DNA from: Nitrosopumilus adriaticus
GTDB taxonomy: Archaea; Thermoproteota; Nitrososphaeria; Nitrososphaerales; Nitrosopumilaceae
Direction of reading: 5' to 3'
DNA: 64,000 nucleotides
NCBI RefSeq assembly: GCF_000956175.1
Contig: NZ_CP011070.1
Location: forward strand, 1,110,147 to 1,174,146
Shown: positions 1 through 64,000 of the stretch, in pieces
Layout of the letters: each line of letters opens with the position of its first letter
Numbering within the stretch: position 1 is the first letter of the stretch
Program-made: the position numbers and the translations under genes
The notes under the pieces: model-generated
What the model was told of the DNA's origin: nothing
Seen by the model: only the letters and a program-made list of their open reading frames with translations
Database searches by the model: none

Positions 1-193
1 GCTCTTCTTTGTCAAAGTCCATTGCCAAAGCTTTACCAGCTGCTGATGGTGCAATAATTCCAGAGTTTGCCAAAAGGCTGTCACTCATCGTAGTCTTACC
101 ATGGTCAACGTGAGCAATAACACCAAAGTTACGAATTTGGTCTTTGTTCTTGATAATTTTAAGAACCTCTCCGGTTGACTTGAATTTTACCAT
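1..193 (-). CDS. fusA: Elongation factor EF-2, N-terminal part (runs off left edge)
   Basis: This is the start of archaeal translation elongation factor 2, the GTPase that moves tRNA and mRNA through the ribosome. The reverse complement begins [16 protein letters not shown] and reaches the P-loop region [19 protein letters not shown], which is the characteristic EF-2 G1 motif with the AHVDHGKT core. Only about 64 residues are present; the rest lies left of the window. The ATG at 193 is the only sensible start because it sits immediately before the conserved N-terminus. The stretch from 194 to 241 separates it from the next gene on the same strand. Confidence 0.95.
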
Positions 194-241
194 ATTCGCA
201 GACCCTAGTATTCAGGTATTAAACCTTAGCCTTGTAAAAGA

Positions 242-1189
242 TCAATAGATCATTTGGTTTGAAACATTTCGGATTTTCTCTTCTGTAACAAAATGGCATT
301 CGTTCTTTTTTTGTTTTTTTGCCTCGTTAAGTGAAAGCATCTGAGAGAAAAACGTGTAGTAAATCATTTGAGAGATTTTGTCAGATGGTACATTTGGGTT
401 AATTACATTTATTCCAATTTTTTCAAGGTTTTTCACAAGTTGTTTAGTGTGCAAGTTCTTCTCCTCAAAAACAATCACAGTGTCACCTTTTTTTAAAGAA
501 AATAATTCCATGTGTGAAAACTGCTCTGTTTTGCAGTAATGCGCATCATAGCCTAAAAGTTCATAGAATTTTGCAGCACAGTACATTGCCAATGGGTAAG
601 TGTAGAGATTTCCTAAAATAAACAGCCTTTTTGAAATTTTTGCTTTTTTTGCATCAGATTGTGCTTTAAAAAATAATTTATCATTTCTTGGAATGGTTAT
701 TTTTTTGACTAGAGAAATACAAGTCAGGGCACTTTCTAAAAATGATATGCTTCCCGCAGTAAATACACCCGTATTAGAAGATGTTAGCAATAGGGTTTCA
801 TCAGATGCCTTTGCCAATTTACTCTTAGGTTGGGATGTTATTGCAGTTGCTTTTTTTGCAGTCTTTGCAACCTTGATGTTGGAAATTGTATTTCCAGAAA
901 TGGATACAAAATAGACATGCTTTGATTTTACAAGTTCCTTATTTCTGTACAAATCCAACGGATCCATTGCTTTTACCATTCCATTAGAAAATGATTCTGC
1001 CAACATTGATGACACAAGTGAATCGCCACTGCCAGAAAAGAAAATATTTTTTTGAAGGTTTTGAGAAATTATTTTTTGTTTTTTAAAAGATCTCAAGAAA
1101 TCCAATTGTAATTCAATGTCTTTCTCATATGCTACAATTGAATTCATAATATCACATAATTTCCAGCATATATTAGAAAAACGATTCAT
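242..1189 (-). CDS. SIS-domain (sugar isomerase fold) protein
   Basis: A 315-residue protein with the sugar-isomerase (SIS) fold seen in the isomerase half of glucosamine-6-phosphate synthase and in phosphosugar-binding regulators. Visible signatures are the FFSGSGDSL loop near residue 50, the VSISGNTISNIKVA phosphosugar-binding loop near residue 95, and a second SIS-like half starting around RLFILGNLYTYPLAMYCA. There is no glutamine amidotransferase domain, so it is not full GlmS. It may isomerise or bind a sugar phosphate, but the substrate cannot be read from the sequence. It is divergent from the MqnD-like gene at 1231, with 41 bases between the two starts. Confidence 0.75.
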   Translation of the reverse strand: MNRFSNICWKLCDIMNSIVAYEKDIELQLDFLRSFKKQKIISQNLQKNIFFSGSGDSLVSSMLAESFSNGMVKAMDPLDLYRNKELVKSKHVYFVSISGNTISNIKVAKTAKKATAITSQPKSKLAKASDETLLLTSSNTGVFTAGSISFLESALTCISLVKKITIPRNDKLFFKAQSDAKKAKISKRLFILGNLYTYPLAMYCAAKFYELLGYDAHYCKTEQFSHMELFSLKKGDTVIVFEEKNLHTKQLVKNLEKIGINVINPNVPSDKISQMIYYTFFSQMLSLNEAKKQKKNECHFVTEEKIRNVSNQMIY

Positions 1190-1230
1190 AGTGGGTTTTG
1201 GTATTTATTACGAGAATTTAGAAAAAAAGC

Positions 1231-2057
1231 ATGAAAATTTCTGTAGGTCACACTCCAGACTCTGATGATGCATTCATGTTTTATGGAATGTTCACAGGAA
1301 AAGTTCCATCACCGGATTTTCAGGTAAATCATGTAATTGAAGACATTGAGAAATTAAATCGTAAAGCTACAGATCCAGAATTAGATGTAACTGCAGTTTC
1401 AGTTCATGCATGTGCATACATCCCAGGATACACCATACTGAGAAGTGGCGGAAGTTTTGGAATTGGATATGGACCTATTGTCACTGCAAGAGAACAAAAA
1501 TCAATTGATGAATTAAAAAAGGCAAAATTGCCATTCCAGGAAAAATGACATCTGCATTTTTGCTACTTCAACTAATGATTGGAAAATTTGATTATGTAGA
1601 GATGAATTTTAGCGATATTCCAGAAGCTGTAAAATCAGGCAAAGTGGATGCAGGTTTGGTAATTCATGAAACACAGCTGTCTTATGAGCAAGAAGGAAAT
1701 GTAAAAATTTTAGATGTAGGGGAGTGGTGGGACAAAACAACAAACGGACTACCAGTTCCATTAGGAATCAACGTAATGAAAACATCCCTAGGAATGGAGA
1801 CGATTGTAAAGTTTGACAAATACCTCCAATCATCAATAGAGTTCGGATTAGAGAATTTTAAGGACGCAATAGATTATGCAATGCAGTATTCTAGAGGAAA
1901 ACCTCAAGACCTGATTGAAAAGTTTGTCAAAATGTATGTCAATCAAGTAACAGTCAACATGGGCGATCCTGGTGAAGAATCAATCAGGCGACTCTTTGAA
2001 ATGGCTAAAGAGAGGAAATTAGTTCCAGACTTTGAACTCAGCATAGCCACCAAGTAA
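1231..2057 (+). pseudogene. MqnD-like (menaquinone futalosine pathway family) gene, frameshifted
   Basis: Two adjacent reading frames make one protein of about 275 residues. The first (1231-1548) begins MKISVGHTPDSDDAFMFYG, the family's N-terminus with the substrate-binding HTPDSDDAFM segment. The second (from about 1530 to 2057) carries IAIPGKMTSAFLLLQL and later KVDAGLVIHETQLSYE, both typical of the MqnA/MqnD family. The first frame ends six codons after it diverges from the expected sequence. Restoring one A, either in the six-A run at about 1515 or the four-A run at about 1523, gives a continuous reading through KIAIPGKM. MqnD forms 1,4-dihydroxy-6-naphthoate in menaquinone synthesis; thaumarchaea are reported to contain menaquinones. 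The gene is broken as given, but the defect could be a sequencing error. Confidence 0.8.
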
Positions 2058-2083
2058 TTATAGAACAAAAAAATTTTGAAAGT

Positions 2084-2374
2084 ATGGGAGACGGAATCGG
2101 CGGTGCTGTAATTGGAATCCTAACAAATAATGTATTTGAATTACTTGTAAGTCATACACGGAAAGACAATCAAGAAGAATACGGAAAGGTTGAAAAAATA
2201 ATGATTGGGAAAGTCGACGACCCCGAGCAACCACAATACGGAGATACAACAAAGGAGGATCTTGAACGTGCATTGAAAGGAAAATTTGTATCTTGTAATG
2301 TGCAGTACAGAGATTCAAAAACAGATGTTCTTGTCTGCAATGTTTTTGTCCAAAGACCACCTGAAGGATTCTAA
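2084..2374 (+). CDS. Conserved hypothetical protein (96 aa)
   Basis: A 96-residue soluble protein starting MGDGIGGAVIGILTNNVFELL. I do not recognise a domain. It is mixed alpha/beta with a charged middle and ends in FVQRPPEGF. It starts 26 bases after the MqnD-like gene and could share its transcript. Codon use resembles the neighbours, and the opposite-strand frame (2058-2360) looks like a shadow, which supports this frame as coding. Confidence 0.65.
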   Translation: MGDGIGGAVIGILTNNVFELLVSHTRKDNQEEYGKVEKIMIGKVDDPEQPQYGDTTKEDLERALKGKFVSCNVQYRDSKTDVLVCNVFVQRPPEGF

Positions 2375-2385
2375 AATAAGAAAAT

Positions 2386-2397
2386 ACCTAATATATG
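2386..2397 (+). promoter_or_regulatory. TATA-like box that decides the start at 2422
   Basis: The motif cctaatatatgg lies 25-36 bases before the ATG at 2422. Archaeal TATA boxes lie about 27 bases before transcription start, and many thaumarchaeal mRNAs appear leaderless. The upstream in-frame ATG at 2395 falls inside this box, which argues against it as the start. Confidence 0.4.
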
Positions 2398-2421
2398 GTG
2401 AGACCACATCTAGTGTTATCC

Positions 2422-2700
2422 ATGGTTCTAGTTGATAAAAAAATGCTTGTAGGTGGTCTTGCAATGATCATCGTAGGATTCATACTCGTAGTAAATATCA
2501 GTGCGTCAATGCCTGCTGGGCAAGCTGGAATGACTGAAGAAGAGGCAGTTGATCTGCTAATAGCACAACAAGAAAATGAGGATTATACCACATTGGCGGG
2601 AATTTTGATTGGCGTTGGATTTTTACTGGTATTGATAAGTTTTGGTGCCAGAAGGAAAAAAGACAGTACAAAAAGAAAAGAAAAAAAGCCAGCCGAGTAA
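2422..2700 (+). CDS. Small two-helix membrane protein
   Basis: About 92 residues when started at the ATG at 2422 (MVLVDKKMLVGGLAM). An earlier in-frame ATG at 2395 would add MVRPHLVLS but overlaps a TATA-like box. There are two hydrophobic segments: one right after the start (about GLAMIIVGFILVVNI) and one in the second half (ILIGVGFLLVLISFG). A short acidic loop lies between them, with EEEAVDLLIAQQENED. The C-terminus is very basic, consistent with the positive-inside rule. Function is unknown. Confidence 0.6.
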   Translation: MVLVDKKMLVGGLAMIIVGFILVVNISASMPAGQAGMTEEEAVDLLIAQQENEDYTTLAGILIGVGFLLVLISFGARRKKDSTKRKEKKPAE

Positions 2701-2713
2701 TTTCAAGTAAATT

Positions 2714-2827
2714 TTACTTTCGATATAATTCAAATTTCTTTTTACAATTACCACAAAATCTTTGTTTAGTTTTTCTGCTTTCAGTTCCTAGTGGAGAACC
2801 ACATCTATCACATTTTTCTTTAATCAT
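2714..2827 (-). CDS. Zinc-ribbon microprotein (37 aa)
   Basis: The reverse strand reads MIKEKCDRCGSPLGTESRK and continues with a second knuckle, FCGNCKKK, before a stop. The two CxxC pairs 17 residues apart form a four-cysteine zinc ribbon that takes up nearly the whole protein. It is convergent with the membrane protein that ends at 2700. Likely a nucleic-acid or protein-binding zinc module, but no partner can be named. Confidence 0.6.
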   Translation of the reverse strand: MIKEKCDRCGSPLGTESRKTKQRFCGNCKKKFELYRK

Positions 2828-2974
2828 TTTCAGTTTTTGATTCCCAGTAGGATTTACTCATCTTTTCATTAAAAGATGACAGGAGTATATGTAACTAATC
2901 ATTTTTTTTCAACTATATTCAATTAGGTCACCAACAGAATAAAGAAATTGTGACTAAACAAAAAAGGGGAATGA

Positions 2975-3133
2975 TTATTCCTTATAATGTACTAGTAAGG
3001 CATTATCCAAAACAGGTAAAACTGCAATGATAGAATCGCCTTTTTTGGATAGAAAATCATTGACAACATCTTGAAGGTAAACTCCTTCAGATAGCTGTTT
3101 GGATTCAAAGTAACGAATTTTATGAATCATCAT
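2975..3133 (-). CDS. Conserved small protein (52 aa)
   Basis: The frame reads MMIHKIRYFESKQLSEGVY and ends in DNALLVHYKE. It is mostly amphipathic, with a predicted beta-helix-beta pattern, and has no cysteines or membrane segments. The protein-like composition and the double ATG at 3133/3130 suggest a real gene. Function is unknown; conservation across thaumarchaea would confirm it. Confidence 0.5.
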   Translation of the reverse strand: MMIHKIRYFESKQLSEGVYLQDVVNDFLSKKGDSIIAVLPVLDNALLVHYKE

Positions 3134-3233
3134 TGTCTAGAAGGGATCTATCAATATTAACAATTTAAAATGGAATAATAGCACTAGAATTCAAAAATTG
3201 TTTCCTAATATACTAGATTGAGCTTTAACAAGT

Positions 3234-3344
3234 ATGAAGTATTGCCATGATTGCCTAACCCCAATTAACAGAAATTCATCTGAAGAGTATTGTAGTTTTT
3301 GTAAACGCGACAGAGAAGCCAAAGTAATAAAGTCAGCACCATAA
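3234..3344 (+). CDS. Zinc-ribbon microprotein (36 aa)
   Basis: The frame starts MKYCHDCLTPINRNSSEEYC and ends shortly after FCKRDREAK. Two CxxC knuckles, CHDC and CSFC, are 16 residues apart, so the whole protein is one zinc ribbon. It is one of several such very short genes in this window. Confidence 0.55.
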   Translation: MKYCHDCLTPINRNSSEEYCSFCKRDREAKVIKSAP

Positions 3345-3407
3345 TAATTTTCTAAGCATTTACTGCATGGAAGATATAATTATGAAAAAGCATGAACTAG
3401 TTTTATC

Positions 3408-3713
3408 TTGATTCAAGCTGAAGTTTCAATATACCCAATGGCTACAAAGACTACAAGTGCTAGTTTTTACATTGCAAAGGCAATTGAATCAATTCAAAAA
3501 GTTGAGAATTTGAGACATCAGATTAATCCAATGGGGACAATTTTAGAATCAGGCGATATTGACGTAATCAATGGAGCGGTAAAAACGATGATGGAAACAG
3601 TTCACAATCTAGGAATTGCAAGAGTTGAAGTTGTAATCAAAATTGATTCAAGAAGAGACAAGCATGTAAAGATGGAAGAAAAACTAGATTCGATTAAAAA
3701 ACAGATGAGTTAG
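3408..3713 (+). CDS. MTH1187-family thiamine-binding-type protein
   Basis: A 101-residue protein, MIQAEVSIYPMATKTTSAS onward, with the compact ferredoxin-like fold of the MTH1187/YkoF family. Members bind thiamine or related compounds in the cytoplasm and form oligomers. Family hallmarks visible here are the N-terminal VSIYP strand, the central INPMGTILESGD loop and the VVIKIDSRRDK strand near the end. The start is the TTG at 3408; no in-frame ATG fits before the conserved first strand. It ends convergently with the radical SAM gene, overlapping it by four bases. Confidence 0.75.
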   Translation: MIQAEVSIYPMATKTTSASFYIAKAIESIQKVENLRHQINPMGTILESGDIDVINGAVKTMMETVHNLGIARVEVVIKIDSRRDKHVKMEEKLDSIKKQMS

Positions 3714-4807
3714 AATTGTTTTAAAATTCCAAAGTGAGTATTCCTCTGTGATGGGGAACGTCCAATTTCTTTTACCATCGTAGCTAATTCTTCTACAGAT
3801 GAAGCCGTAGGTTTTCCTGCTGCACGATAAATTTCCTCAGAGAATGCAGTTCCAACCAAATCACTTCCACCATTAGATAGTGCAACTTGTGCTAATTTCT
3901 TACCATATGCAACCCAGTAAACGGAAATATTGTTTACAACATTTGCAAGCATCAATCTTGACAGTGCGATTATTCTCAAATCATACAGTGATGAGCATTC
4001 ATTGTTCACCAGATGTTGTTGTTCTAATTCAGTATTATCTAAACTAAATTTTAATGGAATCAAAGTAAGAAATCCTTTTGTCTTTTTTTGCAATTCTCTA
4101 ATTTTTATGAGATGATCAATTATGTGCTCAGGTTTTTCTATATGACCATACAACATTGTCACATTGCTTTGAATTCCCATATTATGGGCTTCTTCAATAA
4201 CATCAAGCCATTGTTGACCTGTGCATTTTCCTCTTACAATCTTATCACGAATATCAGGATGAAACAATTCAGCTCCGCCGCCGGGCATTGAATCAAGTCC
4301 AGCAGTTTTAAGACGAGAAAGAATTTCCTTGGTAGAATTTTTAGTTAGTTTTGATAAAAAGTAAATTTCAGCTGCTGTGAGTGCTTTGATATTTAGTTGA
4401 GGATGTTTTTGTTTGATAAATTTCATCATGTCTTCATAATATTCTAAAGGTAGTGTAGGATGAAATCCCCCAACAATATGAACTTCAGTAGCACCCATCT
4501 GCTCGGCAATTCCTACTCTTTGCTCAATTTCTTGAGGTGTCAGCGTATATGCATCATCTGCACCTTCCTTTCTATAGAAAGCACACATTTGACAACTTGC
4601 AGCACATACATTTGTGTAATTCATGTAGTAGGATGCTGCAAAAGTGACTGTATCTCCAACTAGTTTTTTTCGAGTATTGTCTGCTACTGCTCCAAGAATG
4701 TGTTGATTTTCATAATTCATCAATTCAAGGCCATCTTTGTATGAGAGTTCTTCTCCTGCAATTGCACGATCTAAAGCTTGAGAATCTCCAACTAGCTGCT
4801 CTAACAC
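3710..4807 (-). CDS. Radical SAM enzyme of the CofH/MqnE/MqnC family
   Basis: A 365-residue radical SAM protein. The iron-sulfur binding motif is CAASCQMCAFY (CxxxCxxC) at about residues 69-76, followed by the family motif SMPGGGAELF near residue 196. This family includes CofH, which joins tyrosine-derived radical to the flavin-like core of coenzyme F420, and MqnE and MqnC of the futalosine menaquinone pathway. Sequence alone cannot separate them here. F420 has been found in thaumarchaea, which favours CofH. The MqnD-like gene 1.7 kb away keeps the menaquinone alternative open. The protein is cytosolic and the length is normal for the family. Confidence 0.8.
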   Translation of the reverse strand: MLEQLVGDSQALDRAIAGEELSYKDGLELMNYENQHILGAVADNTRKKLVGDTVTFAASYYMNYTNVCAASCQMCAFYRKEGADDAYTLTPQEIEQRVGIAEQMGATEVHIVGGFHPTLPLEYYEDMMKFIKQKHPQLNIKALTAAEIYFLSKLTKNSTKEILSRLKTAGLDSMPGGGAELFHPDIRDKIVRGKCTGQQWLDVIEEAHNMGIQSNVTMLYGHIEKPEHIIDHLIKIRELQKKTKGFLTLIPLKFSLDNTELEQQHLVNNECSSLYDLRIIALSRLMLANVVNNISVYWVAYGKKLAQVALSNGGSDLVGTAFSEEIYRAAGKPTASSVEELATMVKEIGRSPSQRNTHFGILKQF

Positions 4808-4881
4808 AATTTATCACGAGTTTATCAGGATATATTCCTTATAGTCTCAAGAGATAAGTAATCCAGAATATCATCATAATC

Positions 4882-5055
4882 ATGGTACTCCCATTAGTCG
4901 ATGAGAATAAACCGAAATGTTACTTGTGCCACGAGGGATTTGAAAACATTGAGAAATTAAGAGAGCATCAAAAGTTACAACATAAAGAATTTCTAGAATC
5001 CCATGAAGAAGACATCAAAAGGCAACCAGCTCCTGGCGATGTTACTGTGTTTTAG
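4882..5055 (+). CDS. C2H2 zinc-finger microprotein (57 aa)
   Basis: The frame starts MVLPLVDENKPKCYLCHEGF and contains one classical C2H2 finger: CYLC, a 12-residue spacer ending at LREH, then HQKLQH supplying the last histidine. The C-terminal tail is acidic. Single C2H2 fingers of this type occur in archaea and probably bind DNA or protein. The last 14 bases overlap the convergent TPR gene. Confidence 0.65.
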   Translation: MVLPLVDENKPKCYLCHEGFENIEKLREHQKLQHKEFLESHEEDIKRQPAPGDVTVF

Positions 5056-5539
5056 ATTTCTTCTCTTTAATGGATTTCAATAGATCTTGAGCAATTTGCT
5101 TGGATATATCTGCCAAGTCAAAATGTTTGTCTAGAGAGAGTGCTTTTTTGAAAAGTTTTAGAGCGTCCTGTAATCGCCCCATCTCCCCTAGTGATAGCCC
5201 TTTGTAAGCAAGTGCCATGGCACATTTTTTATCAATCTTTAGTGCCGCATCATAGCACTTTATAGCATCTGAATATTTTTGATCAGAATGCAATGCTGCA
5301 CCCTTGTTTAGCAATGCATCAATAAAATTAGGCGAAATTAAAAGTGCCTTGTCATATGTTCGAATAGCTTGTTTGAGTCTCCCCATATTTTGTAAGGTCA
5401 CACCTTTGTCCACCAGAGCGTTAATGTTATCAGGGTCTTTTTTTAGAGCCAAATTGTATAGTTTTAGAGCATCATCAAAATTTTCCTCATCTGCAAAATC
5501 AAATGCTTGTTGTAACATCTTATCTACTTCATCACTCAC
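5042..5539 (-). CDS. TPR-repeat protein (165 aa)
   Basis: The protein consists of about four tetratricopeptide repeats, each 34 residues, with the usual pattern of G/A at position 8 and A at 20. Examples are ALVDKGVTLQNMGRLKQAIR and ALAYKGLSLGEMGRLQDALK. The C-terminus is a lysine-rich tail. TPR arrays are protein-protein interaction scaffolds; no catalytic domain is present. A second, shorter TPR gene follows at 5765 on the same strand, which suggests a duplicated pair. Confidence 0.85.
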   Translation of the reverse strand: MSDEVDKMLQQAFDFADEENFDDALKLYNLALKKDPDNINALVDKGVTLQNMGRLKQAIRTYDKALLISPNFIDALLNKGAALHSDQKYSDAIKCYDAALKIDKKCAMALAYKGLSLGEMGRLQDALKLFKKALSLDKHFDLADISKQIAQDLLKSIKEKKSKTQ

Positions 5540-5764
5540 AATGTCTGATAATATTTTGTTTATAATATAGATTAAGTAAAAGTAAACATGATTTCGCTAT
5601 TACTCTATCACAGGACAAATTCTATCAGGATTAAATTACTTTGAATGAAGGTTTTTCTTTCCGTATGTGATTGAACAACTTGGTTATGCCTACAAACCTT
5701 GTAACGGCAAAGTTCGGTTAAAAATCATGAATATAAAGTAGATGAATTATTCGTATGTACAAAA

Positions 5765-6001
5765 TTATGACGCATGTTTATCTCTAGGATCAATTTTTAA
5801 CGATTTGTTAAAGCAATCCATGGATTCCTCGTATCGCCCCAAGCTCCGAAGTGCCACACCTTTGTAATTCCAAAGATCAGGATCATTTTGATTCAAAAGT
5901 AGTGCTTGCTCAAAACAACCCAGGGCTTCATCGAATTTTCCTTCATTTAACAAAGTTTGACCTTTTTTTACAAGTTCTTCGATTTGGCCCACAAATAACA
6001 T
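5765..6001 (-). CDS. Short TPR-repeat protein (78 aa)
   Basis: Two tetratricopeptide repeats fill the protein: GQTLLNEGKFDEALGCFEQA and NYKGVALRSLGRYEESMDCF. It resembles the repeats of the 5042-5539 gene, which lies downstream on the same strand after 225 bases. It may be a scaffold, or a truncated relative of the larger TPR protein. The region between the two TPR genes holds nothing else I can support. Confidence 0.75.
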   Translation of the reverse strand: MLFVGQIEELVKKGQTLLNEGKFDEALGCFEQALLLNQNDPDLWNYKGVALRSLGRYEESMDCFNKSLKIDPRDKHAS

Positions 6002-6085
6002 GAAGGAGTTATTCTATTAAAATTGAAACCAATTTTATCTATACCATATGGGTAAAACTAAACAAATTTTCAAATTTTAGATCAA

Positions 6086-6097
6086 AATTTAAATAAA
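6086..6097 (+). promoter_or_regulatory. TATA-like box of the Lrp gene
   Basis: The motif aatttaaataaa is centred about 25 bases before the ATG at 6117. With the archaeal spacing rule this predicts a leaderless or nearly leaderless transcript. Confidence 0.4.
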
Positions 6098-6116
6098 TTT
6101 TTCACTATAGTAAGTT

Positions 6117-6560
6117 ATGACTCTAGATGAGACAGATGAGAGAATTCTCAAAAATCTAATGATGGATGCCAGGCAATCAGCTAGACAGCTGGCACTAAAA
6201 CTTGGAATGTCAACTGTTACGGTATTATCAAGAATAAAGAAATTGGAAAAAGAGAAGATTATCAAAGGATATACTGCAATTATTGATCATGAAAAAATAG
6301 GGTATTCATTAACTGCAATTATTGAGGTAATTGCAAAAAATGACAAAATTGTGGGGGTTGAAGAAGAAATATCAAAATTTGAAAATGTGTGTGGAGTCTA
6401 TGACATTACAGGATCAACTGATACAATAGTAGTGGCAAAATTCAAAGAGAGAAACGAATTAAGCAAGTTTGTAAAGGGTCTCGCATCAATTACAAATGTG
6501 GAGAATACAATCACACATGTAGTTCTGAATACTGCTAAAGAAGATTTTCGATTGACTTAG
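6117..6560 (+). CDS. Lrp/AsnC-family transcriptional regulator
   Basis: A 147-residue regulator with an N-terminal winged helix-turn-helix (LDETDERILKNLMMDARQSA, then LGMSTVTVLSRIKKLEKEKI as recognition helix) and a C-terminal RAM ligand-binding domain starting around YSLTAIIEVIAKND. Members form octamers that wrap promoter DNA and respond to amino acids or other small molecules. It is followed nine bases later by the J-domain protein gene and may share a transcript. The window also holds a stand-alone RAM domain at 31382. Confidence 0.92.
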   Translation: MTLDETDERILKNLMMDARQSARQLALKLGMSTVTVLSRIKKLEKEKIIKGYTAIIDHEKIGYSLTAIIEVIAKNDKIVGVEEEISKFENVCGVYDITGSTDTIVVAKFKERNELSKFVKGLASITNVENTITHVVLNTAKEDFRLT

Positions 6561-6569
6561 GATGATAAA

Positions 6570-7124
6570 ATGAAACGATTCAGTGTTTTTCTAATATCAA
6601 TAATGATTCTAGGGGCATCACAAATTGCTCATGCTCAGTCAAACAATCTAGATATGGAACTTGAAGTAACAGATGAGGAGAAAATTATTCTTTTTTCAGG
6701 TTTTGCCATTGCAGTAATTGGGATATTTTTATTTTTGGCAAGAGACATTATTCTTCGTAAAAAAACATCTTATGATAAGGAAGAACATGAATCAAAAAAG
6801 GAGAAAACCTATGAAAAATATCATTCAGATTGGGGAGACGATTATGAGGAATTGGGAACAAGAAAGAATACTAAACAAGATAAAGAATTTCGAGATGCTG
6901 CATTAAACAATGAACTTCCAAATTACTACGAGATACTAGGAATTTCAAATGATGCAACAAAAGAAGAGATTAAACTAAGGTTCAGGGAATTAGCAAAGAA
7001 AACTCATCCAGATAAAACAAAAGAAGATTCAGAAGAAGAGATGATTAAACTAAACAAAGCATACGAAGTGCTTTCAGATGAAGAGAGTAGAGAAAGATAC
7101 GATAAATATCTCAAAGTAAATTAA
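6570..7124 (+). CDS. Membrane-anchored J-domain (DnaJ-type) protein
   Basis: A 184-residue protein with an N-terminal signal or anchor (MKRFSVFLISIMILGASQIA), a second hydrophobic helix around residues 38-60 (FSGFAIAVIGIFLFLA) and a charged linker. The C-terminal J-domain starts NYYEILGISNDATKEEIK and contains the essential HPD in KKTHPDKTKED. J-domains stimulate Hsp70 ATPase activity. The topology would put the J-domain on the cytosolic side, recruiting DnaK to the membrane. There is no zinc-finger or substrate domain, so it is not classical DnaJ. It overlaps the convergent gene by four bases. Confidence 0.85.
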   Translation: MKRFSVFLISIMILGASQIAHAQSNNLDMELEVTDEEKIILFSGFAIAVIGIFLFLARDIILRKKTSYDKEEHESKKEKTYEKYHSDWGDDYEELGTRKNTKQDKEFRDAALNNELPNYYEILGISNDATKEEIKLRFRELAKKTHPDKTKEDSEEEMIKLNKAYEVLSDEESRERYDKYLKVN

Positions 7125-7525
7125 ATAGAATTTAGTTTAACAATAATCATACTAAGTTCAATTGAATTTGGGGTTTGAACACTATTTGTAAGATTTGTAA
7201 AGATTTCAAGAGTCACAGGTTTTCCTTTGTCATCAATTTGTGTAGTTATTATTAATTCACCAAATTCAGTGTTTGGCCCAAGCATTTTTTTTGTCAATAA
7301 AGGAACAATGGATAGATCTTCTACAACACCCTTCATTTTGTAGGCAAACGTATCAGAAAAATAAACCCCGCCACGTGTAGTAGGCTCATTTACAGGAATA
7401 GGAGAATTAGTAATACTGACAGAAATAAGCTGGAAAGACAGATTATTTAATTTCAGAGTAAAGTTTAGGGGGTGATTCTCATTTTGAGACATCAAAGTTT
7501 CAAGCAAATCAGCATCAACAGACAT
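7121..7525 (-). CDS. Conserved hypothetical protein (134 aa)
   Basis: A 134-residue soluble protein, beginning MSVDADLLETLMSQNENHPL, rich in beta-strand-like segments. I recognise no domain or catalytic motif. It is convergent with the J-domain gene and is followed upstream by about 100 bases of intergenic sequence before the HD-domain gene on the other strand. The strand-rich pattern could be a small ligand-binding barrel, but this is only a guess. Confidence 0.6.
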   Translation of the reverse strand: MSVDADLLETLMSQNENHPLNFTLKLNNLSFQLISVSITNSPIPVNEPTTRGGVYFSDTFAYKMKGVVEDLSIVPLLTKKMLGPNTEFGELIITTQIDDKGKPVTLEIFTNLTNSVQTPNSIELSMIIVKLNSI

Positions 7526-7656
7526 TGGAATCGATTAATTCATAATTCTATTGAGTGTTTCGTGAAATTTCAAGACTTTATGAAAATCAGACAAACCACA
7601 GATGAAATGATTGTCAAATTGTGAAAAATTGTACATTATTTTTAGAATCAGAGATC

Positions 7657-9006
7657 ATGTTTAAAAATAGGAATAGTTTTCTTTTGGTATTGCAGCAATT
7701 TGCAAGTACACATTCAATGAGAAATGAAATTCTCAATCTAATGGTGCAAAAAGGGATTGAGGATGACTGCTATGTCGAGATGTTAGATTATACAATCGAC
7801 CTCTTCGAAAGCCAAGGGCTTGGAACGGATTATTACGGATATCACAATATCAATCATGAATTAGAGGTAACTTATTTTTCACTTTTGGCATCCAGTCAAA
7901 ATAGAATAAAATTCTCAGATGAAGATATAAAATATCTATATGTTGCAGCATTGTTTCATGATTTTGATCCTCAAAAAAGTGTAGATAAGCCCCACGAAGA
8001 AAGTGTTCTGAAATTTATCTCAATGGACAAAAAACTTAGCGAGTTGATAAATACTGCAAAAATTGATTTGGAAATAATCAAGGTCTTAATTTTAAGAACA
8101 ACATATCCATGGAGCGGGCAGTTAAAGAAAAATGCAGAAGAGCAGATTACACAATGTTTCGAAAATTCAGATTTGACAAGAAACAATCTCCCATATCAAG
8201 AGCATGTAATGGCTATGGGATGGTATCTCTCAGTAGTGGACAGAATAAGCGGTTATGCTTTAGGAGATTTTTCAAAAGCGATGGAAATGGCAAAGATGAA
8301 CGCACATGCGCTTGCTTGGAGACCATCATTAATAGTTAGAAGTGCAGTTGCATATTTTGAAGAATTACTGAATAAAGAAACAGAGATGGCAAAAGCAATT
8401 TTGAAGATTCTGCCAAAAGAGATGAGAAAGAATTTTTTCGACACTGTACTTGCATTTATGAAATTAAGACAGCAAGAAATTACAATTCAAGCAGATTGTT
8501 CCTATGAAAACGTCAAATTAGTACCAACAATAGAGGCAATGTCCACAAGAAATGATCCAAAATTCATCGAGACACTATATGAAATATTTTTACAGTTACC
8601 AAAGCCATTACAATTTCAAAAAGAGAATTTTGAAAATTCTGTAAAAGATCCAGAAATAGTTATCAACACCTTAAGATTGAATGATAAAAACGGTGAGATC
8701 ATTGGTTTTTCAAAAGGAGGACCACTAGAAAAATATCAATTGCGTGAAGAGATTAGAGATGAGAATTACGGTTTAGGAAATACAATATTTTTAGAGCCTC
8801 TTGCATTAAAGATGGGGTATTGGGGTCTCAAAGGAGGAAGTGAGATGAGACATCTCTTCATAATGCAAGCACATTCTATGAAATACAAATTTCTAACAAG
8901 TTTTGCGTTAAGAGATGTAATTAGAGCAAGAGTAGACAAGGAGCAGGCAGAATTTGTCACATTGTTTGATCCTGAAAGATGGGATTACTATAGAATCATA
9001 ATTTAG
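7657..9006 (+). CDS. HD-domain phosphohydrolase-like protein with GNAT-like C-terminus
   Basis: About 449 residues from the ATG at 7657; a GTG at 7621 would add 12 residues. The N-terminal two-thirds contains HD-superfamily metal-ligand motifs: YHNINHELEVTY, then AALFHDFDPQ with the HD pair. These domains hydrolyse phosphates or nucleotides using two metal ions. The last 120 residues, from about NGEIIGFSKGGPLE, look like an acetyltransferase (GNAT-like) fold, but no clear acetyl-CoA loop is visible, so this is tentative. The FAD oxidase gene starts nine bases downstream and probably shares its transcript. Substrate unknown. Confidence 0.7.
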   Translation: MFKNRNSFLLVLQQFASTHSMRNEILNLMVQKGIEDDCYVEMLDYTIDLFESQGLGTDYYGYHNINHELEVTYFSLLASSQNRIKFSDEDIKYLYVAALFHDFDPQKSVDKPHEESVLKFISMDKKLSELINTAKIDLEIIKVLILRTTYPWSGQLKKNAEEQITQCFENSDLTRNNLPYQEHVMAMGWYLSVVDRISGYALGDFSKAMEMAKMNAHALAWRPSLIVRSAVAYFEELLNKETEMAKAILKILPKEMRKNFFDTVLAFMKLRQQEITIQADCSYENVKLVPTIEAMSTRNDPKFIETLYEIFLQLPKPLQFQKENFENSVKDPEIVINTLRLNDKNGEIIGFSKGGPLEKYQLREEIRDENYGLGNTIFLEPLALKMGYWGLKGGSEMRHLFIMQAHSMKYKFLTSFALRDVIRARVDKEQAEFVTLFDPERWDYYRIII

Positions 9007-9015
9007 ATTCATTCT

Positions 9016-10467
9016 ATGAAAAAATCAATAATAAAATCATTAGAATCATCAATAGCAGGAGATGTATTTTCCCAAAAAGAGTTCAGAGATTATTACTCTG
9101 TAGATGCTAGTTCCTATCAAATTATTCCAAGGGTAATTGTAGTTCCAAAAGACGAAAAAGACGTCATTAAAACAATTCAGATTGCAAAAAATCACAAATC
9201 ATCTGTTACGGTAAGAGGTGCAGGCACTGGACTTGTTGGAAGTGCATTAAACGCCGGAATAATACTTGATTTAAGAAATTTCAATTCTGTAAAAATTACA
9301 AAAAATAGTGTCATAGTAGGTCCAAGTGTAGCCAAAGGCTATCTAGATAAAAAATTATCAGAGTACAACAAATTTTTTCCACCAAATCCATCCATCGGGT
9401 CTTTTTGTTCAGTTGGAGGAATGATTGGAAATAATTCCAGTGGGAGTAGGAGTTTAAAATATGGAAGTGTCATTGATAATGTTTCAGAGATTACTTTTAT
9501 TGATGGGAATGGAAAAAAGATAACACTTCCAAAAAACAACAAAGTTTCAAAAAAAATACTAGGGTTTGCAAAAAATATTGACATTAAAAAATTTCCAAAT
9601 GTGTCAAAAAATTCATCAGGTTATAGAATAGATAAAATAAAATCAATCAAGGATTCTCATAAAATAATTATTGGCTCTGAGGGAACGCTGGGAATAGTCC
9701 TGTCAATGAGATTAAAAATAAAGGACAATCCAAAAAAAAGAGTTCTATTCATAATTGAATACAAATCAATCACAGATGCATCAATGAATTGTATAAAAAT
9801 AAACCAAACTAAACCTTCAGCAATTGAATTTGTAGATAAAACTACATTGAAACAAATTAATTTTAAATTTTCCCCAAAATCCAAATGTCTACTTTTTGTA
9901 GAATATGATGAAAAAATAAAATTAAATGAAAAAAAACTAAACTCCATAGTTTCAGGCAATATTGTAAAGAAAGTAGAAAAAGATTTTGAAATTAATACAT
10001 GGTGGAGATACAGAGATTCATCATTACATTATAGTCTTAAAGCCATTAAAAAAGAGCAAAGAATACCCCACATCATTGAGGATGCAGCAGTCCCTCTAGA
10101 GAGCCTATCTGAAATTTTTACAATTCTAAACAAGATAAATAAAAAATACAAGACAAAATCTATCGCATATGGACATGCAGGTAATGGAAATATCCACATT
10201 AGGCTAATTTCAGATAAGAAAGAAATCATCATTATCAAAAAAATAGCAGAAGAATATTTTGATGGGATTATCAAACTGGGAGGAACGATAACTGCTGAGC
10301 ATGGAGATGGTCTTGCACGCTCAGAATTTGTAAAAAAGCAATACGGAAAAGAAAATTATAAAATATTCACAGAAATCAAACGGTATTTTGACCCACAAAA
10401 AATTCTGAATCCAGGAAAAATCATTACAACGAAAAGTACGATTATTAAAAATTTAGAAAAGTTCTAA
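9016..10467 (+). CDS. FAD-linked oxidase (GlcD / D-lactate dehydrogenase type)
   Basis: A 483-residue flavoprotein of the FAD-binding type 4 family. The pyrophosphate-binding region reads VTVRGAGTGLVGSALNAG near residue 72, followed by the PPNPSIGSFCSVGGMIGNNS stretch. The C-terminal oxidase domain contains YGHAGNGNIHIRL and TAEHGDGLARS, which hold the conserved histidines. Relatives oxidise glycolate or D-lactate and pass electrons to an acceptor. The usual partner subunits (GlcE, GlcF) are not nearby. It lies nine bases after the HD-domain gene. Confidence 0.85.
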   Translation: MKKSIIKSLESSIAGDVFSQKEFRDYYSVDASSYQIIPRVIVVPKDEKDVIKTIQIAKNHKSSVTVRGAGTGLVGSALNAGIILDLRNFNSVKITKNSVIVGPSVAKGYLDKKLSEYNKFFPPNPSIGSFCSVGGMIGNNSSGSRSLKYGSVIDNVSEITFIDGNGKKITLPKNNKVSKKILGFAKNIDIKKFPNVSKNSSGYRIDKIKSIKDSHKIIIGSEGTLGIVLSMRLKIKDNPKKRVLFIIEYKSITDASMNCIKINQTKPSAIEFVDKTTLKQINFKFSPKSKCLLFVEYDEKIKLNEKKLNSIVSGNIVKKVEKDFEINTWWRYRDSSLHYSLKAIKKEQRIPHIIEDAAVPLESLSEIFTILNKINKKYKTKSIAYGHAGNGNIHIRLISDKKEIIIIKKIAEEYFDGIIKLGGTITAEHGDGLARSEFVKKQYGKENYKIFTEIKRYFDPQKILNPGKIITTKSTIIKNLEKF

Positions 10468-10535
10468 AGAATTTCACATTAATCGATCAAATTGATGTAG
10501 AAACGCTTTATTAACTAAAAATTGAGCAAAAACGC

Positions 10536-10961
10536 GTGATAACAAGAATATTGAGTGTGTTTGTCATGGCATCTATTATTTTTGGTGTCACTTCAGCATT
10601 TGCAATAAGCGAATTGGAAAGAGCATCCATGAATGATCCAAGATTAGAAAATGCATTCGGCCAACCTATCACAGATAATGTAAATGTAAATCAACAAATT
10701 CAGATCTCAGCAGACATTACAAACAATCAGCCAAAATCTCAAAATTTTGTATATCTTGTTCAAATTATAGATGAAGGAGGAATAGTAGTATCTGTAGGTT
10801 GGATCAGTGGACAACTAACACCAGATCAAAAACTCAATCCATCACTTTCATGGACACCAAAAGATTCAGGTGAATTTATTGCAGAAATTTTTGTTTGGGA
10901 AGGATTAGTAAATCATAATGCATTAACAGATTTTTCAAAATTAAACATCAATGTAAGTTAA
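10536..10961 (+). CDS. Secreted beta-rich protein (141 aa)
   Basis: A GTG start at 10536 gives a signal peptide (ITRILSVFVMASIIFGV, cleaved around SAFA), followed by a roughly 115-residue extracellular domain of alternating strands. It contains NQQIQISADITNNQPKSQNF and ends PKDSGEFIAEIFVWE, the pattern of an Ig-like or fibronectin-like fold. It is probably a cell-surface or exported protein. No catalytic residues are recognised. Confidence 0.7.
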   Translation: MITRILSVFVMASIIFGVTSAFAISELERASMNDPRLENAFGQPITDNVNVNQQIQISADITNNQPKSQNFVYLVQIIDEGGIVVSVGWISGQLTPDQKLNPSLSWTPKDSGEFIAEIFVWEGLVNHNALTDFSKLNINVS

Positions 10962-11154
10962 AAATTTTAAGAAAATAATCGTACCAAAATGATCAGTATT
11001 TAAAAAATTCGAATAAATTATTCCTATTTTGAACAAAAATATCCCGTTACGAAAAATATTGTTTTGCAACGGTACGATTAAGATCTGAGGTTTGCCTATT
11101 AGTAAAAAAAGTTCAACTAGTTCTTGCTAATATAACCTTGAGCCTAATGCCATT

Positions 11155-11298
11155 ATGACAATAGGATATTGTGTAAAGTGCCGAGATAAACGAGATATCG
11201 ATGGCGCCAAACCATACACCATGAAAAATGGAAAACCTGCAATAAAGGGTACATGCCCAACATGCAGCACAACCATATTCAGAATCGGCAGAGGATAA
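11155..11298 (+). CDS. Small zinc-ribbon protein, DUF5679-like (47 aa)
   Basis: The frame MTIGYCVKCRDKRDIDGAKP, followed by KGTCPTCSTTIFRIGRG, has two CxxC pairs about 28 residues apart around a beta hairpin. This arrangement is typical of a small archaeal and bacterial family often annotated as DUF5679. It is cytosolic with no other domain. The 190 bases before it hold a 7-base inverted repeat (tcgtacc near 10979, ggtacga near 11069) but no other gene. Confidence 0.7.
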   Translation: MTIGYCVKCRDKRDIDGAKPYTMKNGKPAIKGTCPTCSTTIFRIGRG

Positions 11299-11316
11299 AT
11301 TTCTTAAAAAAGAAAT

Positions 11317-11613
11317 TCAATACTGCCATTCATCAGTAAGACCATTCCATAAGGAACGCATTGGGGATGGATCTTTTTCTATTTCTTCTGTAATTCTATT
11401 TTTCAATACAAAAAAGAAATTCTCCAATGCATCAATCCCACCATCAGCATAAAGCTCATGACCAATTTCTGTGATTCTTTTATGTTTTTCAGGAATTTCA
11501 GAAGATTCAGGGTTTTGAAGACAAAAAGTCATCAAATCAATTAATTCTTCTTCAAGCATCATATCCATTGAATTAATGGATTTCAACGTGACTAAAACAT
11601 GTTTTGACATCAA
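11317..11613 (-). CDS. Conserved hypothetical helical protein (98 aa)
   Basis: A 98-residue all-helical protein starting MMSKHVLVTLKSINSMDMML. No motif is recognised. It is rich in acidic and aromatic residues and ends SLWNGLTDEWQY. It is convergent with the small zinc-ribbon gene, 18 bases apart. The upstream region to 12343 contains only microproteins. Confidence 0.55.
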   Translation of the reverse strand: MMSKHVLVTLKSINSMDMMLEEELIDLMTFCLQNPESSEIPEKHKRITEIGHELYADGGIDALENFFFVLKNRITEEIEKDPSPMRSLWNGLTDEWQY

Positions 11614-11697
11614 AATGGAATTAATTGAATAGTAAAGTTGTGTTTATCTCTTAGGCAATACAGAAAATCTTAAGTTCGTACCATTTACCCAAAATTA

Positions 11698-11781
11698 TTG
11701 AAAACATTATTCAAAGGTGTAATCATAGTAGCAGGAATTATTTTTGTTGCTCTTTTAGTATTGAATGTTCTTAATTCTTAG
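11698..11781 (+). CDS. Single-helix membrane microprotein (27 aa)
   Basis: A TTG start at 11698 gives MKTLFKGVIIVAGIIFVALL and a few more residues. Basic N-terminus and one hydrophobic helix are the only features. Its length means the coding call rests on composition alone. Confidence 0.35.
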   Translation: MKTLFKGVIIVAGIIFVALLVLNVLNS

Positions 11782-11892
11782 GTTCTAAACTCCAATATAC
11801 TTAAGTTCAAAAATCATGAGAATTCTGAAGTAAGATTAACCGTCAAAGAGTGAGATTATGAGTAGTAGAAAATTAGAACAAGATCTTCAATT

Positions 11893-12009
11893 TCAACCGA
11901 TTTCATTTTTAGAACATTTTTCACATAATACAGGTTTGTCTTGAGCATAAACTAATTTTGCATCTTTTTCTGTTACCCCACACTTAAAACATTCATTAAC
12001 TCTTACCAT
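11893..12009 (-). CDS. Zinc-ribbon microprotein (38 aa)
   Basis: The reverse strand reads MVRVNECFKCGVTEKDAKLV and continues to LCEKCSKNE. Two CxxC pairs (CFKC, CEKC) are 18 residues apart, giving one zinc ribbon. It follows the membrane microprotein at 12034 on the same strand. Confidence 0.55.
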   Translation of the reverse strand: MVRVNECFKCGVTEKDAKLVYAQDKPVLCEKCSKNEIG

Positions 12010-12033
12010 ATTTCATCTTGAATTTTCTGATAT

Positions 12034-12135
12034 TTATTTTAGAACAGAGCCAACCACAGCAATAACAACCATTGCAATTCCAACTAATATCACCCATCTT
12101 GCAACAGTGTTGGATAGGATGTTAGATAATATCAT
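12034..12135 (-). CDS. Single-helix membrane microprotein (33 aa)
   Basis: The reverse strand reads MILSNILSNTVARWVILVGI and continues as a hydrophobic helix ending near GSVLK. One transmembrane segment, short polar N-terminus. It lies 24 bases upstream of the zinc-ribbon microprotein on the same strand. Bases 12136-12343 show no supportable gene. Confidence 0.4.
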   Translation of the reverse strand: MILSNILSNTVARWVILVGIAMVVIAVVGSVLK

Positions 12136-12343
12136 TAACGATTTTTCCCTATTCTTAAATTAGAATACTATGAGATAAGAGTTTAGAATCCGTTAGGCAT
12201 GTGAAGTCAATTAAATTTTTTGAGTTCAAGCATAAAATCCATAATTAAGAGAGATTTTTCAGTTCAATTTACATTTTATGTGTATATAATGATTTGAGCA
12301 CATAGAAAGAAACAATTTTGAATAGCCTCAAAACACACACTTT

Positions 12344-13033
12344 ATGGAACCATCAGATATTGTTGATGAGGTAAATGCTCTACTAAAACTCAGAGTAGGT
12401 GATGCATATAGATTAGAACACATCAAACAAGCATATATCGAAAATAAAACCATCTGGGTTACAGATCAAAATTATCTACAGCGCATGAAAGAAAAATACC
12501 TCAACAAACAACAGGTAGTGAGCAGCCCAGAAGATAACGAAAGTAGTGATGAATTTGAAAATAAAGAAACAATTCATTGTTGGAAATGTGGAAAAAAAAC
12601 GCCATTAGGTGCAAACTTTTGCATGCTTTGTGGATCATCACTATTTGAAGTTGGAGCAAATAGCATTCAGCACCAAAAAGTGCCTGCTTCAATTAACCAG
12701 TTCAAAGGAATAGGATTGAAGATGCCAATAATAATAGGAATTCCAGTTTTGATTTTGATTATTGTCGGAGGGGCTTATGGTTTAGGATATTTTGATAATA
12801 CGTTTGAGAGATATGATTCAGTTGATTCAGAAGTACTTCATTCAAAGGAAACAGAATCTAAAACAATCTTATCGTCCACTGAGAGTGACTCAAAATGCGG
12901 ACCAGGTACAATATTTGATTCGGATTCAAACTCTTGTGTGTTAGATAGCGGTTTAGAACCAGAAGAAAATTCAAAATGCGGACCAGGTACAATATTTGAT
13001 TCGGATTCAAACTCTTGTGTGTTAGATAAATAA
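12344..13033 (+). CDS. Zinc-ribbon membrane protein with duplicated CGPGT motif
   Basis: A 229-residue protein in four parts. An N-terminal helical domain of about 55 residues is followed by a zinc ribbon (CWKCGKKTPLGANFCMLCGS, residues about 79-98). A single transmembrane helix lies around 130-150 (IIIGIPVLILIIVGGAYGLG). The outer C-terminal tail holds two copies of a CGPGTIFDSDSNSCVLD unit, each with two cysteines and an Asp/Ser-rich loop. The ribbon would be cytosolic and the repeats external. The Asp-rich loop could bind calcium and the cysteines could form a disulfide. Function is unknown. Confidence 0.75.
   Translation: MEPSDIVDEVNALLKLRVGDAYRLEHIKQAYIENKTIWVTDQNYLQRMKEKYLNKQQVVSSPEDNESSDEFENKETIHCWKCGKKTPLGANFCMLCGSSLFEVGANSIQHQKVPASINQFKGIGLKMPIIIGIPVLILIIVGGAYGLGYFDNTFERYDSVDSEVLHSKETESKTILSSTESDSKCGPGTIFDSDSNSCVLDSGLEPEENSKCGPGTIFDSDSNSCVLDK
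12890..13028 (+). repeat. Perfect 58-bp direct repeat, period 81
   Basis: Copies at 12890-12947 and 12971-13028 are identical over 58 bases and lie in frame, 27 codons apart. They encode the duplicated CGPGTIFDSDSNSCVLD motif. Identity at silent positions means the duplication is recent or kept uniform by gene conversion. Confidence 0.9.
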
Positions 13034-13070
13034 AAAACCAATCTAAAGAGGAGAGATTAATTTCAGATTA

Positions 13071-13451
13071 TTAATTTTGTACTAGTTCTTCATCTACAAT
13101 TTTTTGAAGTGTTTCCATCGTATAGGGTTTTGAAAGAACAGGTATATGCAGGCTATTTAATTTTCCAAAAGTATCAGAAGTGGTATCAGCAGTCACAGCA
13201 ACAATTTTTGCAGAATCATCAATTTTATTGATTCCATCGATTGCAAAAAATCCATCATATTTCGGCATTCTCATATCTAAAAAGACAATGTCAGGTTTTA
13301 AATTTTGGAACAGTTCAATTGCCACCTTGCCATTTTCTCCAACACCGATTACTTCAAGACCACATATCTCAACCATTTGAGATAAAAGGAATTGGTGGCT
13401 TTTCATATCGTCTATTATAATACAAGTATGTTTTACTTCACTGACCATCAT
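13071..13451 (-). CDS. Stand-alone response regulator receiver domain
   Basis: A receiver (REC) domain of about 126 residues. The acidic pocket is CIIIDDMKS, the phospho-acceptor aspartate is in IVFLDMRMPKYDGF, the conserved Thr/Ser is in IVAVTADT and the lysine in PVLSKPYTM. It has no output domain, so it resembles CheY or Spo0F. A longer frame reaches 13565, but the added 38 residues do not look coding, so the MMVSEVKHT start at 13451 is preferred. No kinase is adjacent; a split histidine kinase lies at 36 kb. Confidence 0.85.
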   Translation of the reverse strand: MMVSEVKHTCIIIDDMKSHQFLLSQMVEICGLEVIGVGENGKVAIELFQNLKPDIVFLDMRMPKYDGFFAIDGINKIDDSAKIVAVTADTTSDTFGKLNSLHIPVLSKPYTMETLQKIVDEELVQN

Positions 13452-13597
13452 ATAATCACCAATAATCTTCAAGTTTAATTGGATTAAAGAGGAGGTCTGC
13501 TCAATTTGAGCAGAGTTTTTCAGATTTTCTCTATATCCTAGTTGTTTGTATGGCATTACAAACAATTTGTTTTATCAATTTTATTACAATCTAAAAT

Positions 13598-13714
13598 ATG
13601 AAGAAAATCTATTTCTACGAATCAAATCCAGAGCCTCAGGTCTGGGAAAAAATTATTGATAATGTAGAAGGAAAAACACAGTATGAAACACCTTGGAAAC
13701 TCGTAAGTCAATAA
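13598..13714 (+). CDS. Conserved small protein (38 aa)
   Basis: The frame MKKIYFYESNPEPQVWEKII continues to ETPWKLVSQ. It lacks cysteines and membrane segments but has a protein-like, aromatic-rich composition. It lies between two response regulators on the opposite strand. Function is unknown. Confidence 0.45.
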   Translation: MKKIYFYESNPEPQVWEKIIDNVEGKTQYETPWKLVSQ

Positions 13715-13774
13715 ATGATAATCACAATCCAAGGAAAGTTTTTTTCAAACTCAAAACAAATGTCTACAAAATAG

Positions 13775-14140
13775 TTAATTTGTAAAAAATAGGCTTGTCA
13801 GCATTCGTTTAATGATAGTTATATCAAATGGTTTGTAGATAACGGCAGTAACCTTTAACGTATTCATCAGATACGACTCGCCTGCCAGTAAATCACCTGT
13901 AACGACAACAATTTTTGCATCAGGGTTTTTTTTCAAAATATTTTTGATTCCATAAAATCCATCAAATTTAGGCATGATCAAATTAATAAAAATCAAATCA
14001 GGGCGATGTTTTTCATACATATCAACTGCATCTTGACCATTACTACCTGTAACCAAAACATCAAGGCCAATCATATCTAATAACTCACAGAAACTACTTA
14101 CTGTTTCAGGATCATCATCAACTACAACACAACTAACCAT
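13775..14140 (-). CDS. Stand-alone response regulator receiver domain
   Basis: A 121-residue receiver domain. The acidic pocket is VVVDDDPETV at the N-terminus, but the phospho-acceptor position reads DLIFINLIMPKFDGF, with asparagine where aspartate is expected. The Thr of IVVVTGD and the lysine of VIYKPFD are kept. Loss of the acceptor aspartate suggests a pseudo-receiver that no longer takes a phosphate. It is similar to the receiver at 13071, and both are preceded upstream by the gene at 14196. Confidence 0.82.
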   Translation of the reverse strand: MVSCVVVDDDPETVSSFCELLDMIGLDVLVTGSNGQDAVDMYEKHRPDLIFINLIMPKFDGFYGIKNILKKNPDAKIVVVTGDLLAGESYLMNTLKVTAVIYKPFDITIIKRMLTSLFFTN

Positions 14141-14195
14141 TTTGTATATTCATAACATCACACTATATAAGATAATGTCTTAGTAAAATGAGAGG

Positions 14196-14618
14196 TTATT
14201 CTCCAACAAACTCTCCCCATTGCCTTCCAAGTTTAGAAATGACCCGGAAAGCCAATCGGTCAATATTGACATTAGATTCTGCAACTAACATTATGACCTT
14301 GTCATAAACTGGAAAACTCATGATCACAACATGTTCTCTTCGAGATGCAGAATATTTTACATATCCTAATTCTTCATTGAATTTTTTTCTTTTTGCCACC
14401 CTAGAAGCAAGTTCTTTTGAAACGGATTGCAGTTGCTCTTCACTAAGCCTTATACTCATTCCTGGCTTTTGACCTCCAGCTAACAATGCACCAGATTCAT
14501 CTAAAAGTCCAGCATAACGAATTTCATCATCATCTAAAATATCCTGACATTTTTTTTCATATTCAGAAATATCTAATTTTTTTTCAGGCATAATACCGAG
14601 TATTCGAGTATTTACCAT
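14196..14618 (-). CDS. Conserved thaumarchaeal protein, DUF6659-like (140 aa)
   Basis: About 140 residues; an internal ATG at 14591 (MPEKKLDISEYEKKCQDIL) is an alternative start. After a helical N-terminus comes an alpha/beta domain: IRYAGLLDESGALLAGG, then VVIMSFPVYDKVIMLVAES. The pattern recalls roadblock or profilin-like sensor folds and a family often seen in thaumarchaea (probably DUF6659), but I cannot verify the name. It lies upstream of the pseudo-receiver on the same strand, so it may feed that signalling pair. Confidence 0.6.
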   Translation of the reverse strand: MVNTRILGIMPEKKLDISEYEKKCQDILDDDEIRYAGLLDESGALLAGGQKPGMSIRLSEEQLQSVSKELASRVAKRKKFNEELGYVKYSASRREHVVIMSFPVYDKVIMLVAESNVNIDRLAFRVISKLGRQWGEFVGE

Positions 14619-14836
14619 ATTACTTTAAACCGCTTTTAGTCTTTGACATTATTTGTCAAATTATCTAAATCAGAATTTGGCTCTTCTCTTATTTTGCTTG
14701 CAATCAGTACAGTGAACACCATAAAAGAAATAGTTCAGAAACATATATCAGAACTAGTTTGTTCAAACTGCACTTACAAAATAAATTCAATTTTTAAAAA
14801 AACTTTGAAATCTAACATCCATTTAAAAAAACAAAA

Positions 14837-15210
14837 TTATTTTAAACGACGATAGATTTCTTTGAATTCTAGTGACAGATTGTATGAGATGTTTAGCAGA
14901 TGTGTTAGTTGGTTCATAGATGTTTTATCATGACCCAATTGTCGTAATATAGTCAGAGCCTTTTGCGGGGAACTAACAGACAAAGGACTTTGGCCAGACC
15001 AGGATTTAAAAGCACTTTCAACATCCAATGAAAAATTCAAAACAAATTCTTTCCAATTGGGCATAGATTTGAGGGCCTTTTCATTCAATAATACGTGGGA
15101 TAATTCACGGAACTCATTTTTTCTATCAACGTATAGCATTTCAAGTGCCGCTTCAATTTTTTTTCTTCAAATTGCGAAGTGTTTAACATGTACATTCCAG
15201 AAATACTCAT
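14837..15210 (-). pseudogene. Conserved helical protein, frameshifted near its N-terminus
   Basis: The intact frame 14837-15139 starts MLYVDRKNEFRELSHVLLNE, but upstream codons in that frame read KIEAALE without a start. A short frame from the ATG at 15210, MSISGMYMLNTSQFEEKK, runs into the same position in a different frame. Adding one A to the eight-A run (15157-15164 on the plus strand as T) joins them into one 131-residue helical protein. The function is unknown. Either an assembly error or a real frameshift; the ATG at 15139 could still serve as a downstream start. Confidence 0.65.
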
Positions 15211-15325
15211 AATCACTTATTGTCATTATAAAAGATAAATCAAGTAGTTGATTCTCTGAAAAGATGTTAAAAAAAAGCAGTAATAATAAACAAATGTAAA
15301 GAATTTAAAAATAAAAAAAGAGATC

Positions 15326-16636
15326 CTATTGGAATGGATCGATAAATGGACAGTTAACTATGTGATCACTATCCATTGGACGTGCAATACCAATGTTGAT
15401 CAAGCCAGCTTCCTCGTACGCGTTCATATCATCAATGGTTTCCAATAGCTGTGCATTTGCATCATCTTCCCAGCCAATCATAAAGATCCTCCACATCGGA
15501 GAATAGTTTGCATCGCCAGGGGCACCCGCTGCAATTCCAGGCTGGAATCCTAATGGGCCAGTACCAGTCAGACCATTTTTGAATTGATACAAGTCTACTG
15601 CTGCTGAATTTGCAATCAAGCTTGCAGATGTTGGTGAACTTACAACACCCATCATTCCGGCAGGACCACTAGGAGTAGCATCTGTTACAATGTAATAGAT
15701 TGTTCTACCGTCAGGACCCCATCCACGATGAGCTATGAAAGTTACTGTCATCTCTTCTGTATCGATATCAAGAACTTGGCCACCACCATAAGGAGTTTCA
15801 TCGGTCAAAGTTTTGTCTTCTTTAACCATCATCTGACCTTCAGGCCATACAATTTGTGGCATATTCAAAACCACATTAACTGGAGTTAATGTAATTTCTT
15901 CGTTATCAGCTGCTTCCATAATCATTGCATCTGAATCAAGTACTCTTGGTGTTACACCATCATTCCATGTTACATGTACATGTGATGTTAAGGCACTGTA
16001 CACATCTGTTTGTGCAGGAGTGCTTGTGAAAACTTCACCTTGAAAACCATGTACGCCATTACCCTCTATTCCGTTAGTGAACATGTAGGTTTTTGAAAGT
16101 GCTTCTTTAGGAGCGTTCTTCAATAGTGGTGCAAGTTCTACTTTCCAACCTTGATTTTTTGTAATGATTTCTGCATGAGTAGGATCACTTGAATCGGTGA
16201 TGATAAAGTAAACATTTTCACCGTTGTAGTATCCATGGTGCATAGGGATTGTTGCTGGAACGTTAGTTCTAGATAATCTAAGTTCAGAACCCAAGTTAGC
16301 TTCAGTTTTCTTTTCCATCATGTTGTCTTTCATCATAGAATGATCTTTTTCCATCATGTTGTCTTTCATCATAGAATGATCTTTTTCCATCACGGGTTTT
16401 TCAACTGGAGCTACAGGAGTGGTTTTACTGCCTTGATCAGATTCCCAAGCAGCTTTACCACCGGGATAATTAGAGCATAGGTCTAATCCACAAATACCAG
16501 TACTAGAACCATATTGAGAGGTTTTAGTTCCTTTGCTTTTGAGGGCATCGGCATCTGTGAAATAATCAGTTCCCAAACCTGTTGCAAACAAGGGTAAAAT
16601 TGCAAGCAATGCAATGTATCTTAGACTCTTGTTCAT
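15326..16636 (-). CDS. Secreted protein with Met/His-rich repeats and two beta-rich domains
   Basis: A 436-residue exported protein. The signal peptide is MNKSLRYIALLAILPLFATG. Residues about 80-110 contain the duplicated MEKDHSMMKDNM unit, rich in Met, His and Asp. The rest consists of two related beta-rich domains, each with a YFIITDSSDP or YYIVTDATPS strand and an HG/GW motif, suggesting internal duplication. Thaumarchaea depend on copper, and Met/His-rich segments are common in copper-binding proteins, so the N-terminal region may bind copper; this is inference. It lies next to superoxide dismutase on the same strand, which fits a surface redox or metal role. Confidence 0.75.
   Translation of the reverse strand: MNKSLRYIALLAILPLFATGLGTDYFTDADALKSKGTKTSQYGSSTGICGLDLCSNYPGGKAAWESDQGSKTTPVAPVEKPVMEKDHSMMKDNMMEKDHSMMKDNMMEKKTEANLGSELRLSRTNVPATIPMHHGYYNGENVYFIITDSSDPTHAEIITKNQGWKVELAPLLKNAPKEALSKTYMFTNGIEGNGVHGFQGEVFTSTPAQTDVYSALTSHVHVTWNDGVTPRVLDSDAMIMEAADNEEITLTPVNVVLNMPQIVWPEGQMMVKEDKTLTDETPYGGGQVLDIDTEEMTVTFIAHRGWGPDGRTIYYIVTDATPSGPAGMMGVVSSPTSASLIANSAAVDLYQFKNGLTGTGPLGFQPGIAAGAPGDANYSPMWRIFMIGWEDDANAQLLETIDDMNAYEEAGLINIGIARPMDSDHIVNCPFIDPFQ
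16311..16392 (-). repeat. 36-bp in-frame tandem repeat, about 2.3 copies
   Basis: Units start at 16311, 16347 and (partly) 16383. The two full units are identical and encode MEKDHSMMKDNM twice in the secreted protein. Identical DNA points to recent slippage, so copy number may vary between strains. Confidence 0.9.
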
Positions 16637-16678
16637 GGTTTGAAAAGAAGATTTTTTCTTTAAAAGAATTTATCCAAA

Positions 16679-17320
16679 TCATACAGGGAGTTCAGAAAAT
16701 CTATTTCCAACATAATCCCAGTTAACAACATTCCACCATGCATTCACATAATCTGCTCTTTTATTTTGATATTTCAAATAATATGCATGCTCCCAAACAT
16801 CCAATCCCAACAAAGGTGTTTTTTGAACAACCCAAGGACTATCTTGGTTTTGAGTAGTGATGATTTCAATTTTATTATATGTCTGATTAAAGACCAACCA
16901 ACACCAACCACTGCCCTGAATTGAAAGGGCTTTTTCTGAAAATATTTTTTTGAAATTATCAAAGCCATCAAAATACACATCTATTGCCCCATCTATTTTT
17001 CCGCTAGGTCTTCCTTCACTATCAGGAGTCATTGTTTCCCAAAACAATCTATGGTTTTCAAATCCACCACCAAAAAAATTGATTGAACTTCTTCCAGATT
17101 CAGGTATAGACGTAATCTCAGACAGAATTGATGAAATATACTTTGGATGGGATGTACCGCCAATTTCTGCCAGGGATTTGTTTAACCCATCAACATATGC
17201 TTGATGATGTTTTTGATGATGAATTTTCATTGTTGCTGTATCAATGAATGGTTCTAGTTCATCATATCCATAGGGCAATCTCGGAAGTTCGTATCTAACC
17301 ACAGAACAAATTTCGGTCAT
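16679..17320 (-). CDS. Superoxide dismutase, Fe/Mn type
   Basis: About 213 residues from the ATG at 17320 (another ATG lies two codons earlier). It converts superoxide to hydrogen peroxide and oxygen. The N-terminal LPYGYDELEPFIDTATM and KIHHQKHHQAYV give the first metal histidine. The FENHRLFW segment gives the second, and the C-terminal LLGLDVWEHAYYLKY gives the aspartate and last histidine. The length is normal. Iron and manganese forms cannot be told apart by eye. No signal peptide, so cytosolic. The start is 63 bases from a divergent gene, so the short gap must hold both promoters. Confidence 0.95.
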   Translation of the reverse strand: MTEICSVVRYELPRLPYGYDELEPFIDTATMKIHHQKHHQAYVDGLNKSLAEIGGTSHPKYISSILSEITSIPESGRSSINFFGGGFENHRLFWETMTPDSEGRPSGKIDGAIDVYFDGFDNFKKIFSEKALSIQGSGWCWLVFNQTYNKIEIITTQNQDSPWVVQKTPLLGLDVWEHAYYLKYQNKRADYVNAWWNVVNWDYVGNRFSELPV

Positions 17321-17383
17321 CCACATATATTCTTCAAGACAAAAATAGGTAATGATGATTAATTCAGATAGGAATAAAATATC

Positions 17384-17995
17384 ATGAGAAGGCTTGGCAC
17401 AATTGATTTGGAAATTTTAGATTTAGCTATGAGTGTAAATGGAACCTTTAATGAGAACAATCTTGAGAATTCAGAATTAAAGAGATTAGGTGTTGGAAAA
17501 ATTCTAGATTCATTAGCATCACTCAAAGATAGGAAATTTATTTCGCTAAATAATAATGGCTCCTTTTCTATAACAGACATTGCAAAAGAAATTCTTTGGG
17601 GGAATATTCCAACATGGGCAAAAATTTTACGCCTACTTCAAATCAAATCATGTAGTCTAAAACAGATAATTGAGATTCTCAGAATATCTGAAGATGAAAT
17701 CCTAGAGAATTTGGAAAAATTAAGGAAAAATCAATTTGTGTTAATGTCTCCACAAAGACAAGAAGAAAAAATAGTTAAAATTTATGAAATACTTCCGGAG
17801 GGAATTGAAGAGATTGATGAGACAGAACAAAAGGGTTTTGAAAAGACAGAATTTTCAGGTCCAACTCCAGAGTTAGAGATCACTAGATTAATTGATGAAA
17901 TTCTAGTAATCACACAGAATTCTAAATTAGAGCAATCTGAAAAAAACAGTATTGATGAAAAACTTTCAAAATTAAAAAATAAATTAAATGTGTAA
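17384..17995 (+). CDS. Winged-helix-like hypothetical protein (203 aa)
   Basis: A 203-residue, charged, largely helical protein. The first 70 residues (LGTIDLEILDLAMSVNGTF through SLNNNGSFSITDIAKEIL) have the helix-helix-hairpin pattern of a winged helix. A second similar unit starts near LKQIIEILRISEDEIL. A coiled-coil-like C-terminus follows. This suggests a DNA-binding regulator with tandem wings, but no family is recognised. It is convergent with the SNF2 helicase gene, meeting at the stop codons. Confidence 0.55.
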   Translation: MRRLGTIDLEILDLAMSVNGTFNENNLENSELKRLGVGKILDSLASLKDRKFISLNNNGSFSITDIAKEILWGNIPTWAKILRLLQIKSCSLKQIIEILRISEDEILENLEKLRKNQFVLMSPQRQEEKIVKIYEILPEGIEEIDETEQKGFEKTEFSGPTPELEITRLIDEILVITQNSKLEQSEKNSIDEKLSKLKNKLNV

Positions 17996-19720
17996 TTATT
18001 TGGAATTTATTTTATCTTGAATTTGTGCCAAGATTAATTCTGCCTTATCCTTATTTTCATAATTGTCAGTTGACTCATCCATAATTTCATCAATCTCATA
18101 ACTCTTATCAACCAGAATATTGGCCACATGATCATCAAGTGTCCCCGCACCTATCAAATAATATGCAAAGACAGTATTTTTTTGACCAATTCTATGAAGT
18201 CTATCTTCTGCCTGTCTATGGATTGCAGGACTCCAATCAAGCTCGGCAAAAATCACGTATTTTGCTCTAGTCAAATTAATTCCCACATTTCCAGCACGGA
18301 TACCTGCAATCATAAGTTTGGATTCCCCTTTTTGGAATTTATCAATTTGATCTTGCCTAAAGGAATCAGATTGTCCGCCAATTATTGAAACAGGAGAAAA
18401 CTCCTCGAGACTCTCATTTAGAAGTTTATGAATTACTTTGTGATGGCAAAACACCACAACACTTTCTTCAATCTCCATGATGTTTTTAACAAAATTAATT
18501 ACGTGTGGAAGTTTTGCAAGACCTGCAATCTGCCTTTCACTTTGAATTGCTCTATGGTAAGAAGCGGATTTTGAAAATTCATTTTCTGCAACTTTTTGTT
18601 CCTCCTCAAGCTTTTTCCAGATTTTATCAAGCTCTTCAAGATAGTAATCAGTATCAGCTGCAATTACTTCTTTGTAACGCACCTTATCTTTTAGCTCTTT
18701 TAGTACATCGGATTTCTTTCGCCTTAGCATCACATGTTTTTGTAATTCGTTTCTAAGAGATGCACGTTTATTCTCCAAAACAATTGCTTTTCCTTTTTCA
18801 TTAACATAACAAAAGTATTCACAGAATTCTTTAAAGCTTCCAAGTAGTCCCGGTTTGATAATATCAATAATAGGCCAGATTTCAGAACCTCGATTGTAAA
18901 TGGGAGTACCAGACAATCCAATTCTATACAAGATTGATGGAAGTGCTGCAAGTTTTTTTACTGCTTTGTATTTTTGAGTAGTCTTTGACCTCAGATTGTG
19001 GACTTCATCACAAACTATTGTACGAAGACCCACCTTCATCAAATCCTCAGATCTCTTTAAGAGTAATTCATAATTAATAATGTAAATATCAGTTTGTGGT
19101 AATTCTCGAGATTTCCCAGTTCGTATAATTGTGACACTGGGGGATTCTGAATCTAAAATCCTACCATTTCTGCTCTTTTTCTTTAGGAATTTTTCAATTT
19201 CTCTTTCCCAATTGTTTAATGTAACTAGTGGTGCAACAACAAGAATAGGAAAAGTTTGTTTTTCAGTTGAGACATATGACAAGGTTTGAACGGTTTTCCC
19301 CAAGCCCATCTCATCAGCTAACAATGCATTACCAGATGATTTCAGTAAGAAATCCAGACCCTCCTTTTGAAAATTCAATAGTTTTCCACGAAATTGTTCT
19401 CCTGCTTTTGCTTTCTTGAGTTTGTGTTTTATTGGAGGTAAGGTAGGTTTTGGAGCATAAGTTTTAACAATTTTTCGTTGCCAAATGGTTTTTGATAAAA
19501 TTTCTAAAGGGTATCTATCCATAATGAGTTTTAGTTGTTTTACGTTTTCCGTGTTATCCGTAATGATTACTTCATTAACATTTTCTCCATACCATGCTTC
19601 AGGAACTAGCCTTGAAATCATATTTACGGCACGATCACCTGTGATTTTCCAACACCAGATTTTAGAATATTTGTCAAGAACATACTCTAATGTCCCAATG
19701 TTTTCCATGGATGTTTCCAT
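17996..19720 (-). CDS. SNF2-family helicase/ATPase
   Basis: A 574-residue superfamily 2 ATPase of the SWI2/SNF2 group. Motif I is ADEMGLGKTVQT, motif II DEVH in IVCDEVHNLRSKT, motif III LSGTPIYN, motifs V-VI AGNVGINLTRA and DRLHRIGQKN. About 120 N-terminal residues precede the helicase core. These enzymes move on double-stranded DNA and remodel or strip bound proteins. A separate SWIM zinc-finger protein is encoded at 23294; in many bacteria SWIM and SNF2 domains are fused, so the two might cooperate. Cytosolic and complete. Confidence 0.93.
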   Translation of the reverse strand: METSMENIGTLEYVLDKYSKIWCWKITGDRAVNMISRLVPEAWYGENVNEVIITDNTENVKQLKLIMDRYPLEILSKTIWQRKIVKTYAPKPTLPPIKHKLKKAKAGEQFRGKLLNFQKEGLDFLLKSSGNALLADEMGLGKTVQTLSYVSTEKQTFPILVVAPLVTLNNWEREIEKFLKKKSRNGRILDSESPSVTIIRTGKSRELPQTDIYIINYELLLKRSEDLMKVGLRTIVCDEVHNLRSKTTQKYKAVKKLAALPSILYRIGLSGTPIYNRGSEIWPIIDIIKPGLLGSFKEFCEYFCYVNEKGKAIVLENKRASLRNELQKHVMLRRKKSDVLKELKDKVRYKEVIAADTDYYLEELDKIWKKLEEEQKVAENEFSKSASYHRAIQSERQIAGLAKLPHVINFVKNIMEIEESVVVFCHHKVIHKLLNESLEEFSPVSIIGGQSDSFRQDQIDKFQKGESKLMIAGIRAGNVGINLTRAKYVIFAELDWSPAIHRQAEDRLHRIGQKNTVFAYYLIGAGTLDDHVANILVDKSYEIDEIMDESTDNYENKDKAELILAQIQDKINSK

Positions 19721-19830
19721 AATTTGTCGATAGAAAGTTTTTTTGCCTTATGAATCTTGATATTTTTCACGATCACCGAAAAAAAGAACCGTGATCTAAA
19801 AGAGTTAAAATAAGATGCATGTTTACCATT

Positions 19831-20002
19831 ATGGAAAAACTCGTTCAACTCCCAGGCTCAGAAAATGGATCATCGTAATGAAAAGAAGGATTGTTCGCAA
19901 AATCAAATCTTATGAAAAAAACAAATTAGAATTCCAATAATGTTTAAAAGTTTGACAAATGCGATTCCATCAAAAAAACTTGGGCAAATAGAATGGCTTT
20001 AA
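19831..20002 (+). other. Chain of three tiny ORFs linked by TAATG overlaps
   Basis: The 364 bases between the SNF2 and PAC2 genes hold no long frame. Instead three short frames follow each other, each stop overlapping the next start as taATG: 19831-19878 (MEKLVQLPGSENGSS), 19878-19940 (MKRRIVRKIKSYEKNKLEFQ, very basic) and 19940-20002 (MFKSLTNAIPSKKLGQIEWL). This is the arrangement of translationally coupled genes. It could also be the remains of one gene with indels, or chance. A 6-base inverted repeat (gatcac/gtgatc) lies just upstream, near 19772-19797. Confidence 0.3.
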
Positions 20003-20084
20003 TTTTACAGAAAATCACAGAACACCATATTCCTATCAACGGATTATAACATATCTTTAAAATTCATTAAATTTCAGAGTCAAT

Positions 20085-20764
20085 GTGGAGTTTATTCAAA
20101 ACGAAGAACCAAATGTTGAGAAACCAATCATCATAGCTGCAATGCAAGACATGGGTAATGTAGGAAGCATTGTAGTGAATTTCATCAATGAATCATTAAG
20201 AACAAAAACATTCAGAACTGCAAAAACACCATATCCAACATATGTAGTTGATAATGGAGGATACATTGATCTCCCTGATGAAAGTTGGGAATACAAATAC
20301 ACAGATGATTTAATCATATTTGGAGGCGGAAAGGGTCAGCCACAAAGCAATAGTGAATTAAATGCATTGTGTCAAGATGTAATGGATATTGCACAAAAAT
20401 ATTCTGCAAAATTCATTTACACGTTAGGAGGATTCCATACTAACATACCACTAAACAACAATCCAAAAACATACATCACTACAACATCAACAGAGTTAAC
20501 AAAACAGATGGAAACCCTAGACGTCAACACGACTCCTCAAAAATCCATAATCACAGGATTTAACGGATTGATTTTGGGATTTGCAAAAAAAATAAAATTC
20601 ACGGAATTGGCATGTATGGGGAACTAAATGAGCCTGAAATTCCACAATACAGAGCAGCGATAAGTATCATTAAAACTATTGAAAAATTGACATATAGGAA
20701 ATTGGGGGATACTAGCCAATTAGAAATAATGGCTCAAGAGATCGAAAGAAAATTCAAAAATTAA
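20085..20764 (+). pseudogene. PAC2-family protein gene, frameshifted near its 3' end
   Basis: The PAC2 fold belongs to proteasome assembly chaperones and related archaeal proteins. The first frame (GTG at 20085) carries IIIAAMQDMGNVGSIVVNFI and IYTLGGFHTNIPL, but after GLILGFAKK it drifts into KFTELACMGN and stops at 20627. Adding one A to the eight-A run (about 20584-20591) restores NKIHGIGMYGELNEPEIPQY and continues to a stop at 20764, giving about 226 residues. The restored stop lies two bases from the convergent small gene, which fits the true end. Broken as given; may be a consensus error. Confidence 0.8.
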
Positions 20765-20766
20765 AA

Positions 20767-20913
20767 TCAGTGGGAACTTCCAACTGGATGGGGTTCAGTA
20801 TTTTCATCATGGCAATCACAACTGCATAGATGTGTTTTATGATTATTCATACAATCAATGCATTCAAAATGCTTCCTTGTCTCACATGCAGCACAAATCA
20901 TCCTACTGATCAT
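20767..20913 (-). CDS. Cys/His-rich microprotein (48 aa)
   Basis: The frame MISRMICAACETRKHFECID continues with CMNNHKTHLCSCDCHDE. Eight cysteines or so plus several histidines could hold two zinc ions; the order CxxC, CxxC, H, H, CxCxC is close to a B-box-like arrangement. The start may be the second Met at 20901. It is convergent with the PAC2 gene. Confidence 0.55.
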   Translation of the reverse strand: MISRMICAACETRKHFECIDCMNNHKTHLCSCDCHDENTEPHPVGSSH

Positions 20914-20946
20914 AAAATATAGATGAATTTGAATTTTTTCTATAGC

Positions 20947-21024
20947 CTAGTATTCTACTTCACTTCGTTTAAGAAGACTTTCAGTCAGCTCAACATACCC
21001 CTGTGGATCAACTTCTTTTTGCAA
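20947..21024 (-). CDS. Possible 25-aa peptide or gene remnant
   Basis: The reverse strand reads LQKEVDPQGYVELTESLLKR and ends SEVEY, with a TTG at 21024 as the only start and a stop three codons upstream. The composition looks protein-like, so it may be a very short gene or the C-terminal remnant of a lost one. No ATG is available. Confidence 0.25.
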   Translation of the reverse strand: MQKEVDPQGYVELTESLLKRSEVEY

Positions 21025-21086
21025 AGCCTTTGTCTATATTTATCAGATAAATAGAATGAAGATGGGCATTTAGAATATCGTCGTAT

Positions 21087-21605
21087 TTATAGGGGGGTTT
21101 TTGTAATATCGATCACACAATTCTTGAACTTTTTTACATCTTTTTCATTTCGTGCATTTGGAGGCAGCATGAAGATTTTTGAAATAGGCAAAATTCCAAC
21201 AGCAGGGGTAGCCAATGAAAATTTTGAGCAGTGTTGGCTGTATCGTGCAATTTTACTAATTATTCTTGCAGCAAAATAATCTATAGTGTCCATAGCATGA
21301 TCAGGAGGTGTAAATCCTGTCTCAATTTCAATGATGGTATCCCCATCGCCTTTTTTAGCAAAAATGTCACATACCAAAATATCTGAAACGTCTTTTTCAA
21401 CTTTAACAGAATATCCTCTAGAAATCAAATTACTTGCACAGATTAATTCCAAAATAGAATGATTGATTTTTACCAAATTTTTTTGATACATTTCAGTCAA
21501 TTGTTTGCAGACATTGTTAAGCCGGCAGACGTCCTTTTCTTTTAGGCCAGTGGATAATTTTTCAGTCATTTGATTAACATCGTTTTGAAATTTTACCAAG
21601 TCCAT
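21087..21605 (-). CDS. Conserved hypothetical protein, nuclease-like core (172 aa)
   Basis: The N-terminal half is helical (MDLVKFQNDVNQMTEKLSTG). The middle reads ICASNLISRGYSVKVEKDVS then CDIFAKKGDGDTIIEIETGF, where a D...ExE pattern after a beta hairpin resembles the core of PD-(D/E)xK nucleases. The resemblance is weak and no lysine fits perfectly, so nuclease activity is only a possibility. No membrane segment. Stand-alone gene with a TATA-like upstream sequence. Confidence 0.5.
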   Translation of the reverse strand: MDLVKFQNDVNQMTEKLSTGLKEKDVCRLNNVCKQLTEMYQKNLVKINHSILELICASNLISRGYSVKVEKDVSDILVCDIFAKKGDGDTIIEIETGFTPPDHAMDTIDYFAARIISKIARYSQHCSKFSLATPAVGILPISKIFMLPPNARNEKDVKKFKNCVIDITKTPL

Positions 21606-21755
21606 GATTGAAGATATGATAAATCTGCTAGTTTAAGAGTAGCTGGAAATCAAAATTATAGTCCAAAAAAGAGTCAAAATTACTCAAATAAAATTAAAAA
21701 ATGGCTAATTTTTATTCATACATCGTCTTAACAAGTAAAATCCAAAGAGTGTGAC

Positions 21756-22679
21756 GTGTACAATAACAGGCTCGCAATTATCGGATTATTTTCATTTTTG
21801 ATGGTGTTCTCAGTTGTATCTACTGCTCAAGCAGAGTTATGGGAATTAGTAATTGAGGTTAATGCGGAAAAAGGGGCAATTTATTCAGGAGATTCAGTTA
21901 TTATCACAGGCAAGGTTGTAGACCAAGCATACAAGCCAATTAGAGGTGCAGAGGTTTTCATCAAGGCAGGATCTTACACTACAAAAGCATTCACTGATCC
22001 ATGGGGAGTGTTTAAAGGAGAAATTAAAAACTTTGAGAGGATACCTGGAACTTACATTGTCAACGTCATTGGCTCATGGTATGGCATGACAGGATTATCA
22101 ACTACAGAATTTCAAGTAAAGGGAGAAGTATCTCAAGTGTCAATGCTACAAGAAAAATTATCCACAGATGAAGCTAGAAAATATCTAAGCTCAAATGAAA
22201 GCGACTTTGTCAAAAACCCAATTGGACAGACATTATTCAAATATTATCATAAATTGTTAGACGAATTAATCTCAGAACAAAAGATTGCCCTAAAACCTTC
22301 AGAAGATAAAATTTTCATAGAGCAGCAAAGATTGATTGCCGAAAATCTAAGGAATCAAGCAATTGATGAGTTCAAACCAGGTGCAGGTACATACGGGGGA
22401 ATTCAATACAATGATTACATTGATAGCTTAAATCCAGAAATCAAAGATCTAGTAATTAGCCAACTCAACTTTACAAAGAATAATTTTGAGGAAGCTCAAA
22501 AAATCAGAGATGAGATTCTAGCAAATGGGGGAACATATGAAGATGCAAGACAAGCATATCTCGATAGAATATCCATACCAAAAGAAATTCTAGAAGAGTT
22601 CAATCAAGAAAAGGTTGAACAAGAATTAGAAGAAGAATCAGAAGAAGAACCAACAGAAGAGAATTCAGAAAACCAATGA
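21756..22679 (+). CDS. Secreted protein with carboxypeptidase-regulatory-like domain
   Basis: A GTG start at 21756 gives a signal peptide ending near STAQA. Residues about 30-125 form a beta-sandwich of the carboxypeptidase-regulatory/Ig-like type (SVIITGKVVDQAYKPIRGAE, then AFTDPWGVFKG). The rest is helical and ends in a Glu-rich tail. It is likely exported and attached to the S-layer or surface. Proteins with this N-terminal domain are common among thaumarchaeal surface proteins. Function is unknown. Confidence 0.72.
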   Translation: MYNNRLAIIGLFSFLMVFSVVSTAQAELWELVIEVNAEKGAIYSGDSVIITGKVVDQAYKPIRGAEVFIKAGSYTTKAFTDPWGVFKGEIKNFERIPGTYIVNVIGSWYGMTGLSTTEFQVKGEVSQVSMLQEKLSTDEARKYLSSNESDFVKNPIGQTLFKYYHKLLDELISEQKIALKPSEDKIFIEQQRLIAENLRNQAIDEFKPGAGTYGGIQYNDYIDSLNPEIKDLVISQLNFTKNNFEEAQKIRDEILANGGTYEDARQAYLDRISIPKEILEEFNQEKVEQELEEESEEEPTEENSENQ

Positions 22680-22733
22680 ACGATTGATAACTTCTACGCG
22701 GACCTTATATTCAAAATTACACAATAAAATTTG

Positions 22734-22901
22734 ATGAAAATAGATATCCCATTATCTTGTCCAACATGTGGCGGAAAAATGTATTCGGTTAGTTATGAAT
22801 CATCATTTACCATTCTCAAGAAAAGAAGTTGGCAAGTATGCAAAGAGTGTAACTTTGAGAGAAATTCCGAAGAGTTCAAAAAAACCATCTGCTGTGCATA
22901 A
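22734..22901 (+). CDS. Zinc-ribbon microprotein (55 aa)
   Basis: The frame MKIDIPLSCPTCGGKMYSVS continues to VCKECNFER and ends KTICCA. Two CxxC pairs (CPTC, CKEC) about 27 residues apart form a zinc ribbon, with an extra CC pair at the C-terminus. It lies 55 bases upstream of the ArsC-like gene on the same strand. Confidence 0.6.
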   Translation: MKIDIPLSCPTCGGKMYSVSYESSFTILKKRSWQVCKECNFERNSEEFKKTICCA

Positions 22902-22956
22902 CAGCATTTTCCTTTTTCTAAACAATTTTTAATCCACAGTAAATACAAAAGACAGA

Positions 22957-23292
22957 TTGAAAATTTTACACAAGCCTACATGCATTACCTGCAAAAAAGC
23001 AATTACAGAGATTCAAAGGATGAAGACAGATATTGAAAAAAGAGACTTTTTCAAAGACCCACTATCAGAGGCAGAATTGAAAAAAATCATCAAAATGTCA
23101 GGAAAAACACCCTCAGAATTTCTCAGAAAACGAGACAAAATGTTCAAAGAGTTAGATTTAGGAAATAGCAAAAAAACAGATTCTCAAATTATCAAACTGA
23201 TGGTAAAATATCCAGGACTGATTATGCGTCCCATAGTGATTTCTGGGAACAAGGCATTTGTGGGAAAGTTTGATTCAAAAAATCTAAAATAA
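22957..23292 (+). CDS. ArsC/Spx-family thioredoxin-fold protein
   Basis: A 111-residue protein with the ArsC fold: an N-terminal CITCKKAITEI with CxxC at residues 9-12, then a DFFKDPLSEAELKKII stretch, and a C-terminal LIMRPIVISGNKAFVGK that carries the conserved cis-proline region. Relatives reduce arsenate with glutaredoxin, or act as Spx/YffB-like regulators. CxxC rather than CxxS suggests a redox switch. A TTG start at 22957 is used; there is no earlier ATG. It is convergent with the SWIM gene by one base. Confidence 0.82.
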   Translation: MKILHKPTCITCKKAITEIQRMKTDIEKRDFFKDPLSEAELKKIIKMSGKTPSEFLRKRDKMFKELDLGNSKKTDSQIIKLMVKYPGLIMRPIVISGNKAFVGKFDSKNLK

Positions 23293-23293
23293 T

Positions 23294-23533
23294 TCAAGAT
23301 TCTTTTTTGAATATTCTTATCGCTTCTAAATGAGAGCAATTGGCCTTTAGTCCTTTTCCATGATGAAATTTATAGAAATTTTTGAATCCAGGGCATTCGC
23401 AGGTATCAGATGTAACAAAGTATGATTTGTCAGGATCTGATGAGGATTTTACCTGAAACAAATCATCATCAATTTTAACAACACCACCGCTTTCAACTAG
23501 TTTTTTTGCTTTTTTGATAGTATTTGCACTCAT
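23294..23533 (-). CDS. SWIM zinc-finger protein (79 aa)
   Basis: The C-terminal half has the SWIM signature CxCxnCxH: CECPGFKNFYKF through ANCSHLEAIRIF. The N-terminal half is a small beta region (VVKIDDDLFQVKSSSDPDKS). SWIM fingers bind DNA or protein and are often fused to SNF2 helicases; here it is separate and the SNF2 gene lies 3.6 kb away. The protein is complete and cytosolic. Confidence 0.8.
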   Translation of the reverse strand: MSANTIKKAKKLVESGGVVKIDDDLFQVKSSSDPDKSYFVTSDTCECPGFKNFYKFHHGKGLKANCSHLEAIRIFKKES

Positions 23534-23552
23534 AACATTTCTAAAGTAACGG

Positions 23553-23846
23553 TCATCTTTTATTCTTTAATTTTTTCATCACGTTTGCCCATTCTAAATC
23601 ATCCTGAGACATTGCATTCTCATATAGAAGTTCAAATGTCCATGCCAAAATCTCACTCCAAATTGCTTTGAGGGACTCATCATCAGTCCAAATTATACTA
23701 GTTTTTACAGCATTCATTGCAAGAATATTGTTTCTGTTCTTTACTGGTTTCTTATCCCATTTTTTTAGCACTCTGTCACAAAATTCTAAAATCTCAGGTT
23801 TTGTTAAAACAAGTTTATCAGGATCAAATGTCTTTTTTTTAACCAC
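23553..23846 (-). CDS. Conserved hypothetical helical protein (97 aa)
   Basis: A mostly helical protein, TFDPDKLVLTKPEILEFCDR to WANVMKKLKNKR, with many tryptophans. A longer ATG at 23900 adds 18 residues that overlap a TATA-like stretch, so the GTG at 23846 (VVKKKTFDP) is preferred. No family recognised. It precedes the SWIM gene on the same strand, 20 bases apart, so the two may be co-transcribed. Confidence 0.55.
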   Translation of the reverse strand: MVKKKTFDPDKLVLTKPEILEFCDRVLKKWDKKPVKNRNNILAMNAVKTSIIWTDDESLKAIWSEILAWTFELLYENAMSQDDLEWANVMKKLKNKR

Positions 23847-23944
23847 AAAAAGAATGTAACAAACTAAATTATAATATTTTAAAAACCGTAAATTTCTCAT
23901 ATGTTCATAAAATGCTTATATCAAATGAAGACGTAACTATACAA

Positions 23945-24000
23945 GACGAGAGACTGCTTTTCTGCCTTGATTAGCGCCTAGAATTCGTTTCTCTCTCGTC
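23945..24000. other. Long-loop hairpin: perfect 9-bp inverted repeat
   Basis: gacgagaga at 23945-23953 is the exact reverse complement of tctctcgtc at 23992-24000, with a 38-base loop. It lies between the start of the 23553 gene and the YwbE-like gene. It might be a structured RNA or a palindromic operator; neither can be shown from sequence alone. Confidence 0.5.
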
Positions 24001-24009
24001 AGTGTTTCA

Positions 24010-24204
24010 TCAAATGATTTTCTGAACTCGTCCAATCTGCCCATCACTTAATTCAACTTTAATCCCATGTGGATGAAAATTACTCGAAGTTAGAATCCTC
24101 TTTACAGTTCCATTAGTTAGATTTCCTGTTCTCTGATCTTTTTTGAGAATTATCTGAACTGAAGTGCCAACAGATATTTTGTTTCGTGGAGGAATATCTA
24201 CCAA
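24010..24204 (-). CDS. YwbE-family protein (64 aa)
   Basis: A 64-residue all-beta protein that matches the YwbE/DUF2196 pattern: VGTSVQIILKKDQRTGNLTN, then GTVKRILTSSNFHPHGIKVE and LSDGQIGRVQKI. The family is widespread in bacteria and archaea, with a small beta-barrel of unknown function, possibly RNA-binding. Complete. It is downstream of the duplicated zinc-ribbon gene on the same strand. Confidence 0.8.
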   Translation of the reverse strand: MVDIPPRNKISVGTSVQIILKKDQRTGNLTNGTVKRILTSSNFHPHGIKVELSDGQIGRVQKII

Positions 24205-24283
24205 TAAAAAATATCAGAATATGAAGACTCTAAATCTTTGTATTAGAAAATAAAGGAGTTTTGAAAATTACTCAAAACGATTT

Positions 24284-24625
24284 TTAATTTTGTTTGTGAT
24301 TTTGGAAACATTCTCTGCAATAAACAGGTCTGTCGTCTTTTGGTTTGAATGGTATTTGACAATCATTTCCACAGTCACCGCATTTTGCGTCAAACATTTC
24401 TCGTGGTCTATCATCTCTTCTACCAAATCTAGAACCTCTGTCACCACCATAACCGCCGGATCTACCGCCAAATCTTCCACCAGATCTTGGTGCTGGTTTG
24501 TGATTTTGGAAACATTCTCTGCAATAAACAGGTCTGTCGTCTTTTGGTTTGAATGGAACTTGACATTCATTTCCACAGTCACCGCATGTTGCGGTGAACA
24601 TTTCTCTTTCTCTATCAAAGGACAT
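24284..24625 (-). CDS. Duplicated zinc-ribbon protein with RG/GG-rich linker
   Basis: A 113-residue protein built as zinc ribbon, linker, zinc ribbon. Each ribbon reads CGDCGN(E/D)CQ(V/I)PFKPKDD then VYCRECFQNHK. The linker is rich in Gly, Arg and Ser (PRSGGRFGGRSGGYGGDRGS), like RGG-box RNA-binding tails. The ribbon is a small archaeal family (CxxC...PFKP...CxxC). It could bind nucleic acid through the RG-rich linker. The other open frame at 24268-24618 is a shadow kept open by the repeats. Confidence 0.8.
   Translation of the reverse strand: MSFDREREMFTATCGDCGNECQVPFKPKDDRPVYCRECFQNHKPAPRSGGRFGGRSGGYGGDRGSRFGRRDDRPREMFDAKCGDCGNDCQIPFKPKDDRPVYCRECFQNHKQN
24292..24556 (-). repeat. Perfect 61-bp direct repeat in the zinc-ribbon gene
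   Basis: Copies at 24292-24352 and 24496-24556 are identical over 61 bases, 204 bases apart and in frame (68 codons). They encode the second half of each ribbon. Silent-site identity indicates a recent duplication or gene conversion. Confidence 0.9.
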
Positions 24626-24718
24626 GTCTTTCTAATTGAGATACATTTCTGCCGTAATTAAACTGTGGGAAAAACATCTAATGTTATAAACTAATTCTCT
24701 TCCTTGAAAATAGTGAGT

Positions 24719-25768
24719 ATGAAAAGATACGTGGCCACAAGAATGGCTACGATGTTTGGTGTTTTGATGATCACTTTGTTGATTACAATTTCTCTTGTAG
24801 GCTCCAATATGGATACCATACTAAAGCAAGGAATAGTTTTTCAGGTCAGAGCGGAAATTACAGAAAATCCAGCCATTGCAGAGAGTTTTTCATCTGTAGA
24901 CGAGTTTGAGGCATTTGTTCAAGCCCAAATAGACCAAAGAACAAAGATTCTAGGACTGGATGAGCCATGGTATTCACCTCAACGCATAGGAATAACAATG
25001 TACAAGATACTACTGCTGGATTTTGGTCATGCCACATTTCTAACAAGTGATGAGGGTTCATCAAATGTTAAAGACATACTTTTTGAGAAGCTTCCAAGAA
25101 CAGTTTTACTTTTTACTACTGCAACAATAATTATCTCAATCATCGGAATCTTCCTAGGCGCTCTATCAAGTAGTAAAGTAGGTTCGGTAATCGATAGAAT
25201 AACGTCCAGTTTTGCAATAATTAGCTCTAGTTTTCCTGTTTGGTGGATTGGTATGCTGATGATATTCTTGTTTGCATTCACATATCAGATATTTCCTGCA
25301 AGAGCAACACCAGACATCCCATCTTCAGATCCGGGATACATTGGCTCTTTGCTATATCATATGGCTTTACCGTTAATCACAATTGTAATGATTGGTTTCG
25401 GATCTTGGGCTTATTTGGTAAGAAATTTCATGGTAGGAATTATGCAAGAAGATTTCATCATGGCGAAAAAAACAATAGGGATTTCGCAGAAAAAAATCAT
25501 ATACACACATGCCCTAAAAAATGCAGCACCGCCGATCGTTACAATATTGGCACTTAGCTTATCAGGTTCTCTTGGAGGCGCAATAATTACAGAAGCAGTA
25601 TTTGATTGGCCAGGGATGGGAAGATTGTATTTTGAGGCAATTACAGTTATGGATCTTCCAGTAATCATTGGTGCGACATATTTACTCACAGTATTCTTTT
25701 TGATCAGCATATTCATTGCAGATTTGCTTTATGGTTATTTTGATCCCAGAGTGAGAACAGGGCAATGA
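24719..25768 (+). CDS. ABC transporter permease, DppB type
   Basis: About 349 residues from the ATG at 24719 (a TTG five codons earlier is also possible). It is a typical DppB/OppB permease: an N-terminal helix, an external loop of about 80 residues, then five more helices. The last contains the EAA loop that contacts the ATPase (AKKTIGISQKKIIYTHALKN). These permeases import peptides or nickel. Its stop overlaps the start of the DppC-like partner by four bases. No ATPase or binding protein is within the window. Confidence 0.9.
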   Translation: MKRYVATRMATMFGVLMITLLITISLVGSNMDTILKQGIVFQVRAEITENPAIAESFSSVDEFEAFVQAQIDQRTKILGLDEPWYSPQRIGITMYKILLLDFGHATFLTSDEGSSNVKDILFEKLPRTVLLFTTATIIISIIGIFLGALSSSKVGSVIDRITSSFAIISSSFPVWWIGMLMIFLFAFTYQIFPARATPDIPSSDPGYIGSLLYHMALPLITIVMIGFGSWAYLVRNFMVGIMQEDFIMAKKTIGISQKKIIYTHALKNAAPPIVTILALSLSGSLGGAIITEAVFDWPGMGRLYFEAITVMDLPVIIGATYLLTVFFLISIFIADLLYGYFDPRVRTGQ

Positions 25769-27132
25769 GCGGCATTACACCTCAGGAAATAAAGCGAGAA
25801 TTTCTAAAGAGTAAGATGGGGATTGCAGGCATTACAATTCTCACGATATTGATAGTCACATCAATTATTGCAATGATTGTAATTCCAATTGAGACATTTC
25901 AGGAATGGAATAACCCAGGGAGTTGGATTCTATATCCAAAAGTAGCAATTCCAATTTGGATAAATCTATTCATGGTTGAGAAAATTCCTGAGCATAAAAT
26001 TTTAGAAGATCCAAATATTCAAAATATTTTGCAAGATGAGATATCCCTTACATCACATCAGTTTGGCTTAAATTTTGATTATGATTATTTCCCTAACGAT
26101 TTCATCTATGTATTTTCATCAGAGTATTCAGGATCCCCCCTATTGAAAATGTCAGTGATTAGACCAGATGGAGAAAAACTTGAATTATTATCAACATCAC
26201 TTCCACATTCTACTTCAAAAACAATTCATAGTGAAAGAATCTTTTCCACAGATTCAGCTATAAAGAAAAACTTGGTTCTGCAATCAGAGAAATTTCAATT
26301 CCCCCTTGAACGATTGTCAGCTGAAGATATTGTATTTTCAAAAATTCAATCAAATGAACCCTTAAAGGGAAACTATGTTTTTTCTGTAGATTTGTATGGT
26401 GTGAATTCTGAAAACCAGATCCATGAATCAAAACTAATCATCGGAGGGAAAGCTTTTGGAATAATGGGAACTGATGAATTGCGAAGAGATTTAGCTGTAG
26501 GACTACTCTGGGGAACTCCACTTGCTCTATTCATCGGGATAGTTGTTTCAATTGCATCTGTAGTGATGGGCTTATTGTACGGAGTCTATGCAGGATTCAA
26601 AGGTAAAAAGACGGATGAAACCATGATGAGATTCAACGATGTGATTTATGCACTGCCAGCTCTACCATTCCTAATTATTTTATCAGTCACAATTAGTAAT
26701 AGCATATTTTTGATGATAGGGTTTTTGATGATATTTGGATGGGTGGGAATTGCAAAGGTTGCAAGGAGCATGTCACTTCAGATTAAGACTAGAGGGTATG
26801 TGGATGCAGCAAACATGATGGGTCAAAAGGACTCGAAAATAATTTTAAAACATATTTTGCCACAATTACTTCCATATGCTTTTGCAAGCATTGCAATTTC
26901 AGTCCCAGCTGCTATTACCACAGAAGCTGGATTGAGTTTTCTAGGTTTAGGAGATCCTTCATTTCCAACATGGGGTCAAATTTTGCATGATGCCAATACA
27001 TTTGGTGCTGCTGCAAGAGGATTATGGTGGTGGATTATGCCTCCAGGGGTCATGATTGCAATAACAGGGCTAGCATTTGTATTCATCGGAAATGCGCTAG
27101 ATGCAATAGTTAATCCAAAGTTGAAAAGATAA
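25765..27132 (+). CDS. ABC transporter permease, DppC type, with enlarged external domain
   Basis: A 455-residue DppC/OppC permease. An N-terminal helix (MGIAGITILTILIVTSIIAM) is followed by about 190 residues predicted outside the membrane (roughly 45-235) before the five-helix permease core. This is larger than the short loop of usual DppC proteins. The core ends with the EAA loop DAANMMGQKDSKIILKHILP. The gene starts inside the end of the DppB-like gene, so the two are translated together. Substrate is unknown; the outer domain may take the place of or dock a binding protein. Confidence 0.88.
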   Translation: MSGITPQEIKREFLKSKMGIAGITILTILIVTSIIAMIVIPIETFQEWNNPGSWILYPKVAIPIWINLFMVEKIPEHKILEDPNIQNILQDEISLTSHQFGLNFDYDYFPNDFIYVFSSEYSGSPLLKMSVIRPDGEKLELLSTSLPHSTSKTIHSERIFSTDSAIKKNLVLQSEKFQFPLERLSAEDIVFSKIQSNEPLKGNYVFSVDLYGVNSENQIHESKLIIGGKAFGIMGTDELRRDLAVGLLWGTPLALFIGIVVSIASVVMGLLYGVYAGFKGKKTDETMMRFNDVIYALPALPFLIILSVTISNSIFLMIGFLMIFGWVGIAKVARSMSLQIKTRGYVDAANMMGQKDSKIILKHILPQLLPYAFASIAISVPAAITTEAGLSFLGLGDPSFPTWGQILHDANTFGAAARGLWWWIMPPGVMIAITGLAFVFIGNALDAIVNPKLKR

Positions 27133-27137
27133 TAAAA

Positions 27138-27455
27138 TCAGAGTTCAAATTTTCGAATCAATTCAATATTTGCATCATTCAATTTTATCGAATAGCAAGA
27201 GGAGTTGTCATCATTGATTGCTGCTAACTTGTTGGCAAATACTTTTTTGCTGTGACCTCCTTCAGATGCTTTGTCTGACTCGTCAAAGCAAATGGGCATT
27301 TTTTTCATGTTGATATCATTTTTTAAAAGAAACGCAATGAATTTTTGGTAATTATCAGTGTTAACCCAATCTATGTTTTTTTCTTTACTTGTACCAATCC
27401 ATATTTCAATAGAGTTTTGGTATAGAACTTTTTTTCTTAATTCCTCTAGTGCCAT
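27138..27455 (-). CDS. Conserved hypothetical protein (105 aa)
   Basis: The frame is open to 27551, but the first 32 codons overlap the zinc-ribbon membrane gene at 27469, so the start MALEELRKKVLYQNSIEIWI at 27455 is preferred. It is an alpha/beta protein with KNIDWVNTDNYQKFIAFL and a C-terminal YSIKLNDANIELIRKF. No family recognised. It lies 13 bases downstream of the 27469-27795 gene and is likely co-transcribed. Confidence 0.55.
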   Translation of the reverse strand: MALEELRKKVLYQNSIEIWIGTSKEKNIDWVNTDNYQKFIAFLLKNDINMKKMPICFDESDKASEGGHSKKVFANKLAAINDDNSSCYSIKLNDANIELIRKFEL

Positions 27456-27468
27456 ATTCCTATAACCA

Positions 27469-27795
27469 TCAAAAATCAGCGCGTTGCATCTTGGAACCAC
27501 ATCTTGGACAAGTTCCACCTTTGTGTTTGTTGTTGCAAACAAGACACACATACTTTACGCCACTAGAACCGCCTTGGGAACCCATTCCGAAGAATCCGCC
27601 TCCGCCAGTTCCAGAATCACTACCACCATAGCCGCGCATACGACTCATGTATCGTTTTCTTAGAAATAATGGAAATACGATAAATATTCCAAGTGCTGCT
27701 GCCAAACCAAATGGAAATGGCAGAATCATTTGTAATCCAATACTAATAGCTAAGGATGCACCTAGGAAAAGCAAATAAGTTTTGTAATTAAACAT
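27469..27795 (-). CDS. Membrane protein with C-terminal zinc ribbon (108 aa)
   Basis: Two hydrophobic helices at the N-terminus (YLLFLGASLAISIGLQMILP and GLAAALGIFIVFPLFL) are followed by a Gly-rich linker and a zinc ribbon, CLVCNNKHKGGTCPRCGSK. The ribbon would be cytosolic. Several thaumarchaeal proteins in this window share this membrane-plus-ribbon layout (12344 and 51319). Function unknown. Confidence 0.65.
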   Translation of the reverse strand: MFNYKTYLLFLGASLAISIGLQMILPFPFGLAAALGIFIVFPLFLRKRYMSRMRGYGGSDSGTGGGGFFGMGSQGGSSGVKYVCLVCNNKHKGGTCPRCGSKMQRADF

Positions 27796-27866
27796 ATGAA
27801 TAAAAGTACCTTGAAAAAGGTTATAAAGTTTTGTCAGTTATTTTCAGTTTACTCCACAGGATTTTT

Positions 27867-28271
27867 TCATTTTGAGATAATTGACAAGGGCACACTATTC
27901 CCACTACTATCCCACGCGAAAATTGAATCATCATCATAAGGAGATTTCACAATTAGTGAAATCAAGCCAAAAAAATTATGCAAATCAGTTACTGACGGCT
28001 CCGCAGAACCACTAGGATGTGAATGTACAATTCCAATATAGCTCATATCAAAAGGCAAAAAGGAATGTGGGAATCCTGCAAAGGTAGGACCAGTTTCGCT
28101 AAAGGGTGGAATCACCAATCCATTAATAGTTATTTCACCATTTTTTGATTTTCCCTTTAGTATTAGGATGCCTTCATTTGGATGCTTCATTTGGCAAAAA
28201 GAAAGAATGCTATCAAGTACATCTTTTTGTATCAAAACCTGACGTTCAAATTTTTTCTTTTTAAAAAGCAC
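27867..28271 (-). CDS. JAMM/MPN+ metalloprotease (Rpn11-like)
   Basis: A 134-residue protein with the complete JAMM motif HxHx7SxxD: VHSHPSGSAEPSVTD, plus the upstream glutamate in NEGILILKGK. JAMM enzymes use zinc to cut isopeptide bonds; eukaryotic relatives remove ubiquitin and archaeal relatives remove SAMP modifiers. All metal ligands are present, so it should be active. It is in the same stretch of minus-strand genes as the coiled-coil protein at 28302. The window also holds a proteasome beta subunit and two PAC2 genes. Confidence 0.85.
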   Translation of the reverse strand: MLFKKKKFERQVLIQKDVLDSILSFCQMKHPNEGILILKGKSKNGEITINGLVIPPFSETGPTFAGFPHSFLPFDMSYIGIVHSHPSGSAEPSVTDLHNFFGLISLIVKSPYDDDSIFAWDSSGNSVPLSIISK

Positions 28272-28301
28272 AAAAATTCACCAGTTTCAAACTAATTTAA
28301 T

Positions 28302-29582
28302 TTAAGATGAATTAATGACATATCTCGTGTTTGAAAATTGCTTGAGTTTTTCTTCAATTTGGCGAATTAGTTGAGGTATCTTGGTATCAATTTCTCGGAT
28401 ATCATTTTCAGCCATATCCAATCTATGTGAGGCATCTTCCTTTGATGAGATATTTTTTTCCAGATCATGCTCAAAAGAAACTAGGTCTTTGGGTTTTAGA
28501 GACTTTAAATCATTTTGCATGGATTCAAATTTTTCATAATATTCTTCAACCTGTTTTAAAAATCCATCAAGGGCGTCTTCTGTTTCAGTAATTTGAGACA
28601 GAGTCTTGCCAACATCTTTGACAGATATGGATTCAGAAGATACTGCTTTTCTAACGTTTTCTAAAATCACAATAACAGCATCCTTATTTTTTCGAATAAG
28701 AGCTTTAAACGGATCAGCATTTAATTGAGACAAAATACTTTGTTGCTCTTTATCTAATGACGAAGCATATTCATATCTACTCAAAGGACGAGAGATTTTT
28801 GTAAATTGAGTATCAATTTCATTTTTAATTTTTAATCTCTGCTTACTAAAATCATCTATAGTTTTTTTTAATTCAAGATATTTTTTGTAATTTTCAGAAG
28901 ACTTGATTTCTTTGATAGAATCTTCAATGGATGAGATTTTTGATTCAAGTGAATTTGTGTTTTCTTTGGTTTCCTGAATCTTTTTTTCATTTTTGATTCG
29001 AGTCTCTTTTAGTGTTTTAATTTGCTCAAGAAGGGAATTAATTTGATCAGCAGCAGATTGCGTTTTTTCAAAATTATTTAGAATCTGATGAATTTCAGAA
29101 TGATTCATGTTCATTACCTCCAGGTTATTTTTTAATTGAGCTGCATATTTTTTTGCAAAAATATGGATAACTCGGGTTTGTCGTCCTAAAACATCGCCTA
29201 CTTTTTTTAAAATTTGATTGAGAGTAGTGTCTAATTTGTGAGCATCATCAATTGACGATATCTCAGGAATTGTAGTAACCCCTTTTTTTATAATGTCAAT
29301 TACTTGCTTTTTACCTCTTACAACAATTATTGCAAGATGCTTATCAATATCATCTACGTTAAGATTATCCTTTTCTAGGACCTTTCCAATGTTTGTCAAC
29401 TCATCAATTAATGGAGAAGTGTTATTTCTCAAAATCTTAATTTCAGAAACAGATTGTGATTTTCTTAATTGAGTCAGATCACTTACGATTTGTGGTACAT
29501 CAGAAAGACTGATGTCTTTATCCTTTGGAGTATCTTCTACTGGCACTTGAGCCTGTTTTTTTTTACCCCATCCAAAGACCAT
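28302..29582 (-). CDS. Coiled-coil protein (426 aa)
   Basis: A highly charged, helical protein with long heptad-rich stretches between about residues 150 and 260 and again from 350 to 410, for example EQIKTLKETRIKNEKKIQE. There are no membrane segments or catalytic motifs. It resembles structural or SMC-like coiled coils without the ATPase heads. The N-terminus contains a Pro/Lys-rich part. The gene lies directly before the JAMM protease on the same strand, with 30 bases between them. Confidence 0.65.
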   Translation of the reverse strand: MVFGWGKKKQAQVPVEDTPKDKDISLSDVPQIVSDLTQLRKSQSVSEIKILRNNTSPLIDELTNIGKVLEKDNLNVDDIDKHLAIIVVRGKKQVIDIIKKGVTTIPEISSIDDAHKLDTTLNQILKKVGDVLGRQTRVIHIFAKKYAAQLKNNLEVMNMNHSEIHQILNNFEKTQSAADQINSLLEQIKTLKETRIKNEKKIQETKENTNSLESKISSIEDSIKEIKSSENYKKYLELKKTIDDFSKQRLKIKNEIDTQFTKISRPLSRYEYASSLDKEQQSILSQLNADPFKALIRKNKDAVIVILENVRKAVSSESISVKDVGKTLSQITETEDALDGFLKQVEEYYEKFESMQNDLKSLKPKDLVSFEHDLEKNISSKEDASHRLDMAENDIREIDTKIPQLIRQIEEKLKQFSNTRYVINSS

Positions 29583-29659
29583 TTGATAATATTGTACTCG
29601 GGGGATTAAAAATTGTTGTACAACTAAAATTTAAAATCATACAAATTTGAGAGAATTAC

Positions 29660-30121
29660 ATGGCAAAAACTGTTAAAAAATCATATAATTCAGGTTCAGT
29701 TAAAAAAACTATCACAATTAGAGCTTCAAAGGATAAGGTTTGGAGAAAAATTAGCAATATTGTTGGATTACCCACGTGGGTAGTTGACGTAAAAAAGACA
29801 GTTTTTCTTTCCAAAAAGAAGAAAGGGATAGGCGCTGTTAGACTAATTACATTTGCAGATGGAAACAAGATCGAAGAGCATGTTGTAGCTTGGAAGGACA
29901 AGGAATCTTTCACATATGTTGCAACTGAAGGGTTACCACTACGAGCATATGTTGCAACAATTTCCATCAAAGCGAAAACTAGCAAAAGTGTAGAATTGAC
30001 ATGGCAATCCTATCTAAACAGTAAAAAAATGTCTCAAAATCAATTCCTTCAATTCCTAGCATTTATGGGATCATTTTATGATGCATCATTAGAAAATCTA
30101 AAAACATTGCTTGAAAAATAG
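29660..30121 (+). CDS. SRPBCC (START-like) ligand-binding protein
   Basis: A 153-residue protein with the helix-grip START/SRPBCC pattern: KTITIRASKDKVWRKISNIV at the start, then WVVDVKKTVFLSKKKKGIGA, and a long C-terminal helix (FLQFLAFMGSFYDASLENLK). The fold binds hydrophobic ligands and includes polyketide cyclases. Ligand and function are unknown. It is divergent from the coiled-coil gene, so the 77 bases between them contain both promoters. Confidence 0.75.
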   Translation: MAKTVKKSYNSGSVKKTITIRASKDKVWRKISNIVGLPTWVVDVKKTVFLSKKKKGIGAVRLITFADGNKIEEHVVAWKDKESFTYVATEGLPLRAYVATISIKAKTSKSVELTWQSYLNSKKMSQNQFLQFLAFMGSFYDASLENLKTLLEK

Positions 30122-30175
30122 TACTAGGTAATTGTCAGGTCAAACTGTAAATACAATAAATCTGAAAATAACATT

Positions 30176-30514
30176 ATGAGTGATATGAGATTTATCCTAA
30201 TTGGCATAGGACTTACTTTTGCAGGATTTTTGGTTTTAGGGATTTTTGGTGAAAATTATCAGGCTGCAACATTGGAATCAGATGAATTTGGCACATGCTA
30301 TGAATATTTTGAGGACAAGCCACCTGCCGAAATTAATTGTTCATTTAAGATTCTTGATCAGACAGTATTCTTTTCTGTTGTGATTGCCCTCATTGGTGCA
30401 GGTGTTATTTCACTAGTTAAAGGTGCAAAGGGAGACTGGGACAATAAAGTAAATCCGGAAGACATGGTGGGTCCAGGAACTCAAAATGAAGATTCCCCAA
30501 AAGATGACAAATAA
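30176..30514 (+). CDS. Two-helix membrane protein (112 aa)
   Basis: The N-terminal helix (FILIGIGLTFAGFLVLGIF) and a second helix (TVFFSVVIALIGAGVISLV) flank an external loop with two cysteines (GTCYEYFEDKPPAEINCSF), which could form a disulfide. The C-terminal tail is acidic. Function is unknown. It follows the SRPBCC gene by 54 bases on the same strand. Confidence 0.6.
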   Translation: MSDMRFILIGIGLTFAGFLVLGIFGENYQAATLESDEFGTCYEYFEDKPPAEINCSFKILDQTVFFSVVIALIGAGVISLVKGAKGDWDNKVNPEDMVGPGTQNEDSPKDDK

Positions 30515-30516
30515 AA

Positions 30517-30603
30517 TCAGTTATTCTTTTTAGATTTTAGTTTTTGATAGTATTCGGGGTTATCTTCTTCCATTCTTTGAAAATAAACTTCTTCGTATGG
30601 CAT
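30517..30603 (-). CDS. Microprotein (28 aa)
   Basis: The reverse strand reads MPYEEVYFQRMEEDNPEYYQ and ends KLKSKKNN. A charged, aromatic-rich helix. It is convergent with the membrane gene, two bases apart. Too short for a confident call without conservation. Confidence 0.4.
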   Translation of the reverse strand: MPYEEVYFQRMEEDNPEYYQKLKSKKNN

Positions 30604-30706
30604 TTTTCTCTCAGAATAATATATCCAAATTTGCATTTAACCTTAAGGAATGATTTCTACTTGAGCAGTCATGAGATATTTTTTCAAAATTTGTTTAAAA
30701 ACAGAA

Positions 30707-31084
30707 TTATGTCATTTCGATGATATTTTTCATCGAGAGCACCATATCTCCAATTTCAGCCATTCTTTGATCAAATTGAGAGTCAGATAATTCAGTAGGT
30801 TTGTTTAGAGTAATTACGACATCAGAAAAATCACCATTAGAAACAACGCGCATTGGAACATCCCATTTAGATTCCTCATCGACATATTGGTGGTCCAAAA
30901 TTCCTAATGACTTGTTTTCATTAAATTTGAGTTTAGATTTTCCGTGAGGGCCAGTAAATGACCACCACCCATCTTCGGTAATTTTAGCATCAGGCATCAT
31001 TTTTGGCGGAACTTGTAAAATTGCATCAAATGCATCGCCTGTCTTCTTTTTTACAGTAATAGTAATAGTTCTAGATCTAGTCAT
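30707..31084 (-). CDS. SRPBCC-like hypothetical protein (125 aa)
   Basis: A 125-residue protein, ITITVKKKTGDAFDAILQVP onward, with alternating strands and a long C-terminal helix (QFDQRMAEIGDMVLSMKNII). The pattern of a helix-grip fold is visible, as in the SRPBCC gene at 29660. No catalytic residues are recognised. Confidence 0.6.
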   Translation of the reverse strand: MTRSRTITITVKKKTGDAFDAILQVPPKMMPDAKITEDGWWSFTGPHGKSKLKFNENKSLGILDHQYVDEESKWDVPMRVVSNGDFSDVVITLNKPTELSDSQFDQRMAEIGDMVLSMKNIIEMT

Positions 31085-31149
31085 AGCAAAAATATCACTT
31101 TGTCGTTAAAAAGGATATAGTAGAAATTATAGTAATCTTATCTCAGTGT

Positions 31150-31326
31150 CTATTTGTTTAGAAACTCACGGATTTTTTTTAAATTTGAGACATTTGACTC
31201 GTGAAACATTACCATAGATTCTGCCAAAGAATCAGGAAGAACATGCTTTAGATTATCAACTAATTCATCCCCACTTGTAATCATATTATCAATGAGTTTT
31301 TCAATCTCATTTTTTTCATCAGTCAT
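31150..31326 (-). CDS. Small helical protein (58 aa)
   Basis: The frame MTDEKNEIEKLIDNMITSGD continues through a helical VLPDSLAESMVMFHESN to KKIREFLNK. It has an amphipathic helical pattern and no cysteines. Unknown function; the frame reads cleanly between two clear genes on the same strand. Confidence 0.5.
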   Translation of the reverse strand: MTDEKNEIEKLIDNMITSGDELVDNLKHVLPDSLAESMVMFHESNVSNLKKIREFLNK

Positions 31327-31381
31327 ATGAACTCCATATAGACATAATCTTAATTAAATTTTCAAGCAATAGATGTAATCA

Positions 31382-31615
31382 CTAGTTATCTTTTTTAATT
31401 AAAGTTGCAGTAGAGCGGACATTTTTCATCTTTTGGATATTCCATGAAACAATCTCACGTACTTTTTCAAAATTCTCAGCTTGTAATTTTACCATCATGT
31501 CATGAGTTCCAATTGTTTCAAAGACATCGACAACTTGCTCTATCTGTTTTAGTTCTTCAATAATTTGTTCTTCAGAACCCAATTCGCAATTTAGCATAAC
31601 ATAAGCATCAGTCAT
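31382..31615 (-). CDS. Stand-alone RAM (Lrp/AsnC ligand-binding) domain
   Basis: A 77-residue protein made only of the RAM domain found at the C-terminus of Lrp regulators: AYVMLNCELGSEEQIIEELK, then IGTHDMMVKLQAENFEKVRE. It lacks a DNA-binding helix-turn-helix. Such free domains can bind amino acids or mix with full-length regulators such as the one at 6117. The lineage has several of these. Confidence 0.88.
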   Translation of the reverse strand: MTDAYVMLNCELGSEEQIIEELKQIEQVVDVFETIGTHDMMVKLQAENFEKVREIVSWNIQKMKNVRSTATLIKKDN

Positions 31616-31665
31616 GAATCTAACAGTTAGTTATGATTATTTAAAGATAATAATTTTAGGCAGTC

Positions 31666-32313
31666 CTACCACACAACATGAACCAGATCTTTGAGATTTC
31701 TTCTGGGTTTGGGGAACTTTGTTTGCTCAGGATATCCAATACACAAAACAGATGATGGAGTATGTTCTGTTCCAATAATATCCATTACTTTTTTCTCATC
31801 AAACATCCCAATCCAAATTGAACTTAATCCTAATGCTTGAGCGGCAAGCTGAGAATAGCCTGCAGCCAATGTGGCATCCTGAATTGCAAATTTAGCTAAA
31901 ATATCATCAGGAAAGTCAAATTTTACTCTTGAAGGATTTTTGCAAAAAACCAAAACTACAGGGGCATTAACATAGGGTTGTTTGTTACATGCCTCAACTA
32001 GAAGTTTTTTCTTTTCAGGACTTTTTACGTAGAATATTTCAAATCCCTGAAAGTTACCAGCAGTAGGTGCAGTATCAGCTGCTGCAATAACTTTGTCAAT
32101 CTTTGTAGTTTCCACGGGTTTGTCTGAGAATTTTCTCGTCGAACGCCTCTTTGCCATTACAGCAAACAAATCAGTATCTACAACTTCGGTAGGTGCAGAT
32201 TGCAAAATAAAATCAAGTAATTGGTTTCTCACATTTGGATTATCAGAAACGGGAATATCTGAAGGCTCATATCCTAAAGGGAAAATTTTCTCTTCTTTTT
32301 TTTCTGAATCCAC
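31666..32313 (-). CDS. Nitroreductase-family protein
   Basis: A 215-residue flavoprotein. The N-terminal RRSTRKFSDKPVETTKIDKV is the family's FMN-binding start, followed by APTAGNFQGFEIFYV. Later parts read LAAQALGLSSIWIGMFDEKK and SVLCIGYPEQ. Members reduce nitro groups, quinones or flavins with NAD(P)H. About 50 residues precede the core. Substrate unknown. It is likely cytosolic. Confidence 0.88.
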   Translation of the reverse strand: MDSEKKEEKIFPLGYEPSDIPVSDNPNVRNQLLDFILQSAPTEVVDTDLFAVMAKRRSTRKFSDKPVETTKIDKVIAAADTAPTAGNFQGFEIFYVKSPEKKKLLVEACNKQPYVNAPVVLVFCKNPSRVKFDFPDDILAKFAIQDATLAAGYSQLAAQALGLSSIWIGMFDEKKVMDIIGTEHTPSSVLCIGYPEQTKFPKPRRNLKDLVHVVW

Positions 32314-32377
32314 ATTTAGATTACAAAAAATATCTTATTAAAGAATTAGAATAGGGAAAAGATTTGATTTGTAGATC

Positions 32378-32581
32378 TCATTCAGGATCAAAACTATCAC
32401 AGCCAGAAGTACAAGGCTTATTCATTACTCCCTCACAGGCACCCAAATCATTATGCATGATTCTGTGATGTCCACATACTTTGCATTTTTCTCTGAAATG
32501 AGAGATTAATTCTGCTGTCGAAATTCCTGATTCATGAATTTTTGTTTCAGTCTCACTAGTCATGATTGCTTGTTTATTCAA
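32378..32581 (-). CDS. Cys-rich zinc-binding protein (67 aa)
   Basis: The C-terminal half holds CKVCGHHRIMHNDLGACEG followed by CTSGCDSF, with cysteines and histidines that could bind one or two zinc ions. The N-terminal part is a Ser/Thr-rich, helix-forming stretch. The start may be the second methionine at 32563 (MTSETETKI). It lies 64 bases upstream of the nitroreductase gene on the same strand. Confidence 0.6.
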   Translation of the reverse strand: MNKQAIMTSETETKIHESGISTAELISHFREKCKVCGHHRIMHNDLGACEGVMNKPCTSGCDSFDPE

Positions 32582-32635
32582 GTGACTTTAAACATTTTGA
32601 AGAGTGAGATTAGAAAAAAATAATTGGAAAGAATC

Positions 32636-32830
32636 TCAGGATATAGGAGCAGTTGCTCTAATCACCCACAACATCTTTTCATGTTGTTCAATCAACTCTG
32701 AAAAAATCGCTTGTTCCCATATCATGAAAACTCTGATCAGACTTTGCAAGATCTGCTCGCAGATCTCGAATTATGGATTCATTGTCTTCAGCCAGATTTG
32801 AAAACATTGTTTCATCATAAGGATGACAGG
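32636..32830 (-). pseudogene. Remnant of a Dps-like ferritin gene
   Basis: The reverse strand reads HPYDETMFSNLAEDNESIIR, DLRADLAKSDQSFHDMGTSD, then after a frame change ELIEQHEKMLWVIRATAPIS. These match the C-terminal two helices of Dps/ferritin-like proteins (typical wording: LAEDxExIIRDLR, GTADF, LIEQHEKMxWxLR). The N-terminal half with its two helices and most of the ferroxidase ligands is absent, with an in-frame stop immediately upstream. A six-T run (plus strand A run at about 32700) carries one extra base relative to the frame. Both truncation and frameshift argue for decay. Confidence 0.65.
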
Positions 32831-32861
32831 TTTATACGACATATTGAATTTCAGTTAATTA

Positions 32862-34058
32862 TTGAGGCAAAAAATAATTTTTGTATTGATTCCAGTACTA
32901 GTTGTAATTACAGTTTTTTCATTTAATTTTCAAGACAGCTTTGCAGAGACAAGAATGGAATGCAGAAGTATGGTGATGAATGATAAATCACTGACTCCGG
33001 TTGAGAGACATTATGCGCTAAAAACGTGTGACCCGCAAAAAACTGAATCGTCTTTTCAAAAATACTATACAGAAGAATTACATAATGAGTGCACAAGAAC
33101 GTTAAAAGAAAAAACTCATCTTAATCCAATTACAAGATTAAATGATCTTAAGGAATGCAGCAAACTACAAAAACATGATTCTTCATCAACAGCACAAAAA
33201 CTTACAAAATTTTCTAGGACTACAATTGAATTCTGTGATGAGAAATATGAGATATATCTCTTAGTGGGGGCCAAAAAAATGTGGAATCAAGCTGGAGGAA
33301 AAACAGTAAATTGTCTAAAATTGTATGAAGCTCCTATGTGGAATTCTACTGCCAGTGACAGGAAAATACAATTACAGAGTTTCCTTTTAGAACAAGAAAA
33401 ACAAAGTGTTGATGAAGCTGAAGATTTAAGACAGAAGGGAATTGAAGAGGCACAATTACGCAAACCCGTTTTATTACATCTAAAACCCTTGTTTGAGGAA
33501 CAAAAAGAGGAAATTCAACTTATGGAACAACAATTACAAGAAAAAAACATGATTCTAGATTATTCAAAGCAGAGTTTTTTTAATGAAAAATATGAAGATT
33601 GTTCTAAAATTATTTATGATAAAACAATGTTGACAGGTGAAAAAGTGTATGCGTTAGATAAATGTCTCAATGCTGAATCTTCCACCATTACATTTGATGA
33701 TGAAGTAATTTTAGAACATAGTAAAAATCTGGTTCGATTGTGTGAGCAATCCTATGAGATTTTTCTTAATTTAAGCATAGAAAACTACTATGCTTCTATG
33801 AATAATCCACTAGCAAATGAATGTGTGGAACTATACAAAAATCCCATATGGGAATATAATAAGAGTAACAGAATTCAAGTAATTGAAGAATTTGTTTATG
33901 ACAAAACTCTAAAGGATAATTATGATTATCTAGATAGAATAAATTCTGTTACAGATGCAAATCTAAGTTCAGGGATGCTTCTTGCATTATCTGATTTATA
34001 CCAATATCAGAAACAAAAAATTGAGATATTAGAAGATTTTCTAATGCAAGATAATTAA
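32862..34058 (+). CDS. Secreted helical protein with repeated Cys pattern (398 aa)
   Basis: A TTG start gives a signal peptide ending near DSFAE. The body is helical and charged. Two halves share a pattern: MECRSMVMNDKSLTPVERHY with YALKTCD..., and CSKIIYDKTMLTGEKVYALD with DKCLNAE. Likewise FCDEKYEIYLLV and LCEQSYEIFLNL, and CLKLYEAPMWN and CVELYKNPIWE are matched pairs. This indicates an internal duplication with conserved cysteines. Function unknown; probably exported. Confidence 0.65.
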   Translation: MRQKIIFVLIPVLVVITVFSFNFQDSFAETRMECRSMVMNDKSLTPVERHYALKTCDPQKTESSFQKYYTEELHNECTRTLKEKTHLNPITRLNDLKECSKLQKHDSSSTAQKLTKFSRTTIEFCDEKYEIYLLVGAKKMWNQAGGKTVNCLKLYEAPMWNSTASDRKIQLQSFLLEQEKQSVDEAEDLRQKGIEEAQLRKPVLLHLKPLFEEQKEEIQLMEQQLQEKNMILDYSKQSFFNEKYEDCSKIIYDKTMLTGEKVYALDKCLNAESSTITFDDEVILEHSKNLVRLCEQSYEIFLNLSIENYYASMNNPLANECVELYKNPIWEYNKSNRIQVIEEFVYDKTLKDNYDYLDRINSVTDANLSSGMLLALSDLYQYQKQKIEILEDFLMQDN

Positions 34059-34129
34059 AAAATACATCAAATGCCAGGTATGTAGTACAAAAAGGTCGAC
34101 TCCCTGTTAAGTATCCGAAGAGATTTGTT

Positions 34130-34438
34130 CTAAGATGATACGCCCCATCCACGATTAACCAGTTTTTCAAAACTTGATTCTTTTACACAGCTAAGTGAGT
34201 TAGTTGTCTTTTTTATTATCTCCATATACCCCTGTTTGCAGGATTCCTCGCTAATTGAAATAGTCGTTATAGGTTTTGTTTTGGATTCTTCATCATCACG
34301 AATATCACACTTATCTCCTTTTTTGATAACTTCAGTACCACAAATCTTGTAAGGACTAGACCAGTGCCAAGATCCAAATGCAGGAGACAAGGGTATCAAC
34401 AAAATGAGGATAATTGCAGAAATTACTAAAATCTTCAT
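34130..34438 (-). CDS. Small secreted Cys-containing protein (102 aa)
   Basis: A signal peptide (MKILVISAIILILLIPLSPA) precedes a short domain with four cysteines (KICGTEVIKKGDKCDIRDDE, ...EESCKQGYMEI, LSCVKE) that could form two disulfides. Function is unknown. It is convergent with the 32862 gene. Confidence 0.6.
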   Translation of the reverse strand: MKILVISAIILILLIPLSPAFGSWHWSSPYKICGTEVIKKGDKCDIRDDEESKTKPITTISISEESCKQGYMEIIKKTTNSLSCVKESSFEKLVNRGWGVSS

Positions 34439-34534
34439 GATTTTATTTCATAATATTTTCTATATTAAAATTCAAGATGATTTTGCTAGTGCCAAAAGTA
34501 TTTGTTTCAAAATATTATTTTATGATGTAAAGCG

Positions 34535-34616
34535 CGCCGGGAAAGGGATTCGAACCCCTGCACGCTTTCACGTAGCCGTTTTCGAGACGGCCGCCTTACC
34601 ACTTGGCTATCCCGGC
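34535..34616 (-). tRNA. tRNA-Ser (anticodon CGA)
   Basis: The minus strand begins GCCGGGATAGCCAAGTGGTA and folds as a class II tRNA. The acceptor stem GCCGGGA pairs with TCCCGGC before the discriminator G. The anticodon stem-loop GCCGTCTCGAAAACGGC gives the anticodon CGA, which reads UCG serine codons. A long variable arm, TACGTGAAAGCGTGCA, is typical of tRNA-Ser. The T-loop is TTCGAAT. CCA is not encoded. No intron is seen. Confidence 0.96.
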
Positions 34617-34665
34617 ATCTAGTCTGAGATTTTCTCCATAATAAAGCAAATTAGAAAATAGTTTA

Positions 34666-34944
34666 CTAGATTTTATCAATATCAAATAGTTCATCATTGA
34701 ATTTCTTTATGATCTGCTCTTTAGTTTTGTTCCACTCTTCTTCAGATACAGTATCTGAAAAAATTGATGAAAAATTATCAAACGAATTAGATCCTAAAGA
34801 GGAAAGAATTTCAGTTCTTTCATTATCAGATAGAGGAAAATAGGAAACAATCTTCATAATTTTTCCATCAGGATTTGTCTTTAAATCAAAAATTTTCTCC
34901 TTTAATACAGGAGAAATATTCAATTCAGTCCCCATGATTTGCAA
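34666..34944 (-). CDS. Conserved hypothetical protein (92 aa)
   Basis: A 92-residue protein beginning MQIMGTELNISPVLKEKIFD; alternatives at the ATG at 34935. It is mostly helical and acidic, with SYFPLSDNERTEILSSLGSN in the middle. No family recognised. It lies between the tRNA gene and the divergent FEN-1 gene. Confidence 0.55.
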   Translation of the reverse strand: MQIMGTELNISPVLKEKIFDLKTNPDGKIMKIVSYFPLSDNERTEILSSLGSNSFDNFSSIFSDTVSEEEWNKTKEQIIKKFNDELFDIDKI

Positions 34945-35039
34945 AGAATTTTAGACTATTAATACTGATTTTACAAAAAAATCAAATAAAAAATTTGGAA
35001 AGATAAACACAAAAAAGAACAGAATTCCAGTAAAATACG

Positions 35040-36062
35040 ATGGGATTAAATCTAAAAGATTTAGTAGTCAGAGAAAAGACAACCCTAGAAGCGTTTTCAA
35101 CCAAGGTTATTGCTATTGACGCATACAATGCAATTTACCAATTTCTAGCAAGCATTAGAGGGCCTGATGGCTTGCAATTATCAGATTCTGAGGGAAGAAT
35201 AACCAGTCATTTGAGCGGATTACTTTACAGAAATGTTAATTTTCTGTCATTAGGGATAAAACCAGTCTATGTATTTGATGGGAAGCCGCCATCACTAAAA
35301 ACAGCAGAAATTGAGCGCAGAAAGCAGATCAAAAAAGATGCCACAGTAAAATACGAAAAAGCAGTTGCTGCTGGAAATATGGAGGATGCAAGAAAATATG
35401 CTCAGCAGACAACTAGTATGAAAGATGGAATGGTAAAAGAATCAAAACAAATTCTCACATACTTTGGCATTCCCTATATCGATGCACCATCAGAAGGAGA
35501 AGCAACTGCAGCGCATCTTACAAACACAGGACAAGCTTTTGCATCAGCAAGTCAAGACTTTGACTCTATTTTATGTGGAGCAAAAAGACTAGTTAGGAAT
35601 TTTACAAACAGTGGGAGAAGAAAAATACCAAACAGAAACACATACATCGACATTGTTCCTGAAATTATCGAAACAGGAAAAACTCTCAAAGAATTGGAAT
35701 TAACAAGGGAAGAACTAATCGATGTAGGAATTTTGATTGGTACAGATTTTAATCCAAATGGTTTTGAGAGAATTGGCCCAAAAACTGCACTAAAAATGAT
35801 CAAGCAGTATTCAAGATTAGAAGACATACCTCAAATTCAAGAGCAGTTGCAAGAAATTGATTTTGAGCAGATAAGAAAAATTTTCCTAAATCCCGAAGTT
35901 GCAGAGGTAGACGAGATTGTTTTTAATGATGTAGATTATGAGGGAATGACAAATTATTTGGTAAAAGAAAGAAGTTTTTCAGAAGATAGAATTCAATCAA
36001 CACTTAACAGACTAAAAAAAGCATTAGAGAAGAAAAGTCAGAACCTAGATCAGTGGTTTTAA
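35040..36062 (+). CDS. fen: Flap endonuclease FEN-1
   Basis: A 340-residue structure-specific nuclease that removes 5' flaps in Okazaki fragment processing and repair. The N-terminal domain has [16 protein letters not shown] and [14 protein letters not shown], the internal domain has [14 protein letters not shown] and [14 protein letters not shown] with the acidic metal residues. The C-terminal QNLDQWF is a PCNA-interacting (PIP) motif. All family features are present and the length is normal. The ATG at 35040 is immediately before the conserved GLNLKDLV. Confidence 0.96.
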
Positions 36063-36063
36063 C

Positions 36064-37111
36064 TTATGATGATGGGTTTTTTGGAAGTGTAATTGTAAAT
36101 GTTGTGGGATTATTTTTCACATTGATTGAACCACCATGCATTTCAATAATTTGTTTGCAAGATGCAAGTCCCAATCCCGTGCCTTCCTTTTTTGTGGTAA
36201 AGAGAGGGCTGAAAATCTTTTCCATGTTTTCGTCAGGGATTCCAGGTCCCGAATCTTCTATAGAGATGGTGACATCCGAATTTGAATCAGTAACAGTCAA
36301 AGAAACAGTTCCTTTTGTGCCTACGGATTGCACTGCATTATGAATAATATTTGTTAAAATCACCCTCATTTTTGTAGCATCACATCTTACTTTGCAATTT
36401 TTAGACGATACATTCAGTTCAATCTCTTCAGGAAATGATACTTCATTCACAGAGTCATCTACAAGTGTTTTCAAGCTGCATAGTTTCAAATCAAGTTTTG
36501 GATCTCGAACAAAATCCAAAACATCATTTATTTGATCAGTGATATGTAAAATTGCATTTTCCATTCTAACTTGATGTAGACATTAATTCGTCTTCATGTT
36601 TTTTGTGTCGAATTTTCATAAGATCAACTTGACTTTTCAATACTGTAAGAGGATTTCGAATGTCATGTGCCATTTTTGAAGACATTTCTCCAATGATTTC
36701 TAAATTCTTTGTTTCAAAGTCGTTTGACTTTTTTTCAATGTATGTAGTTAATTCTTGTTGTCTTTTGAACAAAGAATCTCTTGATTTTTTTACGGATTCT
36801 GATTTTGATATTAATTTTTTGTGAATTGCATCATACATCTTTATTTCTTTATCAATATCTTTTTTTAGCTCCCGTAACTTTTTGTTAAATTTTTCAGGAT
36901 GAGCAAATTCTGATAGAGAGTCAGGAAAGATATCAGAGAGTCTTTTATCAATTTCTTTAAGTGATCTTAAATTGTTTTTTGATGATTCTGTTTTTTGTAC
37001 AGTTTCTTGTGGAGAGGGCTTATTTTTTGTAAAGAATACTGTTCTTGTAGGGGCATTCATCGGATCAATATCAGAATTATTTGAATTTTCACGATGAAGG
37101 TATTTTCTCAT
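36064..37111 (-). pseudogene. Soluble histidine kinase gene, split by a frameshift in the DHp domain
   Basis: The upstream frame (36566-37111) has a charged helical N-terminus and then MAHDIRNPLTVLKSQ, the H-box with the phosphorylated histidine, but ends soon after. The downstream frame (36064-36564) starts MENAILHITDQINDVLDFVR, the second helix of the DHp domain, followed by the ATPase N-box (NIIHNAVQS), G1 (DSGPGIP) and G2 (GTGLGL). The two frames are two bases apart and exactly complement each other. The change is near 36570-36590 (no long homopolymer). No membrane segments, so the kinase would be cytosolic. A PAS protein at 37216 is divergent. Confidence 0.72.
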
Positions 37112-37215
37112 ACTTGCAAAATCAAAAATTAGATAATGATTTCTTATGTGTCTGAATTGAACAGATTAGTTTAGATGATTTTTAGTTTAATTACTAGTCT
37201 TATCTAATCAAAAAA

Positions 37216-37743
37216 ATGTCTCAGACAGCAGCTAGAAAAACGCTCAAAGATGCCCCAGTAATGTGGAGAAGGATTAACTCCATTGGGATTATTTTGGATT
37301 GCAATTCCACATATGCGTCAAATTTAGGGTATGCAAAATCCGAGATTCTAGGCAAGCCTATCTTTGAGCACATATCCAAAGATTCCTGGACGGCCATGAA
37401 TGAGTCACTAAAGGCATGGTTTGAGACAGGCAAGGTCACAGATAGAAAAATCACATTCAAAAGACAAGACGGAAGCACATTTCAAGGATTACTTCAGGCT
37501 ACAAGCATTTATGATGAAAACAAGAATCTGCTAGGAAGTAACACGGTAATATTTGATCTTACAAAAATGAATGACGATAAAATAAAAGAATATGGAGAAT
37601 TTTTCAAAGAAGCAAAAAACAAGCTTGATGAAATTAAGGAAAGAGAATACGATAATCTAGATGAAAACTCAAAATCAGAGTATGACGGATTAAAGAAAAT
37701 GTTTGACATGCTTTTGCAAGTTAATCTTTCGGAATTAAAATAA
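37216..37743 (+). CDS. PAS-domain protein (175 aa)
   Basis: A PAS domain spans about residues 15-115: INSIGIILDCNSTYASNLGY, SEILGKPIFEHISKDSWTAM, then FKRQDGSTFQGLLQATSIYD. The C-terminal 50 residues form an amphipathic helix. No output domain is present. It is divergent from the split histidine kinase, 104 bases apart, so it may supply the sensor input to that kinase, but this is inference. Start at 37216 is an ATG just after a TATA-like region. Confidence 0.82.
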   Translation: MSQTAARKTLKDAPVMWRRINSIGIILDCNSTYASNLGYAKSEILGKPIFEHISKDSWTAMNESLKAWFETGKVTDRKITFKRQDGSTFQGLLQATSIYDENKNLLGSNTVIFDLTKMNDDKIKEYGEFFKEAKNKLDEIKEREYDNLDENSKSEYDGLKKMFDMLLQVNLSELK

Positions 37744-37744
37744 T

Positions 37745-39664
37745 CTAGCCAGAATTCTTCTTGAGGGATTTTTGAATATCATCAAACGCGCTTTGAACTT
37801 CAGTTACAGCTGCACCATCTTCTAAAGTACTCACATCACCAATTTTTTCATTGTTTGCAATTGCTTTTAGTAGTCTTCGCATAATTTTTCCACTTCGTGT
37901 TTTTGGTAGTTTTGAAACAAAATAGATTTGTTTTGGCGTTGCAATTGCGCCAATATCGTTTCTGATTTTTTCTGAAATTTCTTTTTCCAGTATTTTAGTA
38001 TCAAACACTCCTTGTTTTAAAACAACAAACGCGATAATCACCTCTCCTTTAACCTCATCGGGAATTCCACAGACTGCAGATTCTGCGACATCGTGATGAG
38101 ATACAATGCAGCTTTCAAGTTCTGCAGTCCCTATTCTATGTCCTGCAACTTTTAAAACATCATCTGCGCGACCAAGTAGCCAAAGATATCCATCATCATC
38201 TCTTAGAGCATAGTCTCCAGGATAGTAACAGTTCTCATATTTTGACCAGTAAACGGTTTTGTATTTTTCATCATCGCCCCATAATGTCAAAAGCATTCCA
38301 GGCCAGGGGTTTTTTACTACTAGGTATCCTTTGGTGTTATCTGGAACATCATCTCCATTTTCATCGACCACAGAAATATTTACACCGGGAATTGCACGTG
38401 TACCAGATCCTGGTTTCAAAGGTATTGTCTCTAGCCCAGGCAATGGAGAGATTAGCATTCCTCCAGTTTCTGTCTGCCACCAGGTATCAATAATAGGACA
38501 TTTTTCCCTCCCAATTATTTTAAAATACCACTTCCAGACTTCAGGATTTATCGGCTCACCTACAGTTCCAAGTAATCTCAACGAAGAAAGATCAAACGAA
38601 TTTGGAATGTCATCACCGAATTTCATAAACATCCTCAACGCAGTAGGTGTTGTGTAAAAAATTGTCACACGATATTTTTGTAAAATATCCCACATTCTTG
38701 AGGCATCAGGAAAATCAGGTGCACCCTCATACATCACCTGAGTTGCACCATGTAGAAATGGAGCATATACTACATAGCTGTGCCCTGTTACCCATCCAAT
38801 ATCAGCCGTACAAAAAAACACATCAGAGTCTTTAATGTCAAATGCCCACTTGAATGTCGAATACAAATGTGTCAAGTAGCCACCAGTTCCATGTAAAACT
38901 CCTTTTGGTTTTCCAGTGGTACCTGAAGTATACAGAATGTAAAGAGGGTGATCACTATCTAATTTTTCTGCATCACACTGATCTGATGCATTATTCATCA
39001 AATCATTCCAGAGTTTATCCTTCGAGGAAAGAGAAATTTCATTTTTTGTCCTTTCCAAAACCACAACATGTTCTACAAACTCCGAATCTTTGATTGCCTC
39101 ATCGATTACATCCTTTAGTTTGACAATTTTCCCACGTCGATATCCACCATCTGCAGTAACAATGACTTTGGATTTTGAGTCAGTCACTCTGTCTTTTATT
39201 GATGCTGCACTAAATCCTGAAAAAATTACTGTATGAGTTGCACCGATTCTGGCGCATGCCATCATTACAATTGGCAGTTCAGGGACCATCGGAAGATAGA
39301 TAGTTACTCTATCGCCTTTTTTCACACCAAGTGATTTTAGGACATTAGAGAATTTTTTTACTTGAGAGAACATCTCACCATAAGTGATGTTTCTAGACTC
39401 GCCATTCTCACCCTCCCATAGAATTGCAGATTTTTCAGATTTAGTCTTTTGATGTATATCTAGGGCGTTGTATGAGGCGTTAATTGTGCCTCCAACAAAC
39501 CATTTTGCAAAAGGAGGCTGCCAATCCAGAGCCTTCTCCCAAGGAGAAAACCACGAGAGGTTTTTGGCCTGATCATCCCAAAATGACACGAAATCAGATT
39601 CGGCTTTTTTTCTTAAATTGACATCATTATTTCCAAGACCAATATCATATATTTTATCCATCAA
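37745..39664 (-). CDS. acs: Acetyl-CoA synthetase (AMP-forming)
   Basis: A 639-residue enzyme that forms acetyl-CoA from acetate, ATP and CoA. Motifs: the P-loop-like YTSGTTGKPKGVLHG, TWWQTETGG, and the C-terminal PKTRSGKIMRRLLKAIA with the lysine that is often acetylated. The N-terminus begins near DFVSFWDDQAKNLSWFSPWE, as in typical Acs. Complete. The enzyme lets the cell use acetate or salvage acetyl groups. It is convergent with the PAS gene. Confidence 0.95.
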   Translation of the reverse strand: MMDKIYDIGLGNNDVNLRKKAESDFVSFWDDQAKNLSWFSPWEKALDWQPPFAKWFVGGTINASYNALDIHQKTKSEKSAILWEGENGESRNITYGEMFSQVKKFSNVLKSLGVKKGDRVTIYLPMVPELPIVMMACARIGATHTVIFSGFSAASIKDRVTDSKSKVIVTADGGYRRGKIVKLKDVIDEAIKDSEFVEHVVVLERTKNEISLSSKDKLWNDLMNNASDQCDAEKLDSDHPLYILYTSGTTGKPKGVLHGTGGYLTHLYSTFKWAFDIKDSDVFFCTADIGWVTGHSYVVYAPFLHGATQVMYEGAPDFPDASRMWDILQKYRVTIFYTTPTALRMFMKFGDDIPNSFDLSSLRLLGTVGEPINPEVWKWYFKIIGREKCPIIDTWWQTETGGMLISPLPGLETIPLKPGSGTRAIPGVNISVVDENGDDVPDNTKGYLVVKNPWPGMLLTLWGDDEKYKTVYWSKYENCYYPGDYALRDDDGYLWLLGRADDVLKVAGHRIGTAELESCIVSHHDVAESAVCGIPDEVKGEVIIAFVVLKQGVFDTKILEKEISEKIRNDIGAIATPKQIYFVSKLPKTRSGKIMRRLLKAIANNEKIGDVSTLEDGAAVTEVQSAFDDIQKSLKKNSG

Positions 39665-39715
39665 AAAGTCTATGAAAGTAGATCTTTCTAAGTGTTAAAA
39701 AAATAATTAAAAAAA

Positions 39716-40594
39716 TTATTGTGCTTCCATTCTAGCAAGCCAATCGTTATCATTGTCGTCTTTGGATGTTTCTGCTGTCACCTGTTGGGGTGGTTCTGGA
39801 AATGCAAATGCTGTTTCAGATTCAGTAGGAGGTTCAGGGATTTTATTAACTCCTGCTTCAATAGGTTCTGAATGCGTGATTATTGATTCGGTTGGTGCTT
39901 CTGGAAGAATTGTCTGAACTACTTGTTGTGGCTCAGGTGTCTCCAGATATGAAACGGCAGATTCTTGGATGTCTGGTGTCGGAGGTGCTGTAATCTCTGT
40001 TACTTCTGATTCAAGGTCAGCAATTCTACTCTTTACATTTGAGATTTCAGCTGTTTCGTGTGTTACATGTTCAATTATTTCAGTTGTACATGCTTTCACG
40101 GTCTCAAATGTTGCATCAGAGATTTCATTACTCTTGAATTGTACCTTTGCATCAAAGGATAACATTTTTGCAGACTTCATTTGTTCATCTAACTCTGTCA
40201 ATCTTGCCTCAAGTTTGGCTTTGATTTCTCTTTCTGTCTCATCTAATGATGCAAGTTTTGACTTGTATTTTTCATGAATGATTTCTGCATCCACTTTCAT
40301 GTCATCATTTTCAGAAACAATATCTATCAATGCCTTTAGACGACGTATTGTTAGTTGTTTTTCACGAATGAGTCTTTGAGAATCGAGTCTCCATTTTGGA
40401 ATAAAAATAACAACATCGCCTTGTACTACAAGTTGCTCATATTGGATTTGCTGTAATCCTTGAGAACCGCAATCAATGCCAACGGATTGAATACTTCCGT
40501 CAATGTCAGTTATTGTTCCTACGACTTTACCCATGAATGTTCCGTACATGTCTTTGACGTTTTTACCGATTATTTCGATATCGTCGTGGGTCAT
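39716..40594 (-). CDS. cdvA: Cell division protein CdvA
   Basis: About 292 residues from the ATG at 40594, which starts MTHDDIEIIGKNVKDMYGTF. The N-terminal PRC-barrel (to about residue 75) and the central coiled coil (about 90-195) are the CdvA pattern, followed by a Pro/Glu-rich tail. The C-terminal WLARMEAQ may be a CdvB-binding end. CdvA is the membrane/DNA-binding base of the ESCRT-III-like division machinery in Crenarchaeota and Thaumarchaeota. The frame is open to 40819 but the extra 75 residues overlap a divergent gene and look non-coding. CdvB and CdvC are not in the window. Confidence 0.9.
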   Translation of the reverse strand: MTHDDIEIIGKNVKDMYGTFMGKVVGTITDIDGSIQSVGIDCGSQGLQQIQYEQLVVQGDVVIFIPKWRLDSQRLIREKQLTIRRLKALIDIVSENDDMKVDAEIIHEKYKSKLASLDETEREIKAKLEARLTELDEQMKSAKMLSFDAKVQFKSNEISDATFETVKACTTEIIEHVTHETAEISNVKSRIADLESEVTEITAPPTPDIQESAVSYLETPEPQQVVQTILPEAPTESIITHSEPIEAGVNKIPEPPTESETAFAFPEPPQQVTAETSKDDNDNDWLARMEAQ

Positions 40595-40726
40595 GTGTGA
40601 TTGTTTAGAGATTTGTATAACCGACAAAGTGTAAGTAATGTTTTTGGTTTTGGTAAGATTAAATTCACAAACTTTCTTCCTGAGGATTTTAGTAATTTTA
40701 AAATTTAGATATGAAAAAGGAGCCTC

Positions 40727-41020
40727 ATGATACAAAAAGAAGAACTTGAACAGATTCTGAATTTTGTTGCCAGCAGATGGGTAGAAACTGCAAAAGATCC
40801 AAATAGCAAAGCTATGCAAAGTCTCCCAGATGATTTCTGGATGAATTCAATTGGCGGAAAAACAGCAAAGAAAGGATACTGGGTTACAACATTGATGTAT
40901 ACTGAAAATGAAGCTGATGCAGCATCTTTCAAAGAAGTGTTATTGAGATGGCAAGCAAAAGGTCAAGATAAAAACAGAGACAAGGGTCCCGATCTAATTC
41001 AAATTGGTAAAAAGAAATAG
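40727..41020 (+). CDS. Conserved hypothetical protein (97 aa)
   Basis: The frame starts MIQKEELEQILNFVASRWVE and has FWMNSIGGKTAKKGYWVTTL in the middle. It ends in a very basic tail (KGQDKNRDKGPDLIQIGKKK). It is probably cytosolic and may bind nucleic acid. The gene is divergent from CdvA and 11 bases before the ThyX-like gene, so it may be co-transcribed with the latter. Confidence 0.65.
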   Translation: MIQKEELEQILNFVASRWVETAKDPNSKAMQSLPDDFWMNSIGGKTAKKGYWVTTLMYTENEADAASFKEVLLRWQAKGQDKNRDKGPDLIQIGKKK

Positions 41021-41031
41021 ACTATTAATAA

Positions 41032-42672
41032 TTGGAATCCCAGAGTTCGGTATTGTCGGAATTTTCAGCAAGTGAAAAAAAAATTTTATCAGATCACTTT
41101 TCCAACACTGAAGGAAATGTTTTTGCAATAATTACTCCAAGACAAGTAGATCGTGGAGCACTGATGTCACGATATAGTAGAACGGACAAAAGTATGAGAA
41201 GAATATTTCTCGATGAATTTTTAAAAAATAAAAACAGGGGAGAGGAATTCTACAACAGAGTTCTTTTAGAATATGGAGATGACTCTGTTGCAGAACTAGG
41301 TGAAGCTCAAATTGCAATCGAAGGATTATCTAACATAGCAGTAAAAAAAATAGAAGATAGACGGATAGGATTATCATATTTAGAAAAATCTTCAAGGTAT
41401 GTTGCATGGAACAAAAAAGAAAAAGGAAAGTATAGGTTTTACAGAGATGCAGAAATTTCCAAATCAAAATATGCAGACATGTATGAAGACACATGTAATT
41501 TTTCTTTTGATGTCTATTCAAAAAACATAGAGCCAATGATAAATTATGTAAGAGAAAAATATCCAATTGAAAAATATAGTTTTAAAGATTCAACTGATGG
41601 AAAAGAAAAAACATTTTCTAAATTAAAAAGTGAGTCAGACATTAAATCTGCCAACATGATTTACAAAGGATCTACAAAAGCTAAAGCACTTGACATACTC
41701 AGAGGTTTGCTTCCCGCATCAACTTTAACAAATGTTGGCATCACAGGTAATGGTCGTGCATTTGAGTATCTTCTAACAGTATTGGGAGCATCTGAATTAA
41801 AAGAAGAGCAAGATTTAGCCTCAAAAATCAAAAAAGAGCTTGACACCACAATCAAGTCATTTGTTAGAAGGGCAGATGACAAATACGGAAAGGCATTTCA
41901 AAAATATCTCAAAGACATCAAAATAAAATCAAAGGTAATTGCAAAAAAACAGATAAAGTCAACCCCCACTGTGGGATCAATCACAAAACTAGTAGATTAC
42001 GAACCAGAAAAAAATGCAATTGATAAAATCGTTACCAGCATAATTTACGAGCAATCACCAAGCACATCCTATCAAAACATAATGTCACAAGTAAAGAAGA
42101 TTCCAATCCAAGAAAAAAATAAAATCATATATGATTTTGCAAAACTACGAAAAAATAGGCGACATAGGCCATCAAGGGCATTTGAATCAGTGTACTATAC
42201 ATTTGACTTGTGTAATAATTTTGGAATGTTCAGAGATTTTCACAGACATAGGGCATTAACACTTGAGAGACAGCTTCTTACCACAGATCATGGATACAGC
42301 ATTCCAAATGAGATTAAAATTCTCGGAATTGAAAAAGATTTCAAAGACTGCATGCAAAACACAAAAAAGACTTTTGATAAAATTAGAACAAAGTACCCTG
42401 AACAAGCACAGTATGTAGTAAACTTTGCATACAACTATCCATATTACATGAAGTTTAATCTTAGAGAAGCTTGTCATTTGATCGAGTTAAGAACTGTGCC
42501 ACAAGGACACATCGATTATCGACGTGTTGCACAACAAATGTTTCAAGAGATAAACAAAGTACATCCAGTTTTAAGCAAAATAATGAATTTTGTAGATTTA
42601 AAAGAATATGATTTAGAACGATTTGAATCAGAAAAAAGAACTGAAGAAAAAAGAAAAAAGATGAAAAAATAA
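41032..42672 (+). CDS. ThyX-like two-domain protein (546 aa)
   Basis: ThyX is the flavin-dependent thymidylate synthase. This protein is about twice the usual ThyX length and seems to hold two ThyX-like domains. The first has [20 protein letters not shown] and [10 protein letters not shown]; the second has [20 protein letters not shown] and [20 protein letters not shown]. The classical RHRxxSxNExSxRY motif is only partly recognisable. The C-terminus is Lys/Glu-rich. A TTG at 41032 is the likely start. It may be active with swapped domains, or partly a non-catalytic homologue. Confidence 0.75.
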
Positions 42673-42708
42673 GACAATCTTCTAATATTGAAAAAAACCA
42701 ATAAAATC

Positions 42709-43110
42709 ATGGTAGAAAAGATTTCTGAAAATCCTGAAGAGTGGAAAGAAAAATTGACACCAGATCAATACGAAATATGTGTCAATCACGGAACAGAGCC
42801 GCCATTTTCTGGAAAATACAACAATACAAAACTGGAAGGACATTTCAAGTGTGTCTGCTGTGGAGAAGAACTATTTTCATCTGATGCAAAGTTTGATTCC
42901 GGTTCTGGATGGCCAAGTTTTTGGGAGCCAGTTTCTGAAGAAAAGATAGAATATGTTTCAGATACGGCATACGGAATGGTCAGAACTGAAGTTAATTGTA
43001 AAAAATGTGGCGCTCACCTGGGGCATGTCTTCGATGATGGTCCAAAGCCCACTAATCAAAGATACTGTATCAACTCAGTTTCATTGCAGCATGAAAAAGA
43101 CCAAGAATAA
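42709..43110 (+). CDS. msrB: Peptide-methionine (R)-S-oxide reductase MsrB
   Basis: About 133 residues from the ATG at 42709; a TTG at 42688 would add seven. The MsrB core is DSGSGWPSFWEPV with zinc-binding CxxC pairs (CVCC and CKKC) and the catalytic cysteine in RYCINSVSL. It repairs oxidised methionine using thioredoxin. A TATA-like tctaatattg about 28 bases before 42709 supports that start. Cytosolic and complete. Confidence 0.95.
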   Translation: MVEKISENPEEWKEKLTPDQYEICVNHGTEPPFSGKYNNTKLEGHFKCVCCGEELFSSDAKFDSGSGWPSFWEPVSEEKIEYVSDTAYGMVRTEVNCKKCGAHLGHVFDDGPKPTNQRYCINSVSLQHEKDQE

Positions 43111-43176
43111 TCTAATCAAAACAGTGTATTTTTTGAACAAACAAGAAATTATGTATATAATTTCAAATTAAAACAC

Positions 43177-43281
43177 ATGAGCAGTGCAAAGTGTGATCAT
43201 TATTGGACACAAAATGGATCCTTTTTCTGCATTCATTGTGGTGCAGATATCAGTAGAGCAGTAAATCAGCACAATTCTTGA
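43177..43281 (+). CDS. Zinc-ribbon microprotein (34 aa)
   Basis: The frame MSSAKCDHYWTQNGSFFCIH continues CGADISRAVNQHNS. The ligands appear to be C/H near the start and CxxC (CIHC). Very short, but has the same compact metal-binding form as others in this window. Confidence 0.5.
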   Translation: MSSAKCDHYWTQNGSFFCIHCGADISRAVNQHNS

Positions 43282-43335
43282 AAATTATTTATTCAAATCC
43301 ATCTAGCCTCAAAATTCAGTTAAAACAAAAAGGAA

Positions 43336-43500
43336 TTGACTAAGAATATTTATGAAAGCACAAAAGCAATCCAGTCTATGATACAAACATTGTCAAATAG
43401 ACATGTTCAAAATAATGATTTGTCAGATACCAGTAGCGATAAAATAATTTCCAATAATGATTGCTGTATGAATTTAGTACACAGGGATGAAATGATTTGA
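43336..43500 (+). CDS. Small ORF coupled to homoserine dehydrogenase (54 aa)
   Basis: A TTG start gives LTKNIYESTKAIQSMIQTLS to LVHRDEMI, with a CC pair near residue 43. Its TGA overlaps the TTG start of the next gene (TTGA), so translation of the two may be coupled. It could be a leader or a real small protein. The ATG at 43378 is another possible start. Confidence 0.4.
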   Translation: MTKNIYESTKAIQSMIQTLSNRHVQNNDLSDTSSDKIISNNDCCMNLVHRDEMI

Positions 43501-44507
43501 GGATAATCCTGTGCGGATTTGGCGTTGTTGGCCAAAGTCTTGTAAAGTTATTTGAGTCAAGATCAGATGATCTCTATTCAAAATACGGATTGAAACCAAG
43601 AATAGTAGGGGTTTTTGACAGTAAAGGGAGTGCAGTAGATTCATCAGGATTGAATTTCAATAAACTAATTGAAGTAAAGAAAAAGTTTGGCACAGTAAAA
43701 AATTATTCAGATAAAAAAAATTCAATGACAGGAGTTGAAATGCTAAAAAATGTCGAAGCTGATGTACTAATTGAGACTACTGCCAGCAATTACAAGGATG
43801 CAGAGCCAGGAATGACTCACATTATCACTGCAATGAAAAAAAGGATGCATGTGATTTCCGTAAACAAGGGCCCTCTAGCATTGGCATTTCCATCCCTAAT
43901 GGAACTTGCAACATACAATCAAGTTATGTTCAAATTTAGCGGTACTGTGGGAGGAGGAACTCCAATTTTAGATTATGCAAAAAACAGTTTGAGTGGAGAA
44001 AGAATCACATCATTTGCAGGAATTCTTAACGGAACTACAAATTACATTTTATCAAATATGGCAACAGGTTTATCATTTGATGAAGCACTAAAGGATGCTA
44101 AGAATAAAGGATATGTCGAAGCTGACGAATCTTTAGATTTGGACGGATTAGACGCTGCTGCAAAACTAGTAATTCTTGCAAACTGGATCATGGGAATGAA
44201 AGTTACACTGCCTGACATTGATTGTACAGGAATTCGTAAAGTAACAACAGACGATATCAAAAAAGCAGAAAAGAACAATTGCTCAGTTAAATTAATCGCA
44301 TCTTGCAACAAGGAGCTTGTTGTAGGCCCTAAAGAAATATCAAATGATGATCCATTATGTGTTAACGGAACGCTTAATGCAATTGCTTTCACATCAGAGC
44401 ATTCAGGCACTCAAACCATTATCGGTAGAGGTGCAGGAGGTATGGAAACTGCTAGTTCCATTCTAAGGGATTTACTTGACATCAGACAAGAGATATCCAG
44501 AACTTGA
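43497..44507 (+). CDS. hom: Homoserine dehydrogenase
   Basis: A 336-residue enzyme of the aspartate pathway, reducing aspartate semialdehyde to homoserine for threonine and methionine. The N-terminal RIILCGFGVVGQSLVKLF is the nucleotide-binding loop. ILNGTTNYILSNM and the catalytic EADESLDLDGLDAAAK are characteristic. There is no ACT domain, so no direct feedback by threonine is apparent. The TTG at 43497 overlaps the preceding stop, and the stop overlaps the next start by four bases. Confidence 0.93.
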   Translation: MRIILCGFGVVGQSLVKLFESRSDDLYSKYGLKPRIVGVFDSKGSAVDSSGLNFNKLIEVKKKFGTVKNYSDKKNSMTGVEMLKNVEADVLIETTASNYKDAEPGMTHIITAMKKRMHVISVNKGPLALAFPSLMELATYNQVMFKFSGTVGGGTPILDYAKNSLSGERITSFAGILNGTTNYILSNMATGLSFDEALKDAKNKGYVEADESLDLDGLDAAAKLVILANWIMGMKVTLPDIDCTGIRKVTTDDIKKAEKNNCSVKLIASCNKELVVGPKEISNDDPLCVNGTLNAIAFTSEHSGTQTIIGRGAGGMETASSILRDLLDIRQEISRT

Positions 44508-44980
44508 AGTCAAACCTAATTTCAAAGAGTGAAACTGCTGCACTATTAAAAGCAGTCTCTGAAAAATGGAATATGGAGTTTCCCAAAATTAAAAATCTCA
44601 AAGTACATCAAATTTTAGAGGATGCACAGATAATTACTGGTAATGGAATAAAGATTCTCAAAATTAATGATGATTATCTGCCATTTTTGTCAGAGACTAA
44701 AATGCTAGAAAGATTTCCCAGTGTAATGGTAGACATGGGAGCCGTGAAATTCATGTGTAAAGGTGCCAACGTAATGAGGCCTGGAATTAAAAAATTCACA
44801 GAATTTGAAAAAGATCAACTTGTTTGTATCATAGAGGAATCTCAGCATAAGTTTCTAGCAGTTGGAAAGGCAATGGTATCTAGTTCAGAGTTGGAAGAAA
44901 TGGAAAAAGGCGAAGTAATAAAAAACATCCACTATATTTCAGATAAATTTTGGGAAACGGGAAAAACAATTTACGATTAA
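44504..44980 (+). CDS. PUA-domain RNA-binding protein (MCT-1/Tma20-like)
   Basis: A 158-residue protein with an N-terminal pre-PUA domain and a C-terminal PUA domain (about residues 75-155: SVMVDMGAVKFMCKGANVMR, then LAVGKAMVSSSELEEMEKGE). The arrangement matches the eukaryotic MCT-1/Tma20 and archaeal relatives that bind tRNA or the ribosome. It follows homoserine dehydrogenase with a four-base overlap. Confidence 0.85.
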   Translation: MKSNLISKSETAALLKAVSEKWNMEFPKIKNLKVHQILEDAQIITGNGIKILKINDDYLPFLSETKMLERFPSVMVDMGAVKFMCKGANVMRPGIKKFTEFEKDQLVCIIEESQHKFLAVGKAMVSSSELEEMEKGEVIKNIHYISDKFWETGKTIYD

Positions 44981-44982
44981 AT

Positions 44983-45453
44983 CTAACATTTTATTTTCCG
45001 AACAAACTCTTGTAAATTTTTAATGTGTGTTCCCTCCCAATAGATTTGATTGCACCCATCACATCTCCAGAATTTATCATGATACTCTAGAATTCTTTCC
45101 TGAATTTCATTTTTTATTTCTGATTTGTTAATTTCAGATGTTGTAGAATTGCATTTAGGGCATCTTGCAACGTCTCCTGAAATTTCAGCAAATTCCAAAT
45201 TTATTTTTTGAAGAATCTCTTGAAATTGTTCAATTTCGTCTTCTTTAGATACATGTACAGATAAAAGTCCCATTTTTTCTGCACGTCTAATCAGATTCTG
45301 ATCTTTTGAGATGATTATTCTGTCTTCATTTTTAGATTTTTCCAATAATTCCAAATCATCAACATCAGAAGAGTATTCAGAATCAAATCCCAGAAGACGT
45401 AATTTTTTGGCAATATTGCCAAGCATCGCATCAACAAAAAACAACATTTGCAA
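44983..45453 (-). CDS. Mut7-C RNase-domain protein (PIN-like plus zinc ribbon)
   Basis: A 156-residue protein with the Mut7-C pattern: an N-terminal PIN-like half (VDAMLGNIAKKLRLLGFDSE, RIIISKDQNLIRRAEK) and a C-terminal zinc ribbon (RCPKCNSTT, then WRCDGCNQIYWEGTH). Members are thought to be RNases. The acidic residues D6 and D-containing SKDQNL are kept. It is convergent with the PUA gene, two bases apart, and lies directly before the proteasome beta gene's 3' end on the same strand. Confidence 0.87.
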   Translation of the reverse strand: MQMLFFVDAMLGNIAKKLRLLGFDSEYSSDVDDLELLEKSKNEDRIIISKDQNLIRRAEKMGLLSVHVSKEDEIEQFQEILQKINLEFAEISGDVARCPKCNSTTSEINKSEIKNEIQERILEYHDKFWRCDGCNQIYWEGTHIKNLQEFVRKIKC

Positions 45454-45473
45454 ACACTGTTAGAAAATTAATT

Positions 45474-46070
45474 TTATTTGATTGATTCAGTGAATTCTTC
45501 AGTACCGTCTTTTGTAATTACAAGAATATCCAAACCATCACCACTTGCAGAATCTCTTAATGCTGCAGAACGAACTGCACGTTTTGCCAAATCAATTGCC
45601 TCATCTTTTGTCATGTTTGGCTTGAACTGAGGATCTAATACACCCAATGCCATTTCTGCACCTGTTCCAACTGCTGCATATTCATCTGGAAGAACAGAGC
45701 CAAGTGGGTCTAGTGTATACATTATTGGTTTGTCTACAACACCTCCAACTATTACCTGAGTAAGTAATGGGAAGTATCTTCGCTCATACATCATATTTGA
45801 CATCATTTTTGCCACTGTATTTGGAGGGATATCTCGTTTGAGTTCCATTTTCCTTATTTTGGCAAGAGCGGCGATTTGAAGTGTCAGGATTTGCATATCA
45901 GCTACAAGCCCAGCACATGTTGCACCAACTTTATTCGTAATAGGAAAAGTTTTCTTTGTGGATTTACTTACGAGGAAATTACCAAAGGCAATCCTTTTTT
46001 CGCTTGCAAAAACTACGCCACCATCAAAAGTAATTCCAACAGCAGTTGCCCCTGGCATATACATTGACAT
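45474..46070 (-). CDS. psmB: Proteasome beta subunit without the catalytic threonine
   Basis: A 198-residue 20S proteasome beta subunit. The family start is normally G-TTTVGI, where the first threonine is the nucleophile. Here the propeptide MSMYMPG is followed by ATAVGITFDGGVV, so the position of Thr1 is alanine. Other active-site residues appear retained: the glutamate in FASEKRI at position 17, the lysine at 33 and the RDSASGD loop. The subunit can assemble but should be inactive; a second, active beta subunit must lie elsewhere in the genome. No alpha subunit is in the window. Confidence 0.9.
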   Translation of the reverse strand: MSMYMPGATAVGITFDGGVVFASEKRIAFGNFLVSKSTKKTFPITNKVGATCAGLVADMQILTLQIAALAKIRKMELKRDIPPNTVAKMMSNMMYERRYFPLLTQVIVGGVVDKPIMYTLDPLGSVLPDEYAAVGTGAEMALGVLDPQFKPNMTKDEAIDLAKRAVRSAALRDSASGDGLDILVITKDGTEEFTESIK

Positions 46071-46162
46071 ATTTCAAATAATTTTGCCGCATAATAAAGG
46101 GCTTTCTACATTTTACGCTCAAGTAATAGGCAAAATAATTATAGTAAAACAATCAGATTATC

Positions 46163-46582
46163 ATGATGACTACAGCAGAGATTAATGGTAAATTTCTAAA
46201 CGACGTAGTCTTCATGGGGCTAAGATCAGCATTAGGTGTGATCTTTATTGTTCACGGCATAGGAAAATTCAATCCGGGTTTTTCAAACTTTTTGACAAGT
46301 TTGGGAATTCCAGTGGAGATGCAAATTCCAATAGCACTTGCAGAATTAGTTCCAGGAATCTTGTTAATTTTCGGGGTTCTCAGCAGACTTTCTGCAGCAT
46401 TAATTTCAATCATAATGTTAGGTGCAATATTCTTAGTCAAAGGAGCTCAAAGCTTAACAGGTGACAAAGGAGTAGAGATTGATCTTATTCTTTTGGCAGG
46501 AGCACTAGTAATTATGATTGTAGGACCAGGAAGAATTTCAATTGCTCATGTAATTAAAAAAATACCCAGATGTTTACATTAG
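46163..46582 (+). CDS. DoxX-family membrane protein
   Basis: A 139-residue protein with four predicted membrane helices and the DoxX signature: GLRSALGVIFIVHGIGKFNP and ELVPGILLIFGVLSRLSAAL. DoxX proteins may be quinone-linked or metal-linked membrane factors; the archaeal namesake is a terminal oxidase subunit. The start is one of two adjacent ATGs (46163 or 46166). Its last four bases overlap the convergent M20 peptidase gene. Confidence 0.85.
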   Translation: MMTTAEINGKFLNDVVFMGLRSALGVIFIVHGIGKFNPGFSNFLTSLGIPVEMQIPIALAELVPGILLIFGVLSRLSAALISIIMLGAIFLVKGAQSLTGDKGVEIDLILLAGALVIMIVGPGRISIAHVIKKIPRCLH

Positions 46583-47940
46583 GTTTTTCCAAAGTTTTGC
46601 ATAATCAAACAAATGCATTTTGTAGTTTTCTTTAACAAATCTACTCTAGCAAATTCATTTGGAGAATGAATCTTTGAAAACATGTATGTGCTTCCAATAG
46701 AAATGCATGGAGCTTTTAAAATATCAACAAAGGGAAACATCGGGCCTGTTCCAGCATTAGACACATTAAGAATTGATTTTCCAAAAACTTTGTCTGCAGC
46801 ATCTTTTACTTGAGAAACAAAAGGATCTGATGAATCAGTTCTAGCTGCTGCCTCACCATGATAGATTTTCATTTTGACATCAGAGAAGCCTTTAGACTTT
46901 AGATGATTTTTTAATCGCATAATCTGTTTTTTTGGGTCCATTTTAGGTACGAGTCTAAAATCAATTTTCACTAATGCATTTCCAGGAAGAACAGTTTTTG
47001 CGCCATCTCCGGTATAGCCTGATACAAATCCAGCAATATTACACGTAGCCCCTCCCACTAAGGCCTTTTTTGCATTTATTCCACTCTTATTACCCAAAAA
47101 AGATTTTATTCCAAATTCATTTTTGAATACTGTTTCATCAAATGGTTCATTTCTAATAATTTCTAAATCTTTTTTTGAAAATGCAGTGACCTCCTTGTAC
47201 CAATCTTTTATGAGGATTTTACCATCAGAATCACGCAATGTCTTTAAAGCTTCAATTAATCTCCATGCAGGATTTTTTATCAAAGCAGCTAAACTAGAAT
47301 GAGCATCTATGTTTGATTCAGTTACAGATAATTCTACAAATAGCAATCCTTTCATTCCAAGACCAATGATTGGCCTATTTTCTGAATCCACATACCCAAA
47401 TTCCCAAATCACACCATCGCAAGAAAATTTCTTTTTGTATTTTTTCAAGTACTCTTCAATATGAGCACTTCCTGTCTCCTCTTCTCCTTCAATTACAAAT
47501 TTTATGTTGCATGGTACATCACCTGTTGTTTTCAAACAGGCCTCCACAGCTTTGATTCTAGTGATTAATTCGCCCTTGTCATCTGTTGCCCCCCTACCAA
47601 AAATTTTGTTTCCTTTTCTTTTTCCACTGAACGGAGGATCATCCCATAAATCAAATGGTTCTGCAGGTTGAACGTCATAGTGATTGTAAAACATCAAAGT
47701 TTTTGAAGAGTTTTGTTTTGACTTTATCTCTCCGTAAACTAGAGGAGCCACACCTTTTTTCAATCTCAAGATTTCAGAAGGAATTCCAGATTTTTTTAGT
47801 ATCTTTGAAACAAGTGTTGCACATTCTTCAATACCTTCATTTTTTGCAGAAACGCTTGGTTGCCTAATCATAGTTTGGAGATCTGAAATCAGATTTGCCA
47901 TATTAGTGTCCACATGTTTCAGAGTATTCATACTAGTCAC
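46579..47940 (-). CDS. M20-family metallopeptidase (dipeptidase/ArgE/DapE type)
   Basis: A 453-residue two-zinc peptidase. Motifs: the metal-binding YNHYDVQPAEPFDLWDDPPF, then GRGATDDKGELI and the catalytic EGEEETGS. A bacterial exopeptidase dimerisation domain lies in the middle (KGLLFVELSVTESNIDAHSS). The protein resembles carnosinase or CNDP-like dipeptidases more than ArgE in length. Cytosolic. Its start overlaps the end of the NnrD gene by four bases. Confidence 0.9.
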   Translation of the reverse strand: MTSMNTLKHVDTNMANLISDLQTMIRQPSVSAKNEGIEECATLVSKILKKSGIPSEILRLKKGVAPLVYGEIKSKQNSSKTLMFYNHYDVQPAEPFDLWDDPPFSGKRKGNKIFGRGATDDKGELITRIKAVEACLKTTGDVPCNIKFVIEGEEETGSAHIEEYLKKYKKKFSCDGVIWEFGYVDSENRPIIGLGMKGLLFVELSVTESNIDAHSSLAALIKNPAWRLIEALKTLRDSDGKILIKDWYKEVTAFSKKDLEIIRNEPFDETVFKNEFGIKSFLGNKSGINAKKALVGGATCNIAGFVSGYTGDGAKTVLPGNALVKIDFRLVPKMDPKKQIMRLKNHLKSKGFSDVKMKIYHGEAAARTDSSDPFVSQVKDAADKVFGKSILNVSNAGTGPMFPFVDILKAPCISIGSTYMFSKIHSPNEFARVDLLKKTTKCICLIMQNFGKT

Positions 47941-48800
47941 ACAATTTTGTCAAATGGCTTCATTGCTGCAGGTATTTCATCTAGCAGATCCATAGAGGTC
48001 ATATGCAATCCAAGTTTCTTTTGAACTGCTTTTCCTGCCAAGCCATTGATGAAAGTTGCAGCTGCTGCAGATTCCAAAGGTTTTCTATTCTTTGAGAGCA
48101 ATCCTGCAACCAATCCTGAAAGCACATCACCTGTTCCCCCAACTGTCATTGCAGGAATTTTTTTCTCATAAAGATAAGTCATAGTTCCATTTGAGATTAC
48201 ATCAGTTGCGCCTTTGAGTAAAACAGTGATCCCATTTTCTTTGGCTTTTTTCTCTACAAGTTTTATTCTCTCATTTTTTGAGTTTGATGGTGCTTCTCCA
48301 AACAATCTCTTAAATTCACCTGCATGCGGTGTCACTACAACATTTTTGTTTGGCAGCAATGGCAAAACTTCAGGAATAAGCGCACTTGCATCAAGGGATA
48401 ACCTAACGTCCCTATCTAATAGAGATTGTACAAGATGCAGTAAAGCATTTCGTTCTTGAATTGCAAGACCCATTCCAATTGTGGCAGAATCAAGATTTCT
48501 AGGTAATGCTCCCAATAGTTTGTTTACTGCACCACGAGTCAATTTTTGATCAACTAGAGGGATGACGATAAGATTTGGAGATATCGACCTAGTTGGGGCC
48601 ACATTGATGTTGGGAACAGAGGTGTAAACTAAATCAGTACCACATCTGAGTGCGGCAATTGAAGACAGTATTGGAGCCCCATGATAGATGTAGCTTCCAC
48701 CAATTACCAAAACTATGCCATTTTCGCCTTTACGAGATTTTGCTTTTCTAGGTGGGATGAATTTTTTTACTATTGATAATGTGAGATTTTTTGCAACCAT
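47937..48800 (-). CDS. nnrD: ADP-dependent (S)-NAD(P)H-hydrate dehydratase
   Basis: A 287-residue ribokinase-fold enzyme that repairs damaged NAD(P)H hydrates. Signatures: GIVLVIGGSYIYHGAPILSS near the start, VVVTPHAGEFKRLFG, and the nucleotide-binding GGTGDVLSGLVAGLLSK with the catalytic aspartate. The N-terminal epimerase half (NnrE) is not attached. Complete, cytosolic. It lies upstream of, and is probably co-transcribed with, the M20 peptidase. Confidence 0.9.
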   Translation of the reverse strand: MVAKNLTLSIVKKFIPPRKAKSRKGENGIVLVIGGSYIYHGAPILSSIAALRCGTDLVYTSVPNINVAPTRSISPNLIVIPLVDQKLTRGAVNKLLGALPRNLDSATIGMGLAIQERNALLHLVQSLLDRDVRLSLDASALIPEVLPLLPNKNVVVTPHAGEFKRLFGEAPSNSKNERIKLVEKKAKENGITVLLKGATDVISNGTMTYLYEKKIPAMTVGGTGDVLSGLVAGLLSKNRKPLESAAAATFINGLAGKAVQKKLGLHMTSMDLLDEIPAAMKPFDKIV

Positions 48801-48854
48801 TACTAAATATCATAAGAAATAGATGAATAAAACTTGTTTTAAACGAATTAACGT

Positions 48855-49751
48855 CTAAGATGATTTTTTACTTGCTTTCTTGGCAGGTTTTTTTGCAGAT
48901 TTCTTGATAGGTTTCGGAGTTTTTTTAGCAGCCTTTACAGTATCAGATTTGTCAGAGATTTTTCTTGATGCCCTATCAAAAAATGCTTTTCTAGCAAAAC
49001 ATAGGTAGGTAGTATGTCCAATACCCTGAAAAGAATGACGAGTTTTTCCATCTCTTGCTTCAATAGTACGTAAAATATGTTCAGTTGATTCTATATCAGT
49101 AAATTCATTATCTACTAGAGCCATAGTTAATTTTTCTAATTGATTCATAGTAGGACAAATTGCAAAAATACTTCCACTGCCTTTTAGCATCTTTCTTACT
49201 TGAGGAATGACAACCCAAGGATCACCTAAATCAATTAAAGCAACATCCATATCTTCCAGTGGTAATTTTTTTGCAGTTTTTAGATCCAAGTTATGTTGTG
49301 TAACATATTTTGAAACACCAGCCTTTTTGATATTTTTTTCTGCAATTCTCATAAAGTTAGCATCAACATCAAAAGTGTAGACATGCCCACGTGGTTTTAC
49401 TATGTTGGCAACAAAAGAAGTAAGCGAGCCACTACCAGTGCCAATCTCTAAAATCTTTTGACCACTACCAATTCCAGCTCTTGCTACGATGTATCCCAAA
49501 TCTTTTGGATATACAATCTGCGTACCGTGTTGAATTTTCATTACATAATCAAACATCGTAGGTTCAAGAAGGTAGACGTACTTGTCTTTGTTTGTGATTA
49601 ATCTGGAACCATATTCTTTTCCTATTGCATCAGAGTGTTTTATTATACCAATGTGAGTATGAAATGATTCTTTTTTTGAAATTTTTGCAAGCCATTTTTT
49701 AGAATGATTAAAGTAGAACAGTACGGGAGAATTTTGCTTTATTTTTGCCAT
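48855..49751 (-). CDS. trmI: tRNA (adenine-N1)-methyltransferase TrmI with lysine-rich tail
   Basis: A 298-residue methyltransferase that makes m1A57/58 in tRNA. The SAM-binding region is ILEIGTGSGSLTSFVANIVK, and VALIDLGDPWVVIPQVRKML is characteristic. The N-terminal part is a beta-barrel domain. The last 30 residues (VKAAKKTPKPIKKSAKKPAK on) are Lys/Ala/Pro repeats similar to histone H1 tails, not part of ordinary TrmI. This tail probably adds nucleic-acid affinity. Start at the ATG at 49751. Confidence 0.88.
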   Translation of the reverse strand: MAKIKQNSPVLFYFNHSKKWLAKISKKESFHTHIGIIKHSDAIGKEYGSRLITNKDKYVYLLEPTMFDYVMKIQHGTQIVYPKDLGYIVARAGIGSGQKILEIGTGSGSLTSFVANIVKPRGHVYTFDVDANFMRIAEKNIKKAGVSKYVTQHNLDLKTAKKLPLEDMDVALIDLGDPWVVIPQVRKMLKGSGSIFAICPTMNQLEKLTMALVDNEFTDIESTEHILRTIEARDGKTRHSFQGIGHTTYLCFARKAFFDRASRKISDKSDTVKAAKKTPKPIKKSAKKPAKKASKKSS

Positions 49752-50029
49752 GAATTTTCCCTAAAAATTTTAGATAAGAATCTACTGGTTAATTCAAAGT
49801 CTTATCTACTTCAAAAAACCACCATATGTGCTGATGATTATGTCAACGGGTTCTCTCTGATTTCCTCAAATTTGATGAATCTTGCCGAATTATGAAGCCT
49901 TTTTCTTCTTCATGTAAGAACGGTATTTTAAAAAAATAATCAAGCATACTCAAATGTGCAAATTGATTGATCGTACGTTTAGAAAATTAACCTAAAAGTA
50001 ATAATTTTTGGCCCCGATTTTTTAACAAA

Positions 50030-50154
50030 AACAGAGTTCTAAGACAATCATTGAGTCAGAGACATCTCGCGGTGTTAGCTGGAAGAGCCCAATGCTCACA
50101 TAAACTAGTTAATACATTTCAGAGTCTCCAAAGTAAAGGAGACTGACTTTTTTT
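50030..50154 (+). ncRNA. Candidate small structured RNA
   Basis: The 462 bases between trmI and the next gene (50214) contain no convincing frame. From about 50030 there are several short stems, gagacatctc (50068-50077), gagcccaatgctc (50085-50097), and the strong hairpin at 50123-50144 followed by a T-run. This order of stems followed by a terminator-like hairpin resembles a transcribed ncRNA. The 5' boundary and strand are uncertain. It does not match tRNA, 5S or SRP RNA that I can recognise. Confidence 0.35.
50123..50154 (+). terminator. Hairpin plus T-run
   Basis: agtctcc (50123-50129) pairs perfectly with ggagact (50138-50144) around an eight-base loop, followed by gac and seven Ts (50148-50154). 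It looks like a bacterial-type terminator; archaeal terminators mainly rely on the T-run. Confidence 0.55.
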
Positions 50155-50213
50155 CCGTGGCAGATTTCAAAAATCAATCAGTATTTTAATACCAAACAAG
50201 GCACCATAGACTG

Positions 50214-50534
50214 ATGACTGAGATTCAATTAGCAGGTTCAGGTGGATGGGTAAATGCAGATCTTACAGATGAGCAAATTACCAAGTCAAAACTTGTCCCA
50301 AACATAGACAAGCATTTTTTGGCATCACTTGAAAAACTCGATACATCAAAAATGTTAAAACATTTTTGCAATCAATGTAATTCTGAATTTGATGGCCCCA
50401 CACAGATTCAGATCGAAGAGAAACCAAATGAGGCAGTAGCAGACGGCTTGACATTGATTGAAAGAGGTCAATACACATGTCACAAATGCAATTCAATCAT
50501 TGGGGAATACAGAGTATTTCAGAAAAAAGAATAG
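50214..50534 (+). CDS. Zinc-ribbon-containing hypothetical protein (106 aa)
   Basis: The N-terminal part is helical, and the C-terminal half has two CxxC pairs (FCNQCNSEF and TCHKCNSIIG) about 40 residues apart, forming a zinc ribbon with a beta hairpin between. It starts MTEIQLAGSGGWVNADLTDE. No family recognised. It is cytosolic. Confidence 0.65.
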   Translation: MTEIQLAGSGGWVNADLTDEQITKSKLVPNIDKHFLASLEKLDTSKMLKHFCNQCNSEFDGPTQIQIEEKPNEAVADGLTLIERGQYTCHKCNSIIGEYRVFQKKE

Positions 50535-50617
50535 TCAACATATTCTAAATTATTTCGTTATTTTTAAGAGCCCAAATAATGCGTATTCATTAAATAAAGC
50601 AATTTTATAGAAACAGC

Positions 50618-50755
50618 ATGGCAAATCAAAAATGCGTATCATGTGGAATAGGCTTCTTTTCCCCAACGGGTTCAGACAAATGTTCCAAATGTTCAGGTAA
50701 AGAATCTCAAGGTCATGAAGGTCATGATTCCTGTGGTTGTGGACACAGCCATTAA
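50618..50755 (+). CDS. Zinc-ribbon microprotein with His-rich tail (45 aa)
   Basis: The frame MANQKCVSCGIGFFSPTGSD continues with CSKCSGKESQGHEGH, then CGCGHSH. Two CxxC pairs make a zinc ribbon, and the tail has many histidines and two extra cysteines, which suggests a metal-loading or metallochaperone-like role. This is inference from composition. Confidence 0.6.
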   Translation: MANQKCVSCGIGFFSPTGSDKCSKCSGKESQGHEGHDSCGCGHSH

Positions 50756-50804
50756 TTCCTTTTTTCTATTACACGCATATATTGCACATTAGGTAATTTT
50801 ATTC

Positions 50805-51314
50805 ATGGTGAAAACTTCTGAAGAAATGAAAAGTCTAGTAGAAGATTACATCAAGATTACTAACATCAAATACGAAGATCAGACAGAAAAAGTTAGAGAG
50901 AAAAGCAAGGTTGTAGAATGGCAATTTCACATAGGTGCTAATGTAATTGTCAGTAAAAATACAAACAGAGACGACAGAATACAAGTAAATGTAAACATGA
51001 GATTTCCTCCAGAGGATGCAAAGTTATTGGTTTTGAAAAATCCATCATTCTCAAAAGCAATAATGGAAATTAGTGAGATATGCACAACTTGTGGAGTGGG
51101 CCACCAGTGGATGAAAGACAAAGAAGACATCATAGGACTAGCGATTTTTTCACATGTTGATGAACAGATTTTAGACAGAATCTCATTTCATAATACATGG
51201 GATAATGTTGCCAGAGTATCAGGGCATGCACAAAAAATTCTGCGTGCAAATTTTAGCGGCTTTCCAACACCAAACACGACTGATGATACCATAGACAAGT
51301 CAATGTATGGCTAA
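50805..51314 (+). CDS. Conserved protein, DUF2299-like (169 aa)
   Basis: A 169-residue alpha/beta protein: MVKTSEEMKSLVEDYIKITN, then VVEWQFHIGANVIVSKNTNR and IQVNVNMRFPPEDAKLL. The layout matches archaeal DUF2299 proteins as far as I can judge by eye, a fold related to type III secretion chaperones. No catalytic residues. It is convergent with the next small gene, five bases apart. Confidence 0.65.
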   Translation: MVKTSEEMKSLVEDYIKITNIKYEDQTEKVREKSKVVEWQFHIGANVIVSKNTNRDDRIQVNVNMRFPPEDAKLLVLKNPSFSKAIMEISEICTTCGVGHQWMKDKEDIIGLAIFSHVDEQILDRISFHNTWDNVARVSGHAQKILRANFSGFPTPNTTDDTIDKSMYG

Positions 51315-51318
51315 ATTT

Positions 51319-51495
51319 CTAATGTTTTTTTAAAATTTCACATTTTGGGCATTTGAATCCATTAGTTTTATCACCGCAGGATTCACAATGAAGGTTTACT
51401 TTGATATAATCAAATTTTGAAGTTTTAGTATATTTTATAGACAATGCTATGAATAGAGATATTCCAAGTGCGATTCCAATCCACAGTAAAACCAT
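51319..51495 (-). CDS. Membrane microprotein with zinc ribbon (58 aa)
   Basis: The reverse strand gives a transmembrane helix (MVLLWIGIALGISLFIALSI) followed by CESCGDKTNGFKCPKCEIL. A basic stretch after the helix puts the ribbon in the cytosol. This is the same layout as the proteins at 12344 and 27469 in shortened form. Confidence 0.6.
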   Translation of the reverse strand: MVLLWIGIALGISLFIALSIKYTKTSKFDYIKVNLHCESCGDKTNGFKCPKCEILKKH

Positions 51496-51685
51496 CAGAT
51501 AGATTGCATATCAATTTGAATTAAATCAGAATGTTTTCATATTAAACAAACAAATAATTAGAAAATCAAAAATTTGTTTAGATTTTAAAAATACAAAAAG
51601 AGTTTCATTAGAAAAATAGATACTTTGAAGAGCAGATAATCTGAATCTTACCAACGATAAAATAGTTCACAGAAAACATAATCAC

Positions 51686-52297
51686 ATGAAAGAAATTTCC
51701 ATAGAGTTATTATTAAAAAATATGAATCAAGAGAATAACTACGAAGATGACATATGGAGAACATGTTTAGATGAGAAAGGAAAAAGATACAGAAGAAAAG
51801 ACATTAGCAATTCATTGAAAAAATTAGAAGCATTAGGTTTCATCAAAAAAACTAAACTCTCAGGCACAGATATACACTATAACAAATCATCTTATCTCGA
51901 CTCTAATGATTATGTGGGATTTGTAAATGATGTGATGTTCACTAATGAATCAAAAATAAAAGAATCCTTAAAAAAATTAGAATTTAAGAAAATATTTGTA
52001 GAAATATCTAAAGATTTGAATTCATATAAAATAGCAAATCAAAGTAAAGCAAACTATGAAAACCTGCTAGATGCGTTTTCAAATTTGACAGAGTTAGCAT
52101 CGGCAATAGAATTAGTCAATAAAACAAGTAAAAATGAAGAATTAAAAAATAAACTAAAGACTTGCCATTCAGAGATTAAAGAAACCCTAGAACAAACTAA
52201 TGAGAAAATCATCAGAGAAAGAAAATCAAATGAAATCATCATTATTCAAAGACGTTTTGCAGGAAGAATTCCAAATCCAGGATTCCTCAAGCTGTAA
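51686..52297 (+). CDS. Hypothetical protein with winged-helix-like N-terminus (203 aa)
   Basis: The N-terminal 70 residues (RRKDISNSLKKLEALGFIKK) have the helix-turn-helix and hairpin pattern of a winged-helix regulator. The C-terminal half is a long coiled-coil-like region. It may be a transcription factor; no family is recognised. The 190 bases before it are AT-rich without a supportable gene. Confidence 0.6.
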   Translation: MKEISIELLLKNMNQENNYEDDIWRTCLDEKGKRYRRKDISNSLKKLEALGFIKKTKLSGTDIHYNKSSYLDSNDYVGFVNDVMFTNESKIKESLKKLEFKKIFVEISKDLNSYKIANQSKANYENLLDAFSNLTELASAIELVNKTSKNEELKNKLKTCHSEIKETLEQTNEKIIRERKSNEIIIIQRRFAGRIPNPGFLKL

Positions 52298-52341
52298 ATC
52301 ACTTCAAGCATAGCATCAGGAAAACATCAGTAAAGAAACAA

Positions 52342-54489
52342 TCACAGTGGTTGAAGAATTACCGAATGCCATCCAGTAGAGAAGCCTTCATAACCCTTTG
52401 ATTTGCAATGTGCAACAATTACTTCAGAATCCCCTGAGGAAATAATTTGATAATTCTTTGTATCATCAAGTGAGTGCAACAAATCACTGTCAAAAGTAAA
52501 AGTATTACTTTTGTTTTCTGATAATACATCCCCATTAGAATCTAAAACAAGTAAATTGGTAGATTTAATTTCATTTTCACGAAGAGGGGTTTGATCAAAA
52601 AGAGTTTTGATAAATCGCTCCCAATCAAACATTATGCCAAGAATGCCTATCACCTTATCTGATGCATCCCCATTTTTATGAATCTTGGATGAAAAGACCA
52701 GGTTTGTTGACATTCCAGATTCTTGTTGCTTACAAATTGTATCAAATCCATATTCTTTTTCATTGTTTTCTAAGGTATTTTTAAACCACGACATCTCTTT
52801 CACATTTCCCTCCCCAATAGAATTTGACGAGCCCTTTGCAATTATATTTCCAAATGTATCACACACAATCAGATTGTCATAAACAGTGTAAAATTTTAAA
52901 ATAGTTGCCAATCTTGATGTGAGGAAATCTTTAGCATCATTTGTTTTTTCATTTAGTGCTCGTAGTATGCTGCTTTCAGTTGCCCACCAACGCACATCCG
53001 CTGTTCGCTCATAGAGTGCTCTATCAATTAAATCAATATTGGTAAATGAAAGATTAGATAGTCTATTGCCTCGAATTATTTTAGAGTTTAATGAGATAAA
53101 GGAATAAAGTTCAGATAGTTTTTTTTCAGTATTAGAATCCATCATAGATGTAATTGAAGAGGTAGTTTTTGAGAGATCACTCATGAAAGTTGAGATTACA
53201 CTAAAACCTCTTCCCGCATCTCCAACTTTGGCTGATTCTATTGCAGCGTTAAGAGACAATACATGGGTATCATCATTGATTTTTTCAATTTCACATATGG
53301 CTTTTTTTGTTTCCTCTGAAAGATTTGAAATTAATTCATTAACAGTCTCTAGAGATTCATTGTCACTATTAGAAAAGTCACGGATTTGAGAGTCATCATC
53401 CATGTCTTGGATAATTAACGAATGCCAGTTTTCTGATTTGTATCCTTCAAATCCGGGGGAAAGTGCATGGCAAACCAATTTTTTATGCCAGTTTTTCTCC
53501 ACAATTTCAAAACCTTTTTCTTTTTTGAATAGTTCATCTCTTCCAGTAAATTGGATATTTTGCTGAAGTATTCTATCTTTTGTGTCAGCAATTACAGTTC
53601 CATCATTATCACAAATCAAAATTCTTGTTTTGTCAATTTCTTCAGGCAGTAACGGAGTATCATGAACTATTCTTTGAACAAATTCTTTCCATTTGAATAC
53701 AGCTCCTATCACGCCAATTACTCTTTTCTGAGGATCACCATCTTCATGAACCTTGCAAGAATACACCATAGTAAAATCATCATTAATTGCAGGAGATTTG
53801 TGTACAGAATCAAATCCAAAATCCTCACCATTTTTTGTATTCATTGCGGATCTAAACCATGGTTTATCAGAAAAGTTTCTACCAGTCAGACGGAATTTAT
53901 CCTCTGCAGATGCTATACATAGTCCGTCGCTATTGCACAAAATTAGATCATAGTAAACAGTATATGATTTTAAAATTACACCTAGCCTATATTTTGCATC
54001 ATTAAATTTAGAATCATTTTCCTCAAGAAGAGAATTTATCAAAATTTCATCAGTTGCCCACCAACGAACATCAGCTGCGCGCTCAAATAGATTTCTGTCA
54101 ACAAGTCGAATGTTTGTCAAAGCAAGATTAGTTAGTCTATTTCCCTGAATACTGATAGATTTTGTTTTTATGACTTTGGAAATATTTTCTATTTCTTGAA
54201 TAGTTTCTTCCTTCATTTTGTTTAAGACATCATCTGTTTTTCGACTTAATTCATCGATTGATTCTGATACTACCAAAAAATTTCTTCCCACATCGCCTGC
54301 ACGATTAGCTTCAATTTTTGCTGTAGTGGATAACATACTAGCACGACGCGTAATTTCTTTAGTGGATTTTAAAGCACGGCTTATTTCGTTTCCAATATCA
54401 GTAGTTTGATCTACTACTTGCTTGAAAAAATTATCTCTAGTATCCTTATTCTCTTTAGTGGCAATATTTTGGGATGTGCTCAATATCAT
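52342..54489 (-). CDS. Soluble tandem MCP-like/Cache-like sensor protein (715 aa)
   Basis: The protein is a duplication. Each half has a short methyl-accepting-chemotaxis-type helical hairpin and then a PDC/Cache-like sensor. The hairpins read TTAKIEANRAGDVGRNFLVV (near residue 60) and LNAAIESAKVGDAGRGFSVI (near 415). The sensor parts each begin ERAADVRWWAT or ERTADVRWWAT, followed by LCNSDG or VCDTFG. There is no transmembrane segment or signal peptide, so both sensors appear cytosolic, and the signalling parts lie before the sensors, the reverse of a normal MCP. Che proteins are not in the window. Confidence 0.7.
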   Translation of the reverse strand: MILSTSQNIATKENKDTRDNFFKQVVDQTTDIGNEISRALKSTKEITRRASMLSTTAKIEANRAGDVGRNFLVVSESIDELSRKTDDVLNKMKEETIQEIENISKVIKTKSISIQGNRLTNLALTNIRLVDRNLFERAADVRWWATDEILINSLLEENDSKFNDAKYRLGVILKSYTVYYDLILCNSDGLCIASAEDKFRLTGRNFSDKPWFRSAMNTKNGEDFGFDSVHKSPAINDDFTMVYSCKVHEDGDPQKRVIGVIGAVFKWKEFVQRIVHDTPLLPEEIDKTRILICDNDGTVIADTKDRILQQNIQFTGRDELFKKEKGFEIVEKNWHKKLVCHALSPGFEGYKSENWHSLIIQDMDDDSQIRDFSNSDNESLETVNELISNLSEETKKAICEIEKINDDTHVLSLNAAIESAKVGDAGRGFSVISTFMSDLSKTTSSITSMMDSNTEKKLSELYSFISLNSKIIRGNRLSNLSFTNIDLIDRALYERTADVRWWATESSILRALNEKTNDAKDFLTSRLATILKFYTVYDNLIVCDTFGNIIAKGSSNSIGEGNVKEMSWFKNTLENNEKEYGFDTICKQQESGMSTNLVFSSKIHKNGDASDKVIGILGIMFDWERFIKTLFDQTPLRENEIKSTNLLVLDSNGDVLSENKSNTFTFDSDLLHSLDDTKNYQIISSGDSEVIVAHCKSKGYEGFSTGWHSVILQPL

Positions 54490-54627
54490 AAAATATTATT
54501 AAACAAACATATTTTCAAGTTCAGTCACAATGAACAAACATCACACAAAATATAAAAAATAGCCATTTTTTTCAAGAAAATATAGAGATCATCTAGTAAA
54601 ACAAGAAATATGGATTTGATGAAAAAA

Positions 54628-55095
54628 CTAGTCGCAAAACAAGGATGTAGAGTCAATATCAGAACCAATTGACATGTCAGAGTATTCCTCAGGATTTAGA
54701 GAATAGCAAACTTGTGGTTCAAATTGAATTACATGAGCTTCTTTTTCAGATAAGGATTTTGTTTTTGGGGAAAGATTTGTCTTTAAAATATTCTCAATTA
54801 CAGAGTCTCTGATTTCTGATTTGGTTGGCTCATCAGTTATGTATGAAGCTGAACCTTTGAACTGATATCCTTCCAAGTCATTTTTGTTAAAAACAGAAAT
54901 TGTCACATAAGGGTTTACTTGGATATTTTTGAATGATTTGTGTTCAAAAAAATCTAACCAGTAAATTGCATCTTCTTCTACTTTGAAAAAAATTCTGGGG
55001 GATATATTTACAAATTTAGTTTCACCAATAGTCCCAACTACAAAAATACCTTGCTCATCAATGAATTTTTTAATAGAATCAGGAATTTTTACCAT
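54628..55095 (-). CDS. Pyridoxamine 5'-phosphate oxidase-like flavin protein
   Basis: A 155-residue split-barrel protein of the PNPOx-like family: IFVVGTIGETKFVNISPRIF, then YWLDFFEHKSFKNIQVNPYV. The family binds FMN or F420. In an F420-containing archaeon, an F420-binding split-barrel is possible. The C-terminal 30 residues lack a known motif. Substrate unknown, cytosolic. Confidence 0.8.
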   Translation of the reverse strand: MVKIPDSIKKFIDEQGIFVVGTIGETKFVNISPRIFFKVEEDAIYWLDFFEHKSFKNIQVNPYVTISVFNKNDLEGYQFKGSASYITDEPTKSEIRDSVIENILKTNLSPKTKSLSEKEAHVIQFEPQVCYSLNPEEYSDMSIGSDIDSTSLFCD

Positions 55096-55188
55096 AATAA
55101 AACTTAGATTTTAAATGTATTAAAGACATCTACAAATTTCAAATAGTAAAAACAGATCCGTTATATTTGTAAAACGCGTATTGAATGC

Positions 55189-55293
55189 ATGAGCATACAT
55201 TGTGAATGCGGTATTTGTGGACACGTTGCAGAACAAGAATGCATAATTAAAGAATGCCAGTGTTGCACAAATTTCCACATACGTTCAGGATAA
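55189..55293 (+). CDS. Cys-rich microprotein (34 aa)
   Basis: The frame reads MSIHCECGICGHVAEQECII and then KECQCCTNFHIRSG. It has eight cysteines and three histidines in 34 residues, enough for two zinc ions or an iron-sulfur cluster. Short but unusually metal-rich. Confidence 0.55.
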   Translation: MSIHCECGICGHVAEQECIIKECQCCTNFHIRSG

Positions 55294-55407
55294 AACAAAG
55301 TTTTCAGAAATTTTATTCATGCAAATAATTTAATTTTGAATTAGAATCATTCATGAATATCATCAATGAAATTCAGATCAACATACTTTAATTTGCGACA
55401 TCGAGTT

Positions 55408-56136
55408 ATGATTCACATGAGTTCAGAATCCAAAAATGAAAAATTTCTGATTGTCGCGTTCCCTAGTGTGGGCTTAGTAGGATCTTTTGCAATATCATAT
55501 CTTAGCGCCCAATTACAAATGAAGGATATAGGAGAACTAGAAATCTCAGAGATTTCCCCATCATACGTAATTGAAAAGGGAGAAGCTTATGGACCTATTA
55601 GAATATACAACAAGGACAATATTTATGCAATTTTAGCTGGAATTCCCATCAATATTCAAACAACATTTGAATTAATTAAAAAATCCATAGACTTTGCAAA
55701 ACGCAACAACATTTCCAAAATAATAATTCCAAGGGGATTAGAAGTGGACAAAAATTTCAAAGGAGACCCAGTCTCATATGGACTTGCAGTCAACAAAAAT
55801 TCAAAATCGGCATTAGATGAAATTAACTTACCCTCAGTTCCAGGAGCAACAGTATTCGGTGCCGATGCAAGTGTAATTTCTGCATTAAAAAATTCAGATG
55901 CAACGGCCATTATTTTGTATACTACTTGCCGAATGATGATGCCTGATGATGATGCAATCATAAAGTCAATTAAAACGCTATCAGACATAATCAGAGTCAA
56001 AATAGATACTGAAAAATTCGAAGAGCGCCTGGAGAAAATCAACAGGGAGAATCAGAAGATAATAGAAGAGACTAGAAAATATTATGAAAACTCATCTGGA
56101 AGATCCACAGTCACCCCAACTCCGGGCATAGGTTAA
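55408..56136 (+). CDS. PAC2-family proteasome assembly chaperone-like protein
   Basis: About 242 residues from the ATG at 55408 (MIHMSSESKN); an earlier ATG at 55366 adds 14 unconvincing residues. The PAC2 core begins FLIVAFPSVGLVGSFAISYL, followed by YAILAGIPINIQTTFEL and GATVFGADASVISALKNSDA. The C-terminal part is a charged coiled coil with a Pro-rich end. PAC2 proteins help assemble the proteasome alpha ring in eukaryotes; archaeal versions bind proteasomes. Unlike the frameshifted relative at 20085 this copy is intact. Confidence 0.85.
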   Translation: MIHMSSESKNEKFLIVAFPSVGLVGSFAISYLSAQLQMKDIGELEISEISPSYVIEKGEAYGPIRIYNKDNIYAILAGIPINIQTTFELIKKSIDFAKRNNISKIIIPRGLEVDKNFKGDPVSYGLAVNKNSKSALDEINLPSVPGATVFGADASVISALKNSDATAIILYTTCRMMMPDDDAIIKSIKTLSDIIRVKIDTEKFEERLEKINRENQKIIEETRKYYENSSGRSTVTPTPGIG

Positions 56137-56175
56137 TTGTTTAATTAAAAATGATTCTTCCTTGAAACCTTCAAT

Positions 56176-56991
56176 CTAACCCATAAACTCTATTCTATCA
56201 GATTCTAAAATCATACAAATATCCCATGGAGTGATTACCTGATCTTGATAAACCACACATGGATGCGGCATCAGATACATCAACTTTGAAATTTCTGTCA
56301 GATTCATATCTTTAGAAACTTTTGTAGCTTCTTCCAGTTTAAATGATTCTTCGAATTTTCTTTCTAAAAATTTTACATTTCTAAAAAAATCAAAATCCTT
56401 TGCAATGCTCTCAATTAATAGACGATCACTGATAAAGTAATTCGTATCTTTTAGCAATAATTTTCGAGTATTATTTTTCAGCATCAATTCAATGATTTCT
56501 TTAATTGAGTTGCCTTTTTCAAAGAAAACCACATTTTTTTTAGGAAATTCAGATAGTGTGAAATCAGATACACAGTTTGCACCGATTTCTAAGAGTTTTC
56601 TTCCAGATATGGCAGAATATCCTCCCAGATGATTTGGAATTATAGAGAATGCACGTCGTGTATTCTTCCAAGTAGTAAGAAGTTCACCAAGAGTAGATTT
56701 TTCAGAAGAAATTACTAGATTTTTATCAAAAATTTCTTCAACAGTAACATTATCAAAAAAATTCGAAGTTGGATTTTTAAAGATATTTTCAATTATTTCT
56801 TTGCCTCCTATGACTCCAATTGGCACTTCATCGCCTTCAGTAACCACAAGAGAATCAGTAAAGGATTCTAAATAATGGATAAGCATACCTGTTGCAACCC
56901 ACATTTTATTTTCTTTTCTAATGCTAACAGCAGGAGTAGAAGTGAATGTTAAAGGGAGAAGTTCTTTTAGAGTTTTATTTGCAATAGTCAC
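56176..56991 (-). CDS. CBS-domain-like protein (271 aa)
   Basis: The protein shows two CBS-like pairs. The first region has FTDSLVVTEGDEVPIGVIGG and later STLGELLTTWKNTRRAFSII; the second has GNSIKEIIELMLKNNTRKLL and NLTEISKLMYLMPHPCVVYQ. CBS pairs sense adenine nucleotides. No effector domain is attached, so it may be a regulator subunit. Convergent with the PAC2 gene. Confidence 0.72.
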   Translation of the reverse strand: MTIANKTLKELLPLTFTSTPAVSIRKENKMWVATGMLIHYLESFTDSLVVTEGDEVPIGVIGGKEIIENIFKNPTSNFFDNVTVEEIFDKNLVISSEKSTLGELLTTWKNTRRAFSIIPNHLGGYSAISGRKLLEIGANCVSDFTLSEFPKKNVVFFEKGNSIKEIIELMLKNNTRKLLLKDTNYFISDRLLIESIAKDFDFFRNVKFLERKFEESFKLEEATKVSKDMNLTEISKLMYLMPHPCVVYQDQVITPWDICMILESDRIEFMG

Positions 56992-57159
56992 AGATTGTCA
57001 TTTCTTTAAAGCAAGTTAAATATTTACACAAACAGGTGATTCTCAAAAATGGAATTCATCTGAAAATAACCTATGAAACCAAAGGAGTTTAGAGAACACC
57101 CAATTCAGCAATAGAACATATCATATTATACAGTGAATCCCAGAGTCCAGATTATTAGA

Positions 57160-58314
57160 ATGGTAGCAAAAAATGATGCAATTTCATTGCATAAAAAACT
57201 AAATGGGAAAATATACATCGAAAGTAAAATTCCAAAGATAACAAATGAGAATCTGCAGCTAATCTACACTCCAGGAGTTGCAGAAGTATGTACGGAAATT
57301 TTCAAACATCCAAAATCAAAATATGAATTAACAGGAAAAGGAAATAATGTTGCAATAATTACAGATGGTACAAGGATTTTAGGATTAGGAGATATCGGTC
57401 CAGATGCAGCATTACCTGTAATGGAAGGAAAGGCAGTTCTCTATAGAAAATACGGTAAAATTAATGCATATCCAATATGTCTTGCAACAAAAGAGAAGAA
57501 AAAAATCATTGAAACAATAGTAGCATTAGAGCCAGTATTTGGTGCGATTAATCTTGAAGATATTGAGTCGCCCAAAGTTTTAGACATATCAAAAGAAATA
57601 GCAAAAAAGATATCCATACCAGTATTTCATGATGATCGACATGGAACCGCAGTTGTAACATTAGCAGGACTTCTAAATTCATTAAAGATCGTTGAGAAAA
57701 AAATATCTCAGATCAAAGTTGTGATAGCAGGGGCAGGGTCTGCAGGTTATTGCATTGCAAAATTACTCCATTACGCTGGATGTAAAAATATTATCGTGCT
57801 TGATTCAAAAGGTGCAATATACAGGAACAGAAAAGTAAACATGGACGAATACAAGGTAGAATTAACAAAATTTACCAATAAAAATGAGAAAGGGCAGTTA
57901 TCTGAGACAATAAAAAATGCAGATGTATTTATCGGCGTATCTGGAATTAAGGATCTTCTAAAACCCAAAATGATTAAAGAGATGAATCAAAGTGCAATAA
58001 TTTTTGCACTGACTAATCCTCATCCAGAGATTGATCCAAATGTTGCAAAAAAAGCGGGTGCAAGAATAATTGCAACAGGAAGTTTCAGATATGAAAACAA
58101 AGTAAACAATGCAATTGTTTTTCCTTATTTGATGAGAGCAATCCTAGATTTAAAAATACAAAAAATCACTTTGGAGATACTATATGCCACAGCATTAGCA
58201 ATTGCAGGTGCAGTTTCAGATAAAAAACTCTCAGAAAAATGCATAATTCCATCAATTAATGAAAAAACACTTCAACAAAAAATCACCAATGCCCTAGAAA
58301 AAATCAAAAGATAG
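57160..58314 (+). CDS. Malic enzyme (malate dehydrogenase, decarboxylating)
   Basis: About 384 residues from the ATG at 57160 (MVAKNDAISLHKKL); a GTG at 57133 is also in frame. It converts malate to pyruvate with NAD(P). Motifs: IYTPGVAEVC, GLGDIGPDAALPVMEGKAVL, the metal site FHDDRHGTAVV and the nucleotide loop VVIAGAGSAGYCIAKLL. It lacks the phosphotransacetylase domain of longer bacterial forms. Gene product length is normal for the short form. Confidence 0.93.
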   Translation: MVAKNDAISLHKKLNGKIYIESKIPKITNENLQLIYTPGVAEVCTEIFKHPKSKYELTGKGNNVAIITDGTRILGLGDIGPDAALPVMEGKAVLYRKYGKINAYPICLATKEKKKIIETIVALEPVFGAINLEDIESPKVLDISKEIAKKISIPVFHDDRHGTAVVTLAGLLNSLKIVEKKISQIKVVIAGAGSAGYCIAKLLHYAGCKNIIVLDSKGAIYRNRKVNMDEYKVELTKFTNKNEKGQLSETIKNADVFIGVSGIKDLLKPKMIKEMNQSAIIFALTNPHPEIDPNVAKKAGARIIATGSFRYENKVNNAIVFPYLMRAILDLKIQKITLEILYATALAIAGAVSDKKLSEKCIIPSINEKTLQQKITNALEKIKR

Positions 58315-58410
58315 GAAATCAGAGAAAGATTCACCATAATTTAAAAAAATAATTTTCAGGTTTTTGAAAAGCAAGGTTTATTGGTTTAATGTATTAATTC
58401 AAGAGTAATT

Positions 58411-58460
58411 GGTTTGCACGCCAACAAACCCTAGAGTGGCAACATTGTTGTTACTCTAGG
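58411..58460. other. Two adjacent hairpins between convergent genes
   Basis: ggtttg (58411-58416) pairs with caaacc (58425-58430). Directly after it, cctagagt (58430-58437) pairs with actctagg (58453-58460), and an inner caac/gttg (58440-58443 and 58447-58450) extends the stem. They lie between the malic enzyme and argS, whose stop codons point to each other. Possible bidirectional terminator or small structured RNA. Confidence 0.6.
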
Positions 58461-58463
58461 ACA

Positions 58464-60350
58464 TTACATTCTATCAGGAGCAGTAATGCCCAAAAGATTC
58501 AATGCCTTTTCAAGGGTTATTTTAAATGAATTAACTAAACATAAACGTGAATTTTCAAGATTTTCATCTCCAAGTTCTAAAACCTTAGAATGCTCATAAA
58601 AAGAATTGAACGAAACTGCCAAATCATGACAATATCTTGCAATTACTTTAGGAGACAGATTTTTTGCAGCATCACGTACTTGTAAATTAAAAAAACCAAT
58701 TTTTTTAATCAAATCAATTTCAGATTTCTCTTTGAGTAGAGAAAAATCTACATCGATTGTGGGATTACGATTTGATTTCTCCAAAATTCTAGAGGCTCTA
58801 GCATGAGTGTACTGGATGTATGGAGCAGTGTCCCCCTCTAAACTAAGAGATTTTATTAAATCAAACGTGATGATTTTGTCCAAATCTTGTTTTATCATTT
58901 CATAGCGTAAAGTTGCAACAGAGACATTATGAGCAATTTTTTCAATTTCTGAGACATCCATTTGAGGATGTCGCTTTTTCGTTTCTTCTTTTGTTTTATC
59001 TTTTAGTAGCTCATATACAGAATCTGCATTTACATACAATCCTTTTCTTCCAGACATTTGAGCTTGCTTTCCTTCAGTATCCAGTCCAAGTGTCTTGGCA
59101 GTTTCTGAACTAAGAGTTACAGACTCATAACCAAGATGAACATATGCATCAGGGACTGACTTGAATTTACCCATAAGGGATGTAATGATTTTTTGCAGTC
59201 TTGCCTGACGAGAATCAATTACTGTAACTACTTTTTCTCCAGAAAAATTTTTGGGCATTACGTGATTCTTGTTCAAAGTAGTTTGCCAAAGGTCTTTAGA
59301 ATCAGGCTGCTTCTTTTCATATTTTTCATAGTTAAAGGGATCTTCAAGTAATCCCAGTTTCCATGCAGCATATGGGATATCCTTTGCAATGTATGTTGCA
59401 GTCCCATTACTTCTGACAATTACCTTGTCATCCTCTTTATCATCACCTCTAATGACCCAACAACCAGCATTTTTTCCTTCTTTTTCAAATTCAATTAAAG
59501 ACATTTCCTTGAGTTTTTCAAATATTTCATCCCATAATCCAGAACGAATGATTTGAGATTCAAAATTTAGACAATCATATGAGACTCCTAAATTCCAACA
59601 TGTTTCAAGCTGACCCTCTAAAACTTTTCTTGTAATTTTATCTGCAAATTTTGCAGTTTCAGAATCCCCATCCTCAAGTTCTTTTAGAACATTTTTCCTA
59701 ATTTCTTCAAGACTAGGATCTTGTTCGTATTTTTCAGTAGTTTTGACATAAACATCATCACCACAATAATGATCGAATTTCTTTCCATTTGGAGATTCCT
59801 CATCAAATCCAAAGTGTTTGAAACCAACTATGATATCAGCTACTTGCAATCCAGAATCATCAATATAGTTTAGAACATTAACTTGGTAATTTGATTTTTT
59901 TAAAATTCTTGATATAGTATCGCCGATTATGATGTTTCGTATATGTCCAATGTGAAGAGCTTTGTTAGGATTTACACTAGTATGCTCAACAACAATTGTT
60001 GAATTGTTTCCAATATCAACATCACCGAATTCATCAAGATAAGATTCAGACAAAATTAATTGATTTAGTTTCTCCCAATCTGCAAAGAAATTCAGATAAC
60101 CAGATGGATGTGCCTCAGATTTCAAAACAAGTGTGTTGATACAATTCTGAAACTTTTCTGATAGTAATTGAGCAATTTCCCTTGGGCTTTTTTGGAGTTG
60201 TTTTGCAAGTAAGAATGAAACATTTGAGCTTACATCACCGAATCCGGGTTTTGCAGGTTCAACAGAAAATTTTACATCAGATATTGAGAGTTCATCAAGT
60301 ATTTTGTTGAGATTATTTTCAATTTCATCAATTATTGATTTGAAAGTCAT
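58464..60350 (-). CDS. argS: Arginyl-tRNA synthetase
   Basis: A 628-residue class I synthetase that charges tRNA-Arg. The HIGH motif is in NPNKALHIGHIRNIIIGDTI and the KMSKS equivalent is QMSGRKGLYV. An N-terminal Arg-RS domain precedes the catalytic core and the C-terminal DALR anticodon domain is present (YTHARASRILEKSN onward). Complete. The ATG at 60350 is one base after the stop of the phosphatase gene at 60352, so they are likely co-transcribed. Confidence 0.97.
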   Translation of the reverse strand: MTFKSIIDEIENNLNKILDELSISDVKFSVEPAKPGFGDVSSNVSFLLAKQLQKSPREIAQLLSEKFQNCINTLVLKSEAHPSGYLNFFADWEKLNQLILSESYLDEFGDVDIGNNSTIVVEHTSVNPNKALHIGHIRNIIIGDTISRILKKSNYQVNVLNYIDDSGLQVADIIVGFKHFGFDEESPNGKKFDHYCGDDVYVKTTEKYEQDPSLEEIRKNVLKELEDGDSETAKFADKITRKVLEGQLETCWNLGVSYDCLNFESQIIRSGLWDEIFEKLKEMSLIEFEKEGKNAGCWVIRGDDKEDDKVIVRSNGTATYIAKDIPYAAWKLGLLEDPFNYEKYEKKQPDSKDLWQTTLNKNHVMPKNFSGEKVVTVIDSRQARLQKIITSLMGKFKSVPDAYVHLGYESVTLSSETAKTLGLDTEGKQAQMSGRKGLYVNADSVYELLKDKTKEETKKRHPQMDVSEIEKIAHNVSVATLRYEMIKQDLDKIITFDLIKSLSLEGDTAPYIQYTHARASRILEKSNRNPTIDVDFSLLKEKSEIDLIKKIGFFNLQVRDAAKNLSPKVIARYCHDLAVSFNSFYEHSKVLELGDENLENSRLCLVNSFKITLEKALNLLGITAPDRM

Positions 60351-60351
60351 A

Positions 60352-61056
60352 CTATATCTCAGATAATTTAGGTGCTAATTTATCTAATGCCTCAATTACT
60401 CCATCTCCTGCATTAGCATTTACAGTCATTGTAGCCTCAGATTTTACTAGATCAGATGCATTTCCTAGAGCAATACTAGTTTTAGCTATTTTGAATAAAG
60501 GAATGTCTGTTGCACTATCACCAATTGCTATGACTTCATTTCGTAGGATAGAATATTTTTCCATAATTTTTGAAAATCCAGTACCTTTGTCAACATCTGG
60601 TGAATTTATGTGAAAGGCGTATTGACTATCAGATAATTCAACTTCAATATTATTTTCAGAGAGTATTTTTTTTGCAACATCTAAATCAAATGTTCTCTCC
60701 AAAACAACCTCAGTCATTCTAGGAAAAACGGGTTTTTCTTTAACATTTTCAATATTATTTTCTATTACTTTTAAGGCGGTTTTACATTCTTCAATGTTTC
60801 CCAACAAAACATGATCATTTGAATCAAAAGTAAGGCATCCACCATTTTCGCCAACAGTAATTTTTGTGGTACCGCCAAATACTGAAAGTAAATACCCCTC
60901 AATTGACGATCTACCCGTAACAAAGATCACATTGTGTCCCATATTGGTCAAACGTCTAAGTGCATCAAGAGCATCTAAATGGATTCGCCCTCCACCATTT
61001 TCAGTAATTGTTCCATCAATATCCACTGCAAAGGTCTTCTTTTTCACAAAATTCAT
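60352..61056 (-). CDS. pgp: Phosphoglycolate phosphatase (archaeal HAD type)
   Basis: A 234-residue HAD hydrolase. Motif I is AVDIDGTITENGGG, motif II is VTGRSS, the lysine motif is near DKGTGFSKI and motif IV is IGDSATDIPLF. The cap is the C2 type of archaeal TA0175-like phosphoglycolate phosphatases. It detoxifies 2-phosphoglycolate or acts on related small phosphates. Same strand and one base before argS. Confidence 0.87.
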   Translation of the reverse strand: MNFVKKKTFAVDIDGTITENGGGRIHLDALDALRRLTNMGHNVIFVTGRSSIEGYLLSVFGGTTKITVGENGGCLTFDSNDHVLLGNIEECKTALKVIENNIENVKEKPVFPRMTEVVLERTFDLDVAKKILSENNIEVELSDSQYAFHINSPDVDKGTGFSKIMEKYSILRNEVIAIGDSATDIPLFKIAKTSIALGNASDLVKSEATMTVNANAGDGVIEALDKLAPKLSEI

Positions 61057-61093
61057 TTTTTAAACCGAATAATATTTGCTACGTAATGAAAAT

Positions 61094-62179
61094 CTAAGAT
61101 TTTAACATCAAAATCTTTTCAGTGATCTTCTCAGATACAAATATGGCAATTATGCCCATAATTATTGCAGGTAAAACAGTATACATCAAAACAGTTTCAA
61201 TTAATTCAAAATATACAAAATAGATCAAGCTTGGTGAAACCAATTTTCCAAGTAGACTCTCATTGAAAGTATACATCACATAGGGATAGTAAATCATGTA
61301 AAATACAGAGCCTAACAATCCACCAACAAAAATCATAGATTTTCGAGATTTATTGACTTTCAAAAGAATATCAGGAATTACAAAAGGAATTAAATTTAAT
61401 GAGTAGAATTGTATTGAATCAAATAAGGCAAAATTTGGAACAATTGCAGTAGAACTGTAAATTAATAAAAACAGGCCTCCAAGTAGGCTCATCATTCCAA
61501 ATCTGGAATTAGATAATCGGAAAATTAACAACATTGAAAATGAAATTAAAAATGGAAAAGCCAGACTTGCTACAAAAAATGCAAATGTAGGTTCAGGATT
61601 TAATTGAAAATAATCAGTATTGGAAAAAGGTAACGATAAGGAAGAAATTATTCCAGATCCAGATAACCAGATTGGTAAGACAGCTAAGATTAACAAGTAT
61701 GAAAAAATAGATTTAGCATTACGCATTTTCAAATATCTTGAAATGCCTACCATTCCACCCATACTACACATGAACATTCCAAGTATCAAGGTCAAGTGAG
61801 GAGGACTAAGTAAACCATCTAAACCAAAATTTGAATGCCAAACAAAATCAAAGGGGCCAGCACCAACAAGCAACCCAATTCCAATTAATTTAATTTTTAG
61901 AGGCAAAAAATAGTAGTCTTTAGAATTTTGTAAATTGTGCCAACCAAAAAAAGAAAGTACTACACCAATTAGAGATATTGCAACACCAGTATACATCAAA
62001 GCATGTGGAGGTGAAAAAAAAGACTCAGGGCGGTTTAACAGGTGATTCGTAATATCCCAACTTCCACCTACTGTCACTAGTAATATCCCAAAACTTGTAA
62101 AAATACTTCCAAAAAGAAAAATTTTCTCAGAGTAAATTTTTAAAAACTTTTTTGGAAGATCAGACTGTGAAAGAGGCAT
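61094..62179 (-). CDS. Polytopic membrane protein with repeated SPPH motifs (361 aa)
   Basis: About nine or ten transmembrane helices. Histidines cluster near helix ends: SWDITNHLLNRPESFFSPPH, DFVWHSNFGLDG and LLSPPHLTLILGMF. The SPPH motif occurs twice, in equivalent positions of the N-terminal half, which suggests an internal duplication. Clustered His, Trp and Asp in a membrane protein are typical of metal sites, but no known oxidase motif is recognised. It lies 25 bases downstream of the secreted His-containing gene at 62205 and is probably in one operon with it. Confidence 0.65.
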   Translation of the reverse strand: MPLSQSDLPKKFLKIYSEKIFLFGSIFTSFGILLVTVGGSWDITNHLLNRPESFFSPPHALMYTGVAISLIGVVLSFFGWHNLQNSKDYYFLPLKIKLIGIGLLVGAGPFDFVWHSNFGLDGLLSPPHLTLILGMFMCSMGGMVGISRYLKMRNAKSIFSYLLILAVLPIWLSGSGIISSLSLPFSNTDYFQLNPEPTFAFFVASLAFPFLISFSMLLIFRLSNSRFGMMSLLGGLFLLIYSSTAIVPNFALFDSIQFYSLNLIPFVIPDILLKVNKSRKSMIFVGGLLGSVFYMIYYPYVMYTFNESLLGKLVSPSLIYFVYFELIETVLMYTVLPAIIMGIIAIFVSEKITEKILMLKS

Positions 62180-62204
62180 GACTATTGTATTATTTCATAA
62201 AATA

Positions 62205-62786
62205 TTAGGGATTTACATTTACTGAATAATCTAAAACATATTCATCTTGATGGTCTAAAATCCCTGAATCAGGATAATGCGACAGGCTACTGGTATGTGG
62301 AATATCAATAGATTTTACATAGATCGTAAAGATGCCTATTTTTTCAGGTGTAATAATTAAATCTAGATGATTTTTTGCACCAGGCAAAATTGGTCTATTC
62401 ATAGCTTCAATTGAAGGGTATTTTGCAATTGTAGATTCCAAACCACCGCTATATTTGGCACCAATTTCATCACCTACTTCAACATGAACTGAAGATTGTG
62501 TAAAATCATATGTTGCAATCTCCACAATACCATCAATTTTGGAAATAGTTGGAAATGATGTAGAAAGAATATGGATATCACCATAATCACCTCGGTTTTC
62601 TGAAACTATATTCAGCCTAAAAGAATCACCTAAGAAAATATCCGAATCAGACATAACTACTTCAAAATAGGGTTGAGGAACAAGTTGTTCATTAGAAAGA
62701 TATCTTTCAGGCAATATGAAAATTGTCAAACTAAAATAAACAATAATGAAAATACCAATTATCGAGTAAATCAAAATTTTTCGCAT
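62205..62786 (-). CDS. Membrane-anchored external beta-rich protein (193 aa)
   Basis: A single N-terminal helix (ILIYSIIGIFIIVYFSLTIF) anchors a roughly 165-residue external domain of alternating strands, likely an Ig-like or cupredoxin-like sandwich. The C-terminal part is rich in histidine: SIDIPHTSSLSHYPDSGILD followed by HQDEY. The histidines could bind a metal. Gene order with the SPPH membrane protein suggests the two form a complex. Function unknown. Confidence 0.62.
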   Translation of the reverse strand: MRKILIYSIIGIFIIVYFSLTIFILPERYLSNEQLVPQPYFEVVMSDSDIFLGDSFRLNIVSENRGDYGDIHILSTSFPTISKIDGIVEIATYDFTQSSVHVEVGDEIGAKYSGGLESTIAKYPSIEAMNRPILPGAKNHLDLIITPEKIGIFTIYVKSIDIPHTSSLSHYPDSGILDHQDEYVLDYSVNVNP

Positions 62787-62930
62787 ATGAACTAGAAATC
62801 AATTACTGTTAAAAAATGATAAGAAAAGCAATCAAAAAGCAAAGACATCTTATTAGAAGAGAAAAGAAAACCAATGTATGATAAGTAATAGGATTTTATT
62901 TGAAAAGATTACAGCATGAGTTGAATAGTA

Positions 62931-64000
62931 TTGGGAATTCCTGAAAAAATTAAAGCCATTCAAGATGAGATGGCAAAAACTCAGATTAACAAAGCTACAG
63001 AACATCATATTGGTCTACTAAAAGCAAAGATTGCAAAGCTGAAAAGAGAGCAAGAAGCTGACGTTACTAAAAAATCAGGGATGAAACAAGATGGGTTTGA
63101 TGTAAGGAGAAGCGGAGATGCAACAGTGGTGTTTATCGGATTACCTAGTGTTGGAAAATCAACATTACTAAACAAAATGACAGGTGCCAAATCAGCAGTG
63201 GGAGCTTTTCAATTCACGACATTAACAGTTGTTCCAGGAATGATGGAATATAGAGGTGCAAAAATCCAAGTCTTAGACCTCCCAGGAATTATCAAAGGTG
63301 CATCCACAGGTAAAGGATTAGGAAAGAGAATTTTATCCGTAGCGCGAACTGCGGATCTTGTTCTTTTGGTATTGGATGTTTTTCAACCATTTCACGAGGA
63401 TGTGCTTACCAATGAATTAGGAAACATAGGAATTAGACTCAATCAATTACCGCCAAATATTACAATAGAAAAAGCATCAATGGGAGGCATTGCAATTGCA
63501 CAACAAGTAAAATTAACAAAAATTACTGAAAAACATCTTAAAGATATTTTACATCTCTATGGTATTGTTAGTGCACGTGTTGTAGTACGAGAAGATTTAA
63601 CATCAGAGCAGTTAGCAGATCATATTGCAGGAAACATTAGTTATTCAAAAGCACTTACGATTTTAAATAAAATAGATTTGGTAGATAAAGAATTTTTAGA
63701 AAATTTAAAAACAAAAATAAAATCAGATGTTATTGAAGTATCAGCAAATGCAGATATCAATATTGAATTTCTCAAAGAAAAGATCTATGAAAAATTAAAA
63801 TTCATCAGAATATACATGCGACCAAAAGGTGGAGAAACTGATTTTAAAGAACCACTAATTGCAAGGGAGGGAGACACAGTAGAAGACATCTGTAACAAAT
63901 TACATCGTAGATTGAAACGAGAATTCAGATATGGTCTTGTATGGGGTAAGAGTGTAAAATTTGGTGGACAGAGGGTAGGATTGAATCATATTTTGATTGA
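62931..64000 (+). CDS. DRG/OBG-family GTPase with TGS domain (runs off right edge)
   Basis: A TTG start at 62931 (LGIPEKIKAIQDEMAKTQIN) opens a frame to the window end, about 356 codons. The G1 P-loop is VFIGLPSVGKSTLL, switch II is VLDLPGIIKGA, and the G4 motif is LNKIDLVDK. A C-terminal TGS domain begins near DFKEPLIAREGDTVEDICNK. DRG proteins bind ribosomes and are conserved in archaea and eukaryotes. The last few residues are outside the window. The start is TTG because an in-frame stop precedes it closely. Confidence 0.94.
   Translation, partial: MGIPEKIKAIQDEMAKTQINKATEHHIGLLKAKIAKLKREQEADVTKKSGMKQDGFDVRRSGDATVVFIGLPSVGKSTLLNKMTGAKSAVGAFQFTTLTVVPGMMEYRGAKIQVLDLPGIIKGASTGKGLGKRILSVARTADLVLLVLDVFQPFHEDVLTNELGNIGIRLNQLPPNITIEKASMGGIAIAQQVKLTKITEKHLKDILHLYGIVSARVVVREDLTSEQLADHIAGNISYSKALTILNKIDLVDKEFLENLKTKIKSDVIEVSANADINIEFLKEKIYEKLKFIRIYMRPKGGETDFKEPLIAREGDTVEDICNKLHRRLKREFRYGLVWGKSVKFGGQRVGLNHILI

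Follow-up and report, generated by a model that had tools for sequence, protein, structure and literature searches.

A proteasome beta subunit lacking the Thr1 nucleophile in Nitrosopumilus adriaticus and its archaeal relatives

The locus and the proteasome genes of its genome

The window analysed here is a 64,000-nucleotide stretch of Nitrosopumilus adriaticus DNA (contig NZ_CP011070.1, positions 1,110,147 to 1,174,146), and one of its genes encodes a proteasome beta subunit with alanine in place of the catalytic threonine. The open reading frame (ORF) runs from 46070 to 45474 on the minus strand, the plus strand of the same coordinates being interrupted by stops, and its product reads MSMYMPG-ATAVGITFDGGVVFASEKR. 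The features of the gene are as follows.

45474..46070, minus strand: Thr1-less proteasome beta subunit, 198 amino acids, coordinates with stop codon (ORF, PF00227, predicted fold)
46050..46070, minus strand: N-terminal extension MSMYMPG with Gly(-1) retained (sequence; predicted to be uncleaved)
46047..46049, minus strand: Ala codon at the position of the Thr1 nucleophile (alignments, Ala codon use)
46044..46046, minus strand: Thr at position 2, apparently taken for Thr1 in the Sulfolobus orthologue (alignments)
45999..46001, minus strand: active-site acid Glu17, with Asp at this position in most Thr1 paralogues (alignment)
45951..45953, minus strand: Lys33 (alignment; retained in 261/263 Thr1-less orthologues)
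45552..45554, minus strand: Asp166 (alignment; retained in 261/261 readable Thr1-less orthologues)
45543..45545, minus strand: Ser169 equivalent (alignment)

The Pfam profile Proteasome (PF00227) matches the protein with 164.5 bits against a cut-off of 22.4, and its AlphaFold2 model (pLDDT 86) reaches TM scores of 0.82-0.87 (by query length) against the beta subunits of T. acidophilum and S. acidocaldarius in Foldseek. Family profile and modelled Ntn-hydrolase beta fold thus point to a 20S proteasome beta subunit. The NCBI equivalog for the archaeal endopeptidase beta, TIGR03634, gives 207 bits, below its cut-off of 224; among its traits Thr1 is absent (Ala), and Lys33, an acid at position 17, Asp166 and Ser169 are present.

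The protein begins M-S-M-Y-M-P-G-A-T-A-V-G-I. Ungapped alignment with archaeal betas equates ORF residues Ala8, Thr9, Glu24, Lys40, Asp173 and Ser176 with positions 1, 2, 17, 33, 166 and 169 of the beta register; against the canonical G-T1-T2-T3-V-G, Ala8 lies under Thr1 and Thr9 under Thr2. The original prediction, that Thr1 is replaced by Ala and that the remaining active-site residues are kept, is borne out by this alignment of the minus-strand gene: Glu17, Arg19, Lys33, Asp166 and Ser169 are present, and Ser129 is replaced by Thr. The betas of T. acidophilum and A. fulgidus, which are active, likewise have Glu17. With Ala1 here and throughout its close relatives, the subunit appears to have no usable nucleophile.

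Four PF00227 genes are encoded in the genome, a single contig with 99.9% completeness: a pair of alphas, the window beta and a beta with Thr1. The latter, a second beta of the kind that the original prediction proposed to look for, lies elsewhere in the genome (G000:C1:123974-124516) and carries HGTTTVG together with Asp17, Arg19 and Lys33. The two alpha genes (G000:C1:1029421-1029972 and G000:C1:510567-511115) are both outside the window. Most of the genomes sampled beyond Nitrosopumilaceae show only three matches to the family, as would fit a single alpha and a pair of betas.

Across Nitrosopumilaceae, and to some extent in neighbouring families, the beta locus is flanked by homoserine dehydrogenase and a PUA gene, and in many genomes also by M20 peptidase and DoxX genes; no proteasome-related neighbours were found there. 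PAC2-family genes number four in the genome, two of them in the window (20133-20618 and 55447-56061, both on the plus strand), at distances of about 25 kb and about 9 kb from psmB, which say nothing about interaction. Nothing found here supports the idea in the original prediction that PAC2 proteins are particular assembly partners of this beta. The first of these is short, a 188-aa frame whose PAC2 match ends at position 167.

Loss of Thr1 across Thermoproteota and Asgard archaea

Orthologues were taken from close relatives, from most of the phylum's sampled families (one or two members each), from one family including S. acidocaldarius, and from Asgard archaea, the nearest archaeal relatives of eukaryotes; the named genomes read included those of Bathyarchaeota, Brockarchaeota, Nezhaarchaeota, Culexarchaeum, Methanomethylicota and Thermofilum. 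This gave 263 distinct orthologues without threonine at position 1, drawn from the Asgard archaea and from some 76 of the phylum's families. Divided from 100 distinct Thr1 sequences by the position-1 residue itself, they have 245 Ala, 11 Ser, 7 Gly and 0 Thr at that position. About 30 congeners have Ala at the Thr1 site, and a second genome of the genus (G023) encodes a protein identical to the window beta (100%).

Whether the substitution is fixed in Nitrososphaerota, a question raised with the original prediction, can be answered for the genomes sampled: Ala1 is fixed there, and Thr1 loss reaches through Thermoproteota and into most sampled Asgard genomes. By our own count 39 of 49 sampled Asgard genomes have a non-Thr beta, and one Asgard group (e.g. 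G456, G464, G471, G476) showed a Thr1 beta only. A Thr1-less beta is missing among the matches listed for 2 of 65 Thermoproteota genomes (G106, G288), both of them fragmented drafts. Euryarchaeota are represented by two PDB-derived sequences only (T. acidophilum and A. fulgidus), both with Thr1.

In a tree of Thermoproteota sequences calculated without the position-1 column, the non-Thr betas lie on one side of a branch with support 83; with Asgard sequences added, the non-Thr clade has support 99, with yeast beta3 and beta6 inside it. Thr1 loss thus has a single origin in the tree. The dead beta spans Thermoproteota and Asgard archaea and therefore likely predates eukaryotes, as proteasomes built from dead and live subunits together probably do.

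The Ala1 codons of the clade are GCA (100), GCT (63), GCC (44) and GCG (38), those of the close relatives being all GCA; with all four alanine codons in use, it is the residue and not the codon that is kept. Median dN/dS among close relatives is about 0.03 for the window beta and 0.04 for the Thr1 beta, so the window beta is under strong purifying selection. That a read error, a pseudogene or local decay accounts for the missing Thr1 could be entertained only on the ground that the catalytic residue is missing, and it has a negligible chance of being right: the loss is fixed in 263 orthologues, and the identical protein in the second genome, the four codons and the purifying selection rule out sequencing or assembly error, a pseudogene and lineage-specific decay alike.

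The active site around the lost nucleophile is retained almost completely across the dead clade, with Lys33 in 261 of 263 members, Asp166 in 261 of 261 readable sequences and Ser169 in 257 of 261 readable ones. This retention is not obviously required by a purely structural role and counts against a scaffold-only reading. These residues may serve to hold either the fold or the N-terminal extension, given that mutation of Lys33 in yeast beta5 opens a cavity and destroys the integrity of the active site (PMC4792962).

Individual members of the family vary further. In some orthologues of Sulfolobaceae type (L343, L346, L347, L348, L351, L353, L354) Ser1 goes together with Val17 in place of Glu17, and L344 has Ala1 with Val17. 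The few clade members with Ser1 might have kept activity; a Val17 speaks against this. Some Asgard betas (L401, L402, L410) have lost further active-site residues and are more decayed than the window beta, L401 and L402 having Ser1 with Lys33 changed to Ala or Ser. A third type of beta starts M-TTIV, with Thr1 right behind the start, or has a short leader followed by TTIVG; it occurs in Nitrososphaeria (L110, L117, L120, L121, L123) and in other classes (L206, L208, L214). Near it in L110, L117, L120, L121, L123, L208 and L214 lies an alpha-like gene, mostly with an STTIGI or STTVGI N-terminus, and the two together look like a second, separate proteasome pair.

The Sulfolobus orthologue and a model of mixed rings

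The orthologous clade includes Saci0662 of Sulfolobus acidocaldarius (PDB 6z46), the nearest orthologue with published experiments, which shares 39% identity with the window beta, has the same fold and a native Ala1, and likewise has a Thr1 beta as partner. The literature gives it a catalytic threonine: a biochemical study of 2015 reports "equivalent threonine residues" for the two betas of S. acidocaldarius, with Saci0662 truncated accordingly (PMC4569737). The register found here contradicts this. In 6z46, the alpha/Saci0662 particle, the beta chain begins M-TAIG with M in the Thr1 register, whereas the native gene (L334, 100% identical to 6z46_H from residue 2) reads LEELP-ATAIG, with Ala as residue 1. 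Given a deposited M-TAIG against a native ATAIG, Thr2 was therefore apparently taken for Thr1; as far as the deposited sequence and the genome indicate, the construct is apparently off by one residue. The same is suggested for other readings and constructs in which Thr2 is treated as Thr1.

According to the same study, alpha and Saci0662 form a stable 28-mer that is inactive, activity appearing only after addition of Saci0909; Saci0909 does not assemble with alpha alone, and it enters the Saci0662 particle at a lower ratio than Saci0662 itself (PMC4569737). The inactivity of the alpha/Saci0662 particle would be explained directly by Saci0662 being an Ala1 subunit.

Could the nucleophile simply have shifted by one residue, leaving Thr2 (Thr9 of the ORF) N-terminal and cutting? 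Thr2 is present in 248 of 263 clade members, and the Sulfolobus authors seem to have read it as catalytic (PMC4569737). However, Thr2 is invariant in the Thr1 paralogues too, which means that catalysis is not what conserves it; a number of Asgard orthologues carry Ala, Cys or Ser at this position; the spacing to Lys33 and Asp166 would be misfit by one residue; and the construct that starts at Thr2 (M-TAIG) belongs to the inactive particle (PMC4569737). Judged on the Saci0662 construct, the Asgard substitutions and the paralogue conservation, Thr2 is very improbable as a nucleophile.

It is probable, in our estimate, that the window gene encodes a scaffold beta without catalytic activity, which shares mixed rings with the Thr1 beta. 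The grounds found here are a Thr1 loss that is fixed and arose once in the tree, purifying selection, the co-occurring Thr1 beta and the predicted fold. The window beta would keep the beta fold and assemble with alpha rings, unable to cut or to process itself because Thr1 is Ala; its MSMYMPG extension would be expected to stay uncleaved, since autolysis needs Thr1. The Thr1 beta (G000:C1:123974-124516) would enter the same beta rings and provide the active sites. With cuts supplied by the Thr1 beta alone, the particle would have fewer than 14 active sites, their number and spacing being set by the proportions of dead and live beta. Assembly in Nitrosopumilus may behave as in Sulfolobus, with a 28-mer of alpha and dead beta that the live beta joins; mixed dead and live rings have been demonstrated only with truncated recombinant Sulfolobus subunits (PMC4569737).

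Both functional claims of the original prediction gain support. That the subunit is catalytically dead agrees with the fixed loss of Thr1 and with yeast T1A subunits, which assembled with propeptide remnants attached, underwent no autolysis and were inactive (PMC4792962). A structural role is supported by Saci0662, which is inactive but assembles (PMC4569737), and by the presence of a Thr1 paralogue elsewhere in this genome.

Other uses of a dead beta can be envisaged. An all-dead particle, built with one of the alphas, might hold, sequester or filter substrates or compete with the live particle; the complete inactive 28-mer that Saci0662 forms with alpha alone (PMC4569737) would be such a particle, and this genome has two alphas. 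This is nonetheless quite unlikely: Saci0909 co-assembles in the Saci0662 particle and fails to assemble with alpha without it (PMC4569737), and the three family matches in most genomes outside Nitrosopumilaceae would fit a pair of betas with a single alpha. Alternatively, the dead beta could be mainly regulatory, with exchange between dead and live subunits tuning proteolysis to stress or to the stage of growth. Such a role shares ground with the mixed-ring reading but puts the exchange at its centre; it is in keeping with the lower ratio of Saci0909 in the Sulfolobus particle (PMC4569737) and with a report that archaea vary their subunit mixtures by conditions (PMC13022661). We think it rather unlikely as the main role, the gene neighbourhood containing nothing related to the proteasome.

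Non-catalytic betas in eukaryotes and other known systems

Eukaryotic proteasomes combine three cutting beta subunits with four non-cutting ones, beta3, beta4, beta6 and beta7, which like the window beta are non-catalytic ring members beside Thr1 subunits. Unlike the window beta, they occupy fixed ring positions and have diverged strongly. In yeast, position 1 is Gly in beta3 and in beta6, beta7 lacks Lys33 and Arg19, and beta4 lacks Asp17 and Arg19.

In a tree with all seven yeast betas, whose query sequences agree letter by letter with PDB, beta3 and beta6 lie inside the dead archaeal clade. Placed singly (beta1, beta3, beta4, beta5, beta6 and beta7), beta3 again falls in the dead clade (99, free tree) and beta6 on the dividing branch; beta4 and beta7 join long Thr1 branches of Asgard archaea, whereas beta1 and beta5 are placed on the Thr1 side. 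In an AU test on about 190 columns, with long yeast branches, beta3 held outside the dead clade had a p-AU of 0.97 and scored better than inside. So few columns and such long branches are too little for a claim of eukaryotic descent. We put forward only tentatively, as a possibility below even chances, that the common ancestor of Thermoproteota and Asgard archaea had mixed dead and live rings and that some eukaryotic dead betas, beta3 or beta6 first and perhaps beta7, descend from its dead beta. If so, the eukaryotic non-catalytic betas would have inherited their inactivity rather than losing activity anew.

One further resemblance, seen by eye, concerns beta7. An Asgard group with Ala1 (L332, L372, L375, L377, L378, L381, L382, L407) has Asp17-x-Leu19-x-Ser21-Trp-Gly, with Met19 in L381, and yeast beta7 has Asp17-x-Leu19-x-Ser21-Tyr-Gly, most other betas having Arg19. 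The shared Asp17-x-Leu19-x-Ser21 pattern is possibly a signal of kinship for beta7.

The beginning of the eukaryotic division of labour between cutting and non-cutting subunits is not settled, and the dead archaeal beta bears on its timing: since Thr1 has been lost naturally, and for good, throughout Thermoproteota and in most sampled Asgard genomes, the split between dead and live betas would lie before eukaryotes. Eukaryotic dead betas are already known, as are the inactive alpha/Saci0662 particle and an archaeal beta with a Thr nucleophile that is needed for assembly, PsmB1 (PF0159) of Pyrococcus furiosus (PMC3605417). In open-access full texts we found no report of the whole clade without Thr1 or of its Asgard reach, and none that Thr2 was mistaken for Thr1.

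PsmB1, like the window beta, is one of two betas, and it is reported as indispensable for reconstitution of the particle; unlike the window beta it has a Thr nucleophile, T7, which its authors changed to Ala for inactivation (PMC3605417). The engineered yeast T1A subunits have the same substitution as the window beta with the rest of the active site intact. Those are laboratory mutants, whereas the substitution in the window beta is natural and ancient, and it offers a clean natural system for asking why Lys33, Asp166 and Ser169 are kept once the nucleophile is lost.
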